NCBI GenBank assembly: GCA_015061285.1 | Contig: SUWW01000006.1 | Coordinates: 124,001-188,000, forward strand | Length of the DNA stretch: 64,000 nt | Direction: 5' to 3' | Source: Bacteroidales bacterium | GTDB taxonomy: Bacteria; Bacteroidota; Bacteroidia; Bacteroidales; Marinilabiliaceae | Shown: one piece after another, positions 1 through 64,000 of the stretch | Position numbering within the stretch: the stretch's first letter is position 1 | Layout of the letters: each line of letters opens with the position of its first letter | Notes under the pieces: generated by a model | Databases searched by the model: none | Told to the model about the DNA's origin: nothing | The model's input: only the letters and a program-made list of their open reading frames with translations | Position numbers and translations under genes: made by a program

Positions 1-770
1 CCTTCAGGAGGACAGAAAGGAATACCGGCCTTAAGGTGACCACTTGGGTCGAGTCGTTTAGCACCTTCGGCTGTGAGTGAACCAGCGTTTTCGCCTGCTA
101 CGAGCACACGTGGGAAGATATCTAAGAGTTTCCAACCAAGTTTCTTAGGAGCGATGAGTTGATCGAATTTCTCAACCATCTTAGCATTGTAAGTTTTGGT
201 CTGTGGATCGACAGGAATCATACCCGAAGCATCGCCTACGCCGAGAACCTTTTCGCCAGTGAGTTGCCAGTGAATATAGCCAGCAAGGGTGGTTTGAAAC
301 TTGATGTCGCTCACATGCTTGTCGCCATCGAGGATGCACTGATAGAGGTGCGAGATGCTCCAACGCAGTGGAATGTTGTAGTTGAAAAGTTTCGAGAGTT
401 CTGCTGCCGCTTTACCCGTGTTGGTGTTGCGCCAAGTGCGGAAAGGCACCAGAATCTCATCTTTGTCGTTGAAAGCCATATAGCCATGCATCATGGCTGA
501 GATGCCGATAGCTGCAAGGTTCTCAATCTCAACGCCATATTGCTTTTGCACATCTTTACGCAGATCGGCATAGCAATCTTGCAATCCGTTCCAGATAGCA
601 TCGATGCTGTAGGTCCACAACCCATCAACGAGTTGGTTTTCCCAAGCGTGGCTACCTTGAGCAATAGGCTTATTCTCGCCGTCGATAAGTACGGCTTTTA
701 TACGCGTAGAGCCAAACTCAATACCGAGAATGGCTTTGCCTTGTTCTATTATTTGTTTAGCTGTTGACAT
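1..770 (-). CDS. araB: L-ribulokinase, FGGY kinase family (5' part, cut by window edge)
   Basis: FGGY-family carbohydrate kinase, expected to phosphorylate L-ribulose to L-ribulose-5-phosphate in the cytoplasm. The frame opens at an ATG (complement of 768-770) and stays open to the left edge, so only about 256 N-terminal residues are present. Residues ~14-30 hold the nucleotide-binding motif [26 protein letters not shown] and the RTWRN stretch further on are typical of the Bacteroidales members, which databases often label xylulose kinase. It is the last visible gene of an operon with a symporter, araD and araA, which supports ribulokinase over xylulokinase. The gap before it holds a GxxExxY gene. 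Confidence 0.85.
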
Positions 771-774
771 TTAT

Positions 775-793
775 ATCACCGAATTAAACGAAT
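775..793. repeat. outer inverted-repeat arm, cassette 1
   Basis: ATCACCGAATTAAACGAAT lies just upstream of araB. It matches, in opposite orientation, the arm at 1307-1325 (17 of 19 positions) and, directly, the arm at 1275-1293. With the inner repeats it encloses the small gene at 862-1248. Confidence 0.6.
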
Positions 794-833
794 GAAACAA
801 ATTATATGCTTGAAGTTTTATTAGTAAAAAGCC

Positions 834-855
834 TTTTATAATTGAACGAATTATT
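834..855. repeat. inner inverted-repeat arm (left), cassette 1
   Basis: A 22-bp arm starting TTTTATAATTGAACG. It pairs with 1249-1270 with one mismatch. It ends 6 bp from the stop codon of the small gene at 862-1248. Confidence 0.7.
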
Positions 856-861
856 GCTGTG

Positions 862-1248
862 TTACCAACCTTGAATACGAACTAATCTCTGGACTTCTAA
901 CGACGGTTGACCGAAATTTGCCAATAATCCTAATTTAGAATTCGACATTTTCATGTAGTTAAGAGTTTGTGCTTTGAATTCTGGGCGCCAATTTTCTACA
1001 GCCTTTAGTTCTACGATGATTTTCCCATAACAAACAAAGTCTGCACGATATATCTTGCCTATTTCGAATCCCTTATACGAAATGTCAAATTCTTTTTCTC
1101 TTTCGAATGGAATGCCTTGTAATTTGAATTCTATTTCAAGTGCATCTTGATAGACAACTTCGAGGAATCCACAACCGAGTTCTTTATGGACAGACATCAT
1201 AGCACCTACGATTTTATATGCTTCGTCTTTATATATGAGTTCATCCAT
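862..1248 (-). CDS. GxxExxY family protein, copy 1
   Basis: A 128-residue protein of the GxxExxY family, named for the motif seen here as GCGFLEVVY (residues ~25-33). These small proteins are predicted to have a PD-(D/E)xK nuclease-like fold: ADFVCYG and IIVELKAV supply the acidic and E-x-K positions. Their biological role is unknown. The gene sits between araA and araB in the operon direction. It is bounded on both sides by a 22-bp inverted repeat whose right arm abuts the start codon. The start is an ATG at 1248. It looks like a guest in the operon rather than an arabinose gene (inference). Confidence 0.8.
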   Translation of the reverse strand: MDELIYKDEAYKIVGAMMSVHKELGCGFLEVVYQDALEIEFKLQGIPFEREKEFDISYKGFEIGKIYRADFVCYGKIIVELKAVENWRPEFKAQTLNYMKMSNSKLGLLANFGQPSLEVQRLVRIQGW

Positions 1249-1270
1249 AATAATTCGTTTAATTATAAAA
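1249..1270. repeat. inner inverted-repeat arm (right), cassette 1
   Basis: A 22-bp arm containing AATAATTCGTTTAATTAT. It is the complement of 834-855 with one mismatch and directly abuts the start codon of the GxxExxY gene. Confidence 0.7.
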
Positions 1271-1274
1271 AGAA

Positions 1275-1325
1275 ATCACCGAACCGAACTAATGCTCTTA
1301 GTTTCAATTAGTTCAATTCGGTGAT
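1275..1325. repeat. perfect-spaced hairpin between araA and cassette 1
   Basis: Two 19-nt arms (1275-1293 and 1307-1325) pair at 17 of 19 positions around a 13-nt loop. The hairpin lies just downstream of the araA stop and has no run of T, so it is not a typical terminator. It could act as an RNA processing or stabilising hairpin. The same sequence recurs at 775-793. Confidence 0.65.
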
Positions 1326-1335
1326 GTTATGATTG

Positions 1336-2871
1336 CTACTTCAATGCTTTATTCAGCATGTAGTACACCTCGTTGTTGCGGAGTGTCTGCTTGAAGTCGC
1401 TGATGTTGGTATTCTTGTTAATCTTAACATATTCGATACCAAGCATCTCGGCGAAGTCTTCCCAGTACTCTTCGGTGATGTCGTATGAGAATGCGCTGTG
1501 GTGTGTGCCACCTGCGAGAATCCATGCGCCTGCACCGATTTCGAATGTAGGTTGTGGAACCCAAAGTGCCGAAGCAACAGGGAGGTTTGGCATTGGTTTT
1601 GGCTTTATGCACTCAACCTCTTGCGAGATGAGGCGGAAGCGGTTGCCAAGATCAACAACGGTAGCTTTGATACCACGACCAACCTTTGAGGTGAATACGA
1701 GGCGAGCGGTCTGTTGTTTGCGGATACCAATGCCGAGGAAGTGAACTTCGAGAGTAGGTTTGTCGACTGCGATGAGCGGGCAAACTTCGAGCATGTGGCT
1801 TTGGAGGCATGAGCTGCGGTCGCCAGCAAAGTTGAGGGTGTAGTCCTCGAGGAATGAACAGCCTGTTGGCAAACCTTGTGAGATGACCCACAATGTGCGG
1901 TAGAGGCAAGCGGTCTTCCAGTCACCCTCGGCACCGAAACCGATACCTTCGGCCATCAAACGCTGTGAAGCGAGACCTGGAATTTGGTCGAAACCAACGA
2001 AGTTAGGATCGTTGATGTCGGCGTCGCCAAGGTCATCGAAGTTGGTGGTGAATGCAGTTGCGTTCTCGTCTTTCAACACGCGGCGGAGAGCGATTTCTGC
2101 CTTAGCTGCATTCTTAACCTTCTCCCAATAAACCTTTTCGCCACTCTCGTCAATCTTGATGGTATACGACTTTTTGTATTCTTCAACAAGTGCGTCAGCT
2201 TCTGCATCGGTAACCTTCTTGAAGTATTCCATCAATGACGATACTGGGTAGTAGTCAACGTGGTAGCCAAGACGTTGCTCGAATTCTACGCGGTCGCCAT
2301 CGGTAACGGCAACGTTGTTCATATTCATACCGAACATCAAGCAACGAACGTTGTGAGCATCAGCCACACCAGCTGCTACGCGAGCCCAAACAGCGATTTG
2401 CTTCTGAGCTGCCTCGTCTTTCCAGTAACCGCAAACAACTTTGCGAGCTACGCGCATACGAGTGCAGATGTGACCAAACTCAATATCGCCATGAGCCGAT
2501 TGGTTGAGGTTCATGAAGTCCATATCCATAGTAGCCCAAGGAATTTCGGCATTGTATTGAGTGTGAAAGTGGAGCAAAGGTTTCTCGAGAGCCTGAAGAC
2601 CTTTTATCCACATCTTAGCAGGCGAGAAGGTGTGCATCCAAGTGATGATACCAGCGCACTTAGCATCATTGTTGGCAGCCTTCATAACATCTTCAACCTC
2701 TTTTGAAGAGTTTGCTGTACCTTTATAAACAATCTTAACAGGAATGTTACCGCTCTTATTCAAGCCGTCAACCATTTCCTTTGAGTGAGCATCAACGGCA
2801 ACAACAGCGTCGCCACCATAAAGAAGTTGGGCACCAGTGACCCACCAGATTTCTAAATTCTCGAAAGCCAT
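1336..2871 (-). CDS. araA: L-arabinose isomerase
   Basis: Converts L-arabinose to L-ribulose in the cytoplasm; usually a Mn2+-dependent hexamer. I chose the start at 2871 (MAFENLEIWWVTG), which gives 511 residues, the family length. An open extension of 15 codons upstream has no family match. Conserved active-site blocks are visible: GAEGDWKT (~residue 310, catalytic Glu), SFLEDYTLNF (second Glu), SHMLEVCP and GTHHSAFSYD (metal-binding His). It is flanked in the operon by araD upstream and araB downstream, with a GxxExxY gene in each gap. Confidence 0.96.
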   Translation of the reverse strand: MAFENLEIWWVTGAQLLYGGDAVVAVDAHSKEMVDGLNKSGNIPVKIVYKGTANSSKEVEDVMKAANNDAKCAGIITWMHTFSPAKMWIKGLQALEKPLLHFHTQYNAEIPWATMDMDFMNLNQSAHGDIEFGHICTRMRVARKVVCGYWKDEAAQKQIAVWARVAAGVADAHNVRCLMFGMNMNNVAVTDGDRVEFEQRLGYHVDYYPVSSLMEYFKKVTDAEADALVEEYKKSYTIKIDESGEKVYWEKVKNAAKAEIALRRVLKDENATAFTTNFDDLGDADINDPNFVGFDQIPGLASQRLMAEGIGFGAEGDWKTACLYRTLWVISQGLPTGCSFLEDYTLNFAGDRSSCLQSHMLEVCPLIAVDKPTLEVHFLGIGIRKQQTARLVFTSKVGRGIKATVVDLGNRFRLISQEVECIKPKPMPNLPVASALWVPQPTFEIGAGAWILAGGTHHSAFSYDITEEYWEDFAEMLGIEYVKINKNTNISDFKQTLRNNEVYYMLNKALK

Positions 2872-2951
2872 AATCAAAATATTATTTATTGTTTCTTTTG
2901 TTATAATAATTAGCATTAATATCTATTCACAAATCGGGATAAATTCAATCC

Positions 2952-2968
2952 ACTAATTATGATAAATG
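2952..2968. repeat. inverted-repeat arm (left), cassette 2
   Basis: CACTAATTATGATAAAT matches the complement of 3463-3479 at 16 of 17 positions. It lies 13 bp beyond the stop of the second GxxExxY gene. The similarity continues imperfectly outward on both sides. Confidence 0.6.
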
Positions 2969-2981
2969 TGCAATGTATACT

Positions 2982-3413
2982 TTAGTCTGTTATGTATGAT
3001 TTGTAGTTATCATGCGTTAACAGCACAAAACTATCATCGTCTGGTTGATATAGATAACGTTCCGAGTGTAGATTTATTTCTCCAAAATTGATGAGCAATC
3101 CCATGTGAACCTTAGCAATACGCATATAGTTTAGTAGTTGGGCTCTATGTTCTGAACAAATTTCTTCAACCGATTTGAATTCTATTATAATACCATTATA
3201 GTAGAAATCAGCATAATAAATCTTTTGAAGTTCTACACCCTTATACGTTAGTTGTAACTTTTTTTCGCGTTCAATATCAAGTCCTCGCAACTTAGCTTCA
3301 ATTGCATAAGCCTCTTGGTAGATTTGTTCTGCCATGCCACGACCAAGGTTGTTGTGTATCTCCATTGCGATGCCAATAACATCATACATGTCCATATACT
3401 CTTGCTTAGTCAT
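2982..3413 (-). CDS. GxxExxY family protein, copy 2
   Basis: A 143-residue second member of the GxxExxY family (GRGMAEQIY at residues ~24-32), only distantly similar to copy 1 at 862-1248. It keeps the predicted nuclease-like core: YYADFYYNG and IIIEFKSVEE carry the Asp and E-x-K positions. It has about 20 extra residues at the C-terminus. It lies between araD and araA on the operon strand, bounded by inverted repeats at 2952-2968 and 3463-3479. The divergence from copy 1 argues for separate insertion rather than local duplication (inference). Function unknown. Confidence 0.78.
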   Translation of the reverse strand: MTKQEYMDMYDVIGIAMEIHNNLGRGMAEQIYQEAYAIEAKLRGLDIEREKKLQLTYKGVELQKIYYADFYYNGIIIEFKSVEEICSEHRAQLLNYMRIAKVHMGLLINFGEINLHSERYLYQPDDDSFVLLTHDNYKSYITD

Positions 3414-3462
3414 GACATACGTTTATAAGACTTGCAGAACAATCAGGTTAATTATTGAGTCT

Positions 3463-3479
3463 ATTTATCTTAATTAGTG
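3463..3479. repeat. inverted-repeat arm (right), cassette 2
   Basis: ATTTATCTTAATTAGTG is the partner of 2952-2968. The AATTAGTGAAA part is repeated once more about 23 bp further on, just before the araD stop codon. Confidence 0.6.
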
Positions 3480-3515
3480 AAATTGATTTTTCTCAATTAG
3501 TGAAAAATGAGCAAA

Positions 3516-4223
3516 TCAATTTTTCTTTTTCTGTCCGTAATATGCATTTGGACCATGCTTGCGCATATAGTGCTTTTCTACGAGTAGCGGGTTCATCGTA
3601 GTGTTCGGATTGACCGAGAACGATACGAACGCCATCTTAGCGCACTGCTCCATTACTTTAGCGTTGTACACGGCATTGTCGGGCGAAGTGCCCCACGAGA
3701 ACGGACCATGATTCTTAACCAAAACGGCAGGAGTGTGGTCGGGGTTGATCTTGCGGATATTCAAAATTTCGTCCACAATCACATTGCCTGTTTCGAGTTC
3801 GTACTGACCCTTCACCTCTTTCTCCGTCATGTCGCGAGTGCAAGGAATGTCTTTGTAGAAGTAGTCGGCGTGCGTAGTACCAATGTTAGGTATGTCGCGA
3901 CCAGCTTGAGCAAAGGCAGTTGCGTATGTAGAGTGAGTATGAACTACACCCTGAATGTTAGGGAAAGCCTTGTAGAGTACGAGATGCGTAGGCGTGTCGC
4001 TCGATGGGTTGAGGTCGCCTTCAACCACTTTGCCCGTTTCGAGGTCGACTACCACCATATCTTCAACCTTCATCGAGTCGTAGTCGACGCCACTTGGCTT
4101 AATAACTACGAGCCCCTTTTCGCGGTCGATACCACTGACGTTGCCCCATGTGAAGATTACCAATCCTTGCTTAACAAGGTCGAGATTGGCTTTGAATACT
4201 TTTTGTTTTAGATCTTCTAACAT
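3516..4223 (-). CDS. araD: L-ribulose-5-phosphate 4-epimerase
   Basis: A Zn2+-dependent class II aldolase-fold epimerase that turns L-ribulose-5-phosphate into D-xylulose-5-phosphate, feeding the pentose phosphate pathway. It has 235 residues, the normal length. Visible motifs: [10 protein letters not shown] (substrate loop, residues ~24-33), [23 protein letters not shown] (zinc His pair, ~95), TTHADYF and KNHGPFSWG (third His region). The ATG at 4223 follows a short gap after the four-helix-bundle gene. It belongs to the arabinose operon. Confidence 0.95.
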
Positions 4224-4230
4224 TTCTATA

Positions 4231-4260
4231 ATTACGAGTTATGAATTACGAGTTACGAGT
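4231..4260. repeat. AATTACGAGTT-type repeat (left arm, cassette 3)
   Basis: Three imperfect units of (A)ATTACGAGTT in a row. The 12-mer GAATTACGAGTT at 4243-4254 is the exact complement of 4636-4647. The repeat encodes the last residues (RNS and stop) of the four-helix-bundle gene. The same repeat family reappears at about 54297-54325. Confidence 0.65.
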
Positions 4261-4620
4261 TTCTACTTCCAACGAACTCTTTACTGACTTTATTATTGAG
4301 GTTAGAATTTTTTGCAATTCAATGCAATCGTCATTCATCGATTGGTATTGCTCTACTGATATGTAATCTGTTTTTTGCAGTAGCTCTAACCAGTATAAAG
4401 TCTCTTCTCCTTCTTTTCTCGCGATAGATAGTTTATGTACGAAATCACTTTCCGATTCAGCTCGAGATGTTTCTGCAGTATTTGCACCGATAGAAGTGCC
4501 CGAGCGAAAAATCTGTTTGCTCATAACGAACTCGTTCTTTTCGCATAAATACTTATATAAGTTAACTATGCGAATAGAAAACTTCAGCGATTTATCCTTT
4601 ATGATGCTACTTTCTCGCAA
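4246..4620 (-). CDS. four-helix-bundle protein, 23S rRNA intervening-sequence (IVP) type
   Basis: A 124-residue member of the four-helix-bundle family first known as ORFs inside 23S rRNA intervening sequences. Typical family text is visible: SIIKDKS near the start, IVNLYKYL, SKQIFRSGTSIGANTAE (~35-51), DFVHKLSIARKEGEETLYWLELL (shown here only in part by position, ~61-83), then a helix ending LTSIIKS. The start is a TTG at 4620, chosen because family members begin M-x-x-x-I-I-K-D-K-S and no in-frame ATG lies upstream. It sits between the symporter and araD, bounded by an AATTACGAGTT inverted repeat. The C-terminal residues come from that repeat. Confidence 0.78.
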   Translation of the reverse strand: MRESSIIKDKSLKFSIRIVNLYKYLCEKNEFVMSKQIFRSGTSIGANTAETSRAESESDFVHKLSIARKEGEETLYWLELLQKTDYISVEQYQSMNDDCIELQKILTSIIKSVKSSLEVETRNS

Positions 4621-4635
4621 TGTCTTGGAATTAGG

Positions 4636-4652
4636 AACTCGTAATTCGTAAT
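4636..4652. repeat. AATTACGAGTT-type repeat (right arm, cassette 3)
   Basis: AACTCGTAATTCGTAATT lies directly upstream of the four-helix-bundle gene and immediately downstream of the symporter stop. It is complementary to the repeat at 4231-4260. Confidence 0.65.
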
Positions 4653-4659
4653 TAGATTT

Positions 4660-6405
4660 TTACCAAAAATAGCAGTAGAATGCAGCGCAAAGGCCGATAA
4701 CTACAATAGTACCAATAACATCGAATGCACCCCAGCTTTCGCGAATGCTCTTCTTGAAGTCGGACGAGAAGGTGATGGCGTCAACTTGCTCTTTCGATGG
4801 TGCAGGAGTGAAGTAGCTCACTACAACCATTAGTGCTACGATGAAGACGAGTAACCAGCATTCAAATATGAGCCAGTTAGTCTGCCAGAACCATGCTGTG
4901 GCGTCCCAAAATGCGCCGTCCATCGTTGCATGACCTGAGTCGGTTACTACATTGGTTACCAAACGAAGCATACCTATCAAGAAACCACCTATCAAGCCCC
5001 ATTCGCCTGCCTTTGGAGTGATTTTCTTTGAGAATATACCGAGTGTAAATACAGCTACCATAGCTGGTGCTATAAGCGATTGAATATCTTGTAGATATGA
5101 GTATAGGTTGCCCATGTTCATCATGATAGGCATCCATGCTAAGCCGAGAAGCACAACAACTACTGTTGCCATACGACCTACGAATACGTAGTGCTCTTCG
5201 GTCTTGCCTTTCTTCATTGGCTTGTAGAAGTCTTCGGTGAAGAGAGTTGCGCAACTATTGAAGAATGCAGCGAGCGATGCTACAAGAGCGCAAACGAAAC
5301 CGATTGTAACAATGCCTTTGATGCCCGCAGGCAAGATGTTTTTCACCATCATAGCGAAAGCACCATCGGTCGATTCATGGTCGGTTATGTCCATTACTAT
5401 GCCACTACCTTCTTTCAGCGAGAGTGCGTAGGCTATCATACCTGGAATGAGGAACATGAAGCAAGGCAAGATCTTGAAGAAGCCTGCTGCAATAGTACCA
5501 CGACGTGCACGAGCCATAACTACTTTGTTGTCTTCGCCCGGAACCTGACCAAGTACACGCTGTACGATGTGTTGGTCGGTACACCAATACCAAAAACCTA
5601 TTATCGAAGCACCAAGGAATACAACGTAGCCCGGGAATTGTGGATACATTGGGTCGGCGGGGTCGGTATGGAACATGTGAGTTGTGCCAAAACCATCGTG
5701 AGCAGCATCGCAAACAGATTTCATAGCGGCCCAACCATCAACAATGCTTCCGTTGCCCAAAGCCGACAAACCAAGGAATAGCACAAGGAACGAACCAATG
5801 ATAAGAATTGGAGTTTGAATGGTTGAAAGCGTCATAACACCCTTCATACCACCAAAAACGGTAAATACTGCTGTTATGGCAATAAGGCCAATAGCACCAT
5901 ACCAGAAAGGAATATCCAATAAGTATTTGAAGAAAATACCACCAGTGAAAGCGGTTACCGATACCTTAGTTAATACGTATGCAACCAAAGTGATGATTGA
6001 CAACCACGAGCCCGTGCGCTGTGTATAGCGGAACTTGAGGAAGTCGGGCATGGTGATAATCTTACCCATTTTGTTGATGAGAAGTTGGTAGAATGGTACA
6101 AATAACCAACCGAGGATAAGTATCATCCAACCTTGCATCTCCCAGTGTGCCATGCCGACGCCATCTTTTGCACCTGTGCCAGCTAAGCCAACTAAGTGTT
6201 CCGAACCAATGTTGGCAGCAAATATTGCCATGCCGATTACATACCAAGGTTCACCTTTGCCAAAAAGATAGGCTGAAGAATCTTCGCCCTTTTGGGCTTT
6301 TTTGTCTTTCCAAATGGCATACCATACTGCAGCTATCACGCCGATAAGACCCACGACGAGTACTGCCCAGTCGAGCCAAATAAATTCATTCGAAGACCAG
6401 TTCAT
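4660..6405 (-). CDS. sodium:solute symporter (SSS family), probable L-arabinose importer
   Basis: A 581-residue inner-membrane Na+-coupled sugar symporter of the SSS family. The first helix is WAVLVVGLIGVIAAVWYAIW, and about 13-14 hydrophobic segments follow. IFAANIGSEHLVGLAGTGA (~60-78) is the conserved sodium/substrate motif of the SGLT-like branch. Arabinose specificity is inferred from position as the first gene of the ara operon; the sequence alone would also fit galactose or glucose transport. A promoter-like box lies about 100 bp upstream. The start is an ATG at 6405. Confidence 0.88.
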   Translation of the reverse strand: MNWSSNEFIWLDWAVLVVGLIGVIAAVWYAIWKDKKAQKGEDSSAYLFGKGEPWYVIGMAIFAANIGSEHLVGLAGTGAKDGVGMAHWEMQGWMILILGWLFVPFYQLLINKMGKIITMPDFLKFRYTQRTGSWLSIITLVAYVLTKVSVTAFTGGIFFKYLLDIPFWYGAIGLIAITAVFTVFGGMKGVMTLSTIQTPILIIGSFLVLFLGLSALGNGSIVDGWAAMKSVCDAAHDGFGTTHMFHTDPADPMYPQFPGYVVFLGASIIGFWYWCTDQHIVQRVLGQVPGEDNKVVMARARRGTIAAGFFKILPCFMFLIPGMIAYALSLKEGSGIVMDITDHESTDGAFAMMVKNILPAGIKGIVTIGFVCALVASLAAFFNSCATLFTEDFYKPMKKGKTEEHYVFVGRMATVVVVLLGLAWMPIMMNMGNLYSYLQDIQSLIAPAMVAVFTLGIFSKKITPKAGEWGLIGGFLIGMLRLVTNVVTDSGHATMDGAFWDATAWFWQTNWLIFECWLLVFIVALMVVVSYFTPAPSKEQVDAITFSSDFKKSIRESWGAFDVIGTIVVIGLCAAFYCYFW

Positions 6406-6506
6406 TTTTTAGAGTAATTATTTGATAATAATAAAGATAATTAAGCAGTTAGAGTAGTAGCGAATATTAACCAAAACTTGCTGCCTGTTACAATTCTTAA
6501 CATTGA

Positions 6507-6514
6507 CAAATATA
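6507..6514 (-). promoter_or_regulatory. Bacteroidales -7 box, ara operon promoter
   Basis: TATATTTG on the minus strand fits the TAnnTTTG -7 consensus, about 100 bp upstream of the symporter start. The -33 TTTG is not clear at the usual 19-bp spacing. Confidence 0.4.
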
Positions 6515-6666
6515 CACCTTGGGGCATTATTTAGTGGAAAAAAAGTTTGTTTATAGAGGAAAATAATCCAATGTGTGAAGTTCTGTTATGCATATATGTA
6601 ATTAGCCATTTTTAGTCTAAATAGTAAAAAATCAATGCTTTCATGCATGTGCAAATACATAAATAT

Positions 6667-6674
6667 TAATTTTG
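6667..6674 (+). promoter_or_regulatory. Bacteroidales -7 box, TonB receptor promoter
   Basis: TAATTTTG fits TAnnTTTG and lies 33 bp upstream of the ATG at 6707. No good -33 box is seen. Confidence 0.4.
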
Positions 6675-6706
6675 TGTGTTGAACCTAATCAATAATTAAC
6701 TCTAAT

Positions 6707-9403
6707 ATGAAAGGCTTATTTTCTGCAGCCATAATGTTAGCTTTTGCTATCGGTGCTGTAGCTCAAACCAGTCTCACTGGTACCGTTATTGATGAGTCGG
6801 GTGAACCTATTGTTGGCGCTGCCATTGTGCAGAGTGGCACTACTACAGGTACAGTTACCGATATCGACGGAAACTTCAAATTGACACTCACAACGACTCC
6901 TGTCGATGTAGAAATCTCTTATCTTGGGTATGTTACCCAAAAAATCAACACCAAAGGAGGCTCGCTTGGTCGTTTGCGTATGCAGACCGATTCGAAGGCT
7001 CTCGACGACGTTGTGGTGAAATCGTCGGTAGCTGTTGCTCGTAAGACACCTGTAGCGCTATCGAGTATTGATCCTGTAATTATTGAAGAAAAACTTGGAA
7101 CGCAAGAGTTCCCAGAATTACTTAATTCAACACCTGGTGTTTATGCAACCAAAAAGGGTGGCGGTTTTGGCGATTCTGAAATCAATATGCGTGGCTTCAA
7201 GAGTGCTAACGTTGCTGTCATGATTAATGGTGTGCCGGTCAACGATATGGAGTGGGGTGGCGTCTATTGGAGCAACTGGGCTGGCTTGTCTGATGTTACT
7301 CGTTCTATGCAGACTCAGCGCGGTCTTGGCGCAAGCAAAGTTTCGGCACCTTCGGTTGGTGGTACCATAAATATTGTAACAAAATCTATCGATGCAAAGA
7401 AAGGTGGTGCTTTATCGTACGCTGTTGGTAACGACGGTTATAATAAATTACTTGCAACCGTTTCTACTGGTATGAACGATAAGGGTTGGGCTCTGACGCT
7501 CCTCCTCGCTAAAACTTGGGGCGATGGCTATGTTCAAGGTACAGAATACGAGGCTTACAACTGGTTCTTCAGTCTTGCTAAGCGTATCAACGATAGCCAT
7601 CAATTGTCGCTCACTGCTTTCGGTGCTCCTCAATGGCACAACCAACGTAGTAGCTATGATGGTCTCACTATCGCAGGTTGGCAGAAGGTGAAAGACTATA
7701 TGGGCAACGATAGCCAGTATAAATACAATCCTACTTATGGCTTTGATAAAAACGGCGTAAGAAAGACTTCGTCGCACAATGAATACCATAAACCACAAAT
7801 CTCGCTCAATCACCAATGGCAGATAAGTGAGACTCAAACTCTCTCCACTGCGCTCTATTCTTCGATAGGTCGCGGTAATGGTTATAGCGGTCAAGGTCGC
7901 ACAAGCACCTATAGAAATGCGTGGTATGGTGCAAGCGATGGCTCATTGAATATGACCTACAGACATGCCGATGGAACTTTCGCTTACGACATGATTCAAG
8001 AGATGAACGAGCAGAGCGATCATGGTTCCGAAATGATTATGGCGAAGAATAAAAACTATCACACTTGGTTCGGTCTTCTCTCTAACTACAACAACGAGGT
8101 GAACGAAGATTTGACTATCTCTGGTGGTGTTGACTTCCGCTGGTATAAAGGTGTTCATACCAATGAAATCATCGATCTTTATAATGGTGCATATTATATA
8201 GATGATAGCAGTCGCAAGGGCGTCAAGGCTGAGAATAACAAGAAAGCTTCTGATCCTAACTATGTAAATGAGAAACTTGGTGTAGGCGACGTTGTTTATC
8301 GCGACTACGATGGCTACACCGTACAAGGCGGTCTCTTCGCTCAAGGCGAATACACGCTTGACGACTTCAACTTCTTCCTCTCTGGTTCCTTGTCGCGCAC
8401 TACATATTGGCGCTACGACCGTTTCTACTATGATGCTGATCATGCAGAATCGGACCACTTGAACTTCTGGGGCTACACTATAAAAGGTGGTGCTAATTAT
8501 AATATCAACGAATACAACAACGTATTCTTCAATGCTGGCTACATTAGCCGTGCGCCATTCTTCTCGGGTGGTGCATTCCTCTCTGCTCAAGTAAGTAATG
8601 CTACAAACCCAGATGCTGTGAACGAAAAGATTGCTTCGGTTGAAGCTGGCTATGGTTTTGAAAATAGCTGGTTCAAGGCAAGTCTCAACGCTTACTTCAC
8701 CAAATGGATGGATAAGACTATGACGAAGAGCTCAGAATATACTATGGCGGACGGCTCTACCGACCGCTGGAACGTCAACATGGAAGGTGTCAATGCGCGC
8801 CACATGGGTGTAGAACTCGACTTGCAGGCGCGTCCAGCCGATTGGGTAGAAATGAGTGGTATGTTCTCTCTTGGTAACTGGATCTGGGATTGTAATACTA
8901 CGGGTTATTTCTATAACTCACTTGGTCAACCTCTTGCAGATGACAAGGGTACTATCGCAAGTGGTTCTAAAGCCGCCGACCACGCCAAATCTATTATCAT
9001 ACTTGATAAAGTTCGCGTAGGTGGTTCTGCTCAGACAACTGCTGCCTTTGGTATCAAGTTCAAACCGATGAAGGGCTTCCGCGTAGGTATCGACTACAAC
9101 CTCTTTGCTCGTAACTATGCCGACTGGGAAGTCAAAGGCTCAGATATGGATTGGAATGGTACCAAGACGTTCAGTGATCCATGGCGCATCCCTTCAGGAC
9201 ATAAATTCAGTGCAAACGCAGGTTACTCATTTGCTCTCTGCGACAAGTTGAATGCAAACCTCTCAGGTAACGTAGATAACCTCTTCGACCAAGAGTATAT
9301 CGTAGACGCAACCGATGGCTCTGACCATACTTGGAAGACTGCATACAAGATTTTCTATGCATTCGGCAGAACATATTCGGTGAAATTCAAGCTGACATTC
9401 TAA
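6707..9403 (+). CDS. TonB-dependent outer-membrane receptor
   Basis: An 898-residue outer-membrane active transporter. A signal peptide (residues 1-19, ending AVAQ) precedes a carboxypeptidase-like regulatory domain (LTGTVIDESGEPIVGAAI, ~23-95) and a plug domain (~105-225, with VMINGVPVNDMEWGGV and GGTINIVTKS). The remainder is a beta barrel ending in an aromatic-rich strand with terminal Phe (VKFKLTF). There is no SusC-type signature, so it is a general rather than SusC-class receptor. It is 19 bp from the downstream lipoprotein gene, probably co-transcribed. Substrate unknown. Confidence 0.9.
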   Translation: MKGLFSAAIMLAFAIGAVAQTSLTGTVIDESGEPIVGAAIVQSGTTTGTVTDIDGNFKLTLTTTPVDVEISYLGYVTQKINTKGGSLGRLRMQTDSKALDDVVVKSSVAVARKTPVALSSIDPVIIEEKLGTQEFPELLNSTPGVYATKKGGGFGDSEINMRGFKSANVAVMINGVPVNDMEWGGVYWSNWAGLSDVTRSMQTQRGLGASKVSAPSVGGTINIVTKSIDAKKGGALSYAVGNDGYNKLLATVSTGMNDKGWALTLLLAKTWGDGYVQGTEYEAYNWFFSLAKRINDSHQLSLTAFGAPQWHNQRSSYDGLTIAGWQKVKDYMGNDSQYKYNPTYGFDKNGVRKTSSHNEYHKPQISLNHQWQISETQTLSTALYSSIGRGNGYSGQGRTSTYRNAWYGASDGSLNMTYRHADGTFAYDMIQEMNEQSDHGSEMIMAKNKNYHTWFGLLSNYNNEVNEDLTISGGVDFRWYKGVHTNEIIDLYNGAYYIDDSSRKGVKAENNKKASDPNYVNEKLGVGDVVYRDYDGYTVQGGLFAQGEYTLDDFNFFLSGSLSRTTYWRYDRFYYDADHAESDHLNFWGYTIKGGANYNINEYNNVFFNAGYISRAPFFSGGAFLSAQVSNATNPDAVNEKIASVEAGYGFENSWFKASLNAYFTKWMDKTMTKSSEYTMADGSTDRWNVNMEGVNARHMGVELDLQARPADWVEMSGMFSLGNWIWDCNTTGYFYNSLGQPLADDKGTIASGSKAADHAKSIIILDKVRVGGSAQTTAAFGIKFKPMKGFRVGIDYNLFARNYADWEVKGSDMDWNGTKTFSDPWRIPSGHKFSANAGYSFALCDKLNANLSGNVDNLFDQEYIVDATDGSDHTWKTAYKIFYAFGRTYSVKFKLTF

Positions 9404-9422
9404 ACATATTACATAGAACCGT

Positions 9423-11816
9423 ATGAAAACTAAAATATATACACTCGTATGTATGTCGGCTCTTGCGCTTGCAGGCTGCGACTACAACGACGATCATTTT
9501 GAAGGTCTCGACGATATTGTCCGCGATTCTCGTATTGACATCAAGAAGTTGACTTATACACTTACCGATGCCGATTATGCTACTATTGGTAAGTACAGCC
9601 CAGTTGATGCAGCCGATACTGTAGAATTGAAAGGTTTGGCAAAAGCACAATCGTTTAGTTCTACTGATTTCGCAGAGCGGTACATACCTAAATTTTTGGC
9701 AAGTAAATATCCAACAGCCGACAACGCATCGGCTGTGAATGTTACTTACAACTTGTCAAAAGATGCGCCTGAGTATCTTGCTCAGATAGCTGATGCTGCT
9801 AAATATGAGCTTACCGATGCTGATTATGCTGAAGCTTGGGGCTCAAATGATGCTGTGTCGTATCTTACGCCTCGCACTATCTCAAAACTTCCATCTTTGA
9901 TCTCTGCTAATGTAGAAGCTGAGAAAGATGGCTTGGCTATGATTACATATAAATATTCCGAAACCGAACCTCAAACATCGACCAACGAGACCGCTTCTTC
10001 ATGGACAAAACTTACGGTGAATAACCTCCCCGAAGGAACATCGTGGAACTATGTTTCTTCGAATGCTGACCTTTCAGCGTTTGCAGGTAAGAAAATTCGT
10101 ATTGGTGTCCGTTATCTAAGTACTTCTGAAGTGGCTGGTACTATAGAACTTGAGAGTGCACATGTAGGAGAAGCTACAGAAGGTCGTTCGGATCTTTATA
10201 TGTATAAAGCAAATGAAGATGAAACATATTCTTTGGCTACCAAATTTGCGGCTGGTACGTACTTTATAGCTGGCAAAAATGCTGATGGTAATTTGGTACC
10301 TTTTGCTAAACCCAAAGATACCAGTAAAACGTATGGTTATTTCGGTATAGAAACGCCGATTGCAGCTGCCGAAAAACTATCAGCTGAGGTTGTTGCTCCG
10401 TATTTAGTAGAGATCACACCAGCCGAGAGTGGAATTGGTAATACCATCAAAAATGCTGATGGTAACTACATTTTCATGAAGGGTACATACAACAATTTCA
10501 ATCTTGCTGCCGAAATACCTGAAGATGGTAATGGTCAATGGGTGTTTGCATATAAAGGAGAGGGTTGCATAAGTATTGCTAACACGGCAAATTCTAAGAT
10601 TGTGAAATTCGATGCTGAGTACGGCAATATAGGAGCGTACGCAGGTGAGTATTTTGCCAATCATCTATGCTCAGAAAGTACCGACGCTCCTGAAGGTCTT
10701 TCGTTTGTCGACGTAACACTTCCCGATGGCGTGTCATACATTTGGAGTGCAACCAAGGCTTACGGATTGAAAGCTACTGCGTATGTAAACAATGCAAGTT
10801 ATGAAAGCGAAAGTTGGTTTGTTACCAACGAAATAGACCTATCTGAAGCTACGGCTCCAGTCCTGACTTTCGAATGCGCAGCCAACAAGTTTAGTGGCTC
10901 TGCTGTGAGCGACTTCTTCGAAGTATATGTTTCTGAAGATTACGAAGATGGTCAAGAAATAAATGTTTCAGGTAATAAGAGCCTAAAAGCTGCATCTGCC
11001 GAGACAAAATATGCGTTATATAAATATAATGGCTCTTCTTGGTCGGCATATACTTCAGGCGTTATTGTGCTCAATCCTTCTGATTACACAGCAATGGGCT
11101 TGAAGTATGCAAACTTCAGTGCAACCGACAAGGCAGAAGTCTACATACCTAAATTCTTGGCAACCAATAAACCATACGCATTGGAAGAAGATGTTGTGGC
11201 TGTGGTATATAATTACTACGATGCGACTTCCAAAGTTACTTCGCTTAGCGCCGACGAATATAATTTCATCGATGGAGCATGGAGCAAAACGTCAACATCT
11301 GACGTTGTAACAAGTCAATTCGTAAAGACAAATGGTGCGTTTGTGTTCGACCCATCGGTAGTTATCAACTTGCCAAAGGCATCTACGAGTGCATATTTCT
11401 ATCAAACTTGCACTGATTGGGTTTGGGAAAATATTGATACTCCACTAGGCTTCACAGCTAAAGGTCAAGGCTACGTAACAAGTTATGCTAATAACGAATA
11501 TTATACAGGTAGCACCGCATACCAGAACAATGTAGATTGGCGTGTGGCTAAAGCTCGTGAGCAGTATGCTGCTGGTTACGAAGGCTTGAGCGACGATGAA
11601 GCATTGGCGCTTATGCAAGATCACCTAAAGGAGGCTTGGGCTGCTACATTGTCAATACTCTATCCTGATGCTAAACCTATCGAAGGTATTGATATTACAT
11701 ACACCATCAACTTCATTGTTTATGGTCTCGATCAGACAGATTGGACTGTGGTGTTCAAACTTGTTGGTGTCGGACAATTCGAATATGTAGAAGAATCGCT
11801 TCAAAGTGTAGAATAA
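9423..11816 (+). CDS. large surface lipoprotein with duplicated module, partner of TonB receptor
   Basis: A 797-residue lipoprotein: the signal peptide ends in lipobox LALAGC with Cys19. A module with TDADYATIG and then YIPKFLASK occurs at ~48-130 and again at ~560-660 (SDYTAMG, then YIPKFLATN). Between them are beta-rich segments that resemble choice-of-anchor J domains: SSWTKLTVNNLP with KKIRIGVRYLS, and SWFVTNEIDLSEATAPVL. The gene follows the TonB receptor in the same operon, which suggests surface capture of the same ligand (inference). Family name and ligand not known to me. Confidence 0.75.
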   Translation: MKTKIYTLVCMSALALAGCDYNDDHFEGLDDIVRDSRIDIKKLTYTLTDADYATIGKYSPVDAADTVELKGLAKAQSFSSTDFAERYIPKFLASKYPTADNASAVNVTYNLSKDAPEYLAQIADAAKYELTDADYAEAWGSNDAVSYLTPRTISKLPSLISANVEAEKDGLAMITYKYSETEPQTSTNETASSWTKLTVNNLPEGTSWNYVSSNADLSAFAGKKIRIGVRYLSTSEVAGTIELESAHVGEATEGRSDLYMYKANEDETYSLATKFAAGTYFIAGKNADGNLVPFAKPKDTSKTYGYFGIETPIAAAEKLSAEVVAPYLVEITPAESGIGNTIKNADGNYIFMKGTYNNFNLAAEIPEDGNGQWVFAYKGEGCISIANTANSKIVKFDAEYGNIGAYAGEYFANHLCSESTDAPEGLSFVDVTLPDGVSYIWSATKAYGLKATAYVNNASYESESWFVTNEIDLSEATAPVLTFECAANKFSGSAVSDFFEVYVSEDYEDGQEINVSGNKSLKAASAETKYALYKYNGSSWSAYTSGVIVLNPSDYTAMGLKYANFSATDKAEVYIPKFLATNKPYALEEDVVAVVYNYYDATSKVTSLSADEYNFIDGAWSKTSTSDVVTSQFVKTNGAFVFDPSVVINLPKASTSAYFYQTCTDWVWENIDTPLGFTAKGQGYVTSYANNEYYTGSTAYQNNVDWRVAKAREQYAAGYEGLSDDEALALMQDHLKEAWAATLSILYPDAKPIEGIDITYTINFIVYGLDQTDWTVVFKLVGVGQFEYVEESLQSVE

Positions 11817-11840
11817 ACATTGAAGAATTATTTATAACAA

Positions 11841-11873
11841 AGTAGTCATTCCTACGTAGGAATGGCTACTTTT
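11841..11873 (+). terminator. terminator after TonB receptor-lipoprotein operon
   Basis: AGTAGTCATTCCTA pairs with TAGGAATGGCTACT around a tiny CG loop, followed by TTT. Confidence 0.75.
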
Positions 11874-12057
11874 CTTGTATATGGAGTTTTGGTTAATAAA
11901 AGTTATAAGTAGTTATGTTATAATAGTTTTATGTGAAAAGATGTGATGTTCTCGATTGCATATTAAGTTGTGATGAAAGGCAAAACCGATTGCTTTTTGA
12001 GAAAAATAGGGCTTTGGTAAGCCATGTATTATACTTTAGTCCAAACAATAAACACTA

Positions 12058-12088
12058 TTTGAATTGTTCGGCAAAAAGAATACTTTTG
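12058..12088 (+). promoter_or_regulatory. rpsA promoter (TTTG-N19-TACTTTTG)
   Basis: TTTG at 12058-12061 and TACTTTTG at 12081-12088 are separated by exactly 19 bp, a full match to the Bacteroides -33/-7 consensus. This leaves a leader of about 50 nt before the rpsA ATG at 12145. Confidence 0.75.
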
Positions 12089-12144
12089 CGCCGTTTGTTT
12101 TATAACAGCATAATGTCTAACTATTAATTAGAAAACATTTTTTC

Positions 12145-13923
12145 ATGAGTGAATTACAAGAAGGAGTAGCTGGTTTCGACTGGGAATCCTTGGAAAATGG
12201 TGGCGCGAAAGTTGCCGAAAGTCGTGAGAAGCAAGCTGCTGATTACGAGAAAACCCTCTCAACCGTAGCAGAAAAAGAGGTTGTAGACGGTACTGTGATT
12301 GCAATCACAAAACGTGAAGTCGTTGTAAATGTAGGCTTCAAATCAGACGGTATCATCAATAACAATGAATTCCGTTACAATCCTGACCTCAAAGTAGGTG
12401 ATACTGTAGAAGTATACGTTGAAAGCCGTGAGGACAAGAAAGGTCAGTTGGTTCTCTCTCACAAAAAAGCTCGTGCAATCCGTTCATGGGATCGCGTAAA
12501 TGCGGCTCTCGAAAATGACGAAATTGTTAAGGGTTACGTTAAATGTCGCACTAAGGGCGGTATGATTGTAGACGTATTTGGTATCGAGGCATTCTTGCCA
12601 GGTTCACAAATCGACGTTAAGCCTATCCGCGACTACGATGTATTCGTTGGCAAGACAATGGAATTCAAAGTTGTCAAAATCAACAACGAATACCGCAATG
12701 TTGTTGTCTCACACAAAGCTCTTATCGAAGCTGAGCTTGAGCAACAGAAGAAAGATATTATCTCGAAACTCGAGAAGGGTCAGATCCTCGTTGGTACTGT
12801 TAAGAATATCACCTCTTACGGTGTATTCATCGACCTCGGCGGCGTAGATGGTCTTATCCACATCACCGACCTCTCATGGGGCCGTGTACAACATCCAGAA
12901 GAGATTGTTCAACTCGATCAGAAACTCAATGTTGTTATTCTCGACTTCGATGACGCTAAAACCCGTATCGCTCTCGGCTTGAAACAACTTACTCCTCATC
13001 CATGGGATTCTCTTGACCCTAACCTCAAAGTTGGTGACAAGGTTAAGGGTAAAGTAGTTGTTATGGCTGACTATGGCGCATTTGTAGAAATTGCACCTGG
13101 CGTTGAAGGTCTTATCCACGTAAGCGAAATGAGCTGGAGCCAGCACCTCCGCAGTGCACAAGACTTCCTCAAAGTTGGTGACGAAGTTGAAGCTCAAATC
13201 CTTACCCTCGACCGTGCAGAGCGCAAGATGTCTCTTGGTATCAAACAACTTCACCCAGATCCATGGGCTAATATCGAAGAGAAATATGCAGTTGGTACAA
13301 AGCACACTGCAGTTGTACGCAACTTCACCAACTTCGGTATTTTCGCCGAAATCGAAGAGGGCATCGATGGTCTTATCCACATTTCTGACCTCTCTTGGAC
13401 CAAGAAGATTAAACACCCAGCTGAGTTCACCTCAATTGGCGACAAGATTGAAGTTGTTGTTCTCGAAATCGACAAAGAGAATCGCCGTTTGAGCCTTGGT
13501 CACAAGCAACTCGAAGACAATCCTTGGGACGTATTCGAAACCATCTTCACCGTTGACTCAGTACACGAAGGCACAATCACCGAAATTCTTGAGCGTGGTG
13601 CAGTAGTTGCACTTCCTTACGGTGTTGAAGGCTTCGCTACTCCACGTCACCTTGTAAAAGAAGACGGTTCGAAAGCTAAAGTAGACGAGAAACTTCCATT
13701 CAAGGTTATCGAATTCAACAAGAGCGCAAAACGTATCATCCTCTCTCACTCACGTATCTGGGAAGACGAGAAACGTGCTGCTGAAGGCGGTGAGCCAGCT
13801 CGCGAGACCAAGAAAGCTGCTAAGGCTAAGAAGAGCGACGTTGAAGTAACAACTCTCGGCGACATTTCTGAACTTGCAGCTCTCAAAGACAAGTTGGAAG
13901 CTGACGGAAAGAAAGGTGAATAA
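12145..13923 (+). CDS. rpsA: 30S ribosomal protein S1
   Basis: A 592-residue mRNA-binding ribosomal protein. Six S1 domains can be read in order, for example VDGTVIAITKREVVVNVG, VKGYVKCRTKGGMIVDV, VGTVKNITSYGVFIDLG, VKGKVVVMADYGAFVEI, AVVRNFTNFGIFAEI and EGTITEILERGAVVAL. Domains 3-5 carry the GLIHI/GLIHV signature. A lysine/alanine-rich tail follows (ETKKAAKAKKS). In Bacteroidota, S1 matters more than Shine-Dalgarno pairing for start selection. Strong promoter directly upstream. Confidence 0.96.
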   Translation: MSELQEGVAGFDWESLENGGAKVAESREKQAADYEKTLSTVAEKEVVDGTVIAITKREVVVNVGFKSDGIINNNEFRYNPDLKVGDTVEVYVESREDKKGQLVLSHKKARAIRSWDRVNAALENDEIVKGYVKCRTKGGMIVDVFGIEAFLPGSQIDVKPIRDYDVFVGKTMEFKVVKINNEYRNVVVSHKALIEAELEQQKKDIISKLEKGQILVGTVKNITSYGVFIDLGGVDGLIHITDLSWGRVQHPEEIVQLDQKLNVVILDFDDAKTRIALGLKQLTPHPWDSLDPNLKVGDKVKGKVVVMADYGAFVEIAPGVEGLIHVSEMSWSQHLRSAQDFLKVGDEVEAQILTLDRAERKMSLGIKQLHPDPWANIEEKYAVGTKHTAVVRNFTNFGIFAEIEEGIDGLIHISDLSWTKKIKHPAEFTSIGDKIEVVVLEIDKENRRLSLGHKQLEDNPWDVFETIFTVDSVHEGTITEILERGAVVALPYGVEGFATPRHLVKEDGSKAKVDEKLPFKVIEFNKSAKRIILSHSRIWEDEKRAAEGGEPARETKKAAKAKKSDVEVTTLGDISELAALKDKLEADGKKGE

Positions 13924-13948
13924 TAACTATCTATAATTACACAAAACG

Positions 13949-14284
13949 ATGGATTTTGAAGTACAGTCTAATGATGGCTACTCAATACTTACGATGAACG
14001 CTGAGAGTTTGGATGCTCAGACGACACCGAAACTTCGTTCCGAACTCGTCATTTTGTCGGGTAAAGGCGTCAATAAGATGATTATTGACCTAACGAAATG
14101 TAAAAGTTGTGATGCCGTTGGCCTTAGTGCTATTCTTATTGCTCATCGTTTGTGTAAAGATGGTCGCCTCTTTTTGGTAGGCGTTTGCGAAGAGGTTGAA
14201 AGAATGCTTTCAATTCAGCGCTTCGACCCACCAATCGTCATTCTCGACAACATTAACGAGGCCATTGATCGAATGAATAACTAA
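13949..14284 (+). CDS. STAS-domain protein (anti-sigma factor antagonist-like)
   Basis: A 111-residue single STAS domain of the SpoIIAA/RsbV type: beta-strand YSILTMNAESLDAQTTPKL, then KMIIDLTKCKSCDAVGLSA (~47-66). The phosphorylated Ser of canonical antagonists sits in a D-S-S-G-L motif. Here the equivalent reads D-A-V-G-L, so regulation by serine phosphorylation is unlikely. No anti-sigma kinase gene is next to it. It lies 25 bp after rpsA and 32 bp before rnz, so it is probably read with them. Confidence 0.8.
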   Translation: MDFEVQSNDGYSILTMNAESLDAQTTPKLRSELVILSGKGVNKMIIDLTKCKSCDAVGLSAILIAHRLCKDGRLFLVGVCEEVERMLSIQRFDPPIVILDNINEAIDRMNN

Positions 14285-14316
14285 ATGGTGATTACCGCCG
14301 ACGTAAGCTTATAGTC

Positions 14317-15231
14317 ATGTCGATGGAACTCACCGTACTTGGTTGCAATTCGGCTTTGCCGACCTCATATAGGAATCCGTCCGCTCAGATACTTACTGTG
14401 TCTGGGCGGACGTTTTTGATTGATTGTGGCGAAGGAACACAATTCCAGTTGCGCAAGTTGCACATCAACTTCATGCGCATCGATTACATATTTATTTCTC
14501 ATATACATGGCGATCACATCTTCGGATTGTTAGGCTTGATTTCTACTATGTCGTTACTCAACCGTTCGACGCCTTTGGAAATCTTTGCTGATACTGCCTA
14601 TGAAGATCTGTTTAATCGTCAAATTGCTTTCTTTTGCGAAAATCTAACTTTCCCAATTATCTATCATCCATTGGCAGTTGACAAACCGCACGTCATCCTT
14701 AACATAAAAGGTGTGCAGGTTCAGACTGTGCCTTTGGTTCATCGTGTGCCTACGAATGGTTTCATATTCCGCGAACAAGCTAAAGCTCCCAATATTCGCA
14801 AATCTGCTATTTGTAAGTATGGATTATCTATTGCCGACATCGTGTCGATAAAAGATGGTAAACCCTACTTCGATAGTGTAACTGGCGAAGAAGTTGATAG
14901 GAGCGAACTTGTCATCGAGGCAGAAGAGCCCAAGAGTTACGCATACATATCCGATACTGCATACCTACCATCGATAGTGGAACAGGTAAAAGGCGTATCG
15001 CTACTATATCATGAAGCAACATTTGCCGACGACAATGCTGAGTTGGCTGGTAAAACATACCACAGCACAGCAAAGCAGGCCGCTACTATAGCGCGCGATG
15101 CAGGTGTTGGTAAATTGCTTATTGGTCATTATTCAAGTAGATACAAAGAAACCGATGTTCTCGAACAAGAGGCTCAATCGGTATTTCAAGATACAACAGC
15201 CGTCTATGATGGCTATTCGTTGGTTTTCTAA
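14317..15231 (+). CDS. rnz: ribonuclease Z
   Basis: A 304-residue short-form tRNase Z: a metallo-beta-lactamase-fold zinc endonuclease that matures tRNA 3' ends. The core motif is FISHIHGDHIFGLLGL (~60-75, HxHxDH). Further metal ligands lie in LVHRVPTNGF, YISDTAYL and LLIGHYSSRY. The first ATG at 14317 gives MSMELTVLGC; Met3 is an equally good start. The terminal region YDGYSLVF is intact. Confidence 0.93.
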   Translation: MSMELTVLGCNSALPTSYRNPSAQILTVSGRTFLIDCGEGTQFQLRKLHINFMRIDYIFISHIHGDHIFGLLGLISTMSLLNRSTPLEIFADTAYEDLFNRQIAFFCENLTFPIIYHPLAVDKPHVILNIKGVQVQTVPLVHRVPTNGFIFREQAKAPNIRKSAICKYGLSIADIVSIKDGKPYFDSVTGEEVDRSELVIEAEEPKSYAYISDTAYLPSIVEQVKGVSLLYHEATFADDNAELAGKTYHSTAKQAATIARDAGVGKLLIGHYSSRYKETDVLEQEAQSVFQDTTAVYDGYSLVF

Positions 15232-15263
15232 ACCAGCATTAGGCATAAATAGCAAGCGTTTGC

Positions 15264-15271
15264 TACTTTTG
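15264..15271 (+). promoter_or_regulatory. -7 box upstream of ffh
   Basis: TACTTTTG fits TAnnTTTG, 46 bp before the ffh ATG. The -33 element is weak. Confidence 0.4.
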
Positions 15272-15317
15272 CCGCGTTATACATACATAAGAATAATATA
15301 AAAACCATATATAAACG

Positions 15318-16652
15318 ATGTTTGAAAATCTAAGTGAGAGACTTGAACGTTCGTTCAAGGTGCTCAGAGGCGAAGGTAAGATTACCGAGTTGAATGTCGC
15401 CGACACTCTAAAAGATGTTCGTAAGGCACTCCTTGATGCCGATGTTAACTATAAAGTAGCTAAGCAATTTACTGATAACGTACGTCAGAAAGCTATCGGA
15501 CAGAATGTGCTCACAGCGGTGAAGCCAGGACAGATGATGGTTAAGATTGTTTATGACGAACTTACTGCTTTGATGGGTGGCGAAGCTGCCGATATAAACA
15601 TCAAAGGTCAGCCAGCTGTTGTATTGATGTCGGGTTTGCAAGGTTCTGGTAAAACCACGTTTAGTGGCAAACTTGCAAACATGATAAAGACAAAACGTGG
15701 CAAAAATCCATTGCTTGTTGCTTGCGACGTCTATCGCCCTGCTGCTATCGAACAGTTGCGCGTAGTTGGCGAACAAATTGGCGTGGAAGTATATTCTGAA
15801 CCCGACAATAACAATCCTGAGAAGATTTCTAAAAATGCTGTAGAATATGCCAAAAAGAATGGTTTCGATGTGGTAATAGTCGATACTGCAGGTCGTTTGG
15901 CTGTTGATGAGCAGATGATGAACGAGATTGAAGGCTTGAAGAAGGCTCTCGATCCTCAAGAAATTCTCTTCGTGGTCGACTCGATGACTGGTCAAGATGC
16001 CGTAAATACAGCGGCTGAATTTAATCAGCGTCTCGACTTCGATGGCGTAGTGCTTACCAAACTCGATGGTGATACACGTGGTGGTGCAGCGCTTTCTATA
16101 CGTAGTGTCGTAAATAAACCTATCAAATTCATAGGTACGGGCGAAAAAATCGACGCAATCGACGTGTTCCACCCATCGCGTATGGCAGATCGTATACTTG
16201 GTATGGGTGATATACGAAGCCTTGTTGAACGCGCGCAAGAGAGTATCGATGAAAAGGAGGCTGCAAAACTTCAGAAGAAGATTGCTGCTAACAAGTTCGA
16301 CCTTGAAGACTTCCTCGATCAGATTCAGAAAATCAAAAAGATGGGTAACATCAAAGATTTGATGGGTATGATTCCGGGTGTAGGCAAGGTTATCAAGGAT
16401 ATTGATATTGATGATAATGCGTTCAAAGGCACCGAAGCCATAATACGCTCTATGACTCCTACCGAGCGTAAGAATCCGCAAATCATTGATGGAAATCGCA
16501 GAAAGAGAATAGCTGCTGGTAGTGGCACTTCACTCCAAGAAGTTAATCGCCTCTTGAAGCAATTCGAAGAGATGCGCAAAGTGATGAAAGCTATGAATTC
16601 GGGCTCTGGACGTAGCAACATGCAGCGCATGATGAATATGATTAGACGATAA
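15318..16652 (+). CDS. ffh: signal recognition particle protein Ffh
   Basis: A 444-residue SRP54 GTPase that targets membrane proteins to the translocon. The N-domain helical bundle (1-~95) leads into the G domain: [15 protein letters not shown] (~110, P-loop), [17 protein letters not shown] and [14 protein letters not shown]. The methionine-rich M domain begins at about 320 ([19 protein letters not shown]) and ends in basic/Met-rich [12 protein letters not shown] for 4.5S RNA and signal peptide binding. Its receptor gene ftsY is 2.5 kb downstream. Confidence 0.97.
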
Positions 16653-16678
16653 ATCAAAGTATTTCAATACATATAAAT

Positions 16679-17551
16679 ATGGAACTAATTGACGGAAAAC
16701 GTGTTTCGGCAGAAATACGAAAAGAGATCGCTGAAAAAGTGGCTGAAATGGTTGCTAATGGACAAAAACGCCCTCATCTCGTTGCAATTCTTGTCGGACA
16801 CGATGGCGGTAGCGAAACCTACGTAGCTAACAAGGTGAAAGCTTGTGAAGAGTGCGGGTTTAAGTCTACGCTAATCCGTTTCGAGGACGATATAACCGAA
16901 CAACAACTCTTGGCAGAGGTGGCAAAACTCAATGCCGATGATGATGTTGATGGTTTCATCGTTCAACTTCCATTGCCAAAGCATATTTCAGAACAAACAA
17001 TCACCGAGGCTATCGATCCGAAGAAGGACGTTGATGGTTTCCATCCGCAAAACGTAGGTCGTATGGCTATTGGTCTGCCAGCGTTCGTGTCGGCTACACC
17101 GCAAGGCATCGTCGATTTGATTACGCGCTACAACATTCCTACTAAGGGCAAACATGCCGTAATTATTGGCCGTAGCAATATCGTTGGTCGTCCGATGAGC
17201 ATTCTCTTGTCGCAGAAAGGCATCGACTGCACCGTTACGCTTTGCCACAGCCGCACCGAGAATATCAAGGAGATTTGCCAACAAGCCGACATCATTGTAG
17301 CTGCTATTGGCAAACCTGCCTACCTCACTGCCGATATGGTTAAGCCTGGCGCTGTAGTTATCGACGTAGGTACAACGCGCGTCCCCGATGCTACAGCAGC
17401 TCGAGGTTGGCGCTTGAAAGGCGATGTCGATTTCGAAAATGTTGCCCCAAAATGCAGCTATATCACTCCAGTGCCTGGTGGCGTAGGACCAATGACCATC
17501 GTGTCGCTAATGAAGAACACGCTCTTAGCTGGTCAAAAATCGGTTTATTGA
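16679..17551 (+). CDS. folD: bifunctional methylenetetrahydrofolate dehydrogenase / cyclohydrolase
   Basis: A 290-residue cytosolic enzyme of one-carbon metabolism that interconverts 5,10-methylene-THF and 10-formyl-THF with NADP+. Motifs: [16 protein letters not shown] (~41-56, catalytic Lys), [13 protein letters not shown] (~90), [14 protein letters not shown] (~163, nucleotide binding) and [10 protein letters not shown] (~270). Full length. Starts 26 bp after ffh. Confidence 0.96.
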
Positions 17552-17567
17552 TATAATTATTTATACC

Positions 17568-18461
17568 ATGAAAAAGATATTTATGCTGATTCTCAGCCTG
17601 TTTGCTGCTACGCTTAGCTATGCTCAGACAGATGTTAGTCTGTTTTGGAAGAAAGATAGTCTGCAGATAACTGAGTTACATTCAGCAGAAGCCGATCAAT
17701 ACAGAAAAGTTGGTCACCACGGGCCAGCGGTAGAGAATATGTATATGGCTGCGCGAATCTATTTCAACAACAGCGGAGCTATAGATATTTACTCGAAGCA
17801 AAATCCGGGTTTGGAGTTGCGCAAATATTTATGGTATCCAAACAAACAGCAGATGGCCAATGGCGCCGGTTGCGATGAGTATCGCGTAGGCAAAACGGTC
17901 GGTCTTGGTGGTATTAGCCTTTGGAAGAACAACCAAGAGATAAAACTTGTTGCTACGCGCGGTCGCGACGTTCGTGTGGTGAAAGGCGACACTTGCTCAT
18001 ACATAGAGATGATTTCGCGCGGCGTTTGCTATGGTAGCGACTCTGTAGATATTGCAGTTCGTGTATATGCATACGCCAACAAACGCACCATGGACGTTGA
18101 GGCAGAGTGCATCAGCGGACAGAAGGTGCAGTTTATGTCGGGTGTAAACTATCACGAAGGTCAAGAAATAATCATCGATCAAGCTCATATAGCTGTTTGG
18201 GGTATTCACCCTGCCGATATTGTTGAAAATCCACTACCTATTGGTGGCGGTATAGCATTCGACAATCACAAATGGCGTCATGTGAAAAACGTCGAAGAGA
18301 ATGGTATGAAGCGTATTGTGAGCGTTATGCCTTGTCATAAAGTACGTACTACAATTGTGGCTGCATGCTCGCGCGAAAGTGAACTCAACAACAGCGCAGA
18401 TTTCTTCAAATTCGTACGATCAATAAGACTTGCTGGTACTAAAAAAATCACGAAGAAATGA
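17568..18461 (+). CDS. exported DUF4861-like protein
   Basis: A 297-residue protein with an N-terminal signal peptide (cut after ~LSYAQ, residue 20). It has all-beta character and conserved stretches KVGHHGPAVENMYMAARIYF (~47-66) and GGISLW that recall the DUF4861 family of Bacteroidota secreted proteins (family call moderate). That family has no firm function; some members sit in polysaccharide loci. It starts 16 bp after folD, and its stop overlaps the next gene by 4 bp (ATGA), implying coupled translation. Confidence 0.65.
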   Translation: MKKIFMLILSLFAATLSYAQTDVSLFWKKDSLQITELHSAEADQYRKVGHHGPAVENMYMAARIYFNNSGAIDIYSKQNPGLELRKYLWYPNKQQMANGAGCDEYRVGKTVGLGGISLWKNNQEIKLVATRGRDVRVVKGDTCSYIEMISRGVCYGSDSVDIAVRVYAYANKRTMDVEAECISGQKVQFMSGVNYHEGQEIIIDQAHIAVWGIHPADIVENPLPIGGGIAFDNHKWRHVKNVEENGMKRIVSVMPCHKVRTTIVAACSRESELNNSADFFKFVRSIRLAGTKKITKK

Positions 18462-18979
18462 CACCAATGGCTCTTGTACTTATTGTGCTTATTCTTGCTG
18501 CAACATTTGTGGGCGCTTTATATATATTCCATCAAACTGAACGCGAACGCATGGCGAATGAGTTTCGCATGCACTCTATAGAGCGTGTGCTGCCTAACAA
18601 AATGCAGGCATACGAACGCATGGCGCTTTACCTCGACCGTATTTCGCCTATGAATATGGTTCAGCGCGAACAGATGAAAGTTCAGACCGCATACGACCTC
18701 TATCCGCTGCTTTCGAACGCCGTTCGACAAGAGTTTGAACACAATGTGGCTATGCAGATCTATTTCCCAACCAAGACTTGGGTGAAGATTGAGCGAGCTC
18801 GCGATGAAGTGCTTAAATGTCTTACCGATGAAGCGAAAGCAATCGATAAACGTGCATCGTCAATAGAATATGGAATGCAGGTGGTGGATAGTGCTAAAAA
18901 TGGTTGCCAATTCCATATCGATCGTGCTCTCGAAGCCCTTCGCCACGATATTGGTGACGCTATGGTGATACCAAATTAA
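18458..18979 (+). CDS. membrane-anchored protein of unknown function
   Basis: 173 residues. One N-terminal transmembrane helix (LVLIVLILAATFVGALYIF, ~5-23) is followed by a charged, helical, probably cytoplasmic domain with EREEM-like and LYLDRISPMNM segments. The ATG overlaps the stop of the upstream DUF4861-like gene by 4 bp, so the two are translationally coupled. I do not recognise the family. Confidence 0.65.
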   Translation: MTPMALVLIVLILAATFVGALYIFHQTERERMANEFRMHSIERVLPNKMQAYERMALYLDRISPMNMVQREQMKVQTAYDLYPLLSNAVRQEFEHNVAMQIYFPTKTWVKIERARDEVLKCLTDEAKAIDKRASSIEYGMQVVDSAKNGCQFHIDRALEALRHDIGDAMVIPN

Positions 18980-19183
18980 TACACCTTTGCTCCTAATAAG
19001 TAAGATTATAGGCAACTATAAAAGAATCAAAACTTAATACTAATCTGTGTTCTGTGCAGAGATCCAGAATACAGATTTTTTTTGTGTATATGTGTCGGAA
19101 GACGTTAATATTTCAACGTCCTGTTTTCAACTCACTATACATAACAACTATATTTGCAAGCTATTAATCATTTCAATACAAAG

Positions 19184-20134
19184 ATGGGACTCTTCGGTTT
19201 GTTCAATAAAGAGAAAAAAGAACGCCTCGATCATGGTTTACAAAAGACAAAAACCTCGCTTTTCAGTAGGCTAAGTCGCCTTATCACGGCAAAGCGCAAG
19301 GTAGATGCTGATGTGCTCGATGAGTTGGAGGAAATACTTATTTCATCGGATGTTGGCGTAGATACCACACTCAAGATTGTAGAGCGTATCTCGGCTCGTG
19401 TGAAACGCGATGCCTACGAGACTACCGAAGAACTCAACGTAATCCTTCGCGAAGAGATTGCCGCTATGCTTGCCGAAAATAGTAAGACTACTGCTACCGA
19501 TATTGAACTTCCTGCCGATGGACGACCATACGTAATTATGGTTGTGGGGGTCAATGGCGTAGGCAAGACAACAACAATAGGCAAACTCGCTCACCGCTTT
19601 ACGGCTGAAGGTAAGAAGGTCGTTCTTGGCGCTGCCGACACTTTCCGTGCTGCCGCTATCGAGCAACTATCTATTTGGGCCGAGCGTACTGGTGCAACTA
19701 TTATTAAACAGCAAATGGGCTCCGACCCTGCTTCGGTTGCATACGACACCATCGCATCGGCAGTGGCTCAAAAGGCAGATGTCGTAATTATTGATACTGC
19801 AGGAAGATTACATAATAAGATAAACCTGATGAACGAGCTTTCGAAAATTAAGAATGTTATGAAGAAGGTCCTTCCTTCTGCACCTGATGAAGTTTTGCTC
19901 GTTCTCGATGGTTCGACAGGTCAGAATGCTTTTGAACAAGCACGCCAGTTTACTAAAGCTACAGAGGTCTCAGCTCTTGCTATCACAAAACTCGATGGCA
20001 CTGCTAAAGGTGGCGTAGTTATTGGCGTTTCGGACCAATTCTCGCTTCCTGTGAAATACATAGGAGTGGGCGAGGGCATAGACGATTTGCAACTCTTCGA
20101 CAAGACTCAGTTTGTCGATTCTCTTTTCAATTAA
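19184..20134 (+). CDS. ftsY: signal recognition particle receptor FtsY
   Basis: SRP receptor GTPase at the inner membrane. I chose the start at ATG 19184 ([13 protein letters not shown]), giving 316 residues. The frame opens 10 codons earlier, but this start matches the family's amphipathic N-terminus. There is no long acidic A domain. G-domain motifs: [15 protein letters not shown] (~115), [23 protein letters not shown] and [14 protein letters not shown]. It pairs with Ffh, encoded 2.5 kb upstream. Confidence 0.95.
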
Positions 20135-20152
20135 CATAAGTACGTATATATA

Positions 20153-21478
20153 ATGACTGCGGCAAAATCGGCTGCTAAGCAAATGACGGTTGATGTTATT
20201 TCGCTTGGCTGCTCTAAAAACTTAGTCGATAGCGAACGCCTTTTGGCTCAGTTGGATTCTATGGGCATTAAGGCAACTCACGATGCGCCCAATCCTCATG
20301 GAGATGTGGCGGTGATAAACACTTGTGCATTCATCGGTGATGCCAAAGAAGAGTCGATAGATATGATTCTTGGTATGGCAGAGCGTAAAAAGGCTCGCAA
20401 ACTAAAACGGTTGTATGTTATGGGTTGTTTGCCAGAGCGTTATAAAGATGAACTCGCCGAGGCAATACCCGAAGTCGATGGCTTTTATGGTAAATTCGAT
20501 TGGCCCAAGCTTTTCGAAGAACTTGGGAAAGAGTATCGTGCCGACCTTCGCAACGACCGTATAATTACTACTCCTTCACATTATGCATATTTGAAAATTT
20601 CGGAAGGTTGCAATCGTTTTTGTACCTATTGTGCCATACCTATAATTACAGGTCGCCACACGAGCCGCCCGATGGAAGAAATTCTCGACGAAGCTAAACG
20701 CCTTGCTGACGGCGGCGTGAAGGAGTTGCAGGTTATTGCTCAAGATTTGTCGTCGTATGGAACAGATTTGTATAAGACGTCGAAACTTGCAGAACTCACA
20801 CATCGCTTAACCGAAATTAATGGCATTGAGTGGGTTCGCTTGCATTATGCTTATCCGGCAGATTTTCCATTCGATATTTTACCCGAAATGGCTTCAAATC
20901 CAAAGGTTTGCAACTATCTCGATTTGGCACTTCAGCATATTTCTGATAATATGCTCAAAACTATGCATCGCCACATAACTAAGCAGCAAACGCTCGATTT
21001 GCTTAGCCGCATACGTAGCGAAGTGCCAGGCATACATATACGTACAACATTTATTTGTGGTCATCCGGGCGAAACAGACAAAGACCATGAAGAACTTATG
21101 CAATTCGTTGAAAGTCAGCGATTCGAACGAATGGGCGCGTTTACCTATTCGCACGAGGAGGATACGTATGCATGGAAAAACTACAAAGACGACATTCCTG
21201 AAGAGACAAAAGAACGCTATAAGGCTGATATTATGGAGCTTCAGGAGACTATAAGTACCGAAATTAATGAGCAGAAGGTTGGCTCGGTAATGCGTGTTAT
21301 AATTGATAGATACAACAAGGAGGAGAATATATACTATGGTCGCACAGAGTTCGATTCGCCTGAAGTTGACGGCGAAGTGTTGATCAAAGGCGATAAAAAA
21401 CTTAAGGTCGGCAATTTCTACGATGTGCGCATTACAAGTGCAGATCAATACGATCTCTTTGGTGAATTGAATAATTGA
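20153..21478 (+). CDS. rimO: ribosomal protein S12 methylthiotransferase RimO
   Basis: A 441-residue radical-SAM enzyme with two 4Fe-4S clusters that methylthiolates Asp89 of ribosomal protein S12. The N-terminal UPF0004 domain has Cys in SLGCSKNLVDSE, NTCAFIGDAKEES and MGCLPERY. The radical-SAM motif is CNRFCTYCAIP (~150, CxxxCxxC). The C-terminal TRAM domain ends around DGEVLIKGDKKLKVGNFYDV. The CSKNLVDSE signature separates RimO from MiaB. Starts 18 bp after ftsY. Confidence 0.95.
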   Translation: MTAAKSAAKQMTVDVISLGCSKNLVDSERLLAQLDSMGIKATHDAPNPHGDVAVINTCAFIGDAKEESIDMILGMAERKKARKLKRLYVMGCLPERYKDELAEAIPEVDGFYGKFDWPKLFEELGKEYRADLRNDRIITTPSHYAYLKISEGCNRFCTYCAIPIITGRHTSRPMEEILDEAKRLADGGVKELQVIAQDLSSYGTDLYKTSKLAELTHRLTEINGIEWVRLHYAYPADFPFDILPEMASNPKVCNYLDLALQHISDNMLKTMHRHITKQQTLDLLSRIRSEVPGIHIRTTFICGHPGETDKDHEELMQFVESQRFERMGAFTYSHEEDTYAWKNYKDDIPEETKERYKADIMELQETISTEINEQKVGSVMRVIIDRYNKEENIYYGRTEFDSPEVDGEVLIKGDKKLKVGNFYDVRITSADQYDLFGELNN

Positions 21479-21485
21479 TTACCGG

Positions 21486-22160
21486 TTGAAACGTATTCTA
21501 TACATATTAATAGCGACTTTGCTCTTCGTTTCGGGAGGCGATATGTATACGTATGCACAAAAAAGGCAAGTGAAGAAAAAGCCTCCTGTGAAACGTGTAA
21601 CACGCGAACGCCCATACCTATTCTATCGCGAGAAATATCAAGTCTTGGCAAACGACACTTCGGTTTGGGACGGTACGTATCAGCTCATATATCGCGGAAA
21701 GTCGATTGAAAAAGGGCAATATCACAAAGGCGAACGAGTGGGCGTTTGGGAATTTTTTACCGTGACAGGCACACGTGAATTTTGCTACGACTACGATGAA
21801 GAACTTCCATTCCAAATTACGCCGCACTTCGGTACTAAATACGATGCACGCAATTTCCCGCCACTTTTTCTCGGAAGTCCAGTTGTTATAAACCAGTTCT
21901 TAGCGTTTCATACGCATTACAAATTGCGCGAAGATGATAATTATCACAATTGTAAAGTGCAACTGCTATTGCGCATCAATGCCAACGGACGAATGGTTGG
22001 CTACGAACTTGGTGATACGTCGATAGTGGAGTTCAACAATGCAGTTCGCGAGGCTGCCACGCGCATTCCAGAGCACTGGAGATGGGTGCCATCTCGAAAA
22101 AACGGGAAGAATGCAGAAGGTATATATAAAATAACCGTCATTTTCGATGCTGTGTATTAG
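21486..22160 (+). CDS. exported protein with TonB-C-like domain
   Basis: 224 residues from a TTG start at 21486, 7 bp after rimO. TTG is chosen because it adds a good signal peptide (MKRILYILIATLLFVSGG); the next ATG would remove it. The middle has one MORN/YwqK-like hairpin (GKSIEKGQYHKGERVGVWEF, ~75-94). The C-terminal ~90 residues (LLLRINANGRMVGYELG to YKITVIFDAVY) resemble the C-terminal domain of energy-transducer TonB proteins. It has no transmembrane TonB anchor of usual form, so it is probably periplasmic. Function unknown. Confidence 0.65.
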   Translation: MKRILYILIATLLFVSGGDMYTYAQKRQVKKKPPVKRVTRERPYLFYREKYQVLANDTSVWDGTYQLIYRGKSIEKGQYHKGERVGVWEFFTVTGTREFCYDYDEELPFQITPHFGTKYDARNFPPLFLGSPVVINQFLAFHTHYKLREDDNYHNCKVQLLLRINANGRMVGYELGDTSIVEFNNAVREAATRIPEHWRWVPSRKNGKNAEGIYKITVIFDAVY

Positions 22161-22240
22161 AGAATAGAATGGGCAGTTGTAGAAATGATATAAATTATAA
22201 ATATTAAACTTTAGGCTTAACGCTTATTAACAATCAGTGC

Positions 22241-22248
22241 TAAATTTG
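22241..22248 (+). promoter_or_regulatory. -7 box upstream of DJ-1 gene
   Basis: TAAATTTG fits TAnnTTTG, 26 bp before the ATG at 22275. Confidence 0.4.
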
Positions 22249-22274
22249 CATTTTGTTTTTTATTTTGAATAAAT

Positions 22275-22826
22275 ATGACTAAAAGCGCGATAATATTTCT
22301 TGCTAACGGATTTGAAGAATCGGAGGCGTTGGTGCCATACGATATTCTGAAACGAGCAAGTGTAGATGTGACTCTTGCTGCTGTGGGACAGCAACTTGCG
22401 GTAGAGAGTTCACATGGTTTGAAAGTCACTGCCGACATACTTTCAGAAAAAGCACAAAGCAAATACGATCTTGTAGTTCTACCAGGTGGAATGCCGGGAA
22501 CGAAAAATTTGCAAGCGTCTGCGGATGTTCGTCAGATAGTTTTGGATGCTAACGCCGAAGGGCGACTTGTGGGAGCTATCTGTGCAGCGCCAATGATATT
22601 GGGTACGCTCGGTTTGCTTCGAGGCAAAAAGGCGACGTGCTATCCTGGATTTGAAACATTTTTGGAAGGTGCCACGCACGAACGTAAACACGTTGTGCGC
22701 GATGGTAATATAATTACTGCTGCAGGAGCTGGAGCAGCTATATTCTTCGGTTTGGAACTCGTTTCGTCATTGTTCGACCGTGATTTGGCCGACAAGATAA
22801 GTCGCGAAATTCAATATACATTGTAG
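22275..22826 (+). CDS. DJ-1/PfpI family protein (YajL-like)
   Basis: 183 residues with the DJ-1 fold. The nucleophilic-elbow Cys lies in LVGAICAAPMILG (~95-107), the conserved Glu in ANGFEESEALVPYDIL (~10-25), and the GG loop is LPGGMPGTKNL. Family members act as chaperone/deglycase-like stress proteins; the exact activity is debated. The stop codon is followed with no gap by the ATG of the next lipoprotein gene. Confidence 0.9.
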   Translation: MTKSAIIFLANGFEESEALVPYDILKRASVDVTLAAVGQQLAVESSHGLKVTADILSEKAQSKYDLVVLPGGMPGTKNLQASADVRQIVLDANAEGRLVGAICAAPMILGTLGLLRGKKATCYPGFETFLEGATHERKHVVRDGNIITAAGAGAAIFFGLELVSSLFDRDLADKISREIQYTL

Positions 22827-23504
22827 ATGCGTATCATCACATACATATTATCTATTGTGCTGCTGTCGAGTTGCAGCTTATTCTATCACAAGAGTGATAA
22901 AGATAATTCGGAAATTGCAGGCATAATACCGTTGCAAGATACCGATGAAGGTTGTTACGCATTGGAAGCGCGTTACTCCAATTGGCCTCACCCTGATTCG
23001 CTCATCATATATATCGATGGTGATAGGTATCGAGTTTTGTCGAACGGCGAGGTCTATTCGCAAGATCGCAAGCATGTTTATACGTTTGGAAATGAATTTC
23101 CTATAGAGCAGTTATATTTTATTCAGCGCGGTCGCGATTTGTTCATTTTCTATACCGATGTAGTAGAAAATGGTGCAAGTTCATTTGTAAAACGTATATC
23201 GCTCGATTCGGGCAAAATACTCTGGACGACCGAAGTCGACGGATTTTCGTTTACGAAGCCTCTCATACGAGGACAATTTGCTTACATAGGAACAATAGGC
23301 TTTATAGGCAAATTGAAGCTTAAATCGGGTTCGTTCGATTGGCGCTATTCAGGATTAGGCAAAGATGGCCGGTTCAATCATTTTCGCGAGATAGATTTTG
23401 TGTCGACGCGCGAAGTGCGCTTTGTGGCACCTCACCCATTCTCTAACGAGAGTGACACTGTAGTTGTTAACGATATTACGGGTGAAATCATACGTATTAA
23501 TTGA
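22827..23504 (+). CDS. lipoprotein, PQQ-like repeat character
   Basis: 225 residues. The signal peptide has lipobox LLSSC (Cys ~16). Beta-rich segments such as ISLDSGKILWTTEVDG and LKLKSGSFDWRYSG resemble single blades of PQQ-type beta-propellers, but the protein is too short for a full propeller. It starts at the base after the DJ-1 stop, so translation is coupled. Family not recognised. Confidence 0.65.
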   Translation: MRIITYILSIVLLSSCSLFYHKSDKDNSEIAGIIPLQDTDEGCYALEARYSNWPHPDSLIIYIDGDRYRVLSNGEVYSQDRKHVYTFGNEFPIEQLYFIQRGRDLFIFYTDVVENGASSFVKRISLDSGKILWTTEVDGFSFTKPLIRGQFAYIGTIGFIGKLKLKSGSFDWRYSGLGKDGRFNHFREIDFVSTREVRFVAPHPFSNESDTVVVNDITGEIIRIN

Positions 23505-23699
23505 CGCTGCCTTATACTCAGCATTTTATACATAGTGCTAAGCCCTTGCATGGCTATTATTTTTATGTTCGTAATAGCTAAAAAATCTTAACATAGGAAT
23601 GCAGTTATCTTTTTTAGTAATTTCGCGCCGTTTGTGTGTCGTACTATCACGAAAAAGTTGTGGAGACGCATACATCGGATATAAAAAAACTGTAAAACT

Positions 23700-25367
23700 G
23701 TGGATTTCTTAGTAGAGCTGTTTTGTGGCGATGGTCTTGCAACCGCGCTTATTTACATTTCTTTGACAGCATTTTTAGGCATCTTGCTTGGTAAAGTATC
23801 AATCTTCAAGGTGCGTCTTGGCGTAGCCGGCGTTCTCTTTGTCGGCATTATTCTGGCACATTTCGGAGCACGAGTTAATGGCAGTATGCTGCATTTCGCT
23901 CAAGAATTTGGCCTTATTCTTTTTGTTTATGCTATCGGTATCAATGTTGGTCCGCGCTTTTTTGCTTCGTTGCGCAACGATGGACTTCAGCTTAATGCTT
24001 TTGCTGTTAGCATAGTTTTGCTTGGTTTTGGTATCGCATTTGCGCTTCATAAAGTGCTTGGCATTCCGCCAGCTGTAATCACTGGCATTATGTGCGGTGC
24101 TGTTACTAATACTCCAGGATTGGGCGCTGCTCGTCAGGTTGTGACCGATTTCAATGCTACACATCCTGCTGAAGCTGTCGATGCTAATATGCTTGGTACG
24201 GGTTACGCTGTTGCTTATCCGCTCGGTGTGCTTGGTATCATTATGACAATGATTCTTATCCGTTCGGTGTTCCGCATAAAGGTTTCTCACGAAGTGGATA
24301 AATACAACGAGTCGATAGCTACGGGAAATCAAGTTGAGAGCGTTGTAGTGAAGATTACCAATGCAAACCTCTTTGGTAAAACAATAGAATTCATCACCGA
24401 TTATGTAGATAAAGAACTCGTATTCTCGCGAATAGAGCGTAATGGTGAATTCCTTGTTCCTACTGCTACATTTATCCTCGAGGAGGGCGATATCGTTCAT
24501 GGCGTATCCGATGATAAGAATGTCGATAATCTTCGCATCAAACTTGGTGATGTGGAAATCGGACAAAAACGCGATGTCGATGGCGACCTTGTTATGCGTC
24601 GCTTCTTGATAACCAATAAAAAAGTTGCAGGAAAAACACTTGAGCAACTCGGTATCTATCGTCGTTATCCAGCAAACATTACTCGTATATATCGTGCTGG
24701 CACTCAGGTGTTGCCTAATAAACGTACTACACTTGAGATTGGTGATGCCGTTCGCGTTGTAGGTCGTAAGGATGTAATGGACGAAATCAAGGCTGAACTT
24801 GGTGACTCAATTACTGAATGGTCGCATCCTAACATTGTACCTATGTTTATGGGTATAGCTTTGGGACTTATTGTAGGTGCTATTCCTTTCTTTATTCCAG
24901 GACTTCCTGCTCCAGCTAAGCTTGGTCTTGCTGGAGGTCCGCTACTTATTGCGCTTCTCCTTGGCTGGAAAGGTCGTATAGGTAGTATGAACTTCTATAT
25001 GAACTCAGGTGCCAATATGGTGCTTCGCGAGATGGGTATCACACTCTTCCTTGCATGTGTTGGTCTTGGCGCAGGTGGCAACTTCGTAAAAACCATACTC
25101 GAAGGTGGCTACATGTGGGTTCTCTATGGATTTATAATTACGGTTGTGCCGTTGATTATTGTGGGTAGTATAGCGCGCCTCATGAAGGTGAACTACTTGA
25201 AGATTTGTGGATTCATGGCAGGCGCTATGACCGACCCTCCCGCATTGGAGTATTCAAACAGCTTGAGCTCTACTCATGCGCAGTCGATGGCCTATGCAAC
25301 AGTATATCCATTGACAATGTTCCTTCGAATATTATTCGGACAAACTTTGATACTTATTACATTGTAA
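23700..25367 (+). CDS. AspT/YidE-type transporter with two TrkA-C domains
   Basis: 555 residues from a GTG start. Two membrane halves, each about five or six helices with the AspT duplication signature (GLILFVYAIGINVGPRF at ~75 and LACVGLGAGGNFV at ~455), flank a cytoplasmic region with two TrkA-C (RCK_C) domains (~205-375). Family members are putative anion or amino-acid exchangers; the substrate is unknown for the YidE/YbjL branch. AVTNTPGLGAA and AMTDPPALEYSNS are the repeated pore-like motifs. Confidence 0.88.
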   Translation: MDFLVELFCGDGLATALIYISLTAFLGILLGKVSIFKVRLGVAGVLFVGIILAHFGARVNGSMLHFAQEFGLILFVYAIGINVGPRFFASLRNDGLQLNAFAVSIVLLGFGIAFALHKVLGIPPAVITGIMCGAVTNTPGLGAARQVVTDFNATHPAEAVDANMLGTGYAVAYPLGVLGIIMTMILIRSVFRIKVSHEVDKYNESIATGNQVESVVVKITNANLFGKTIEFITDYVDKELVFSRIERNGEFLVPTATFILEEGDIVHGVSDDKNVDNLRIKLGDVEIGQKRDVDGDLVMRRFLITNKKVAGKTLEQLGIYRRYPANITRIYRAGTQVLPNKRTTLEIGDAVRVVGRKDVMDEIKAELGDSITEWSHPNIVPMFMGIALGLIVGAIPFFIPGLPAPAKLGLAGGPLLIALLLGWKGRIGSMNFYMNSGANMVLREMGITLFLACVGLGAGGNFVKTILEGGYMWVLYGFIITVVPLIIVGSIARLMKVNYLKICGFMAGAMTDPPALEYSNSLSSTHAQSMAYATVYPLTMFLRILFGQTLILITL

Positions 25368-25398
25368 ATAAGCAGCAAAAGACATCATACAGATAATT

Positions 25399-26943
25399 AT
25401 GGGAAAATCATTTGATAAATTTCTTGAGCGTCAGCAAAAGCTTCAAGAGCAGTACAACGACGATTACTACAATCGTCAGCATAACAGAGGTAAACTGACC
25501 GCACGCGAGCGCATTTTGTTGCTCTTCGATGAGGGTTCTTTTGAAGAAGTTGATGCTTTCTTGCCTTCGGCAGGTGGTTCAACTTTTGGAAAAACTACCA
25601 AGGCTTTTGGCGATGGCGTCATTGCAGGTTTTGGTACGATAAACGGCCGTCAAGCTTATGCCTACTCTCAGGATTTCAATATCATGGGTGGCTCGCTTGG
25701 TGCTGTTCATGCAGCAAAAATTACCAAAGTGCAAGATATGGCACTCAAGACAGGTCTTCCTGTAATTGGTCTGATTGATTCAGGTGGTGCTCGTATTCAA
25801 GAAGGAGTAGCATCGCTCAATGGCTATGCTAATATCTTCCGTCGTAATGTGCTTGCCTCGGGTGTTGTGCCTCAGATTTCGGCTATTATGGGTCCGGCTG
25901 CTGGTGGTGCAGTATATTCGCCAGCTCTTACCGACTTCATATTTATGACAGAAGGCACCAGCTACATGTTCGTCACTGGTCCTGACGTGGTTCGCCAAGT
26001 GCTCAACGAAGATGTAACAACCGATACTCTCGGTGGCGCTAAAGTTCATACTACCAAATCGGGTGTGGCTCAGTTTGTATATCCCGACGACCAAAACTTG
26101 ATTCTTGGTATTAAGAAGTTGCTTACATACTTACCGCTTAATAATATTGAGAACCCACCATTCGTTCCAAGCGACGATCCTGTCGATCGCGTAGAAGAAT
26201 CTTTGCGTGACATTGTTCCAGAAGATCCTGATAAACCTTACGACGTTCGCGATGTTATCCGCCTTGTGGTGGATAAACAACGTTTCTTTGAAGTTTCAGA
26301 GAACTTCGCTGAGAACATCGTTGTAGGTTTTGCTCGTCTCGGTGGCTATTCGGTTGGTATTATTGCAAACCAACCTAAGGTAATGGCTGGTTCGCTCGAT
26401 ATTGATTCGTCGGTTAAGGCTGCGCGCTTCATCAATTTCTGCGACTCGTTCAACATACCTATAATAACCTTCGAAGATGTTCCTGGCTTCCTTCCTGGAA
26501 CCGACCAAGAGCATCAGGGTATTATTCGCAATGGTGCGAAACTTCTCTACGCCTACACACGTGCTACAGTTCCTAAGATTACTGTCATTATGCGTAAGTC
26601 GTATGGAGGTGCATACATAGTTATGAACTCGAAAGGTATTGGTGGCGACTATGTATTTGCATGGCCTACAGCCGAAGTTGCCGTTATGGGTCCCGATGGT
26701 GCAATTGCGATTCTTTATCGTAAAGAACTTGCAGCAGCAGAAGATCCTGTGGCTATGAAGAAAGAACTTGTTGCAAAATATCGCGACGAGGTAGCTAACC
26801 CATACATAGCTGACGAAAAAGGCTTCATCGACGAAGTTATTGACCCTGCTGTTACGCGTGTCAAGATATACCGCGTACTCAAAAGCCTCGATAAGAAATC
26901 TGTTAGTTTGCCACGTCGTAAGCATGGCAACACTCCTCTATAG
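25399..26943 (+). CDS. propionyl/acyl-CoA carboxylase, carboxyltransferase (beta) subunit
   Basis: 514 residues of the biotin-dependent carboxyltransferase family (PccB/MmdA). It transfers CO2 from carboxybiotin to propionyl- or acetyl-CoA, or the reverse. Visible: KLTARERILLLFDEGSF (~30-46), GLIDSGGARIQEGV, IMGPAAGGAVYSPALTDF (oxyanion hole), MGPDGAIAILYR. It is followed by biotin carboxylase and biotin-carrier genes, forming a complete acyl-CoA carboxylase. In Bacteroidales this links to propionate/succinate metabolism. No sodium-pump beta subunit is nearby. Confidence 0.92.
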   Translation: MGKSFDKFLERQQKLQEQYNDDYYNRQHNRGKLTARERILLLFDEGSFEEVDAFLPSAGGSTFGKTTKAFGDGVIAGFGTINGRQAYAYSQDFNIMGGSLGAVHAAKITKVQDMALKTGLPVIGLIDSGGARIQEGVASLNGYANIFRRNVLASGVVPQISAIMGPAAGGAVYSPALTDFIFMTEGTSYMFVTGPDVVRQVLNEDVTTDTLGGAKVHTTKSGVAQFVYPDDQNLILGIKKLLTYLPLNNIENPPFVPSDDPVDRVEESLRDIVPEDPDKPYDVRDVIRLVVDKQRFFEVSENFAENIVVGFARLGGYSVGIIANQPKVMAGSLDIDSSVKAARFINFCDSFNIPIITFEDVPGFLPGTDQEHQGIIRNGAKLLYAYTRATVPKITVIMRKSYGGAYIVMNSKGIGGDYVFAWPTAEVAVMGPDGAIAILYRKELAAAEDPVAMKKELVAKYRDEVANPYIADEKGFIDEVIDPAVTRVKIYRVLKSLDKKSVSLPRRKHGNTPL

Positions 26944-26980
26944 TATTTACCATTAATAGGTAACCTTTTAGAAGCGAATT

Positions 26981-28480
26981 ATGATTAAATCTATACTTAT
27001 TGCAAACCGTGGCGAAATAGCCATTCGTATAGCGCGTACAGCACGACGAATGGGTATAAAAACCTTTGCCATTCGTACAAAGAAAGAACCCAATGCAGTA
27101 TATCTGCAGAAGGTAGATCAAATATTAGATTTTCCAGAGACCGATGGTAGCGTTCCTGAGTTTTTGGATATTCCGAACTTGGTGAAATTGGCTGTCGATA
27201 ATCATATCGAGTCGATGCACCCTGGATATGGATACCTCTCCGAGAATGCCGATTTTGCTAAAGCTTGTCGCGATGCCGGCGTGATCTTTATAGGCCCTTC
27301 GCCTGAGATTATTAAGGCTATGGGCGATAAGATTATTGCCAAAGAGATAGCACATCGAAGCAATGTGCCAATGCTTGGTGGCACTCATGGCGGCGTGCCT
27401 ACGGCAGAAGCAGCAATCGAACAAGCTAATTCGTTAGGTTATCCTGTAATTATAAAAGCAGCTTCGGGTGGTGGCGGTCGTGGTATGCGTATCTGCTGGA
27501 ACGAGAGCGAAGTGCCTCAAAACTTTGAACTCTGTACGGCCGAAGCAAAAACAGCCTTCAACGATCCTACTGTATTTATAGAGAAATATCTACAGAATCC
27601 TAAACATATCGAGTTCCAGATTGTTGCCGATAAGTTTGGTAATGTAGTTCACCTTGGCGAGCGTGAGTGCTCTATTCAACGTAAGCACCAAAAACTTATG
27701 GAGGAGGCTCCAAGTCCAGCACTCACCGACGAGCTTCGTGCTCGTATGGCCGATGCAGCAGTGCGTTTGGCTAAAGAGGCTCATTACGAGAGCCTCGGTA
27801 CCGTTGAGTTCCTTCTCGACGACAACCACAACTTCTTCTTCATGGAGATGAATACTCGTATTCAAGTTGAGCATCCTGTTACCGAAATGATTACAGGTCT
27901 CAATCTTGTAGAGCTTCAAATACTTATTGCTTCGGGCGAGCCATTGCCAATAGAGCAGAAAGATGTTCATTTGAATGGTTGGGCTATAGAATGCCGCATC
28001 AATGCAGAAGATGTTCAGTCGGGCTTCACTCCAAGCATAGGTATGATTAAGAACCTGCGCTTGCCATCCGATAATAATATCCGTATAGATAGTGGCGTGC
28101 GCATTGGCACCGAAATCACTCCATTCTTCGACTCTATGATAGCTAAATTGATAGTTCACGGCAAAGACCGCAACGATGCTATCAACCTTGCACTTCATTC
28201 AGTTGAGCATTTCCATGTTACTGGCGTACGCACAACAATTCCGTTCTGCAAAGCCGTTCTTCACAACGAAGTGTTCCGCTCGGGCAACTTCAATACCTCA
28301 TTCATTGAGAAAGATTTGCCATCACTCATATATAAAGAAGAGCACGAGGAACTCATAGCTGCGCTACTTGCTGTGGCTGCATACAATCGCGATAATGACT
28401 TTGTGCCCGATAATGAAGGTGTTGAGCAAGAGGCTGCAATGGACCCATGGGTATTGCAAAAGCGTATACGTCACCTATAA
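26981..28480 (+). CDS. biotin carboxylase subunit of acyl-CoA carboxylase
   Basis: 499-residue ATP-grasp enzyme that carboxylates biotin using ATP and bicarbonate. The N-terminal Rossmann part starts ILIANRGEIAIRIARTARRM. HPGYGYLSENADFA (~75), KAASGGGGRGMRI (glycine-rich ATP loop, ~165), RECSIQRKHQKLMEEAPS and EMNTRIQVEHPVTE (~290, catalytic Glu/Arg) are all intact. The C-terminal B-C domain ends around residue 450, with an extra ~45-residue tail. It starts 37 bp after the carboxyltransferase gene. Confidence 0.95.
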   Translation: MIKSILIANRGEIAIRIARTARRMGIKTFAIRTKKEPNAVYLQKVDQILDFPETDGSVPEFLDIPNLVKLAVDNHIESMHPGYGYLSENADFAKACRDAGVIFIGPSPEIIKAMGDKIIAKEIAHRSNVPMLGGTHGGVPTAEAAIEQANSLGYPVIIKAASGGGGRGMRICWNESEVPQNFELCTAEAKTAFNDPTVFIEKYLQNPKHIEFQIVADKFGNVVHLGERECSIQRKHQKLMEEAPSPALTDELRARMADAAVRLAKEAHYESLGTVEFLLDDNHNFFFMEMNTRIQVEHPVTEMITGLNLVELQILIASGEPLPIEQKDVHLNGWAIECRINAEDVQSGFTPSIGMIKNLRLPSDNNIRIDSGVRIGTEITPFFDSMIAKLIVHGKDRNDAINLALHSVEHFHVTGVRTTIPFCKAVLHNEVFRSGNFNTSFIEKDLPSLIYKEEHEELIAALLAVAAYNRDNDFVPDNEGVEQEAAMDPWVLQKRIRHL

Positions 28481-28494
28481 TCGAGAATACTATT

Positions 28495-29031
28495 ATGGAT
28501 AATATTAATATACAAAACCGCTCACTCATTGCTGTTGGTAGCGATGGCGAGACATACGAATTCCAAGTTCGTAATAGTTACGAATTCAGTACTAAAGGTC
28601 AGAAACTGAAAATCGAGCAGATTGAAGAGGCCGATGGTATACAAATTATTGGCTGCGAGGGCGTTCGTTACCCATACGAAATAGTATCGGTAAAGCAAAA
28701 CTGCTACGAAGTAATGGTTAACGGCGTTTGCTATCAGTTTACAATAGAGACGCCATTCTCGCTCAAGCGTCGTCAGATTTTGGCTGCTAATCGTCCTGTG
28801 AGCGACACAGAAGAGATTCATGCACCAATGCCTGGTAAGATTGTAGCTCTCCACGTCGAAGAGGGAAAAGAGGTCAATCAAGGTGATCCAATACTTGTGC
28901 TCGAAGCTATGAAGATGCAAAATACTCTCGCTTCGCCTATTAAGGGAACTGTAGTTGCCGTTAAGGTAAAAGAAGGTGCAAGCGTTGGCAAAGACGAACT
29001 ATTGGTAGAAATAAAACGTTCAAACGGATAG
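28495..29031 (+). CDS. biotin carboxyl carrier protein
   Basis: 178 residues from ATG 28495 (MDNINIQNRSLIAVG). A longer frame reaches back into the biotin carboxylase gene but its start is unlikely. The N-terminal half is beta-rich (a carboxylase-specific linker/BT domain). The C-terminal biotinyl domain (~108-178) carries the biotinylated Lys in LEAMKMQN and begins IHAPMPGKIVALHV. It completes the carboxylase with the two upstream genes. Terminator 40 bp downstream. Confidence 0.93.
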   Translation: MDNINIQNRSLIAVGSDGETYEFQVRNSYEFSTKGQKLKIEQIEEADGIQIIGCEGVRYPYEIVSVKQNCYEVMVNGVCYQFTIETPFSLKRRQILAANRPVSDTEEIHAPMPGKIVALHVEEGKEVNQGDPILVLEAMKMQNTLASPIKGTVVAVKVKEGASVGKDELLVEIKRSNG

Positions 29032-29070
29032 TTTTTCAACTTATCAACATTTGATAAACTGATAATAAAT

Positions 29071-29109
29071 ACGACGTGTAAGCATATATACTTGCATGTC
29101 GTTTTTTTT
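29071..29109 (+). terminator. terminator of the acyl-CoA carboxylase operon
   Basis: ACGACGTGTAAG pairs (with G-U pairs) to CTTGCATGTCGT around a 7-nt loop, followed by a run of eight T. Confidence 0.8.
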
Positions 29110-29141
29110 ACCGCATAACACTATATATATCGCACATCAAT

Positions 29142-30698
29142 ATGGCAAAACAAGTAAGACGAGCTTCTCAAGCGGCACTCGACTCTGTAGCTGCTACTGC
29201 TGCTCTTGGTGGTAAGATGCCACCGCAAGCTGTAGAAGTTGAAGATGCTGTGCTCGGCGCCATAATGCTCGACCAAGATGCCTTTCAAGACGTTGTAGAA
29301 ATACTAAAGCCTGAGCATTTCTATAAAGAGGTAAACCGCATCATTTTCAATGCAATGATGGAACTCAATAAGCGTATGTCGCCTATTGATATGATGACTC
29401 TTACTAATGAACTTAGTAATGAGGGAAACCTTGAAATTGTTGGCGGTCGTTCCTACCTCGTTAAGTTGACTTCCAACATGATTTCGGCTGTCAACGTAGA
29501 GCACCACGCACGTATAGTATTCCAGAAATACATACAACGATCGCTCATTGGCTTGGGTACGCGTATGCAAGAGACTGGCTACGACGACTCCAAAGATATT
29601 CAAGATATGCTCGACGAGGCAGAAAGTGGCCTTTTTGAGCTCTCGTCGGGTAGTTTGAAACGCGAAGTGAGCCAAGTTAGTCCTGTTATCGAGGAGGCTA
29701 TTGCTCAGATGAACGAGGCTTCGAAGCGAACCGATGGATTGAGTGGTATATCGAGCGGTTTTCCAAGCATTGATAAGGTCACGTCGGGTTGGCAGAAGTC
29801 TACTATGGTAGTTATAGCCGCGCGACCAGCGATGGGTAAAACGGCTTTTGTGCTTTCGATGGCGCGTAAGATGGCGGTGGAAAACAATCTTAGCGTTGCG
29901 ATATTCTCGCTCGAGATGTCGAACGTAGAATTGGTGAAACGTATGATGGTGGCGCAAACTGAAATACCGTCCGATAAGATTAAGAATGGACGCCTCGGAC
30001 CTGAAGACTGGCAGCAGTTCTATTTGCGCATCGATCAACTGAAGAATGCTAAAATCTTTGTAGACGATACGCCAGGTTTGTCTATATATGACCTCCGCGC
30101 AAAGTGCCGTATTCTCAAGAAGAAACATCAGATAGATATAATTATTATAGACTATTTGCAGCTTATGACGGCTGGTGGTGCGTTGCGTGCAGGAGGCAAC
30201 CGTCAGGAAGAGGTCTCTACTATTTCGCGAAACCTAAAGGGCTTGGCCAAAGAGCTTGAAATACCAGTTGTTGCGCTTAGTCAGTTGAACCGTAGTGTAG
30301 AGTCGCGACCTTCGCAAGGCAATGGCAACATAGGCGATTCGCATCGTCCGCAACTATCCGACCTCCGTGAATCGGGTGCCATAGAGCAAGATGCCGATAT
30401 GGTGTGCTTCCTCCATCGTCCTGAGTATTATAAGATTTATGAAGATGAAAATGGCAATGACCTTAGAGGTATCACCAATTTCATTATTGCTAAGCACCGT
30501 AGTGGTGCGCTCGAGGATATAAACTTGCGATTCCAGCCTGAACTTATCCGCTTCGAAGAGGCTTCGGCCGATTTGGCACGCCAATATCAGAGTGGACCAT
30601 CTAATACTCAAACTATTCAATCGCGCATGAATGATAGTAGCGGCGATTTGGGTGGCCCTGTACCTACTATTAGCTTCGAAAATGATGCTCCTTATTGA
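29142..30698 (+). CDS. dnaB: replicative DNA helicase DnaB
   Basis: 518-residue hexameric 5'-3' helicase of the replication fork. The N-terminal domain starts PPQAVEVEDAVLGAIMLD (~27-44). The RecA-like domain has Walker A ARPAMGKTAF (~228), Walker B IDIIIIDYLQLM (~330), LSQLNRSVESRP and the arginine-finger region LSDLRESGAIEQDAD. The tail is Ser/Gln/Asn-rich. TTATCAACA, a DnaA-box-like 9-mer, lies about 100 bp upstream of the start, before the terminator. Confidence 0.96.
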   Translation: MAKQVRRASQAALDSVAATAALGGKMPPQAVEVEDAVLGAIMLDQDAFQDVVEILKPEHFYKEVNRIIFNAMMELNKRMSPIDMMTLTNELSNEGNLEIVGGRSYLVKLTSNMISAVNVEHHARIVFQKYIQRSLIGLGTRMQETGYDDSKDIQDMLDEAESGLFELSSGSLKREVSQVSPVIEEAIAQMNEASKRTDGLSGISSGFPSIDKVTSGWQKSTMVVIAARPAMGKTAFVLSMARKMAVENNLSVAIFSLEMSNVELVKRMMVAQTEIPSDKIKNGRLGPEDWQQFYLRIDQLKNAKIFVDDTPGLSIYDLRAKCRILKKKHQIDIIIIDYLQLMTAGGALRAGGNRQEEVSTISRNLKGLAKELEIPVVALSQLNRSVESRPSQGNGNIGDSHRPQLSDLRESGAIEQDADMVCFLHRPEYYKIYEDENGNDLRGITNFIIAKHRSGALEDINLRFQPELIRFEEASADLARQYQSGPSNTQTIQSRMNDSSGDLGGPVPTISFENDAPY

Positions 30699-30861
30699 TT
30701 AGGGGAGAGGAGTTGAAAATTGATGGTAATGTGTGGCGCGTAGAGACTTTTTATGAAGCCTGATTTATATGTACATACGGTGTATGTATGCTATAAATAT
30801 GACAACCCAACATTAGAAAAAATCTGTTCAAAATCTGAGTTGTCTGTGTTCTTCGAAATTT

Positions 30862-31830
30862 CTAAGGAATATATACCTCAAGCAGCTTCGATTCCATTCT
30901 GGGCGTAATCTTCACGCCATTCATGCATGCTGGAATAAGTAGCGTTTGCCCAAAGTCGAGAGTGTATGTCTCGTTTATGGTTACGCCGCCTTCTACGCAC
31001 ATAAGTATTACGAAACTATCGATGCTTGTGTAGTCGCGCTGGATGGCGTTGGAAATTTTTATAATGCCAGTGTTGAAATATTTGCAGTCGATGAGCTTAG
31101 TGCAGCTGTCGTTGGTTAGCTGATAGCCTATTTTGCCAGTGTCTATATCGTTGAAATCTAAGGCTCTACTTGCTTTCTCGATGTGCAGTTCGCGACCTTT
31201 GCCATTAGAGTCCACACGGTTGTAGTCGAACACGCGGTATGTAATATCCGAAGTCTGCTGAATTTCGGCCACCATCACCCCTTTACCTATGCCATGGATA
31301 TGGCCTGAAGGAATGAAAAACACATCGCCAGTTTTCACTGGCACAGTATTCAGCACATCTAAAAAACGGCCGTCGTTTACAAGCGTATTGTATTGTGCCG
31401 AATCTATCTTCTTGGAAAAACCGCTTATTAAGTTGCCGCCCTTGTCCGAAGCCATCACGTACCACATTTCTGTTTTGCCATTGCATCCGTGAAGTGCCTG
31501 CGCCATTTCGTTGTTGGGGTGCACCTGTACGGAGAGGTTGTCGTTGGCGTCGATAAATTTTATTAGCAATGGAAATTCGCATCCGTATTCGTCCATTACG
31601 GATTGTCCCATTAGTTCGGCGCCAAATGTTGTGATGATTTCGTTGAGCGATTTGCCTGCCAATGCACCATTTGTAACTACAGATATATCGCCCTCTACGC
31701 CCGAAATTTCCCAACTCTCGCCGCCGTTGGATAACAGACCGAAATCTTTGCCAAGCAGCGTGTTGAGGCGATGTCCGCCCCAAATTTTATCTTTTATTAT
31801 AGGTCGAAATGAGAGTGGGTATAGTTCCAT
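30862..31830 (-). CDS. manA: mannose-6-phosphate isomerase, class I
   Basis: 322-residue cupin-fold zinc enzyme that interconverts mannose-6-phosphate and fructose-6-phosphate. The zinc site is read in LSVQVHPNNEMA (Gln, His), GKTEMWYVM (Glu) and IPSGHIHGIG (His). Length and motifs match the short Bacillus-type ManA. It is convergent with dnaB and downstream of asnA, separated from asnA by a hairpin. Confidence 0.92.
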   Translation of the reverse strand: MELYPLSFRPIIKDKIWGGHRLNTLLGKDFGLLSNGGESWEISGVEGDISVVTNGALAGKSLNEIITTFGAELMGQSVMDEYGCEFPLLIKFIDANDNLSVQVHPNNEMAQALHGCNGKTEMWYVMASDKGGNLISGFSKKIDSAQYNTLVNDGRFLDVLNTVPVKTGDVFFIPSGHIHGIGKGVMVAEIQQTSDITYRVFDYNRVDSNGKGRELHIEKASRALDFNDIDTGKIGYQLTNDSCTKLIDCKYFNTGIIKISNAIQRDYTSIDSFVILMCVEGGVTINETYTLDFGQTLLIPACMNGVKITPRMESKLLEVYIP

Positions 31831-31875
31831 ACTTATGCCATTTTTAGCGGTTGTTCAAAAATATGCATAAATAGA

Positions 31876-31917
31876 AAGACAACATGCTCGAAAACCTCAA
31901 ACATGTTGTCTTTTTTT
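31876..31917. terminator. hairpin terminator between asnA and manA
   Basis: AAGACAACATG and CATGTTGTCTT form an 11-bp stem with a 14-nt loop. A T-run follows on the plus strand and a weaker one on the minus strand. Its position after the asnA stop suggests termination of asnA. Confidence 0.7.
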
Positions 31918-31942
31918 ATGTAAATATTGTCAACTAATTCTC

Positions 31943-32980
31943 TTAGATGAGCGGAATGTTGTTTTTAGCGCAGCAAGCTCGTTGATCTTCAGGCCAAATG
32001 CTCGACTGAATTTCACCGATATGAGCTTTGCGAAGGAAGAACATACAGAGACGCGACTGACCAATGCCACCGCCTATCGACAGAGGTAATTCGTCGTTGA
32101 GAAGGCGTTTGTGGAAGTAGAGATTTTTGCGCTCTTCAAGACCTCGCAGTTTCAACTGACGTAGCAAAGCCTCCTTGTCGACGCGAATACCCATAGAACT
32201 GAGCTCAAATGAGCGTTCGATGGTATTGTTCCAAACAATGATGTCGCCATTCAAACCGAACTCGCCTTTGCTGTTAGGCGTTGTCCAATCGTCGTAGTCG
32301 GGAGCGCGCCCATCGTGTGGTTCTCCGTTTTTCAATGGTCCGCCAATTCCCTCTATAAATACGGCACCATATTTCTTGGCTATTAGGTTCTCGCGCTCGT
32401 GTGGAGTCTTGTCGGGGTAGAGCTCAAGAAGTTTTTCGGCACTTATAATATGTATCTCCTCAGGGAGTACGGGTTTTATTTGAGGGAAACGTTCATACAC
32501 AACAAATTCGGTTCGACGAATCACTGCATAAATACGTTTTACAATAGCTTCGAGATATTCCACGTTGCGGTCTTCTTGACCTATGGTAGCTTCCCAATCC
32601 CATTGATCTACGTACAACGAATGAATATTGTCCAAATCTTCGTCGGCACGAATGGCATTCATATCGGTGTAGATGCCATAGCCGCGCTCTATGCCGTAGT
32701 CGGCAAGTATTGTGCGTTTCCATTTAGCTAACGAATGAACTACTTCTGCCTTTTGATCGTCTAACGCTTTTATTGGGAACGTCACGGCACGTTCTACGCC
32801 GTTCAAATCATCGTTCAAGCCTGTGCCCTTCAAAACGAAAAGTGGTGCTGTTACGCGGCGCAGACGCAACTCGGCTGATAAGTTTTTCTGAAAGAAATCC
32901 TTTATGTTTTCTATTCCCAATTCGGTCTCTCTAAGGTCGAGAAGTGATTTGTAGCCTTTTGGTATTATGAGTGCTGACAT
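31943..32980 (-). CDS. asnA: aspartate--ammonia ligase
   Basis: 345-residue ammonia-dependent asparagine synthetase (class II aminoacyl-tRNA-synthetase fold), making asparagine and AMP from aspartate, ammonia and ATP. Family blocks: VDQWDWEATI (~125), FIEGIGGPLKNGEPHDGRAPDYDDW (seen around residue 230), LNGDIIVWN and LPLSIGGGIGQSRLCMFFL (~300). Full length. Monocistronic, with a promoter box 50-60 bp upstream. Confidence 0.95.
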   Translation of the reverse strand: MSALIIPKGYKSLLDLRETELGIENIKDFFQKNLSAELRLRRVTAPLFVLKGTGLNDDLNGVERAVTFPIKALDDQKAEVVHSLAKWKRTILADYGIERGYGIYTDMNAIRADEDLDNIHSLYVDQWDWEATIGQEDRNVEYLEAIVKRIYAVIRRTEFVVYERFPQIKPVLPEEIHIISAEKLLELYPDKTPHERENLIAKKYGAVFIEGIGGPLKNGEPHDGRAPDYDDWTTPNSKGEFGLNGDIIVWNNTIERSFELSSMGIRVDKEALLRQLKLRGLEERKNLYFHKRLLNDELPLSIGGGIGQSRLCMFFLRKAHIGEIQSSIWPEDQRACCAKNNIPLI

Positions 32981-33031
32981 TTATTATCAGATTATTGTTT
33001 TGTTGATTACGATTTTTACGATAATGCGCAG

Positions 33032-33039
33032 CAAAGGTA
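33032..33039 (-). promoter_or_regulatory. -7 box of asnA promoter
   Basis: TACCTTTG on the minus strand, with TTCG (one mismatch to TTTG) about 19 bp further upstream. Confidence 0.5.
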
Positions 33040-33175
33040 ACAGATTATATTATAAAAGCGAATTTTACATCGTTATTTATAAGTTTATTGCTTCGTAGTC
33101 TATCGTTTTATATCTCAATAAAATAAGTTGTACATTTACAACACTTCATATATATACATTGGAATTGTGAAAACT

Positions 33176-34162
33176 ATGCGTGTTACCTTAGCTTCATTTT
33201 GTGCGCTACTTGCGCTAAATAGCTGTCAGTCACTTTATAATACTACGTCCTATACTACTGTTCGCTACGAGCAACTTTGCCCAGCGTATTATACTTTGCC
33301 CACCGATGTAGATAGTGTCTTGGTGGTCGATTGTTCGCAATTTGTGCCCACCGACGAAGCAGCCAAACATATGTCGGCGCAAGTTTGTAGCTATTTATCT
33401 TCGGCTCTTAATCAAAGTAGTTATATATATGCTTTGCTTTGTCAGCAACGTTTTGGCTATGCCGAGTTGCGCGATAAGGCCGATTCTCTCTGTAGTAGCT
33501 ATTCCAAGAAAGCTATCATAGCATTACGCCGTTTCGATTATTCCTATTCGACCGAAGGCACCGAAATGTTGGGTGAACCCTATGTCAATTTTCGCCGATA
33601 TTTATCTACATGTGCAACATTTTCAATAGTTATGCCTGATGGCAGTGCTCGCGATTTCGAACAACGCAATGACACTCTCGCTTCTACTTGCATTGCAGAG
33701 TCGGCTGCCGATGCAGCACAACAATTGCCATCATTGAAAGTGCTTTGCCCCGAAGCTGCAGAGAATCTTGCACACTCGTTCGCTCATCAACTTGTGCCTG
33801 CATGGGAAAGGGTGTCGCGTCCGATATTGATTGGTGCTCCTGTAAAAGAGTTTATGAGTGCTTCGGAATGGGTTAGTAGCAACAATTGGGATAATGCGCG
33901 CGATTTGTGGCTTCAAATCTATTCGCAAGGGAATGCTATGCAAAAAGCTCTCGCTGCATACAATATGGCTGTATATTTCGAGCATGCCACCGACATTGAA
34001 ATGGCTCTATTGTGGTGCTCTAAGTCGCTCGACCATTTTGAAGACCCCTCGGTGACGAATGCCGATGTAGAGAAAAATACGGCTGCTAATCTTTTCAAAA
34101 TTCTTGTTCAGCGTTCTGATGAAGTCTATTTGCTCGACAAGCAGATGAATGCCGAACAATAA
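33176..34162 (+). CDS. lipoprotein, DUF6340-like
   Basis: 328 residues from ATG 33176. The upstream in-frame ATG at 33128 would add a tyrosine-rich stretch and spoil the signal peptide. The lipobox is LALNSC (Cys ~16). A conserved N-terminal part (YEQLCPAYYTLPTDVDSVLVVD) and a C-terminal helical repeat region (DLWLQIYSQGNAMQKALAAYNMAVYFE) with TPR character fit the Bacteroidota DUF6340 family (moderate). Function unknown. It ends 13 bp before the next gene's start, so it is co-transcribed with the S13-GH13 fusion. Confidence 0.6.
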   Translation: MRVTLASFCALLALNSCQSLYNTTSYTTVRYEQLCPAYYTLPTDVDSVLVVDCSQFVPTDEAAKHMSAQVCSYLSSALNQSSYIYALLCQQRFGYAELRDKADSLCSSYSKKAIIALRRFDYSYSTEGTEMLGEPYVNFRRYLSTCATFSIVMPDGSARDFEQRNDTLASTCIAESAADAAQQLPSLKVLCPEAAENLAHSFAHQLVPAWERVSRPILIGAPVKEFMSASEWVSSNNWDNARDLWLQIYSQGNAMQKALAAYNMAVYFEHATDIEMALLWCSKSLDHFEDPSVTNADVEKNTAANLFKILVQRSDEVYLLDKQMNAEQ

Positions 34163-34175
34163 TGCATTTGATGTT

Positions 34176-37100
34176 ATGAAGCGCACTCTCTATACATTGC
34201 TGTTGCTATTGTTGCCTTTGCATTGTGCGTTGGCTCAAGACGATTTGAGTGAAGTGGGTCATACGTATGTATGCTCTATTGTCGATTTGCATACTGGCAA
34301 ATCTGTCTATACCTACGATGCCAATCGCAAAGTGACCCCCGCATCGCTAACTAAATTATTTACCACGGCTGCTGCTATCTCAACACTTGGGCCAAATGCG
34401 ACGATAAACACTCCAGTATACTACAACAAAGAGACCTTTACGCTCACCATAGTTGGTAAGGCTGACGTTACGCTTGGTTCTCGCTATTTTTCTGAATACA
34501 GCATCGATGTCTTCGCACAGCAATTGGCGTCAGAACTCGCAAAGCGCAATATAGTCAGCATTCGAAATCTTGTTTTTGAATATGGTTATATCAGCGAACG
34601 ACCAATGGCTTCGCATCGTTTGCGCTGCGATGAGGCTAACTATTTTGGCGCCATTCCAACCGATTTTACCTATGCCGATAATACACTTGCTATCACATTG
34701 GAGTCTCCGCGCGGCATAGGTTCTGAATGCAAAGTGATTGATGTTGTGCCATCGATAGGCGACAAGGTGCGTAGTTTTGTAACTACATATACAAAAAATG
34801 GTGATAGCGCCTACGTATATTTCAATGACGATGGAACGTTGCTTCTCGATGGTCATATACCCTGTGCTAAAGGCAAGTTTGTGGTTAAGGCGGCAAATAA
34901 CACTACACCAGAGCAGTTTGCAAGTGCTTTTACGTCTGCCTTGAAGTCTAAAGGCATTAGTGTGTCTAAAAGCGAGGTCGCTGTAGACTCCAAAAATCGG
35001 GGTGAACTTGTGTATAAATACGAATCACCACAAATTTCAGCCATTGCTACTCAAACGAATCGTCACAGTGTAAATCTTTTTGCAGATGCGCTATTGTTGC
35101 ATTTAGGAGGCAAATCGTCTACTACGTGGAATGCAGGAGTGAAGGCGCTGAAATCTTTTTGCAATAAGAATGGCATCTACAATGTCAAGTTTACCGATGG
35201 CAGCGGGTTGTCTCCTATAAATGAAGTCACAGCTCGCGACATGACCAATTTGCTTGTAGCTATGCACAATTCACCTTATGCTGATGCGTATGAACGAACA
35301 TTGGCGGTGAGTGGTGCAGAAGGAACGCTTAGTAATTTTGGTCGAGGAACGTGGCTTGAGCACAATTTCAGAGGAAAAACTGGCTCCATGGAAGGCGTGT
35401 ATGGCATTGCGGGTATATTTACATATAAAGGACGTAGCTATGCCGCATGTCAAATAGTCAATCACGCCACATCATCGCGAAGAGAATTGCGTGATATGCT
35501 GCAAAATAAATTGCTGAAAATAATGAAGCAATATGCAGATCAGCCCACGCCCTCTGTGTCGAATTCTGAAGTTAGTAATATAAAATATCACTATATGAAA
35601 CCGGTTATTTATCAGATGTTTACGAGATTGTTTGGTAATACAAATTCAACTCGTAAGCACAATGGAACAATAGAAGAAAATGGCTGTGGAAAACTAAACG
35701 ATATCAACGATGCAGCCCTTGAATCTCTCAAGAGCCTTGGCATTACGCATGTGTGGTATACGGGTGTTATACGTCATGCGTCTACCACACACTATCCGTT
35801 TATGACCCAACATATGAATGCCAATGTGGTTAAGGGTAAAGCTGGAAGTCCCTATGCAATATGCGATTACTATGACGTAGATCCCGATTTGGCAGTAGAC
35901 GTCGATAATAGACTTGATGAGTTCAAGCAACTTATAGAGCGAACACATTTGCATGGAATGAAGGTGATAATCGATTTTGTGCCAAATCATGTTGCGCGTT
36001 GCTACCACTCAGAAGTAAAATCGGTGCAGTTTGGCGAAAATGACGATACAACGGTCGTTTTTGCTCCCAATAACAACTTCTATTATCAAGTGGGTCAACC
36101 ATTTCAGTCGCCCGTTAGCAATCTTGATGAGGCTTATGTAGAAAATCCAGCTAAAGCGAGTGGCAACGATGCTTTTACCACTACACCCAATGTGAATGAT
36201 TGGTATGAAACGGTAAAACTTAATTATGGGGTTGACTATCGAGATGGCTCTAAGCATTTTTCGCCCACGCCCGACACATGGCTCAAAATGCGCGACATAT
36301 TGCGCTATTGGGTGTCGATGGGTGTCGATGGTTTTCGTGTAGATATGGTCGAAATGGTCCCTGCTGAATTTTGGAGATGGGTGATTTCGCAAATTACTAT
36401 GGTGCACCCACATGTGATATTTATAGGTGAAGCTTACGATATGAATAAGTATAGAGACTATATATCGGCTGGCTTCAATTATCTATACGATAAGGTGAAC
36501 TTCTATGATGTTGTTCGTGGTGTTTTGGCTGGTGGGCATAATGCGCAAGAGATAGCCAACACTTGGCGACGCACACAAGATATTAATAAAAACATGCTTT
36601 ACTTCATGGAGAATCATGACGAACAACGCATTGCATCTGATTATTTTGCTGGAGATGCCAATAAGGCTAAACCTGCTATGATGTTGGCGGCATTGTTGTC
36701 GCGTGGTGCAACGATGGTATACTTTGGTCAAGAACTCGGCGAAAAAGGCATGGACAACGAAGGCTTTAGCGGCTGCGATGGTCGAACAACCATATTCGAC
36801 TATTGGGGCATTCAGAGTGTTCAACAGTGGGTGGGTAATCATACATACGATGAAGAAAAATTGCCTGACGAAACACGCAACTTGCGTCAGTGGTATGCTA
36901 AACTATTGAACCTGCTCAATAAGGAAGAGGCTCTTGCATATGGAGAGATTTATGATTTGATGATGTCGAGTCAGCATGTTTCGGTCGATTCTTCGAAGAT
37001 ATACGCCTTTGTGCGCTACTATGACAAGCGCAGATTTTTGGTGGCTGTGAATTTTGCCGATCATCGACAACATATCAATTTGCGTATCCCACATGAAGTC

Positions 37101-37256
37101 TGGGCAGCTATGGGAACCACATGGAATGAGAGCATTCGCCCATACGACATGTTGGGAAATGCCGGTCGTATTGTGCCTACATCGGTTAATAATGCACAAA
37201 ATGTTGGTGTAGAACTTGAAATACCTGCCAACGACGGCATATTGTTGATGTTCTAA
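34176..37256 (+). CDS. fusion: exported PBP4-type D-Ala-D-Ala carboxypeptidase (S13) + GH13 alpha-amylase
   Basis: 1026 residues from ATG 34176 (MKRTLYTLLLLLLPL, signal peptide to ~ALAQ). Residues ~25-465 are an S13 serine peptidase: SxxK in VTPASLTKLF (Ser57/Lys60), SxN in TNRHSVNLFAD and KTG in FRGKTGSMEGV. From Met474 (MKPVIYQMFTRLFG) it is a complete GH13 domain with all four regions: VIIDFVPNH, GFRVDMVEM (nucleophile Asp), FIGEAYD (acid Glu) and FMENHDEQ. There is no stop or frame disturbance at the junction. Related GH13 enzymes I know from Bacteroidales start at this Met, stand alone and lack signal peptides. The fusion would put an amylase in the periplasm. Confidence 0.85.
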   Translation: MKRTLYTLLLLLLPLHCALAQDDLSEVGHTYVCSIVDLHTGKSVYTYDANRKVTPASLTKLFTTAAAISTLGPNATINTPVYYNKETFTLTIVGKADVTLGSRYFSEYSIDVFAQQLASELAKRNIVSIRNLVFEYGYISERPMASHRLRCDEANYFGAIPTDFTYADNTLAITLESPRGIGSECKVIDVVPSIGDKVRSFVTTYTKNGDSAYVYFNDDGTLLLDGHIPCAKGKFVVKAANNTTPEQFASAFTSALKSKGISVSKSEVAVDSKNRGELVYKYESPQISAIATQTNRHSVNLFADALLLHLGGKSSTTWNAGVKALKSFCNKNGIYNVKFTDGSGLSPINEVTARDMTNLLVAMHNSPYADAYERTLAVSGAEGTLSNFGRGTWLEHNFRGKTGSMEGVYGIAGIFTYKGRSYAACQIVNHATSSRRELRDMLQNKLLKIMKQYADQPTPSVSNSEVSNIKYHYMKPVIYQMFTRLFGNTNSTRKHNGTIEENGCGKLNDINDAALESLKSLGITHVWYTGVIRHASTTHYPFMTQHMNANVVKGKAGSPYAICDYYDVDPDLAVDVDNRLDEFKQLIERTHLHGMKVIIDFVPNHVARCYHSEVKSVQFGENDDTTVVFAPNNNFYYQVGQPFQSPVSNLDEAYVENPAKASGNDAFTTTPNVNDWYETVKLNYGVDYRDGSKHFSPTPDTWLKMRDILRYWVSMGVDGFRVDMVEMVPAEFWRWVISQITMVHPHVIFIGEAYDMNKYRDYISAGFNYLYDKVNFYDVVRGVLAGGHNAQEIANTWRRTQDINKNMLYFMENHDEQRIASDYFAGDANKAKPAMMLAALLSRGATMVYFGQELGEKGMDNEGFSGCDGRTTIFDYWGIQSVQQWVGNHTYDEEKLPDETRNLRQWYAKLLNLLNKEEALAYGEIYDLMMSSQHVSVDSSKIYAFVRYYDKRRFLVAVNFADHRQHINLRIPHEVWAAMGTTWNESIRPYDMLGNAGRIVPTSVNNAQNVGVELEIPANDGILLMF

Positions 37257-37714
37257 AGAGTTAAATTGTATATAAAAATATTATAGAGAGGGTGTTGCGT
37301 TATGCACCTTCTCTATTTTTGTTATGTAGAAAATTATCACAAATTATCCCCATTTGACACGCAATTTAGAACGGAAAAAATTTATCAAACCGCTCTTGTG
37401 ACATATTGTAGTAAATATCTGCTTGTTAACACTTTTTGTCAATTACTTGTTGATAACTTATTTCTCGAGGTGTCTATAAAACTACTAATTTCGTTAGCGT
37501 TAAACGTCAGGTGATGAGTAAATCATTGATGTTGTTAGCAGATAATCAGTTATTTACCGGATTTGATTTTTCTATAATGTTGAAGATGAGCCGGTTTTGA
37601 AAATGTGATTATAAAGTGTTAATAACCCTGTCGATAACATGTTGAAAAACGCGAAGAATAATTGGAATATAACCAAATAGTCAATAATCAACATCTCAAT
37701 TATCAAAAGGCAAG
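37257..37714 (+). other. 458-bp AT-rich region before nrdD with DnaA-box-like sites
   Basis: Contains the terminator at 37285-37320 and five 9-mers close to the DnaA box TTATCCACA: TTATCACAA (37334), TTATCCCCA (37344), TTATCAAAC (37382), TTATCAACA (minus strand, 37448-37456) and TTATCGACA (minus, 37629-37637). No ORF is credible and no clear TAnnTTTG promoter was found. It could be a DnaA-responsive nrdDG control region or a minor origin-like site (inference). Confidence 0.45.
37285..37320 (+). terminator. terminator after S13-GH13 gene
   Basis: AGAGAGGGTG pairs with CACCTTCTCT around a 10-nt loop, followed by ATTTTT. Confidence 0.75.
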
Positions 37715-39922
37715 ATGATACAAACAGTCGTAAAACGTGATGGGCGAACAGTAGGCTTCAACAAAGAAAAGATATGTGCAGCCATTCGCCGTGCAATGCT
37801 TCACTCGGAGAAAGGAGAAGATGAAGCTCTGATTAATCAAATCGCAGACAGAATTGAGATCTCGGGTAAAGAGAGAATGTCTGTTGAATCTATTCAAGAT
37901 GAAGTTGAAGAGGAACTTATGCGTAGCCCGCGTAAGGAAGTAGCGCGTTTGTATATATCGTACAGAAATCAGCGTACAACGGCACGTAAGGCTAAAACGC
38001 GTCAGATTTTCTTGGATATAATCGAGGCAAAATCGAACGATGTAACGCGCGAGAATGCTAACATGAATGCCGATACGCCGGCTGGTATGATGATGAAATT
38101 CTCATCGGAAACCACAAAGCCTTTTGTGGATGATTATCTATTGACGGAAGAGGCGCGTTCGGCTGTTGAGCATGGATACCTACATATACACGATAAAGAT
38201 TATTATCCAACGAAGAGCTTAACTTGTGTGCAGCATCCATTGGATAAGATTTTACGTCACGGATTTTTTGCTGGCCATGGCGAGTCGCGCCCTGCTAAGC
38301 GTATTGAGACGGCAAGTATACTTGGTTGTATATCGATGGAAACGGCTCAAAATGAGATGCATGGTGGTCAAGCAATTCCTGCATTCGACTTCTATTTGGC
38401 TCCATACGTACGCTTAAGCTACATTGAAGAGGTGAAAATTTTGGAACAGTTCAATGGTGCTGATTATAGCCATTTGTATAATGCTCCAATCGACGATTAT
38501 CTAACATTGCCTCTCGATGGTCTCACTGGTGATGATCGCGTTCGCCAGCATGCTATAAATAAGACTGTAGCGCGTGTGCATCAGTCGATGGAGGCGTTCA
38601 TACATAATATGAATACCATTCATTCTCGTGGCGGCAATCAGGTGGTCTTTAGCTCAATAAACTATGGCTCCGATACGTCGGCTGAAGGTCGTTGTATCAT
38701 TCGTGAGATTTTGAAATCTACATACGAAGGTGTTGGAAATGGTTCTACGGCAATCTTCCCAATACAAATTTGGAAGAAGAAACGCGGAGTGAACTACCTC
38801 CCAACCGATCGTAACTACGACCTATATTGCTTAGCTTGCAAAGTGTCGGCTCGTCGATTCTTCCCGAATTTCCTCAACCTTGATGCAACGTTCAATCATC
38901 ATGAGAAATGGAATATAGAAGATCCTCAGCGTTACCAATACGAAGTGGCTACGATGGGCTGTCGTACGCGTGTGTTTGAAAATCGTTTTGGTGATAAGAC
39001 ATCTATCGGTCGTGGCAACCTCTCGTTCTCTACCGTAAATATTGTACGTATAGCTATAGAGTGCATGAATTTCGTGGACAAAGAAGAGCGTATTAAGCGT
39101 TTCTTCACACGATTGGATGAGGTTCTCGATATTACTGCTAAACAGCTACACGATCGCTTTGAATTCCAAAAAACGGCGCGTGCAAAGCAGTTTCCATTGC
39201 TTATGTCGGCTCTTTGGGTTGGCTCTGAAAAGTTGAAACCCGAAGATCCTATAGAGTCTGTCATTAATCAAGGCACTCTTGGCATTGGCTTTATAGGTCT
39301 CGCAGAATGTCTTGTTGCACTTGTTGGCAAGCATCATGGCGAATCGGAAGAGGCTCAAGCTCTCGGTATAGAGATTATTACTCACATGCGCGACAGAGTT
39401 AACGACTACAGTGCTAAGTATCAGCATAACTATTCAGTGCTTGCTACTCCTGCAGAAGGTTTGTCGGGTAAGTTTACCAGAATGGATAAAAAGAGTTTTG
39501 GTGTGATAAAAGGAGTTACCGACCGCGACTACTATACCAATTCGAACCATGTACCTGTGTATTATAAATGCAGTGCGGCACACAAAGCACAAGTTGAAGC
39601 TCCATATCACGATTTGACGCGTGGTGGTCATATCTTCTACATAGAAATTGATGGCGATGCAACACATAATCCTAATGCAGTCATGAATTTTGTAGACCTT
39701 ATGGATAAATACAATATGGGTTATGGCTCTGTTAATCACAATCGAAACCGTTGCATGGATTGTGGATACGAAAATGCAGACAAAGAAATGACCACTTGCC
39801 CTAAGTGTCAAGGTACTAATATCGATAAATTGCAGCGTATCACGGGTTATCTCGTTGGTACTACTGATAGATGGAATTCTGCAAAATTATCGGAGTTAAA
39901 AGATCGTGTTACACATGACTAA
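37715..39922 (+). CDS. nrdD: anaerobic ribonucleoside-triphosphate reductase
   Basis: 735-residue oxygen-sensitive glycyl-radical enzyme that reduces ribonucleotides to deoxyribonucleotides. The N-terminal ATP-cone (residues ~1-90, VVKRDGRTVGFNKEKICAAI) gives allosteric control. The C-terminus has a zinc site CMDCG...CPKC and the glycyl radical loop RITGYLVGTTDRWN. The stop overlaps the nrdG start (ATGACTAA), so the pair is translationally coupled. It indicates anaerobic growth. Confidence 0.96.
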   Translation: MIQTVVKRDGRTVGFNKEKICAAIRRAMLHSEKGEDEALINQIADRIEISGKERMSVESIQDEVEEELMRSPRKEVARLYISYRNQRTTARKAKTRQIFLDIIEAKSNDVTRENANMNADTPAGMMMKFSSETTKPFVDDYLLTEEARSAVEHGYLHIHDKDYYPTKSLTCVQHPLDKILRHGFFAGHGESRPAKRIETASILGCISMETAQNEMHGGQAIPAFDFYLAPYVRLSYIEEVKILEQFNGADYSHLYNAPIDDYLTLPLDGLTGDDRVRQHAINKTVARVHQSMEAFIHNMNTIHSRGGNQVVFSSINYGSDTSAEGRCIIREILKSTYEGVGNGSTAIFPIQIWKKKRGVNYLPTDRNYDLYCLACKVSARRFFPNFLNLDATFNHHEKWNIEDPQRYQYEVATMGCRTRVFENRFGDKTSIGRGNLSFSTVNIVRIAIECMNFVDKEERIKRFFTRLDEVLDITAKQLHDRFEFQKTARAKQFPLLMSALWVGSEKLKPEDPIESVINQGTLGIGFIGLAECLVALVGKHHGESEEAQALGIEIITHMRDRVNDYSAKYQHNYSVLATPAEGLSGKFTRMDKKSFGVIKGVTDRDYYTNSNHVPVYYKCSAAHKAQVEAPYHDLTRGGHIFYIEIDGDATHNPNAVMNFVDLMDKYNMGYGSVNHNRNRCMDCGYENADKEMTTCPKCQGTNIDKLQRITGYLVGTTDRWNSAKLSELKDRVTHD

Positions 39923-40445
39923 AATATCGTTACTCAAGATAGTAGAATCGACAACTGTAGATGGACCGGGGTTTCGTACCTCGGTCTATTGTGCAGGTTG
40001 TGTTAATGCTTGCCCTGGCTGTCACAATCCGCAGTCGTGGGATATTATGCATGGCGTAATGACTGATGTGGAAGAGATTGCCAATCGCATCCTTGCCGAC
40101 GACCTTTGCAATGTAACATTTTCGGGCGGTGACCCAATGTTTCAGCCTTTGGCATTCGCCGAGTTAGCGCGCATCATTAAGCAGCGTTCTAATAAGGATA
40201 TTTGGTGTTATACTGGCTATACTTATGAACGCATAATAAAAGATGCCGAAAAACGTCAGTTGCTTGAACTTGTCGATGTGCTCGTCGATGGTCCTTTTGT
40301 GAAGTCGCTTGCGAATGAAGATTTGCTTTTCCGCGGTAGTAGCAATCAGCGACTTATAGATGTCAAGAAATCATTGGAGGCTGGGCATGTAGTGCTCTTT
40401 GAGTATAATCCCTTTCCAGAGTTTGTAACGCATATTTTGAACTAA
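39915..40445 (+). CDS. nrdG: anaerobic ribonucleotide reductase activase
   Basis: Radical-SAM activase that installs the glycyl radical on NrdD. The start is taken at ATG 39915 (MTKISLLKIVES), overlapping the nrdD stop by 8 bp and giving 176 residues; an ATG three codons earlier is possible. The cluster motif is CVNACPGCHN (CxxxCxxC) after VDGPGFRTSVYCAG. VTFSGGDPMFQ is the conserved GGDP block. Small, as usual for NrdG. Confidence 0.94.
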   Translation: MTKISLLKIVESTTVDGPGFRTSVYCAGCVNACPGCHNPQSWDIMHGVMTDVEEIANRILADDLCNVTFSGGDPMFQPLAFAELARIIKQRSNKDIWCYTGYTYERIIKDAEKRQLLELVDVLVDGPFVKSLANEDLLFRGSSNQRLIDVKKSLEAGHVVLFEYNPFPEFVTHILN

Positions 40446-40449
40446 AAAA

Positions 40450-41091
40450 TTGGAGTCGGTAGCATTTGTACAGTGGTGTCTTGAACATCTAAACTATTTT
40501 ACTGTTATGGTATTGATGGCAATCGAAAGCTCATTCATACCATTCCCCTCAGAGATTGTAGTGCCTCCCGCAGCATATCATGCTGCCAAAACGGGCGATA
40601 TGAACATAGTGTTGCTAATAATTATGGCCACTATAGGAGCGCTAATTGGCTCACTTGTCAACTATGCTTTGGCCTATTGGGTTGGTCGCCCTATTGTGTA
40701 TCGTTTTGCGAATAGCCGTTTCGGGCATATGTGTTTGCTCGATGAACAAAAAGTGCGTACTGCAGAGGACTTTTTCGATAAACATGGTGCAATATCAACA
40801 TTTATCGGTCGACTCATTCCTGCTGTTCGTCAACTTATTTCTATCCCTGCTGGCTTGGCACGTATGCACCTTGGCAAGTTTATACTCTTCACATCGCTTG
40901 GTGCAGGGTTGTGGAATACGGTGCTTGCTTTGGCTGGATACTATTTGCAATCGGCATTCCCTGAAGATCAGATGATGGAAAAGATAATGCACTATAGCAA
41001 TGAGTTCAAGATAATATGCTTGGGGGCTGTTGCTATTGTTGTTGTATATCTACTATATCGATTTTTCAGCCACAAAAAGGTAACCGAATAA
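40450..41091 (+). CDS. DedA family membrane protein
   Basis: 213 residues from a TTG start at 40450, 4 bp after nrdG. The alternative ATG at 40507 would lose part of the N-terminal amphipathic region. Motifs: ESSFIPFPSEIVVPPAAY (~20-37) and FIGRLIPAVRQLISIPAG (~115-132), with about five hydrophobic helices and a basic tail (FFSHKKVTE). DedA proteins are linked to lipid carrier or phospholipid flipping across the inner membrane. Confidence 0.87.
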   Translation: MESVAFVQWCLEHLNYFTVMVLMAIESSFIPFPSEIVVPPAAYHAAKTGDMNIVLLIIMATIGALIGSLVNYALAYWVGRPIVYRFANSRFGHMCLLDEQKVRTAEDFFDKHGAISTFIGRLIPAVRQLISIPAGLARMHLGKFILFTSLGAGLWNTVLALAGYYLQSAFPEDQMMEKIMHYSNEFKIICLGAVAIVVVYLLYRFFSHKKVTE

Positions 41092-41142
41092 TCGGTTGCT
41101 AATATTATTATATAACTATCAACCAGACACATAACAATATAT

Positions 41143-41667
41143 ATGGAGCTAACAGAATTGATGATGCGACGTCGTAGCCATCGCAAGTTTACCGAGGAGG
41201 CTATTTCGAAAGAAGACATAAAGGAATTGCAAAAGGCTGTACTTACGGCGCCTACGTCTAAGAATTGCATGTCGTGGCATTTTGTTTTTGTTTCCGACAA
41301 AGACAAGATTGTAGCATTGTCGAAATGTAAAGAGCATGGAGCTACTTTTATGGAAAACGCTACGCTCGCTATTGCTGTTGTTGGCGATCCTAACAAAACA
41401 GATGTATGGGTTGAAGATAGCTCTATTGCAGCTACATACTTATTGCTAAAAGCCGAAGAATTGGGACTCGGTGCTTGCTGGGTGCAAACTCGTTTGCGCA
41501 GTGATGCTAATGGGAAAATGGCATCCGAAAATGTACGTGAATTGCTCTCTATTCCTAATGGTTATGAGGTTGAGTGCGTTATAGCTATCGGACATAAAGC
41601 CGCCGAACGCACGCCCTATTCTGATGATAAACTGCCATACGACCAAGTGCACATGGAAAAATGGTAG
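41143..41667 (+). CDS. nitroreductase family protein
   Basis: 174-residue FMN-dependent oxidoreductase: MMRRRSHRKFTEEAISKEDI at the N-terminus is the flavin phosphate-binding block, and APTSKNCMSWHFVFV and GLGACWVQTR are the other family blocks. Substrate unknown. It lies just before comF, separated by 7 bp, so the two are probably co-transcribed. Confidence 0.9.
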   Translation: MELTELMMRRRSHRKFTEEAISKEDIKELQKAVLTAPTSKNCMSWHFVFVSDKDKIVALSKCKEHGATFMENATLAIAVVGDPNKTDVWVEDSSIAATYLLLKAEELGLGACWVQTRLRSDANGKMASENVRELLSIPNGYEVECVIAIGHKAAERTPYSDDKLPYDQVHMEKW

Positions 41668-41674
41668 CATTGCG

Positions 41675-42382
41675 ATGTTCGCTTTTTCTCGCATATCTGA
41701 TGGTTTGAGGCAGTTGTTCTTCCCTAACAATTGCTTGATATGCGGCAGGTCGTTGGTGACTGGTGAAGATTGCATCTGCTTGATGTGTATGGCAGCATTG
41801 CCGCGCACGGGATTTGAAAAGTGGCGAGATAATCCGACAGAAAAACGTTTCTGGGGCAAAGTTGATGTCTATTCGGCTTTTTCGGCATATTACTATCGCA
41901 AGGGACAGCCGCTGAGCCACATGATACACGATTTCAAGTATCATAATAATCGTAAAATAGCACTCTATTTAGGTCGGCAAATTGGAGCTATGATAAACAA
42001 AACTCAGATGTCTGCCGATTATGACTGCATAGTTCCAGTGCCGCTTCATTCAAAAAAAATGCTTATTCGAGGCTACAATCAATGTACGTTGCTTGCGCAA
42101 GGAGCGAGCGAAGTGTGTGGTTTGCCTATTGACGAGAGCATACTTGTTCGTGCAAAGCATTCTGTTTCGCAAACAAAGAAAAATCAAGAGACGCGCATAA
42201 CATCGCTAAAAGACACGTTTGTAATTACGCCCGAAGCCGAGCGCCGAGTTGGATTGCGGGTGTTATTGTTGGACGATGTGCTGACAACCGGAGCCACTCT
42301 TGAGTCGTGTTGCAATGCGTTGTCTATAATTCCCAACGTACGCATTGGTATAGTTACACTGGGTATAGCTAATAGCGATTAG
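41675..42382 (+). CDS. comF: ComF family phosphoribosyltransferase-like protein
   Basis: 235 residues from ATG 41675 (MFAFSRISDGLRQLFFP); a longer frame overlaps the nitroreductase. A Cys4 zinc ribbon (CLICGRSLVTGEDCICLMC, ~18-36) is followed by a PRTase domain with PRPP-binding loop VLLLDDVLTTGATLESC (~200-216). ComF proteins assist DNA uptake in competent bacteria. In Bacteroidota the role is unproven. It converges with the ABC operon, with a 12-bp gap. Confidence 0.88.
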   Translation: MFAFSRISDGLRQLFFPNNCLICGRSLVTGEDCICLMCMAALPRTGFEKWRDNPTEKRFWGKVDVYSAFSAYYYRKGQPLSHMIHDFKYHNNRKIALYLGRQIGAMINKTQMSADYDCIVPVPLHSKKMLIRGYNQCTLLAQGASEVCGLPIDESILVRAKHSVSQTKKNQETRITSLKDTFVITPEAERRVGLRVLLLDDVLTTGATLESCCNALSIIPNVRIGIVTLGIANSD

Positions 42383-42394
42383 AAAATTTTCAAT

Positions 42395-43168
42395 TTACAT
42401 CAGCCCTTTCGCCATCATTATTCTCGCTTTACCGTCTATAGATATTTCGCAAATGTCAGTGTGGTAGGCTTTTGTGAGGTTTTGAGCAGTAAGAACATCG
42501 TGCGCATCACCAAAACAGATGCTGCGCCCGTCGGCTAAGATTAATGCTTTGCTGGCAACCGAAATGACTTCGTTAACGTCGTGCGAGACAATAATTATGC
42601 ACATCGTGCGAGCAAGTGTTTTTAGTAGATCGATTATGGCAACTTTATTTGCCAAATCGAGGTTTGCTGTAGGTTCGTCTAAGAGAAGAATTTTGGGCTG
42701 CTGAGCTAACGCTTTAGCAATGCTTGCCAATCGGCGCTCGCCGCCACTCGTTTCGGCAAGTGCTTTATTTTGAAGGTGTGTAATACCAACCGTGTCAATA
42801 GCTTTCGCGACTATTTCGCGGTCGCGGTCGCGGTCGGTGAGCGAAAAGAGACTGCGGAAAGGTGTGCGTCCCATCATCACATAATCATAAATATGCATCT
42901 GTGAAGCCTGGGTCTCTTGCTCTACGCACGCCACTATTTGTGCACGTCGGCGAGTGGTTATGTTGTAACTATTTATATCGGAAAAAAATATGTTGCCGCT
43001 CGTTGGCTTTATATCGCCCACAATGGTTCTAAGCAGAGTGCTCTTGCCGCTGCCGTTAGCGCCTATTATAGCTACAATGTCGCCAATATTGCCACTGAGC
43101 GAAATGTCGCTAATGACCGCACGCTTGTCGTATCCAGCTGTAATATTCTGAATGTCAATTGTATTCAT
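42395..43168 (-). CDS. FecE/BtuD-type ABC transporter ATPase
   Basis: 257 residues. Walker A GANGSGKST (~36-44), ABC signature SGGERRL (~141), Walker B ILLLDEPTANLDLA, and switch His in IIVSHDVNEV. It energises the import system encoded by the two upstream genes. It starts inside the permease gene (14-bp overlap), implying coupled translation. Third and last gene of the operon. Confidence 0.93.
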   Translation of the reverse strand: MNTIDIQNITAGYDKRAVISDISLSGNIGDIVAIIGANGSGKSTLLRTIVGDIKPTSGNIFFSDINSYNITTRRRAQIVACVEQETQASQMHIYDYVMMGRTPFRSLFSLTDRDRDREIVAKAIDTVGITHLQNKALAETSGGERRLASIAKALAQQPKILLLDEPTANLDLANKVAIIDLLKTLARTMCIIIVSHDVNEVISVASKALILADGRSICFGDAHDVLTAQNLTKAYHTDICEISIDGKARIMMAKGLM

Positions 43169-44144
43169 TGCGCTGACGAGATGTTAGGTATATAAACATA
43201 ATGCAGCCGCAAATTCCAGTAATTACGCCCGAAGGTAGTTCGCGAGGGTAGATTATTGTGCGTGCTGCAATGTCGCATAATAGCATAAATGAACTGCCCC
43301 CCATAGCAGCTAATGGCAATATATATCGGTGGTCGTGGCCTGCTATGCGGCGTATGATATGTGGAATAATCATACCTACAAACGCCACTACGCCAACTGC
43401 CGCAACCGAAATTGCCGCCATTAGTGTAGCTATGACGAAAAGCGCAACAATCATCTTCTGACTGTCGATACCAATATGTTGCGCCTCAGCGGTGCCAAGC
43501 GATAATGCATTGATGATGTTGCCCAAAAATGCCGATGCGAAAGTTGCTACTAATGCCGATGCAACGATGAAAATAGCCATCTCTTCCGAGGCGCTATCCA
43601 TCGAACCTATAGACCAACTAATGATTTGCGAGAGGTTCTCGTGCGTCGTTAGGCTCATCAATAAGGTTGTTATAGATGATGTGGCGAAACTTATCATTAT
43701 ACCTATGAGAAGCATAGAGTTGATGTCGCACTTGATAGCACGACGTATGGTTAGTACTACAAACATTGTAAGTAGTCCGCCCAGCAGCGCGCTGATTATG
43801 AGTGCTGACATACCAAACGATATTTGCAGCCCTAAACAGAATGTCACAGCAACGCCCAGCACAGCGCCGCCTGATAGCCCCATGGTGTAAGGCTCTACAA
43901 GTGGATTGCGAAAAAGACCTTGCATGATGCACCCCGACAGAGAAAGTAGTGCGCCAATGCCGATGGTTGTGAGCGTTCGCGGTAGGCGAAGGTGGCGTAT
44001 TATAGTCCATTCTGTCGACTCGTAGCCTATTTTGCCACTGAGAATGTCGATTGCCGATAGTTCGCTGCTGCCTATAGTTATGGAGAGTATAGAAAGCGCA
44101 ACTAATACGATGGCAAATAATATGTATTGAGCCGCTTTGTTCAT
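43155..44144 (-). CDS. FecCD/BtuC-type ABC transporter permease
   Basis: 329 residues, about 10 transmembrane helices. The family motif RLPRTLTTIGIGALLSLSGC followed by IMQGLFRNPLVEPYTMGLSGGA is at ~53-95. A GMIIPHIIRR coupling segment is near 260. It transports iron-siderophore, haem or cobalamin; the sequence does not decide which. Overlaps the binding-protein stop by 4 bp. Confidence 0.93.
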   Translation of the reverse strand: MNKAAQYILFAIVLVALSILSITIGSSELSAIDILSGKIGYESTEWTIIRHLRLPRTLTTIGIGALLSLSGCIMQGLFRNPLVEPYTMGLSGGAVLGVAVTFCLGLQISFGMSALIISALLGGLLTMFVVLTIRRAIKCDINSMLLIGIMISFATSSITTLLMSLTTHENLSQIISWSIGSMDSASEEMAIFIVASALVATFASAFLGNIINALSLGTAEAQHIGIDSQKMIVALFVIATLMAAISVAAVGVVAFVGMIIPHIIRRIAGHDHRYILPLAAMGGSSFMLLCDIAARTIIYPRELPSGVITGICGCIMFIYLTSRQRNEYN

Positions 44145-44941
44145 TTATTGATTACGAAGTTGGCGATTTTTTCAAGCGTTTTGCGGTAGAATGTTGGAGT
44201 AGGGCAGCCCGCCTCATTTTCGTCCACAATTAAGCAATGTGCATTTTTGATTAGCTTGTGCCACTCCATCTCCTCTTCTGTCGCTAAACCTCCCATGGTT
44301 GTGAGTATGATGAAGTCGGGCTTCATACGCACTACAAATTCCTTTGAACACCCACCCGCCACATCTGCGCAGATGTTTGTGCAACCAACACGCGTAATAA
44401 CCTCGTTGAGGTAATAATCTTTAGTTACGGCAAATAGTGGTCTCGAACCAACTTGAAAAAGCATTTTTCCGATGCTGCGCCTCGTTTTGGTGGTTATGCT
44501 ATCTACTATAAAGCGTTCACGTTCAATGATTTTATTTGCAGCATCGGTGCATCTGGCTTCTTGGGCCATGGCGAGCGTTTGTTGGCAAATCTCGTCGAAA
44601 TTATGTGGTGTATTTAGTGTAACTACTCGTATGCCTAATCGTTTTAGTTGAGCAATGGTTTGTGGCTTAGTGAAATACATACAAAAAACCACATCTGGCT
44701 TGAGTGCTACTATCGATTCTATATTTATGTTCAATACGTCGCCAATAACCAGCGAACCTTCTCGTGCGGGGCAATAGCTTGTGCGCCCAACAACTTTGTC
44801 GTCGGCACCAATTTGTTTTAGTGTGTAAGTTACCGATGGTACAAGCGATACAATGCGTTGAGCATCAATCTTGAGCGTAAAAAGTAACGCGCAGAGGAAA
44901 ATTGAAAATTGAAAATTGAGAATTGAATGATTGCAACTCAT
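44141..44941 (-). CDS. periplasmic metal/cobalamin-binding protein (BtuF-like)
   Basis: 266 residues. The helical-backbone metal receptor fold begins RIVSLVPSVTYTLKQIGADD (~29-48). VGDVLNINIESIVALKPDVVF-like and DFIILTTMGG segments are typical of BtuF/FepB. The N-terminal signal peptide contains NFQFSIF encoded by a tandem GAAAATTG repeat. BtuF-like Trp or Tyr gating residues are not clear, so cobalamin is only one option. No cobalamin riboswitch was found upstream. Confidence 0.85.
   Translation of the reverse strand: MSCNHSILNFQFSIFLCALLFTLKIDAQRIVSLVPSVTYTLKQIGADDKVVGRTSYCPAREGSLVIGDVLNINIESIVALKPDVVFCMYFTKPQTIAQLKRLGIRVVTLNTPHNFDEICQQTLAMAQEARCTDAANKIIERERFIVDSITTKTRRSIGKMLFQVGSRPLFAVTKDYYLNEVITRVGCTNICADVAGGCSKEFVVRMKPDFIILTTMGGLATEEEMEWHKLIKNAHCLIVDENEAGCPTPTFYRKTLEKIANFVINK
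44897..44928. repeat. tandem GAAAATTG repeat inside a signal peptide
   Basis: Four units of the GAAAATT type (AAAATTGAAAATTGAAAATT...GAATTGA). They code for the start of the BtuF-like protein's signal peptide. This is a common Bacteroidota spacer repeat. Confidence 0.7.
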
Positions 44942-44949
44942 GGCTGAAT

Positions 44950-45017
44950 AACTTATAACCCCAAACTTAGAACTTATTACCCATTACTTAGAACTTATAA
45001 CTTCCAAACTTATAACT
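44950..45017. repeat. AACTTATAAC / AACTTAGAACTTAT spacer repeats
   Basis: Five imperfect units (ACTTATAAC, AACTTAGAACTTATTAC, ACTTAGAACTTATAAC, AACTTATAAC) fill the gap between the BtuF-like gene and the gyrB terminator. Non-coding. Confidence 0.65.
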
Positions 45018-45051
45018 AAAAAAGGGAGACACCATCACGGCCCTCCCTTTT
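45017..45051 (-). terminator. gyrB terminator
   Basis: AAAAGGGAG and CTCCCTTTT arms with a 13-16 nt loop, downstream of the gyrB stop, with T-runs on both strands. Confidence 0.7.
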
Positions 45052-45085
45052 GATGTGTACACTTTATAAAATTATAACTAACTAA

Positions 45086-47053
45086 TTATGCATCGATATT
45101 TGCATACGTAGCATTCTCTTCGATGAATGCACGTCGCGGCTCAACCTCTTCGCCCATAAGCATAGTGAATATGCGATCGGCTTCAACAGCATCGTCAATT
45201 TTTACTTGACGCATTGTGCGACGTTGAGGATCCATTGTTGTGGCGAACAATTGGTCTGGGTTCATCTCACCAAGACCTTTGTAGCGCTGAACGTGTACCG
45301 AATCTTCGGAGCCAGAGCCGTAAGTAGCAATGAATTTTATGCGCTGCTCATCGTTCCAGCAATATTGCTCCACTTTGCCTTTCTTGCAGAGGTAGAGCGG
45401 CGGAGTAGCTATGTATACATGTCCTTCGTTTATCAACTCGCGCATATAGCGGAAGAAGAATGTGAGGATAAGTGTAGCGATGTGCGAACCATCGACATCG
45501 GCATCGGTCATGATGATAACCTTGTGGTAGCGAAGTCGCGAGATGTTAAGTGTCTTATCCTCGTTCACCGTCACGCCAAGGGCTGTGTAGATGTTCTTAA
45601 TTTCTTCGCTCTCGAATGGTTTTGCCCAGTGAACTTTTTCTACATTCAAAATTTTACCACGCAATGGCAATATAGCCTGATAGTTACGGTCGCGACCGCT
45701 CTTAGCTGAACCACCTGCCGAATCACCCTCGACGAGGAAAAGCTCGCATTTCGATGGGTCTTTGTCGGAGCAGTCGGCCAATTTGCCTGGTAGACCGCTA
45801 CCACGCATTGGACTCTTGCGTAGTACGCTTTCTCGTGCGGCACGTGCGGCGTTACGTGCTGTAGCAGCCAACACTACTTTGTCTACTATGGCGCTTGCTT
45901 GCGCAGGGTGCTCTTCGAGGTATGCTTCGAAAACTTCGCTTACTGCATCGGCAACGGCTTTGTCGGCCTCTTGGTTGCCAAGTTTCGTCTTGGTCTGTCC
46001 CTCAAACTGAGGCTCCATAACCTTAACAGAAACTACGGCAGTCAAACCTTCGCGGAAGTCTTCTGCATTGATGTCGATTTTCTGTTTCTCGAGTTTGTCG
46101 AATTTTTTGTTCTTCTCGCCCCAAGCCTTAAGCGTGCGTGTCAAACCACGACGAAAGCCTGTGAGGTGCGTACCACCTTCAATAGTGTTGATATTGTTTA
46201 CGTAGCTCGAAACACGTTCGCTATAACCAGTGTTGTAGAGAACGGCAATCTCGATAGGAATATCGCCTTTGTTGCTATTTATGGTGATAATGTCGTCAAT
46301 GAGCTTTTCGTTGCCTGCGTTGAGGTATTCTACAAATTCAGCAAGACCTTTTTCGCTATAGAAACGCTCTGTCTTGGTGCCAACCTCGATGCCATCGATG
46401 TCGTGCGTGCGCTCATCGCTAAGGACTATCTCTATGCCTTTGTTCAAAAAGGCCAACTCTCTCATGCGGTTTGCCAAGATGTTGTATTTGTAGTCCGTTG
46501 TCGAGAATATTGAACCGTCGGGCTTGAATGTTACTGATGTACCAGTAGTGGTGGCTGTGCCAATTTCGCGAACAGGATAAAGAGGCTTGCCAAGTTCATA
46601 CTCTTGCTCGTAGAGCTTACCATCGCGACGAACGTTCACTTTCAAGTGGGTCGAAAGTGCGTTTACGCACGAAACGCCCACACCGTGCAAACCACCAGAA
46701 ACTTTGTATGAATTTTTATCGAATTTACCACCTGCGTGAAGCACGGTAAGCACAACTTCGAGTGCCGAGCGATGCTCTTTGGGGTGCATATCTACTGGAA
46801 TACCACGACCGTTGTCTTCTACGGTAATCGAGTTGTCGGCATTTATGGTTACTTTGATATTTGTGCAATATCCTGCTAACGCTTCATCTATAGAGTTATC
46901 TACTACTTCGTATACTAAGTGATGTAAACCGCGTTCGCCAACGTCACCAATGTACATCGCTGGACGTTTGCGTACAGCTTCAAGACCTTCAAGAACTACA
47001 ATGTTTTCGCCTGTGTATTCTTCTTTGGGCTGTTGATTTTGTTCTTCGCTCAT
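45086..47053 (-). CDS. gyrB: DNA gyrase subunit B
   Basis: 655-residue ATPase subunit of gyrase, which adds negative supercoils. The GHKL ATPase has EVVDNSIDEALAGY (~50), EDNGRGIPVDMHPKE and GGLHGVGVSCVNALS. The TOPRIM domain has LFLVEGDSAGGSAKSGRD and MTDADVDGSH. It lacks the ~165-residue insertion of enterobacterial GyrB and is full length for Bacteroidota. Monocistronic, with promoter box 50 bp upstream and a terminator. Confidence 0.97.
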   Translation of the reverse strand: MSEEQNQQPKEEYTGENIVVLEGLEAVRKRPAMYIGDVGERGLHHLVYEVVDNSIDEALAGYCTNIKVTINADNSITVEDNGRGIPVDMHPKEHRSALEVVLTVLHAGGKFDKNSYKVSGGLHGVGVSCVNALSTHLKVNVRRDGKLYEQEYELGKPLYPVREIGTATTTGTSVTFKPDGSIFSTTDYKYNILANRMRELAFLNKGIEIVLSDERTHDIDGIEVGTKTERFYSEKGLAEFVEYLNAGNEKLIDDIITINSNKGDIPIEIAVLYNTGYSERVSSYVNNINTIEGGTHLTGFRRGLTRTLKAWGEKNKKFDKLEKQKIDINAEDFREGLTAVVSVKVMEPQFEGQTKTKLGNQEADKAVADAVSEVFEAYLEEHPAQASAIVDKVVLAATARNAARAARESVLRKSPMRGSGLPGKLADCSDKDPSKCELFLVEGDSAGGSAKSGRDRNYQAILPLRGKILNVEKVHWAKPFESEEIKNIYTALGVTVNEDKTLNISRLRYHKVIIMTDADVDGSHIATLILTFFFRYMRELINEGHVYIATPPLYLCKKGKVEQYCWNDEQRIKFIATYGSGSEDSVHVQRYKGLGEMNPDQLFATTMDPQRRTMRQVKIDDAVEADRIFTMLMGEEVEPRRAFIEENATYANIDA

Positions 47054-47102
47054 TATTATCTGTAATATTATTTATGCAGTGTCGTTTTTCGACAAACAGA
47101 CG

Positions 47103-47110
47103 CAAATATA
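47103..47110 (-). promoter_or_regulatory. -7 box of gyrB promoter
   Basis: TATATTTG on the minus strand, about 50 bp upstream of the gyrB ATG. Confidence 0.5.
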
Positions 47111-47221
47111 ACATTTTGCCGCTTACAATCTCGTTTTTTTGATGCTAAAAATCAAGAGTGTAAGCGGCTTGTAACTATTTGTGTGACAAACTGTTGTGTT
47201 TGTTGTGTGAAACTTTTTTGT

Positions 47222-48628
47222 TTATCGTAGGCGTAGGCTAACAACCGACTCTACGTGGTGCGTATGTGGAAACATATCTACTGGCCGATATGCTACCACT
47301 TTGTAGTATTTGTCGAGCATCTGTAAGTCGCGTGCTTGGGTGGCACTGTTGCAACTGACGTATATCAGTTTGGGTGCCGATACTTTTATGAGTGTCTCTA
47401 CAACATCGGGGTGCATACCTGCGCGTGGGGGGTCCACAATGACTACGTCGGGCTTGCCGTACTGGCTGATAAAGTCGAGTTTTAGCACATCTTTCATGTC
47501 GCCAGCGAAAAATTCGGTATTGTTTATATCGTTAATCTGCGAATTGACTTTTGCATCTTCTATCGCCTCTGGTACGTATTCAATACCGACAACTTTTTTG
47601 CATCGGCGTGCTACGAAATTTGCTATGGTGCCTGTGCCTGTGTATAGGTCGTATACAACATCATTGATACCCAAATCGGCAAATTCGCGCACTTGTTTGT
47701 ATAGTTCGCATGCTTGCAGCGAGTTGGTTTGGTAAAACGATTTTGGACCTATTTTGAAGTGTATGCCTTCCATCTCCTCCATTATGTAGTCTTGTCCCGA
47801 ATGAAGTAGAATGGTTTGGTCGGTGAGCGAATCGTTCACTTTGGTATTTATGGCATACATAAGTGACGTGATTTGTGGGAAGGCGGCTTTCAAGTCGTCG
47901 AGAAGTTGATTTATGGTTGCTTTGTTGTCTTCGCCGAATGCTACAATCACCATGATGTCTCCCGTGGAAGCAGTGCGAATGACGAGTGTGCGCAACATGC
48001 CTTGCTGAGCACGAAGGTCGTAGAATGTTACGCCGTTTTTCAGTGCGTAGTCGCGAATCCAGTTGCGGATTTCGTTTGAAGGCGATTGCTGCAAGTGACA
48101 GTCGTCGATGTCGACAACTTTGTCGAATAAACCAGGAATGTGAAATCCAACGCCATTGCGCTCTATGGCATCGCTATTTTTTATCTCCTCTTCGGTCAAC
48201 CAACGACGATTTGAGAATGTGTATTCCAACTTGTTGCGATAGTATTCTCTGTTGGCTGATGCTAAAATAGGCAGTGGCTTTGGAAGTTCAATTTTGCCAA
48301 GTCGCTTGAGGTTTTGTGTCACTTCGCGCTCTTTGTAGAAAAGTTGCTTTTCGTAAGGCAATGTTTGCCATTTGCAGCCGCCACAAGTGCCGAAATATTT
48401 ACACATTGGCGCAACTCGATCTTCCGAGTATTTATGGAAATTTATGGCGTTGCCCTCCATGAAGCTGCTTCGCTTGCGAGTTATTTGTATATCTACAATG
48501 TCGCCCGGCACAGCGCCGTTCACAAATACAACTTTATCGTCGATGCGGCATAAGGCTTTGCCTTCAGCTGCCACGTCGGTTATCTCTATGCCTACGAGAA
48601 CCGGTTTGTCTTTTTTGTTACGTCCCAA
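47222..48628 (-). CDS. rlmD: 23S rRNA (uracil-5-)-methyltransferase, RlmD/RumA family
   Basis: 468 residues. An N-terminal TRAM domain (ITDVAAEGKALCRIDDKVVF) is followed by a 4Fe-4S ligand set CKYFGTCGGC with a further Cys upstream. The AdoMet site has YDLYTGTGTIANFVA and the catalytic part FYQTNSLQACELY, DPPRAGMHPDV and YVSCNSATQARDL. It methylates U1939-type or U747 positions; the exact nucleotide is not decidable. Starts at ATG 48628. Confidence 0.92.
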   Translation of the reverse strand: MGRNKKDKPVLVGIEITDVAAEGKALCRIDDKVVFVNGAVPGDIVDIQITRKRSSFMEGNAINFHKYSEDRVAPMCKYFGTCGGCKWQTLPYEKQLFYKEREVTQNLKRLGKIELPKPLPILASANREYYRNKLEYTFSNRRWLTEEEIKNSDAIERNGVGFHIPGLFDKVVDIDDCHLQQSPSNEIRNWIRDYALKNGVTFYDLRAQQGMLRTLVIRTASTGDIMVIVAFGEDNKATINQLLDDLKAAFPQITSLMYAINTKVNDSLTDQTILLHSGQDYIMEEMEGIHFKIGPKSFYQTNSLQACELYKQVREFADLGINDVVYDLYTGTGTIANFVARRCKKVVGIEYVPEAIEDAKVNSQINDINNTEFFAGDMKDVLKLDFISQYGKPDVVIVDPPRAGMHPDVVETLIKVSAPKLIYVSCNSATQARDLQMLDKYYKVVAYRPVDMFPHTHHVESVVSLRLR

Positions 48629-48650
48629 TGTCTTAGTTTTTTAGGCTATT

Positions 48651-49406
48651 CTAATAATATGATATTTCGCGGGTTGCAATCTCTTTGGCTATGCCATCGA
48701 TATATGTAATACGCTTGGTCCAATTGTTATGCGAGTCGAATTCGTATTCGTATTTTATGGTCTTCCGGTCACCGTTTTGCTTGGTATGGGCTTTCGTTGG
48801 ATGTCCTTTTTTGCTAATTGAGTATGATGTCTCAATGGTTTGGTCGGACGATCCAATGGTTGTCTTCTGTATCAGACGCCCATTTTTATCGTATGTATAT
48901 CGTTCTGTGGCCATCTCGCCATCGTGAAATCGCTCTTTTGCTTCAACCCATTTATCGCCACGTTTTATGTTTGTTGTACTTATAGTTACGGCTATGGCAT
49001 CTGTGAGACGCATGAATGTGCAAATGCCAAGCGAATCGCAATCGTAGAGTGTCTGTAGTGTGCGTGTGTCGTTGGCATCGTATGTGGTCGATACGTATAT
49101 TTTATTGTCGCGATACTGGTATATTGTTAATGATAGCAATTGCCCTTGTTCGTCGGTGATGCGTTCTCGGTCGATCTCTCCATTCTGAAAGTAATAGCGA
49201 GTTGAGGCACTGATGAACGAGCCTTTTTCTGCTATGTGTCGGCTGTAGTCGGCTTCGTATGTTATGGTGTTTACATATTTTACATCATCGAATAGTTGAT
49301 CCACTTGTCTACTATTCATTCCTGCCAAGCAGATTCCCGGACGTTGCGCAAATAGTAGAACGGACGACTGCAAGAGAGTTATGAGGAAGATAATTCTGCG
49401 AAACAT
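48651..49406 (-). CDS. exported protein with YD/RHS-like repeats, unknown function
   Basis: About 251 residues. The open frame runs back through the tRNA gene, so the real start must be one of the Met codons at 49418, 49409 or 49406. I take 49406 (MFRRIIFLITLLQSSVLLFAQ, signal peptide). The rest is beta-hairpin rich with YYFQNGEIDRERITDEQGQL, RYTYDKNGRLIQKTTI and YEYEFDSHNNWTKRITYI, reminiscent of YD/RHS repeats. It lies just downstream of tRNA-Thr on the same strand, 25 bp beyond its terminator. Function not recognised. Confidence 0.65.
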   Translation of the reverse strand: MFRRIIFLITLLQSSVLLFAQRPGICLAGMNSRQVDQLFDDVKYVNTITYEADYSRHIAEKGSFISASTRYYFQNGEIDRERITDEQGQLLSLTIYQYRDNKIYVSTTYDANDTRTLQTLYDCDSLGICTFMRLTDAIAVTISTTNIKRGDKWVEAKERFHDGEMATERYTYDKNGRLIQKTTIGSSDQTIETSYSISKKGHPTKAHTKQNGDRKTIKYEYEFDSHNNWTKRITYIDGIAKEIATREISYY

Positions 49407-49430
49407 CATAAATATCATTTGTATAATATG

Positions 49431-49463
49431 AAAAAAGCGCCTCACCTCATTGATGCGACGCTT
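49431..49463 (-). terminator. terminator of tRNA-Thr
   Basis: On the minus strand AAGCGTCGCATC pairs (with G-U and one mismatch) with GGTGAGGCGCTT, followed by TTTT. Confidence 0.7.
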
Positions 49464-49475
49464 CTTTGACTTTTG

Positions 49476-49548
<73 letters not shown>

Positions 49549-49559
49549 GAAAACCGGTG

Positions 49560-49589
49560 CAAAAGTAAGACTATTTCCGTTTCAGTCAA
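49560..49589 (-). promoter_or_regulatory. tRNA-Thr promoter (TTG-N19-TACTTTTG)
   Basis: On the minus strand TTG (49587-49589) and TACTTTTG (49560-49567) are exactly 19 bp apart, an excellent Bacteroidales promoter about 12 bp before the tRNA 5' end. Confidence 0.75.
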
Positions 49590-49658
49590 TAGCAGCGATG
49601 AAAAAATATTGAAGAGCGTGAAAATCGTCGTTCTGTTCGATGGCCTACCCGTTCAAAG

Positions 49659-49702
49659 GGATTTGCAATCCACTAACTGATGAGTTTGCGGATTTCAAAT
49701 CC
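49659..49702. repeat. paired GGATTT-AATCC palindromes
   Basis: GGATTTGCAATCC (49659-49671) and GGATTTCAAATCC (49690-49702), both followed by ACT, 18 bp apart. They lie in the 234-bp gap between tRNA-Thr and the ATPase gene. Palindromes of this kind recur in Bacteroidota intergenic DNA. Confidence 0.6.
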
Positions 49703-49782
49703 ACTTGAATGGAGTGTTGTTGTTATAAAAGCCTTTTAGTAAGTGCTAAATATTTACGGCTCCTTTATTTCTAATCAGAATG

Positions 49783-50967
49783 TCAGAAAACGCTCTTCAA
49801 ATCCATTGTCAAAAACTCTTCGGCTGAGATGCCGCCATCGCCAACTATTATCGTGTTCTGCGGCTTGAACATTTCGCGGAATTTGTTCAATCCCTTTGTG
49901 CTGCTTTCCGAGTTGCTTTTCACTTCTATTGCCACTATCGAGTTCTTTTTCCGTAAGACGAAGTCTACTTCGTCGTTGCGTTCGCGCCAATAGTACACTT
50001 CGTAGCGATGCACGAATGCCTGACTCACCAAATAGGCTCCAATGCCCGATTCGAAAATGTGTCCCCATTCTTGTCTATTCACTATCGCTTGCTCGAAACT
50101 CAGCGGACAGTAAAGCGTCTTCAGAGCGTTGTTGTGCACTTGCAGTTTCGGAATGCTTGCCTTGCGCCGCGCCATATCTATGCTGTATTTCTGCAATCCG
50201 CACAAAATGCCGCTGCCCGACAATAGGTTAAGATAGTTGGTCAGTGTCACAGTGTTGCCAGCATCGGTGAGCGAACCAAGCATCTTGTTGAGTGATATTA
50301 TCTGTCCCGAATAAGCCGCGCCAAGTTCGAACGTCTGTCGTAGCAATGCCGGCTTGCTTATTGGTGTGTCAATCAAGATGTCTCTATTTATAGTCGATTC
50401 TACAATGGATGATTGTATGTATTGCTGAAAACGGTCAGTGTCGTTAATTAGTTGGGCTGCACCAGGATAGCCGCCGTAGAATATGTATTGGTCGAGCGAT
50501 AAACCGAAGCAGTCGTGCATTTCTTTGTAGCTCCAATGGGTCATTCGTATCTCTTCGAAACGCCCTGCCAACGATTCCGAAAGACCTTTCTCCAACATCA
50601 CGCGGCTGCTACCAAGCAAAATCACTTTCAATTGGCGGTCGTTGAACGTGTCGGTGTCCCACTCTTTTTTTACTGCTTCGCTCCAGTTCTTTATTTTCTG
50701 TATTTCGTCTATAACAAGCAGAAACTCAGTGTAATTATTGCTGTCCATCAGCCTACGAGCAGCTGCCCAACAGTCGCTAATCCACGATGTGTTGGATACT
50801 GGTACGTTGTCGGCCGAATAGGATAAGTATGGCAATTGGGCGTCTTTTAGCACCTGTTTCACTGTGGTAGATTTCCCCACTTGACGAGGGCCCATAATTA
50901 CTTGAATGAACTTTCGAGGTTCATTTGTTCTACTTGCAATAGTTTGATATTCAGGTAATACGTACAT
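49783..50967 (-). CDS. AAA+ ATPase with DUF4143 domain
   Basis: 394 residues of the ATPase/DUF4143 family. Walker A GPRQVGKSTTV (~27-37), Walker B FLLVIDEIQKI (~82), then ILLGSSRVMLEKGLSESLAGR sensor region. The DUF4143 C-terminal half includes GHIFESGIGAYLV, WRERNDEVDFVL and IVAIEVKS, a PD-(D/E)xK-like segment. The role of these common, often mobile, Bacteroidota genes is unknown. GAGTA repeats and a perfect palindrome lie upstream (see 50968-51273). Confidence 0.88.
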   Translation of the reverse strand: MYVLPEYQTIASRTNEPRKFIQVIMGPRQVGKSTTVKQVLKDAQLPYLSYSADNVPVSNTSWISDCWAAARRLMDSNNYTEFLLVIDEIQKIKNWSEAVKKEWDTDTFNDRQLKVILLGSSRVMLEKGLSESLAGRFEEIRMTHWSYKEMHDCFGLSLDQYIFYGGYPGAAQLINDTDRFQQYIQSSIVESTINRDILIDTPISKPALLRQTFELGAAYSGQIISLNKMLGSLTDAGNTVTLTNYLNLLSGSGILCGLQKYSIDMARRKASIPKLQVHNNALKTLYCPLSFEQAIVNRQEWGHIFESGIGAYLVSQAFVHRYEVYYWRERNDEVDFVLRKKNSIVAIEVKSNSESSTKGLNKFREMFKPQNTIIVGDGGISAEEFLTMDLKSVF

Positions 50968-51273
50968 ATACTTACGTTTTATTTTGTTCTATGAGTAATA
51001 ATGCTTATTCCACTGAGTAATTCGTTGCTCGCAAATATAATATACTTATTGTTAGTTAGTTATATGTATGTTGTAATTATTATTTATTCGCTGAGTAAAA
51101 ATACTCATAGCACAGAGTAAAATGTAAATAGTGTGTGTAGTGTGTTTATTTTCAATGGTATATATGTATGTAAGCATTGAGTAAAAGAACTTTTGATTCC
51201 ATAATTATGTACAAAACGAAACCGACTACCCATATTTAGTATGAGTAGTCGGCTATGTATGTATTAGATATTT
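50968..51273 (-). promoter_or_regulatory. AT-rich regulatory region of the DUF4143 ATPase, GAGTA repeats and palindrome
   Basis: A 306-bp gap with a -7 box TATATTTG on minus (51033-51040), a perfect palindrome TGAGTA-AAAA-TACTCA (51092-51107), and further GAGTAA copies at 50994, 51016, 51115 and 51179. The repeated GAGTA half-sites on both sides of the promoter suggest an operator for a dimeric regulator. No regulator gene is adjacent. The galM terminator lies at 51222-51252. Confidence 0.5.
51222..51252 (-). terminator. galM terminator
   Basis: CCGACTAC and GTAGTCGG (8 bp, plus CAT/ATG inner pairs) form a hairpin downstream of galM. The T-run is broken. Confidence 0.6.
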
Positions 51274-52449
51274 TTATTTCTCTACGTCAAACTTGTAAAC
51301 ACATACGTGGTTGTATGTTTCGCCTGGACGAAGAATTGTTGATGGGAAGTTGTCGTGGTTAGGCGAATCAGGGAAGTGCTGAGTTTCGAGGCAGAGTGCA
51401 GAGCGATATGGATACTTAACGCCAGTCTTGCCAGTTTGTGTTGAGTTCATGAAGTTGCCTGCATAGAACTGAATGCCTGGTTCGGTGGTGTAAACGGTCA
51501 TTACGCGGCCGCTCTGAGGATCGAATACGCGAGCTGCTTTGCGAAGTCCGCAAGAATCGGGTTCAGAAGAGAGCACCCAGTTGTGGTCGTAGCCACCAGC
51601 GAGCTTGAGTTGTTCGTGTTCACCTTTGATGCCTTCGCCAATAACGGTTGCGTTGCGCAGGTCGAAAGGAGTGCCTTCAACGGGCATCAACTCGCCAGTC
51701 GGGATGAGATTTTTGTCGACAGGAGTGATGTTGTCGGCATAAATTTCGATTTGCTCGTCGCAGATGGTAGAGTCGCCTTCGCCAGCGAGGTTGAAGAACG
51801 AGTGGTGTGTAAGGTTAACCACGGTTGGTTTGTCGGTGGTAGCCTCGTAAACGAGTTTGAGCGCGCCGCAGTTGGTGAGTTTGTAAGTAAGTTTCATGTC
51901 GAGGTTGCCAGGGAAGCCCATCTCGCCGTCAGCAGATTTGTATGTGAACTCGATTGTCTGATCGTCTATTTTGTTTGCCTTGAACATAACGCTGAAGAAG
52001 CCCTTTGAACCACCGTGCAAAGTGCGGTTAATCTCGTTTACTTCTGTTTGATATTCAACGCCATCGATAGAGAATTTGCCTGCTGCAATGCGGTTGCCAT
52101 AACGGCCGATGGTTGCACCGAAGAATGGCTCTCCTTTGCCAGCTTTGTTGTCGCAAGCGGCATATTCGGCAGCCGTAGCGTAACCGCAAACAACATCAGC
52201 AAAGTCGCCATTGCGATCTGGTGTGTAGAGGGTTACGAGTTTAGCTCCGAGGTTGGTGAACTGAGCTACCATACCAGTAGAATCGTTGCGAAGAGTGTAG
52301 AGACGAACGGTGTCGCCATCGACAACAGCAGTACCGAAAGACTTGCAGCATAGACCGAGATGCTTTTGACAGCTCTCTTCTTTTGCAGGCTGAGCGCAAG
52401 CTACGAGAAGTGCAGCCATTGCGCCAAGAGTTAGATTTTGAAATTTCAT
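51274..52449 (-). CDS. galM: aldose 1-epimerase, exported lipoprotein
   Basis: 391 residues. A signal peptide with lipobox LLVAC (Cys ~18), so it is probably membrane-anchored in the periplasm as other Bacteroidales mutarotases are. It interconverts alpha and beta anomers of aldoses. Motifs: GNRIAAGKFSIDG, NLTHHSFFNLAGEGDS (catalytic His region, ~215), PFDLR and LETQHFPDSPNH (catalytic Glu, ~365). Monocistronic with a terminator. Confidence 0.93.
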   Translation of the reverse strand: MKFQNLTLGAMAALLVACAQPAKEESCQKHLGLCCKSFGTAVVDGDTVRLYTLRNDSTGMVAQFTNLGAKLVTLYTPDRNGDFADVVCGYATAAEYAACDNKAGKGEPFFGATIGRYGNRIAAGKFSIDGVEYQTEVNEINRTLHGGSKGFFSVMFKANKIDDQTIEFTYKSADGEMGFPGNLDMKLTYKLTNCGALKLVYEATTDKPTVVNLTHHSFFNLAGEGDSTICDEQIEIYADNITPVDKNLIPTGELMPVEGTPFDLRNATVIGEGIKGEHEQLKLAGGYDHNWVLSSEPDSCGLRKAARVFDPQSGRVMTVYTTEPGIQFYAGNFMNSTQTGKTGVKYPYRSALCLETQHFPDSPNHDNFPSTILRPGETYNHVCVYKFDVEK

Positions 52450-52790
52450 TGTTATGTTAATGTTTTATATTGGTTCTGGTTATCCACTGAAAAGCATAGG
52501 AAAATGCTTAGCTGGGGAAAACGTGTAAATTTACATAATTTTAGTTAATTGTTAATTGCTCGTAACGGAAAAGGAGTAGAATTGGATCGTAATGGTGGAT
52601 ATTTTTACTTCTATAGGGCAACAAACGAAATATACAAACAAGCGTATTACTAACGCTTGAAATTAGTTCGATATGATTAGGTAGAAAACGCACCGAAGTA
52701 AGTAATTGTTCTATGGGCGTTGCGATGTAACGCACAACCACTTCGTTTTTCTTGGCTGTCATGGATTGATTCTTTGATTAGATATGAATA
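52450..52790. other. non-coding gap upstream of galM and RNA A
   Basis: About 340 bp without a credible gene. A small hairpin AAGCAT/ATGCTT lies at 52492-52509. An open frame of 73 codons (52541-52762, minus) has no family features. The region probably holds the galM promoter (TAAATTTA on minus near 52530). Confidence 0.4.
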
Positions 52791-52791
52791 C

Positions 52792-52799
52792 TATATTTG
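52792..52799 (+). promoter_or_regulatory. -7 box of candidate RNA A
   Basis: TATATTTG, followed by CATTG as in the other two candidate RNAs. TTTG lies at 52773-52776, spacing 15 bp (short of the usual 19). Confidence 0.45.
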
Positions 52800-52802
52800 C
52801 AT

Positions 52803-52862
52803 TGTCACAATGACATTATTAACGGGTGAGTCGAGGCGGTTTGGCTTCGCTCCCGTTTTTTT
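52803..52862 (+). ncRNA. candidate small RNA A (~60 nt)
   Basis: A promoter box at 52792 and a terminator hairpin at 52821-52862 define a short unit. It starts with a small hairpin (TGTCA/TGACA, 52804-52816) and ends in an AACGG...CCGTT stem. The stem is capped by CGAGGC/GCTTCG and followed by seven T. Positions 52830-52850 (21 nt, GTCGAGGCGG...) are repeated exactly, in the same RNA sense, in candidate RNA B at 53654-53674. It could also be an attenuator for the truncated frame that follows. Confidence 0.55.
52821..52862 (+). terminator. rho-independent terminator of RNA A
   Basis: AACGG / GAG / CGAGGC on the left pair with GCTTCG / CTC / CCGTT on the right, with small bulges and a 6-nt loop, then TTTTTTT. 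Confidence 0.7.
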
Positions 52863-52961
52863 ATTGATGACCTCGACCGACTCAGCGACGAGGAGTGGGC
52901 GGCGCGCTTCAAAGAGCTTGAATGGATAAGACGCGAAGAGGCGAAAGGGAATAGGAGTTGA
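52863..52961 (+). pseudogene. 5'-truncated small gene remnant
   Basis: An open frame immediately after terminator A codes for a protein-like tail with DDLDRLSDEEWAARF and ending KGNRS, then TGA. It resembles the C-terminus of small acidic/basic Bacteroidales peptides, but there is no ATG, GTG or TTG between the preceding in-frame stop (52827) and this text. It is probably a gene whose start was replaced by the RNA A unit. An unusual ATT start cannot be excluded. Confidence 0.45.
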
Positions 52962-52964
52962 AAA

Positions 52965-53129
52965 TTAGCAACCGCCATCGCAACCGCCGTCAAAAGCGTT
53001 GCCACTGTCGTTAGCGTTGCAGCCATCGTTATTGTCAGGTAAATATCCACCGCCAGGTCGACAATTATTCTTTATGCGACCGGTGAAGATGCCCCATGCC
53101 ATTATAAGTGTCAGTATTGCAGATAGCAT
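52965..53129 (-). CDS. small membrane protein with Gly/Cys-rich tail (54 aa)
   Basis: 54 residues from ATG 53129. The hydrophobic N-terminus is SAILTLIMAWGIF. A short basic stretch (GRIKNN) follows, then a Gly/Asn/Asp-rich tail with four Cys (NNCRPGGGYLPDNNDGC, and CDGGC at the very end). Third of three tandem tiny genes on this strand, each preceded by the same ~25-bp element (here 53140-53166). Not recognised. Confidence 0.55.
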   Translation of the reverse strand: MLSAILTLIMAWGIFTGRIKNNCRPGGGYLPDNNDGCNANDSGNAFDGGCDGGC

Positions 53130-53139
53130 AGTCGTAAAT

Positions 53140-53166
53140 ATTAACGTTTTGCAAAGTATACGTATG
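53140..53166 (-). repeat. upstream element copy 1 of tiny-gene array
   Basis: ATTAACGTTTTGCAAAGTAT then ACGTATG (plus-strand reading). Two ACGT-centred palindromes (AACGTT, TACGTA) 16 bp apart. It sits 10 bp upstream of the 54-aa gene. Confidence 0.65.
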
Positions 53167-53170
53167 GAGA

Positions 53171-53308
53171 CTACTGCTCGTTACGCTTCTTATTCTCTTC
53201 GCCGCGCGAACCGTAATCGTCCATCCAATGGTGTGGCTTGTCTTTTATACCATAGCGAAGTGTATGGTAGTATAAGTACAATATGAATAAGCCTGCTAAA
53301 AGTTCCAT
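53171..53308 (-). CDS. small membrane protein, paralogue 2 (45 aa)
   Basis: 45 residues from ATG 53308: a hydrophobic start ELLAGLFILYLYYHTL, then a charged tail HHWMDDYGSRGEENKKRNEQ. The tail is nearly identical to that of the 42-aa gene upstream (53348-53476), so the pair arose by duplication. Second of the tandem array; its own copy of the upstream element is at 53318-53343. Confidence 0.65.
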   Translation of the reverse strand: MELLAGLFILYLYYHTLRYGIKDKPHHWMDDYGSRGEENKKRNEQ

Positions 53309-53317
53309 AGCCTAATT

Positions 53318-53343
53318 ATTAACGTTTTACAATTATACGTATG
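53318..53343 (-). repeat. upstream element copy 2 of tiny-gene array
   Basis: ATTAACGTTTTACAATTATA then CGTATG (plus-strand reading). The AACGTT and TACGTA centres are 15 bp apart. It lies 9 bp upstream of the 45-aa gene. Confidence 0.65.
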
Positions 53344-53347
53344 TCAG

Positions 53348-53476
53348 TTACTGCTTATTGCGCTTTTTGTTCTCTTCGCCGCGCGCTCTGTAGTCGTCCA
53401 TCCAGTGGTGGGTGGGGTTTTTCCATCCGCCGCGTAGCAGATAAACAAAGAATATAATAGTGAGTATCGAAGTCAT
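53348..53476 (-). CDS. small membrane protein, paralogue 1 (42 aa)
   Basis: 42 residues from ATG 53476: hydrophobic TSILTIIFFVYLL, basic GGWK, then HHWMDDYRARGEENKKRNKQ. First gene of the array in the reading direction. A hydrophobic N-terminus plus a short charged tail recalls type I toxin peptides and other small inner-membrane proteins, but homology to neither is claimed. The upstream element is at 53488-53512. Confidence 0.65.
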   Translation of the reverse strand: MTSILTIIFFVYLLRGGWKNPTHHWMDDYRARGEENKKRNKQ

Positions 53477-53487
53477 ACCGGTTAGTA

Positions 53488-53512
53488 ATTAACGTTTTGC
53501 AGTTATACGTAT
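53488..53512 (-). repeat. upstream element copy 3 of tiny-gene array
   Basis: ATTAACGTTTTGCAGTTATA then CGTAT (plus-strand reading). The AACGTT and TACGTA centres are 15 bp apart. It lies 11 bp upstream of the 42-aa gene. Confidence 0.65.
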
Positions 53513-53561
53513 ATTCACCGAAATAGTTGTGTATAAACCTATATCAGACCAATCATATGAT

Positions 53562-53631
53562 AAAAAAAGAGAATTGGCAGATGCCGTCGGGTTACGGCTA
53601 TAGCTTAGTAACGCGTCATCAGTCAATTCTC
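53562..53631 (-). terminator. terminator of RNA B
   Basis: The GAGAATTG/CAATTCTC base stem, with further inner pairs (GTTAC/GTAAC), is followed by TTTTTTT. Confidence 0.75.
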
Positions 53632-53692
53632 AACGTCGAAAGTCGGCACTGACGCGAAGCCAAACCGCCTCGACGTTTCAATGCAAACTTTC
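53562..53692 (-). ncRNA. candidate small RNA B (~130 nt)
   Basis: Read on the minus strand: a -7-like box TATATTCG (53698-53705), then a stem AACGTCGA/TCGACGTT (53670-53677 with 53632-53639). Inside this stem lies the 21-nt motif shared with RNA A (53654-53674), itself able to form CGAGGC/GCTTCG. A second long hairpin GAGAATTG/CAATTCTC (53624-53631 with 53569-53576) is followed by seven T. No reading frame fits. Its 3' end is about 85 bp upstream of the tiny-gene array. Confidence 0.6.
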
Positions 53693-53714
53693 TATTGCGA
53701 ATATAATGTTTTAC

Positions 53715-53829
53715 ATAAAAAAGAATCGTCGATAAACCTTTGTACTCTGGCTTTTCGCTTAGGAGGAGGGTTTACCAACGATTCTCAAAAGCCGAGACGA
53801 TGAAAGAGGTTTTCATTCGGTCCTCGGCA
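53715..53829 (-). ncRNA. candidate small RNA C (~115 nt) with CCUCCUCC loop
   Basis: Minus strand. The -7 box TATATTTG (53833-53840) is directly followed by CATTGCCGAGG. The first hairpin is GCCGAG/CTCGGC with an inner ATGAAA/TTTCAT. The second is a 17-bp stem (53769-53785 with 53722-53738, two G-U pairs) with a 30-nt loop, then TTTTTT. The loop begins with CCTCCTCC, which matches the anti-Shine-Dalgarno sequence and could bind SD regions of mRNAs. A 62-codon open frame across it is not coding-like. Confidence 0.65.
53717..53785 (-). terminator. terminator of RNA C
   Basis: AGAATCGTTGGTAAACC pairs with GGTTTATCGACGATTCT (17 pairs, two G-U), followed by TTTTTT on the minus strand. Confidence 0.8.
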
Positions 53830-53832
53830 ATG

Positions 53833-53840
53833 CAAATATA
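53833..53840 (-). promoter_or_regulatory. -7 box of candidate RNA C
   Basis: TATATTTG on the minus strand, exact TAnnTTTG match. The -33 element is poor. Confidence 0.5.
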
Positions 53841-53898
53841 GGTGTTTAGTAGAGTTGCATGTTGTAAACTGCGAAACCCAAAATCTGTCATAAGATTA

Positions 53899-54291
53899 TT
53901 AATCCGTGAATCCGAAACAATTGGCACGCGTAGGCAAAGCGCCATAGTCGCCAATAACAACGCGAACGTGGGCGTGTTCAGGATTCTTAACTACTAGAAT
54001 GCGGCACCACGCCTTTTCGGGGTCATCTACAAAATGCCACTCGAAATGTTCGCACGTGTTATGGTCGGTGATTTTTACTTGGCAGTCCCAAAAATTGTAG
54101 TCGCGCGTAACGAACGCCACCCGAACATCATACTCTTCATTTTCCGACTTGCATATATATATGTCGCCGTAAAATTGTCGCTCTTGAGCATAAAAACCTT
54201 GCTCCCAACGATAGGTGCATTTGTCAACGTTGAGCTGAGCCATTGCCGATGCCGACATCGATAGTAATATGAAAAGCAATAATTGTTTCAT
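53899..54291 (-). CDS. small secreted protein, tandem duplicate 2
   Basis: 130 residues from ATG 54291 (MKQLLLFILLSMSASAMAQ, signal peptide cut after ~19). An upstream in-frame ATG at 54300 is less likely. The mature part has GDIYICKSENEEYDVRVAFV and VKITDHNTCEHFEWHF, with conserved Cys. It is about 85% identical to the gene at 54543-54938, including the signal peptide, so this is a recent tandem duplication. I do not recognise the family with confidence. Confidence 0.75.
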   Translation of the reverse strand: MKQLLLFILLSMSASAMAQLNVDKCTYRWEQGFYAQERQFYGDIYICKSENEEYDVRVAFVTRDYNFWDCQVKITDHNTCEHFEWHFVDDPEKAWCRILVVKNPEHAHVRVVIGDYGALPTRANCFGFTD

Positions 54292-54310
54292 AGTTCTCAA
54301 TTCGTAACTC

Positions 54311-54460
54311 TTAATTCGTAATTATATGGACGTATATGCAAAATCTGCCACCGTAGCCCAAGATGGTGGCGCAGCCTATAAAACTGCCATCACCGCAACT
54401 CTTTCGAACCTCACCGACCGTGAAGATTTTTCCACCATAGAATCTACATGTATTTCCCAT
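54311..54460 (-). CDS. possible small Cys-containing protein (49 aa)
   Basis: An open frame of 49 codons from ATG 54460 between the two duplicated genes: starts MGNTCRFYGGKIFTVGEV, then CGDGSFIGCATILGYGG, ending at a TAA within an ATTCGTAATTAT repeat. Composition (Cys, Gly, alternating hydrophobic) is more protein-like than random. It may be a fragment of a longer gene. There is no signal peptide. Confidence 0.3.
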   Translation of the reverse strand: MGNTCRFYGGKIFTVGEVRKSCGDGSFIGCATILGYGGRFCIYVHIITN

Positions 54461-54506
54461 TGAAAATGTACTTTTCGTTTGTAGACTGTGTACTTTTCGT
54501 TTGTGG
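54461..54506. repeat. GTACTTTTCGTTTG repeat, two copies
   Basis: TGAAAATGTACTTTTCGTTT at 54461-54480 and TGTGTACTTTTCGTTTGTGG at 54487-54506, between the duplicated secreted-protein genes. The third copy is at 54944-54967. Confidence 0.7.
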
Positions 54507-54542
54507 GGAAATATTACTGTAGACCGACGATTGTCATAAAGC

Positions 54543-54938
54543 TCATTTGGTGGTAAATCCGAAGCAATTGGCACGACAAGGCCAACAACCTGAATCGCCA
54601 ATAACAACACAAACGTGTGCGCGGTCGGGGTTATCGACAACGAGAATGCGACACCAAGCCTTTTCGGGATCGTCTACATAGTGCCACTCAAAGTGTTCGC
54701 AAGTATTATGGTCGGTGATTTTCACTTGACAGTCCCAAAATTCATAGTCTGTTGTAACAAATGCCACACGAACATCATACTCTTCATTCTCGGATTTGCA
54801 TACATATATATCGCCGTAGAATTGAGTTTCTTTGGCATAGAAACCTTGTTCCCAACGATAGGTGCATTTGTCAACGTTGAGTTGAGCCATTGCCGATGCC
54901 GACATCGATAGTAATATGAAAAGCAATAATTGTTTCAT
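54543..54938 (-). CDS. small secreted protein, tandem duplicate 1
   Basis: 131 residues, start ATG 54938, with the same signal peptide (MKQLLLFILLSMSASAMAQ) as the gene at 53899-54291. The mature part has GDIYVCKSENEEYDVRVAFV and a C-terminal GCWPCRANCFGF where the duplicate has YGALPTRANCFGF. This copy therefore carries two extra Cys (and one Cys in AHVCVVIG). A GTACTTTTCGTTTG repeat lies directly upstream. Probably periplasmic. Family not assigned. Confidence 0.75.
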   Translation of the reverse strand: MKQLLLFILLSMSASAMAQLNVDKCTYRWEQGFYAKETQFYGDIYVCKSENEEYDVRVAFVTTDYEFWDCQVKITDHNTCEHFEWHYVDDPEKAWCRILVVDNPDRAHVCVVIGDSGCWPCRANCFGFTTK

Positions 54939-54943
54939 AGTTC

Positions 54944-54967
54944 TGAAAATGTACTTTTCGTTTGTAG
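54944..54967. repeat. GTACTTTTCGTTTG repeat, third copy
   Basis: TGAAAATGTACTTTTCGTTT plus GTAG, identical over 24 bp to 54461-54484. Each copy lies at the 5' side of one unit of the duplicated secreted-protein block, so it was probably part of the duplicated segment. Confidence 0.7.
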
Positions 54968-54977
54968 GAAAATTCAG

Positions 54978-55664
54978 TTAGTATTTATAACCATAAGTAT
55001 AGTTGGTAGCAACGGTATCGTTGGCAGATCCATAGCGCAAGACTTTGATATAAATCCACTCGGAATCGGCCTTTTTTAGTTCGTTGATTGGCACAGAGAT
55101 GGTGTTGTATGTAAATACGTTGCAGTTATCCGACGAATTTTGATAGTGTAGCAGCCAGAGCACAGTGGTGTCGGCGAGTTGGGCCGAGGGGTCGTGTGCT
55201 AAGCATACATAATCATCGTTGTTGCCATCGTTGGTGGTGGTGAAATATGTAGTGATGTTGAAGAAATCGTTGCGCTGATAATCCCTGGTGATATGCATAT
55301 CCACAGGGATAAGAATGGCTTCTCCTTTGTATTTAGGCTGGATTTCTTTCATAGAGTCATAGTAGACAATTCTTTGAGTGAGGTCACCCGATATTTCATT
55401 CAAATTGGCATTGTGTATTATGCCGGCAGAGTCGGGTTGCTCAGTTGTAGTGCACAAGAATTTCACGCGAGCTCCATTTTCGAGCGAGTCGGGATGCTCA
55501 TTTGGGAAGAATATAGCGAGTTCGTAGAAGTGTAGCACAAATGTCGAGTCGGTACGTTCTACGGTGGCAATGCCGCTATACGTAATGTCTTTTTCATTCT
55601 CGCGACACGCAGAAAGAAGGGCAAATGCAATTGTCAATGTCGCAATAAGTGCTGTAGACTTCAT
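54978..55664 (-). CDS. lipoprotein, NigD-like
   Basis: 228 residues; lipobox ALLSAC (Cys ~20). An OB-like N-terminal half (YSGIATVERTDSTFVLHFYE, ENGARVKFLCTT) and a beta-sandwich C-terminal half resemble the Bacteroidota NigD-like lipoproteins in size and layout (moderate). It is separated from the FKBP gene upstream by 2 bp, so translation is coupled. Role unknown. Confidence 0.6.
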   Translation of the reverse strand: MKSTALIATLTIAFALLSACRENEKDITYSGIATVERTDSTFVLHFYELAIFFPNEHPDSLENGARVKFLCTTTEQPDSAGIIHNANLNEISGDLTQRIVYYDSMKEIQPKYKGEAILIPVDMHITRDYQRNDFFNITTYFTTTNDGNNDDYVCLAHDPSAQLADTTVLWLLHYQNSSDNCNVFTYNTISVPINELKKADSEWIYIKVLRYGSANDTVATNYTYGYKY

Positions 55665-55666
55665 GA

Positions 55667-56194
55667 CTATAATTTTTCTGTTCGAATTTTGTATACAAGC
55701 AATCGTCGTCCGTTGATGCGGTCTTCGTCGCCAAGTAGTCCATAGGCTTTGTCGGGTTGAAGCACAAGAGTCGCTTCACTACCATCTGTCAGCATAGTAA
55801 GAATGTCGTCTATGCCACTAATGGTTTGTCCCATAGCAGCTTGTATTATGTATGGTTTGTCAATGGGGCGTTTGTCTATGGCAGAGTCGGTGCGATAGTA
55901 GATTTCGCCGCTCAGCATATCGCTAATGACATAATTGATGCAGATTTTTTCTCCTTGACGAATGGTGTCGTTGTTGCCATTTTTTGTTATGGTGAGCCAT
56001 ACGCCATTCGATGTTGGCAAGCTATCGAGGTTATGAGATATGCAGTATCGCGTTATGAGTAGCGAATCGCGCAGGAACATTTTTTTGTTGAGTTCGGTGT
56101 GCTCTTTTTTAGTTAGCATTCTGTGGCGTTGCTTGTGCTCTTGCGAACATGCTATGCATAACATTGTAATTATTATGAAAAATGCTAATCTCAT
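55667..56194 (-). CDS. FKBP-type peptidyl-prolyl isomerase lipoprotein
   Basis: 175 residues; lipobox MLCIAC (Cys ~16). The FKBP domain occupies ~65-172: GVWLTITKNG, DTIRQGEKICINYVI, YIIQAAMGQTISGIDDILTML (the usual G-x-x-x-V-I-x-G-x-x-x-G-L position) and ATLVLQPDKAYG. It likely folds periplasmic or outer-membrane proteins and resembles GldI-type lipoproteins of Bacteroidota. It is the first gene of a pair with the NigD-like lipoprotein. Confidence 0.8.
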   Translation of the reverse strand: MRLAFFIIITMLCIACSQEHKQRHRMLTKKEHTELNKKMFLRDSLLITRYCISHNLDSLPTSNGVWLTITKNGNNDTIRQGEKICINYVISDMLSGEIYYRTDSAIDKRPIDKPYIIQAAMGQTISGIDDILTMLTDGSEATLVLQPDKAYGLLGDEDRINGRRLLVYKIRTEKL

Positions 56195-56237
56195 GAGAAT
56201 GGATAATAAGACTTAGAATACTTAACTAAATATTTAA

Positions 56238-57281
56238 CTACTTGCTACTTATGTTATTAAGTGATTTGCGTATATAGAATTCCGCAATGTTTTTTTCGTA
56301 TTGCTTTACCACTTCGTCGAAATCGCCAGAGCAGTTTGCTCCAGCAGCATTTATGTGACCGCCGCCGCCATAATATTCTGCAGCAAACTCGTTTACAGGG
56401 AAATCGCCTTTTGAGCGAATGGAGATTTTTATGCAATCGGGGCGATCAAGAATAAGCGCCGTGGCTATGATGTCTTTCGATTGCAAAGGGTAATTTACGA
56501 AACCTTCGGTGTCGCCAGTATTGTATTTGAAGCGCTCAAGTTCATCTTTGCTTAGAGCCATCACAGCTAAAGGAAGCTTTTCGATTCGGTGCATCTTGCG
56601 GTGTAGCGCGAAGCCAAGTAGTTTTAAGCGTCGTAGATTCTTGTTGTTGAATATGTTGTTGTGAATTGTCGTTTTGTCGATGCCTTTACGTAAGAGGTCG
56701 GCAACGAGTAAGTATATTTCTGGCTGTGAAGAGTTGTAGCTCAAGCCACCAGTGTCGGTCATTATGCCCGAATAGAATAGGGTAGCGGCTTTCACATCAA
56801 TTTTATCTTCATAGCCCATTTGACAACACAGACGATAGGCTAATTCGCAAGTGGCAGGAGCTTCTGGCACCGAAATGCAAACGTTAGCTTTGAGTTGAGG
56901 ATCGGTGTGGTGGTCTATCATCAACGTAGGTTTGTTGGATGCTGCAATTTTTTCACCCAAACTCTTCACACGTTTCAAATCGTTGTAGTCCATCACAAAA
57001 ATGCAGTCGGCATCATCGATTATTGTGTCGCAAACTTCCGTTTCGCGTTCGTAGGTTTTAACTGTTTTGAAATCTGGCATCCAAGAGTAGAATGAAGGTG
57101 GCAGGTCGGGAACAATCACAGTGGCCTCTTTGCCAATAGCAATCAATACACGTCTCAACCCTAATGTCGAGCCCAAAGCATCGCCATCGGCATTGGTGTG
57201 GCATGTAAGAACAAACTTTTGATTGCCCTCTATGTATGTTTTCAATTTAGCTACTTCTGATTCGTTCATCTCTGTTGTCAT
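56238..57281 (-). CDS. DHH/DHHA1 phosphoesterase, NrnA-like
   Basis: 347 residues, cytosolic. The DHH domain has HTNADGDALGSTLGL (~28-42, first metal motif), FVMDYNDL and MIDHHTDP (~120). The DHHA1 domain ends with YYGGGGHINAAGA (~305-317). Bifunctional oligoribonuclease / pAp phosphatase is the usual assignment: it degrades nano-RNA and 3'-phosphoadenosine 5'-phosphate. Divergent from ndk, with a 103-bp shared promoter region. Confidence 0.88.
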   Translation of the reverse strand: MTTEMNESEVAKLKTYIEGNQKFVLTCHTNADGDALGSTLGLRRVLIAIGKEATVIVPDLPPSFYSWMPDFKTVKTYERETEVCDTIIDDADCIFVMDYNDLKRVKSLGEKIAASNKPTLMIDHHTDPQLKANVCISVPEAPATCELAYRLCCQMGYEDKIDVKAATLFYSGIMTDTGGLSYNSSQPEIYLLVADLLRKGIDKTTIHNNIFNNKNLRRLKLLGFALHRKMHRIEKLPLAVMALSKDELERFKYNTGDTEGFVNYPLQSKDIIATALILDRPDCIKISIRSKGDFPVNEFAAEYYGGGGHINAAGANCSGDFDEVVKQYEKNIAEFYIRKSLNNISSK

Positions 57282-57292
57282 TTTTTTGCTAC

Positions 57293-57300
57293 CAAAAGTA
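57293..57300 (-). promoter_or_regulatory. -7 box of NrnA-like gene
   Basis: TACTTTTG on the minus strand, 12 bp before the ATG at 57281. The leader would be almost absent. Confidence 0.4.
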
Positions 57301-57320
57301 AAAGAAAATCGTCCTATTGT

Positions 57321-57351
57321 TTTGTCATATCTCTTTATTAATCTAAAATTG
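57321..57351 (+). promoter_or_regulatory. ndk promoter (TTTG-N19-TAAAATTG)
   Basis: TTTG (57321-57324) and TAAAATTG (57344-57351; one mismatch to TAnnTTTG) are separated by exactly 19 bp, 34 bp before the ndk ATG. Confidence 0.6.
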
Positions 57352-57384
57352 TGTATTCAAACCTTAAATCATATTAATAATTAT

Positions 57385-57828
57385 ATGGCAGGAAATAAAA
57401 CTTTGGCAATCATTAAGCCAGGTGCTGTGAGAAACAAGCACATAGGTCACATTTTGTCGAAAATCGAAGAGAATGGCTATACTATAGCAGCCATAAAAAC
57501 AATTCAGCTTAGACTCGAAGATGCAGCAGAGTTTTATGCAGTGCATCAAGGTAAGCCCTTTTATCAGGAACTTATAGAATTTATGTCGTCTGGTCCAATC
57601 ATAGCAATGGTATTGCTCAAAGACAATGCTGTGGAGGATTTCCGCGCTCTTATTGGAGCTACCGATCCAGAAAAAGCAGCCGAAGGAACCATACGTCGCA
57701 TGTTTGCTACCAGCAAAACGGCAAACGCTATTCATGGCTCCGACTCAGATGAGAATGCCGAACGTGAAAGTTCGTTTTTCTTCAGTCGTCAAGAGTGGCT
57801 TCGCAAGACTCAAGTTGGCTTGGATTAA
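57385..57828 (+). CDS. ndk: nucleoside-diphosphate kinase
   Basis: 147 residues from ATG 57385 (MAGNKTLAIIKPGAVRNKHI); a longer upstream frame overlaps the divergent gene and is not used. It transfers the terminal phosphate between NTPs and NDPs through a phospho-His intermediate; the active-site block is NAIHGSDSDENAERES (~116-131). Full length, monocistronic. Confidence 0.95.
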   Translation: MAGNKTLAIIKPGAVRNKHIGHILSKIEENGYTIAAIKTIQLRLEDAAEFYAVHQGKPFYQELIEFMSSGPIIAMVLLKDNAVEDFRALIGATDPEKAAEGTIRRMFATSKTANAIHGSDSDENAERESSFFFSRQEWLRKTQVGLD

Positions 57829-57853
57829 TTCTTTCATAATTTTTCATACAAAA

Positions 57854-57890
57854 AGAGAGGCTCTCCATTTCATATTTGGAGGGCCTCTCT
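57854..57890. terminator. bidirectional terminator between ndk and M14 peptidase
   Basis: AGAGAGGCTCTCC pairs with GGAGGGCCTCTCT around a 10-nt loop. TTTTTG follows on the minus strand, and a weaker T-rich tail follows on the plus strand. It serves the convergent genes on both sides. Confidence 0.8.
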
Positions 57891-57933
57891 TGCTTATGCA
57901 TTATGGAAAAGAGTGAACTTTATGAACAGTGCT

Positions 57934-60531
57934 TTATGGTCTATAACGTCCGTAAATCGACACTTTGTTGCCGTAGAAGATGGCGTTGGTGAGTATGCGC
58001 GAAGTGCTTAACCAATAACCTCTGAATGTTGGTGATTCGTTGAAAAGCACCACGGTGCCTCTGCCCGTATTGCCAAATGTTATGTGAGGCGCATTTTCAA
58101 GAAGTTTTTGGTTCTCTTTGGTTACGAATCCGCTTAGAAGAGGCTTTTTGGTGAATTGCAAAACCGTAGCATAGCTGTTGTTAGGTCGCGGCAAAATGTA
58201 GTTGCCAGTTTTTACTGCGTAGAATTCACGACTTTCAAAGCCAAAGGCAAGCGGATTGGTGATGTCGAGGTCAGCTTTGAATATGGCGCCACCTATGCGC
58301 GAAGGCCCGATGTGTTCGCGTTGAGTAACATAGTCGTAACGTGGAAGTTCTTGTTTAGCTATATCGTTACGTTCTGCTTTATTGCCACGTTCTTTAGACT
58401 CTGCATAGTTTTCTACAATGCCATTTTCTATAGCCCAGCGAGCAGCGCTTTTGATAGCTACAAGTGAGCCTCCAGCACGAACCCATGCTTTGAGATTATC
58501 GACGAACGTTTGCGAAAGGTTGTTGTAGGATCCGTCGGCGAGCACTATTGATGTATAGCGACTTAAGTCGGCACGAGCTGCAGAATTTGCAGGTATCTTG
58601 GTTAGCGGAATGTCGAAACGGTTGCTTAACAAATACCAAATTTCGCCTACGCTTGTCCAATTGATGCCGTCGCCTACAATGGTGGCCACTTCGGGCTTGT
58701 TTACGCGAATAATGTTGTCGCTACCAAGGTTGATTCCTTCTACGTATGCGCCTGTTTCTACTCCATAAACATTAATACCAGTTTCGGCAATTGAAGTTTC
58801 GATAGCTTTATAAAGTTCTGTCTCAGAAAGTGTTTGATATTGTACTGGTATGACAAGCGAACCTCGGTTGAACTCTTTGCGTCCTTGAGTTGTCTCAACA
58901 GCAAAAGGTTTGAAGGCCGTCTTCACCAATACGCCACGATTAAGCAATGCATAGAGGGTACGCGGAGCAAGGAAATCTGTGTATTCCAATATGTATGCAT
59001 AACGACTTTGGCGATCGATTTTGCCTGGCTCAACGGCAAGTTTTTCGGTCACTTTATTACCAAGCGAAGCTGCTTTCACCTTGCTAAATGGCACGCCGTA
59101 GCCATGAGCAGTGCTCCAAGCGGTAATATCCATAAATATGCTATCAACAAATTCGGTGTGCTCGTCGAATGCGGCATTAGCTATGCGATATTGCGCTTGC
59201 GAAAATGGCACTACGTATGCACTACCTTTTTTGTATTGCTTGCCACCATAAGTAGCATCTTGCGGAAGTTCGTATACATCAACGTGGTGACTTAGCAAGT
59301 TGTTGAGGAATAGGCGCGTGATTCCTTTGTCTTTTTCCGAGCCAAATACAACATATTTATCGGCAGCCTTGGCGCCATTGCTAATGCCCGATTTGAAAAA
59401 TTCTTTTTGGTGCTTTAGAAATGTGTTTTTCTCCACTACACCAGCTTTGACAGCTGCTATGCCAGTGCGAAGATTTTCTTTGATGTTGAAGGCAAATTTG
59501 CGTACGCCAACGCTTGTCTCAACTGCCACGCCACGAGAACTACCGACTTCGAGTGTGGTGCCTACACCACCTTGAAAATCGGGATAAGTAGAGCCGTAGA
59601 TGGGCGAGATGTTGTCGAAATTTTCGCGAGTGAAATAGAGAGCGCCAAATTCGTCGAGTGCTTCGCCAAAATATTTAGCCAAGAGCGGATTGAGCTTGTC
59701 GTATGTAGCCTCTGGCACGGTGTAGTTCCAAGTGCTGCGTTCGGGCGATGGCTCGAAATAGTAGTTCGATTCGCTGCCCATCTCGTGATAATCGAGGTAG
59801 ATATTAGGATACCATTTGTGGTAGAAATCTATGCGGGCATTGCTCTCTGGGTGCACAAGAGAGAACCAATCGCGGTTGAGGTCGGCATAGAAGTGGTTGC
59901 CACGATGAGGCACAAAACCGCCCGAATGTTCAATGTCGTTAGGGTCGGTAACGGTGCTAACAGAGTGAAATTCATTGAAGAAAGTTGTAGCTCGTTCACG
60001 TCCATCTGGATTTAATGCTGGCTCAACGAGTATCACTGCTTCGTTTAGGTGCGATACTATTTCCGGATTCTCCGATGCTACAAAATAGTATGCCGTGATA
60101 ACCGCAGCATCGGTACCAGCATGCTCGCCGCCATGCACGTTGTAGCCAAGTTGCACTACAACTTTTTGATTTGCGAAATCGCTAACGTCTTGTTTTGGAT
60201 CGACAATTTTGAGATGTTCTTGGCGAATGTTTTCAAGGTTTTTGATATTGTCTGGAGATGATATTGTAAGTATCACATAATCACGATTTTCGTGGCTATG
60301 ACCAATAATATCAAACGTAGCGCGGTCGGATTTTTCGGCAAGTAGCTTGAAGTATTCCACCACTTTGTCGTAGCGAACAAGCGCATCGCCAGGTTCAAAG
60401 CCGAAAAATTCTTTTGGCGTAGGAATGTTGGAATTAAATTTTTCTCCTTTGGGGAAGAAATAGTCGTTCTGTGCTCTCACAACAGATATTGTTGCTATCG
60501 AGAGTAATAATGCTGCAAAAAGTTTTTTCAT
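57934..60531 (-). CDS. exported M14-family zinc carboxypeptidase with C-terminal domain
   Basis: 865 residues with a signal peptide (to ~VVRAQ, residue 21). The M14 domain spans ~45-370: zinc motif NVHGGEHAGTDA (HxxE), PALNPDGRE, NRDWF and DYHEMG (third ligand region), with TTLEVGSSRG carrying the likely catalytic Glu. The last ~250 residues (from EVATIVGDGINWTSVGEIWY) look like a glutamine-amidotransferase-like domain often attached to this M14 branch. It lies 14 bp downstream of the SusD gene, so it is probably the peptidase of a peptide-uptake operon. Confidence 0.88.
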   Translation of the reverse strand: MKKLFAALLLSIATISVVRAQNDYFFPKGEKFNSNIPTPKEFFGFEPGDALVRYDKVVEYFKLLAEKSDRATFDIIGHSHENRDYVILTISSPDNIKNLENIRQEHLKIVDPKQDVSDFANQKVVVQLGYNVHGGEHAGTDAAVITAYYFVASENPEIVSHLNEAVILVEPALNPDGRERATTFFNEFHSVSTVTDPNDIEHSGGFVPHRGNHFYADLNRDWFSLVHPESNARIDFYHKWYPNIYLDYHEMGSESNYYFEPSPERSTWNYTVPEATYDKLNPLLAKYFGEALDEFGALYFTRENFDNISPIYGSTYPDFQGGVGTTLEVGSSRGVAVETSVGVRKFAFNIKENLRTGIAAVKAGVVEKNTFLKHQKEFFKSGISNGAKAADKYVVFGSEKDKGITRLFLNNLLSHHVDVYELPQDATYGGKQYKKGSAYVVPFSQAQYRIANAAFDEHTEFVDSIFMDITAWSTAHGYGVPFSKVKAASLGNKVTEKLAVEPGKIDRQSRYAYILEYTDFLAPRTLYALLNRGVLVKTAFKPFAVETTQGRKEFNRGSLVIPVQYQTLSETELYKAIETSIAETGINVYGVETGAYVEGINLGSDNIIRVNKPEVATIVGDGINWTSVGEIWYLLSNRFDIPLTKIPANSAARADLSRYTSIVLADGSYNNLSQTFVDNLKAWVRAGGSLVAIKSAARWAIENGIVENYAESKERGNKAERNDIAKQELPRYDYVTQREHIGPSRIGGAIFKADLDITNPLAFGFESREFYAVKTGNYILPRPNNSYATVLQFTKKPLLSGFVTKENQKLLENAPHITFGNTGRGTVVLFNESPTFRGYWLSTSRILTNAIFYGNKVSIYGRYRP

Positions 60532-60545
60532 GTTTAGGTGTCTAA

Positions 60546-61988
60546 TTAGTTGTTAATCAATTTGTTTACTTGTAGTTCATATTCAGGCAAAGCCCAAGCG
60601 TAAGTAGAACGGTCGGAAGGCGTTGCCACCACCTTGGTGTTCCAAGCATCGCCAGTTTTGGTGCTGAGTGGATATACATAGTCGTCGGCACGGCGCGAAA
60701 TGTCGTAGCCTCTTAAGCCCTCGCCAAGAAATTCGGCACGACGTTCGTTATATATAGCCTCGCGCAATTCGTCACCAGTGAGCGAAAGCACATCTATAAT
60801 GTCGTCGGAAGTAACTGAGCGAGAACGAACAATGTTGAGCAGTTCGGCTGCTTTGCTTTCGTTGCCTACGTTGTAGTAGCTTTCAGCAAGGTTGAGCAGA
60901 GTCTCGGCATAACGGAAAAGGTGCGTCCATTCGAGGCGAACAGAGTATTCGTCGTATTTCTCATACCAAACATCTTTGTTAGGCTGCCCATCAATACCAA
61001 TGCTATTAGGGTCTTGACGAATGAAAGCCGTACGACTATCGCTTGCTAAGTGATAAGCAGGATTGGTAAGAATGCCTGTGCGAGTGTTGAGCGTGTCGAT
61101 GTAGCCGCCTTCGTGGTTGAAATAGAATATTGGATTATGCCCACGTTCGGTGTTGGTGCTTGGAAGTGAGAAAATATTCTCATTAGTGTGGTATGGTGCA
61201 TCGAACATGTCGGCCACCGAGTTGCTAAGCGTGAAACCCGAAATAGACTCTCCATCGGCTATGGCAGAATTCCAATCGAGTTTTGCCATGTGTATGCGCT
61301 GACGAAGCATCAAAGCAGCAGCTTGCGATGGACGTGTAGGGTCAAATTTAGATGTGTATGCAGGCAAGGCTGCTATATTTTCATCGCTGAGATCGCTAAG
61401 TATTTGGTCGTATATCTCACCAATGGTCCAAAGTTCGGCGTTGTTGTAGCCAGGTCCATTCACTGCTTCCGTATGTATAGGAATAGCAAGCGAATTTGGG
61501 TCGTAGGCGTATGGCTGCGAATAGACTTGAGCCAAATAATACCAAGCAAAATCGCGAATGAAGAGAGCTCCTGCTATGTATTCATTACGAACCTCATCGC
61601 TGATGGGCAAGTTTGAGCGATTCTCGAGGTTTTCTTTCAAAATATTGGCTGCATTGACTGCTAAATAGCCGCTTTGAAAATATCCTGGATTCACCACGCT
61701 GGCAGCACCGACGTTCATATTGTAAACCTCTGAATAATAGTATGTATTCATACCATAATTAACAAAGTCGTCGGAGCGGTTGTCGGCTATAATTACCGCG
61801 TCGACACCAAGGCTACGGAAACGGCTTAGTACGCCATTGTATACACCTTCAATGCCCGATTCTGTGGTGTAGAGGTCGTCCTCGGTGACAGATAGTGGAG
61901 GATTCTTATCCAAGAAATCGTCTCCGCACGAAGTTGAAGCTATTGCCAATGCTATAGAAGCTAACGATGTATATATATTTTTTCTCAT
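60546..61988 (-). CDS. RagB/SusD family outer-membrane lipoprotein
   Basis: 480 residues; lipobox ASTSC (Cys ~21) followed by GDDFLDKNPPLSVTEDDLYT, the standard SusD start. The N-terminal TPR-like helices include DFAWYYLAQVYSQPY and the C-terminal region ends with RRAEFLGEGLRGYDISRRAD. It caps a SusC barrel and binds ligand at the cell surface. It is encoded between SusC (32 bp upstream) and the M14 peptidase. Confidence 0.94.
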   Translation of the reverse strand: MRKNIYTSLASIALAIASTSCGDDFLDKNPPLSVTEDDLYTTESGIEGVYNGVLSRFRSLGVDAVIIADNRSDDFVNYGMNTYYYSEVYNMNVGAASVVNPGYFQSGYLAVNAANILKENLENRSNLPISDEVRNEYIAGALFIRDFAWYYLAQVYSQPYAYDPNSLAIPIHTEAVNGPGYNNAELWTIGEIYDQILSDLSDENIAALPAYTSKFDPTRPSQAAALMLRQRIHMAKLDWNSAIADGESISGFTLSNSVADMFDAPYHTNENIFSLPSTNTERGHNPIFYFNHEGGYIDTLNTRTGILTNPAYHLASDSRTAFIRQDPNSIGIDGQPNKDVWYEKYDEYSVRLEWTHLFRYAETLLNLAESYYNVGNESKAAELLNIVRSRSVTSDDIIDVLSLTGDELREAIYNERRAEFLGEGLRGYDISRRADDYVYPLSTKTGDAWNTKVVATPSDRSTYAWALPEYELQVNKLINN

Positions 61989-62020
61989 AATTATTCTGTA
62001 TGGCTGTTAGTTTATATATA

Positions 62021-64000
62021 TCATAATGAAAGAGTTGCGCCGATAGTAAACGTGCGTGAAAGAGGCGTAGTGTTGAGGTCGATACCTGTGTTGAGGTTCG
62101 ACGATTCGGCGTGCGAGTTTATCTCTGGGTCGAATCCGGAGTAAGATGTTATGGTGAAGATGTTGTGAGCTTGAGCATATACACGAAGCGAACTTATGCC
62201 GAGGGCCGAGGGCCATTTCTTGGTGTCGAATGTGTATCCCAATGATGCGCTTTGAAGTCGGACAAATGTGCCATTTTCGATGAGGTCGGAGTTGAGATTC
62301 GTCGTTCCGTTAGAGTAGCTATCGTTGTATGAAGTTTTGGCAAAATCACTTTTGTCACCGGGCTTGCGCCAAACTTTCTTATAGTAATTTTCGGTGCCAC
62401 TCCACATACGTCCATCAGAGAGTGTAGCTTTCATGGCGTTGAGCACCTTGTTGCCACCCGAGAAGTGGAAGTTGAGCGCTGCGTCGAAGCCATAGAATTT
62501 GAAAGTGTTGTTCCAACCGCCGTAGACGGTAGGCTTTGTATTGCCTGCTATTTCGGGTTTCCAATCGCTGAGAGAGTAAACGGATTTTGTCTCTCCATCC
62601 ATGTCGTAAAGTCCAATTCCGCCATTGCCGTTTTTATATATGAGAAGCTGATTAACATAGCTACCGTCGGCTTGTTTTATCTTAGCTATGCGTCGACCGG
62701 TTTGGGGATCAACACCTGCCGTTGGATATACATAGAGTTGTCCCATTGAATAACCTTCGGTGGTGATGTTTGCTTTTATGGAGCTTAGACTTACTATGTC
62801 GTCGTCGAGTTCTATCACCTTGTTCTTTACAAATGAAATGTTGAAAGTGCTATTCCATTTGAAGCGTTTTTTATTGATTATGGCGGCGTTCAACCCAATT
62901 TCGATGCCTTTGTTTTCAACCTTTCCGAGGTTAGTAGATATTGATGCACCCACGATGCCCGTAGAGTATGCTTGTGACGAGTCGAGAATGAGATCTTTCG
63001 ATGTCGATTTGAAGAAATCGACATCAACCGACAGACGATGCTTGAAAAGAGCAGCGGTGAAACCAACGTCGGTAGTCCCAGTCTGTTCCCAACCAAGGTT
63101 AGGGTCGTTCACACCTGATGAATTGTAGGATGTCTGGCCGTTGAATGTTGATGTACCGTAGGTGGTCTTCGATGCATACCAACCTACATTAGCATTACCA
63201 ACAATACCGTAGCTTGCTTTCACTTTGAAGTCGTCGATGAAGCTGCGCAGAGGTTTGAAGAAGTTCTCGTCGCTAATACGCCAAGCAGCACTCAATCCCC
63301 AGAAATTTCCCCATTTCTTGCCAAGTTTCGAAAGACCATCGCGTCGCCAATTGGCTGTAAAAAGATATTTACCATCGTAATCGTAAGTGAGACGCGATAT
63401 GTATGAAAACAACGAACTTTCGCTTATGTTGCCCGAGCCACCATACGTAATGTAGTTGGCTTCTACGTATGCAATATCGGCATCGCTAAGTTGTGTGCCA
63501 GTGCGAGTCCATCCATGACGTTCGCTTTCAGAGGCTTCAACTCCGAGTAACACATTGATGTTGTTTTTCTCTATTGTCAATTTATAGTCGGCGGTGTTGG
63601 TCCAAGTCCAAGTTTTTAGACTTGTAGTGCCAACTGAACTGCTGCCGCCATTAGAGTACGTACCACTACCTTTCACAGGTGGCGAGAAACTTTCGTTTTG
63701 CACAATAGTCCAATCGATGCCATATTGAGTTTTAAGCGTCAACCCTTTTAGTGGCTTTATTTCGGCAAATGGACTTGCCAATATGCGGTTCGTCTTCGAC
63801 TCGTTGTAGTGTCCACCCTTTGCAACGGCAAGCACATTGTAGTAGAAAACCTCAACCGAGTTGTTGCCTTTGCCCAGATTTCCGGGCGACACTTCCGAAG
63901 CATAGAAAGAGCCATCTTCGTTGTAGGCAGGAACGTTTGGTAAATCTACGTATGCCAAGCGCGTCAAACCTCCGATTGAACTTAGTGATCCACCTCGCGA
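62021..64000 (-). CDS. SusC/RagA family TonB-linked outer-membrane protein (3' part, cut by window edge)
   Basis: The frame runs open through the right edge, so the 659 residues seen are the C-terminal, beta-barrel part; signal peptide, carboxypeptidase-like domain and plug lie beyond. Barrel strands such as KYLFTANWRRDGLSKLGKKW, LSVDVDFFKSTSKDLIL and the terminal LSRTFTIGATLSL are typical of SusC. With the SusD-like lipoprotein and M14 peptidase it forms a nutrient-uptake unit, perhaps for peptides (inference from the peptidase). No internal disruption. Confidence 0.93.
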   Translation of the reverse strand, partial: SRGGSLSSIGGLTRLAYVDLPNVPAYNEDGSFYASEVSPGNLGKGNNSVEVFYYNVLAVAKGGHYNESKTNRILASPFAEIKPLKGLTLKTQYGIDWTIVQNESFSPPVKGSGTYSNGGSSSVGTTSLKTWTWTNTADYKLTIEKNNINVLLGVEASESERHGWTRTGTQLSDADIAYVEANYITYGGSGNISESSLFSYISRLTYDYDGKYLFTANWRRDGLSKLGKKWGNFWGLSAAWRISDENFFKPLRSFIDDFKVKASYGIVGNANVGWYASKTTYGTSTFNGQTSYNSSGVNDPNLGWEQTGTTDVGFTAALFKHRLSVDVDFFKSTSKDLILDSSQAYSTGIVGASISTNLGKVENKGIEIGLNAAIINKKRFKWNSTFNISFVKNKVIELDDDIVSLSSIKANITTEGYSMGQLYVYPTAGVDPQTGRRIAKIKQADGSYVNQLLIYKNGNGGIGLYDMDGETKSVYSLSDWKPEIAGNTKPTVYGGWNNTFKFYGFDAALNFHFSGGNKVLNAMKATLSDGRMWSGTENYYKKVWRKPGDKSDFAKTSYNDSYSNGTTNLNSDLIENGTFVRLQSASLGYTFDTKKWPSALGISSLRVYAQAHNIFTITSYSGFDPEINSHAESSNLNTGIDLNTTPLSRTFTIGATLSL

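Follow-up and report, generated by a model that had tools for sequence, protein, structure and literature searches.

Small genes enclosed by inverted repeats in the gaps of a Bacteroidales arabinose operon look like insertion cassettes

Every gap in the arabinose operon of a Bacteroidales bacterium (Marinilabiliaceae) holds a small gene enclosed by two arms that pair with each other. Judged from sequence comparison, these units look like intervening sequence (IVS)-like cassettes that were inserted as units and live in operon mRNA. They lie on contig SUWW01000006.1 of assembly GCA_015061285.1, of which we analyzed positions 124,001 to 188,000 of the forward strand (64,000 nt, here called the window). 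We consider it rather probable that they are compact insertion cassettes of operon gaps that spread in a homing-like manner and whose arms form a stem in mRNA, perhaps cut by RNase III. This gene-plus-hairpin view gives a context to the IVP and GxxExxY families, which have no settled function, and brings the published heptamer repeats and rRNA IVSs together under a single architecture.

Cassettes of the arabinose operon

The operon lies on the minus strand in the order symporter, IVP ORF, araD, GxxExxY ORF, araA, GxxExxY ORF, araB. The initial annotation of the window had placed a small gene, bounded by its own inverted repeat, in every ara gap. Profile matches bore this out (one IVP four-helix bundle and two GxxExxY proteins), and each gene proved to have its repeat, the arms of cassettes 1 and 2 being longer than had been claimed. 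The features, in operon order, are as follows.

4660..6405, minus strand: sodium/solute symporter, host operon (TIGR00813)
4625..4653, minus strand: cassette 1, 5′ arm (sense), built of period-7 units (for example AATTACG); 29-nt stretch with 90% complementarity to 4244-4272
4246..4620, minus strand: cassette 1 gene, 124-aa four-helix bundle protein of the 23S rRNA IVP type, TTG start (TIGR02436, E 1.4e-32; PF05635, E 1.6e-28)
4244..4272, minus strand: cassette 1, 3′ arm (sense), overlapping the ORF end; inverted repeat with 4625-4653
3516..4223, minus strand: araD, host operon (NF006047)
3463..3504, minus strand: cassette 2, 5′ arm (sense); 42-nt stretch with 79% complementarity to 2926-2967
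2982..3413, minus strand: cassette 2 gene, 143-aa GxxExxY / PD-(D/E)XK protein (TIGR04256, E 1.5e-33; PF13366, E 4e-33)
2926..2967, minus strand: cassette 2, 3′ arm (sense); inverted repeat with 3463-3504
1336..2871, minus strand: araA, host operon (NF002795)
1307..1325, minus strand: cassette 3, outer 5′ arm; inverted pair with 775-793, 19 nt, 89%
1249..1270, minus strand: cassette 3, inner 5′ arm (sense); 22-nt stretch with 95% complementarity to 834-855
862..1248, minus strand: cassette 3 gene, 128-aa GxxExxY / PD-(D/E)XK protein (TIGR04256, E 1.9e-43)
834..855, minus strand: cassette 3, inner 3′ arm (sense); inverted repeat with 1249-1270
775..793, minus strand: cassette 3, outer 3′ arm, ending just before the araB start codon; pairs with 1307-1325
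1..770, minus strand: araB, host operon, an ORF running past the window edge, named by gene order and by the label of the initial annotation

The outer 5′ arm of cassette 3 has a second pairing, with 1275-1293, as a short hairpin (19 nt, 89%).

The IVP gene scored above the curated cut-offs (99.4 bits versus 33.8 for PF05635 and 112.1 versus 24 for TIGR02436), and the PDB relatives of the IVP alignment are 2gsc and 2rld. For the GxxExxY family, the TIGR04256/PF13366 profiles matched and the GxxExxY and D...ExK residues were present. In the cassette 3 protein, the motif and residues D70, E80, and K82 are invariant across 28 aligned proteins, and the structure model (mean pLDDT 94.8) predicts a nuclease fold. 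Such genes are common: of 198 genomes sampled across the window's phylum, 157 had IVP-type genes, and of 60 genomes from its family, 48 had GxxExxY genes. The genome containing the window has two PF13366 and two PF05635 genes in total, three of the four within the ara operon. The fourth lies between a PfkB kinase gene and a KDPG-aldolase gene, which we read as kdgK and kdgA.

To ask how unusual the arms are, we compared them with shuffled sequence and with other genes. None of 2000 dinucleotide shuffles reached the real arm score for any of the three window cassettes. When flanks were scored for 51 window genes, the two GxxExxY genes ranked top (40 and 39; next, 22). The IVP gene has a 3′ arm that runs into the end of the ORF; for that reason it scored only 22 here, but 43 once the overlap was permitted. 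Over 37 stretches (the window and 36 others, some overlapping or near-copies), 48 cassette genes had a median flank score of 31 versus 18 for 334 other genes. Forty of the 48 lay at or above the controls' 95th percentile and 22 at or above the 99th, leaving 8 and 26 below; strong arms are thus not universal. Arm sequences vary from locus to locus, yet they are complementary within each locus: own pairs outscored cross-locus pairs with medians of 29 versus 18 (63 loci), 34 versus 17 in a set from many phyla (78 of 80 loci; L220 gave no single ORF, and the flank of L214 was too short), and 29 versus 18 in a further set (30 loci). Of 30 DUF559 loci, 17 could be scored; among the rest, 8 fell within long frames and 5 had no ORF.

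The arms also carry a rhythm. IVP arms peaked at lag 7 (0.492 versus 0.298 shuffled; 39 arm pairs). For GxxExxY arms, the values were 0.335 versus 0.289 at lag 8 and 0.332 versus 0.274 at lag 10 within the family (29 arm pairs), and 0.434 versus 0.306 at lag 9 in all phyla (60 arm pairs). Each protein family has its own arm type, so protein and arms probably recognize or need one another.

Contents of the same gaps in related genomes

A comparison of the ara operon in close relatives had been proposed beforehand as a check on the idea that the cassettes were inserted as units. Most gaps lacked a cassette gene. No such gene was present between araD and araA in 10 of 13 genomes of the same genus (two had an IVP gene and one a GxxExxY gene), between araA and araB in 11 of 13, or between the symporter gene and araD in any of the nine relatives listed. 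The closest relative, G003, has an araA 99-100% identical over the two parts available and differs from the window in two of the three gaps. It carries an IVP gene at the place of a GxxExxY gene in the window and, by eye, a hairpin alone at the place of the IVP gene. Insertion as a unit is supported by these empty, hairpin-only, and differently filled gaps.

Other operons gave the same picture. Among nine genomes with kdgK of at least 82% identity (loci L104 to L109 fell under this threshold), the kdgK-kdgA gap held an IVP gene in three, a DUF559 gene in one, and none in four; one had another gene order. Three genomes differed at leuC-leuD, with a GxxExxY gene in G003, gene-less remnant arms in the window genome, and, by eye, a broken IVP gene in G004. 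A cassette, then, is one small gene with two mutually pairing arms that fills gaps of about 430 to 730 nt and is mostly read in the operon direction. Gene and arms are present in some genomes and absent in others, and hairpins of the same arm type occur without the gene.

Site fidelity and exchange

The mutA-mutB gap allowed us to follow one site across many genomes. Among 52 genomes that had mutB, the locus was read in 50 (in G046 and G050 the match lay at a contig start), and both gap ends were found in 47; L168 (at a contig end), L176, and L179 showed no mutA end. The 47 resolved gaps comprised 20 with an IVP gene, 15 with a GxxExxY gene, 5 with a gene-less hairpin, and 7 that were bare (7 to 19 nt). 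The window's genus gave no mutB match, so this site is uninformative on the window itself. With filled, hairpin-only, and empty states of a single gap available in nature, the old question of IVS origin and movement becomes testable. Presence at the same places in distant genomes had been named in the initial annotation as evidence against insertion, and cassettes do occur at mutA-mutB and hisA-hisF in other genera. Insertion is nevertheless not refuted, because the mutA-mutB gap is empty in some genomes and filled by one or the other gene family in the rest.

In the IVP tree, we counted 8 changes of site label, against a possible minimum of 7 and 27.4 when labels were shuffled (L164, of 83 aa, was omitted). 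The GxxExxY tree needed 4, its minimum, with unlabelled rows not counted and with the broken frames of L133 and L166 omitted. As exceptions in the IVP tree, the hisH, kdgK-kdgA, and araD-araA rows need two changes each, and hisA-hisF has weak support (57/42). These trees suggest that an IVP lineage usually stays at a single gap, even in different genera.

Cassettes are also exchanged. By mutB, G070 groups with G064 and G068, yet its gene and arms are of the kind found in G025; compared with its mutB sisters, its flanks are 73-100% identical and its gap 38-73%. These alignments indicate that in at least one case an entire cassette, together with its arms, was exchanged while the host gene was not; the whole content of a gap can give way to a different allele, and in other genomes that gap is occupied by the other family. 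G057 is a second candidate, based on its place in the protein tree and on a short resemblance between arms judged by eye. Its gap DNA, compared segment by segment, was no closer to its clade-mate G058 (13-67%) than to its mutB sister G054 (37-75%). A test of IVP clades against mutB clades gave a p of 0.040, which is weak on its own because the test was made after the IVP tree had been seen and because G057 is a long branch in that tree.

These observations bear on whether the small genes are ordinary genes of the host whose hairpins resemble attenuators or terminators, passed down with the operon and lost sporadically. Substitution patterns indicate that the cassette proteins are under purifying selection (dN/dS 0.05-0.19 among the IVP pairs listed), the genes persist for long at some sites, and they are oriented as operon genes at large. 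Some mutA-mutB GxxExxY genes, 95% identical between genera at a dS of 2.66, look simply inherited. Ordinary inheritance is nonetheless improbable as a general account: two unrelated families alternate in one gap, near-identical operons differ in content, the IVP tree conflicts with the mutB tree, and the whole gap of G070 was replaced.

Equally improbable, in our judgment, is that a transposase encoded elsewhere, for example a Y1 (IS200-like) enzyme acting on hairpins, moves the cassettes as passenger DNA transposons or MITE-like units. Terminal inverted repeats and gene-less hairpins would fit such units, as would three partial Y1_Tnp matches in the window genome and three GxxExxY copies, 91-95% identical, within 7 kb, which share the gene with about 94 nt upstream and about 107 nt downstream. 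However, the sole gene of the unit encodes no transposase, the locus-specific arms share no common end sequence, their rhythm tracks the protein family, and most lineages are site-faithful rather than scattered. A similar system is REPIN-RAYT (see PMC3116915), in which hairpins go with a single protein family, hairpins without a gene also occur, and persistence is long. The cassettes differ in having no Y1 transposase in the unit and arms that vary between loci.

Homing endonuclease elements form site-faithful lineages that are exchanged between hosts and have empty alleles. The cassettes resemble them in all three respects, site-faithful lineages occurring here with both occupied and empty alleles, and homing-like copying into the same gap fits best for their movement, as far as sequences can tell. 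A genome that has no cassette would receive a copy in the corresponding gap, with the flanking operon genes supplying the homology; for the GxxExxY kind, the encoded nuclease might cut at its own hairpin type. The likeness has bounds: cutting of the empty site by GxxExxY proteins is only putative, and we know of no nuclease activity for IVP, so a self-made cut cannot explain IVP cassettes without a partner. Simple homologous recombination by way of the flanking genes, without any nuclease, could also account for the whole-gap swaps.

The RNA level and known systems

Under the favored reading of homing-like cassettes, the arms would form a stem in mRNA, a possible target of RNase III like the stem of 23S rRNA IVSs, and the cut would free the cassette and limit harm to the operon. 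If so, many operons would have built-in mRNA cut sites. A strict RNA-level version, in which RNase III cuts the stem in operon mRNA, the gene loop is released, and the arms are selected via RNA, is a possibility that we hold only tentatively. In predicted RNA folds, 0.90, 0.88, and 0.77 of the 5′ arm paired with the partner arm in the three window cassettes, and more than half did so in 19 of 36 cassettes (gaps of 400 to 560 nt plus those of the window genome; L133, L167, and L170 fell outside). Arm mismatches, however, showed no excess of G·U over A·C (108:183, or 0.371, versus 0.364 in the cross-locus control; 75 loci). We rejected the apparent asymmetry toward A·C (p 1.3e-5) as a sign of RNA-level selection; same-family cross-locus pairs give the same fraction, so it reflects base composition and supports neither strand. 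Own-arm duplex energies were mostly not below those of cross-locus pairs (equalled by 0.25, 0.30, and 0.06 of them for the window cassettes), many of which share arm types, and this test was uninformative.

Orientation is mostly sense within the operon: 55 sense, 2 antisense, and 4 mixed among 61 cassettes, and 26, 0, and 2 among 28 in a further set. In the many-phyla set of 69, 47 were sense, 19 mixed, and 3 antisense (both neighbors opposite). We dropped sense orientation as proof of RNA-level insertion, since the share is almost as high for genes between co-directional neighbors in general (237 of 256 sense, cassettes included) and the many-phyla set reached only 47 of 69. Orientation, together with the kinship of IVP to the DGR protein Avd, would also suit retro-elements moved via RNA by a reverse transcriptase. 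That origin is very improbable: even in trans, no RVT_1 (PF00078) match was found in the window genome, which is 99% complete.

The initial annotation had likened the layout to an rRNA IVS. The likeness held for the gene enclosed by a stem of complementary arms and for the heptamer-built IVP arms; it failed for location, as no rRNA family was found at the window, at 18 + 20 IVP loci, or at any of 80 GxxExxY loci, so that for GxxExxY units "IVS" is an analogy. In Coxiella burnetii, as described in the available part of PMC4990558, the 23S rRNA IVS is a unit of 428 to 444 nt in which a stem of about 28 bp carries a small IVP/S23p gene in its loop, and tandem heptamers (GACAGAT) lie in the 5′ part of the unit, just upstream of the gene. 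The cassettes share the small IVP gene within a stem and the heptamer-built 5′ arm. In contrast, they lie between protein genes of operons, their arms also surround an unrelated family, and their proteins are under apparent purifying selection, whereas the Coxiella protein is thought not to be made (same source), a difference that also weighs against the strict RNA version. We think it unlikely that there is a bacteria-wide class of mRNA cassettes in which the stem lets RNase III free the cassette, the matched small protein (a nuclease or an RNA-binding bundle) drives copying into the same gap of other genomes, and rRNA IVSs are only the ribosomal branch of a far larger group of elements residing in operons.

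Two further repeat types invite comparison. TAACTGA heptamer direct repeats are intergenic in Bacteroidetes, Cyanobacteria, and Beggiatoaceae (MacGregor 2015, PMC4679880); like the IVP arms, they have a period of 7 and often lie just before start codons. They were discussed there, in the sections available, as possible regulatory sites, and the terms "intervening," "helix bundle," and "S23" are absent from the main text. Rickettsia palindromic elements are likewise palindromic units tolerated by the host in transcribed genes; they differ in being about 150 bp long and inside ORFs, and the excerpt available mentions no IVP or nuclease gene (PMC10969869). Among the matches listed in our search of the open-access literature, none described hairpin-enclosed IVP or GxxExxY genes inside operons; GxxExxY is mentioned in passing beside an RT in the accessible part of one report (PMC8934634).

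The ara operon cassettes

The ara operon was read in the following order, with one small open reading frame (ORF) in every gap:

Symporter gene, minus strand
araD, minus strand
araA, minus strand
araB, minus strand

The initial annotation had placed a small gene in each gap, and profile searches bore this out for all three. The symporter-araD ORF encodes a four-helix bundle protein of the 23S rRNA intervening-sequence type (IVP; TIGR02436, PF05635). The araD-araA and araA-araB ORFs encode GxxExxY proteins (TIGR04256, PF13366), which are 44% identical to each other. The inverted repeats described as enclosing each gene were recovered as complementary arms at all three ORFs, with scores matched by none of 2000 dinucleotide shuffles for each gap. 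The genome contains only two PF13366 genes and two PF05635 genes. The one of these four that lies elsewhere than in the ara operon likewise has arms of its own and fills a gap between two operon genes, putative kdgK and kdgA. The sole Rfam match within the window was a tRNA gene (49476-49548).

Filled, hairpin-only, and bare gaps in related genomes

Relatives were sampled at one genome per species, some of them fragmentary, which is too coarse a sample to resolve exact junctions or recent events. Neighboring genes were identified with a simple rule based on ORFs, and flanking genes were partly named by eye; mutA, mutB, hisF, leuD, and the kdg genes were checked against Pfam, and hisA, hisH, hisI, leuC, nuoC, and nuoD were named by eye from sequence.

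We found araA in 13 of the 15 genomes of the same genus. Relatives with unfilled ara gaps, the comparison proposed at the outset, were found, most same-genus ara gaps being without such a gene. A gene of this kind was absent from the araD-araA gap in 10 of 13 genomes (an IVP was present in G003 and G008, and GxxExxY in the window genome) and from the araA-araB gap in 11 of 13 (the two exceptions, the window genome and G003, both have GxxExxY). Among the 10 genomes compared for the symporter-araD gap, a set that leaves out G002, G004, and G007 with their more distant transporter, the window genome alone carried a gene. The nearest relative, G003, has an araA 99% and 100% identical over the two parts compared, and despite this closeness it differs in two of the three gaps. 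Its araA-araB GxxExxY gene is 83% identical to that of the window. In 40-column windows, the two araA-araB gaps were 62 to 90% identical over the first 440 columns, 97 to 100% over the next 160, and 83% in the last partial window; this gap looks like a mosaic.

Other operons varied as well. Across nine genomes with kdgK at least 82% identical, the kdgK-kdgA gap held an IVP in three, a DUF559 gene in one, and nothing in four, with another gene order in one; the two IVPs besides that of the window genome are of another kind. The leuC-leuD gap holds a GxxExxY gene in G003. In the window genome the same gap (L181:1343-1500) has no gene, and outer arms resembling those of G003, apparent remnants of GxxExxY arms, flank a different hairpin (TGTTATCCTGAGCGCAGCGAAGGATCT / AGATTCTTCGCTACGCTCAGAATGACA). 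Hairpins of this sort are elsewhere tied to small GIY-YIG genes. In G004 the gap contains what appears by eye to be a broken IVP flanked by heptamer arms.

The gap between mutA and mutB could be compared in many genomes. mutB was present in 52 of 71 family genomes, with no match among the 15 genomes that belong to the window's genus. Fifty loci were read, and 47 gaps were resolved: 20 with an IVP (one frame broken, L164), 15 with GxxExxY (two broken, L133 and L166), 5 with a gene-less hairpin (46 to 121 nt), and 7 bare (7 to 19 nt). On visual inspection, the arm type of one of the two families, IVP or GxxExxY, is retained in four of the five hairpins that lack a gene; an example is L175, compared with L169 and L172, which are of the same genus and have filled gaps. 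Genera g3, g12, g5, g10, and g11 each show more than one state. Compared in this way, arms and gene behave as a unit that is present or absent; gene-less hairpins occur as well and may be either remnants or targets. One gap with natural filled, hairpin-only, and bare alleles offers test material for elements resembling intervening sequences (IVSs).

The cassette ORFs are under purifying selection on the protein. The IVP pairs listed (76 to 93% identical) gave dN/dS values of 0.05 to 0.19, and the gene of the araA-araB cassette gave 0.08 against its G003 counterpart; dS was saturated in several GxxExxY pairs.

Arms, lineages, and exchange

We compared the two arms of each locus with pairs drawn from different loci. 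At 63 family loci, own arms had a median score of 29 versus 18 for cross pairs, and 25 loci reached the cross-pair 99th percentile. Against controls from 37 stretches, some overlapping, the median was 31 for 48 cassette genes versus 18 for 334 other genes; 40 of the 48 were at or above the controls' 95th percentile and 22 at or above the 99th. At the 30 IVP loci that scored best in a phylum search, own arms scored 29 versus 18, and 10 reached the 99th percentile. A scan of species genomes gave 565 confirmed GxxExxY relatives, of which the best 80 were taken; by entry name these came from Bacteroidota, Cloacimonadota, Calditrichota, Acidobacteria, Planctomycetes, spirochaetes, proteobacteria, Lentisphaeria, and others. 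Own arms at 78 of these loci had a median of 34 versus 17, and 24 of the 78 reached the 99th percentile.

The arms are specific to the protein family. IVP arms have a period of 7 (0.492 versus 0.298 shuffled), repeated at lag 14 (0.454), and the 30 phylum loci were high at lags 7, 8, and 14 as raw values. GxxExxY arms of the family have weaker periods of 8 and 10, and those of the 78 loci from many phyla have a period of 9 to 10, with units such as CACGAATTA and CACAGATTA. No rRNA was detected at the 18 and 20 IVP loci or the 80 GxxExxY loci checked. At L283 and L289, IVP cassettes lie between putative nuoC and nuoD, named by eye; thus, even respiratory-complex operons contain such cassettes.

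In a tree of 49 chosen IVPs, the grouping is explained by the host gap. The mutA-mutB (93/87), hisA-hisF (57/42, weak), and hisF-hisI (100/100) proteins each fell on one side of a branch, and the hisH, kdgK-kdgA, and araD-araA rows required two changes. Since gap labels changed only 8 times (minimum, 7; shuffles, 27.4), most IVP lineages remain in one gap across several genera. They do so even in a his operon (L112, L115, and L116) that has three gaps filled by three cassettes 41 to 53% identical, the same picture as in the window's ara operon. In the GxxExxY tree, for which only rows with a site label were counted, the mutA-mutB proteins of nine genera formed one group (88/84), with one efflux-operon row among them.

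Cassettes do move between genomes, G070 being a case of whole-gap replacement. Its mutB groups with those of G064 and G068 (99/95), and its IVP lies in another clade with G025 and others (99/98). Relative to G064 and G068, the flanks are 73 to 100% identical and the gap only 38 to 73%; relative to G025, the gap is 83 to 96% identical, arms included, with the flanks about equally close. Gene and arms were therefore replaced together. G057 is a weaker candidate for a second exchange. Its mutB adjoins that of G054 (97/90) within genus g3, a clade in the mutB tree (100/99), and its IVP groups with other genera (100/99; AU P = 0.040 against a single g3 clade, in a post hoc test with the tree already in hand); its gap DNA is no nearer to that of its IVP clade-mate G058 than to that of G054. 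At L111 (G036:C4:15500-35000), five GxxExxY genes lie in about 13 kb near putative polysaccharide export genes; three copies are 91 to 95% identical and share, besides the gene, about 94 nt on its 5' side and 107 nt on its 3' side.

Proteins, proposed RNA processing, and a possible third family

IVSs have been described in rRNA. In the literature searched, operon cassettes made of a hairpin around an IVP or GxxExxY gene were not described, and we therefore regard these as elements of the IVS kind that have operon gaps as an unexpected habitat and include a second protein family. Intergenic heptamers were described by MacGregor (2015; PMC4679880) in a text that contains none of the words "intervening," "helix bundle," and "S23."

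According to our model, a cassette would spread into the same gap in a homing-like manner, its protein would recognize the arms, and RNase III would cut the arm stem in operon mRNA. The predicted GxxExxY structure (mean pLDDT, 94.8) has a PD-(D/E)XK fold, in keeping with a nuclease, and its closest match is SSO0001, a Cas4-like protein. IVP relatives have solved structures (2gsc and 2rld). The RNase III step follows the precedent of the Coxiella IVS, which RNase III cuts at the start of the heptamers (PMC4990558); E. coli RNase III cleaves operon mRNAs between genes (PMC8708148). A G.U test on the arms gave no support for the RNA step. RNA folding did not help it either: in minimum-energy folds, the paired fraction of the 5' arm exceeded one-half in 19 of 36 cassettes, and own-arm duplexes were mostly not stronger than cross-locus duplexes.

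DUF559 (PF04480) palindromes may be arms of yet another type, belonging to a third family of small proteins. The 17 DUF559 loci scored, of 30, had an own-arm median of 25 versus 18 for cross pairs. Stand-alone DUF559 genes (L306, L310, L314, L328, and others) often have C/G-rich palindromes alongside, such as CCTTCTCC..GGAGAAGG and CCCCTTTAGGGG. DUF559 also occurs in frame inside a putative isoleucyl-tRNA synthetase, named by eye (L312, L315, L316, L317, and L321; also L307). Where seen, it follows ..WFDSGAMPYAQ.HYPF and precedes FP(A/S)DFIAEGVDQTRGW, with the hairpin arms translated as peptide.
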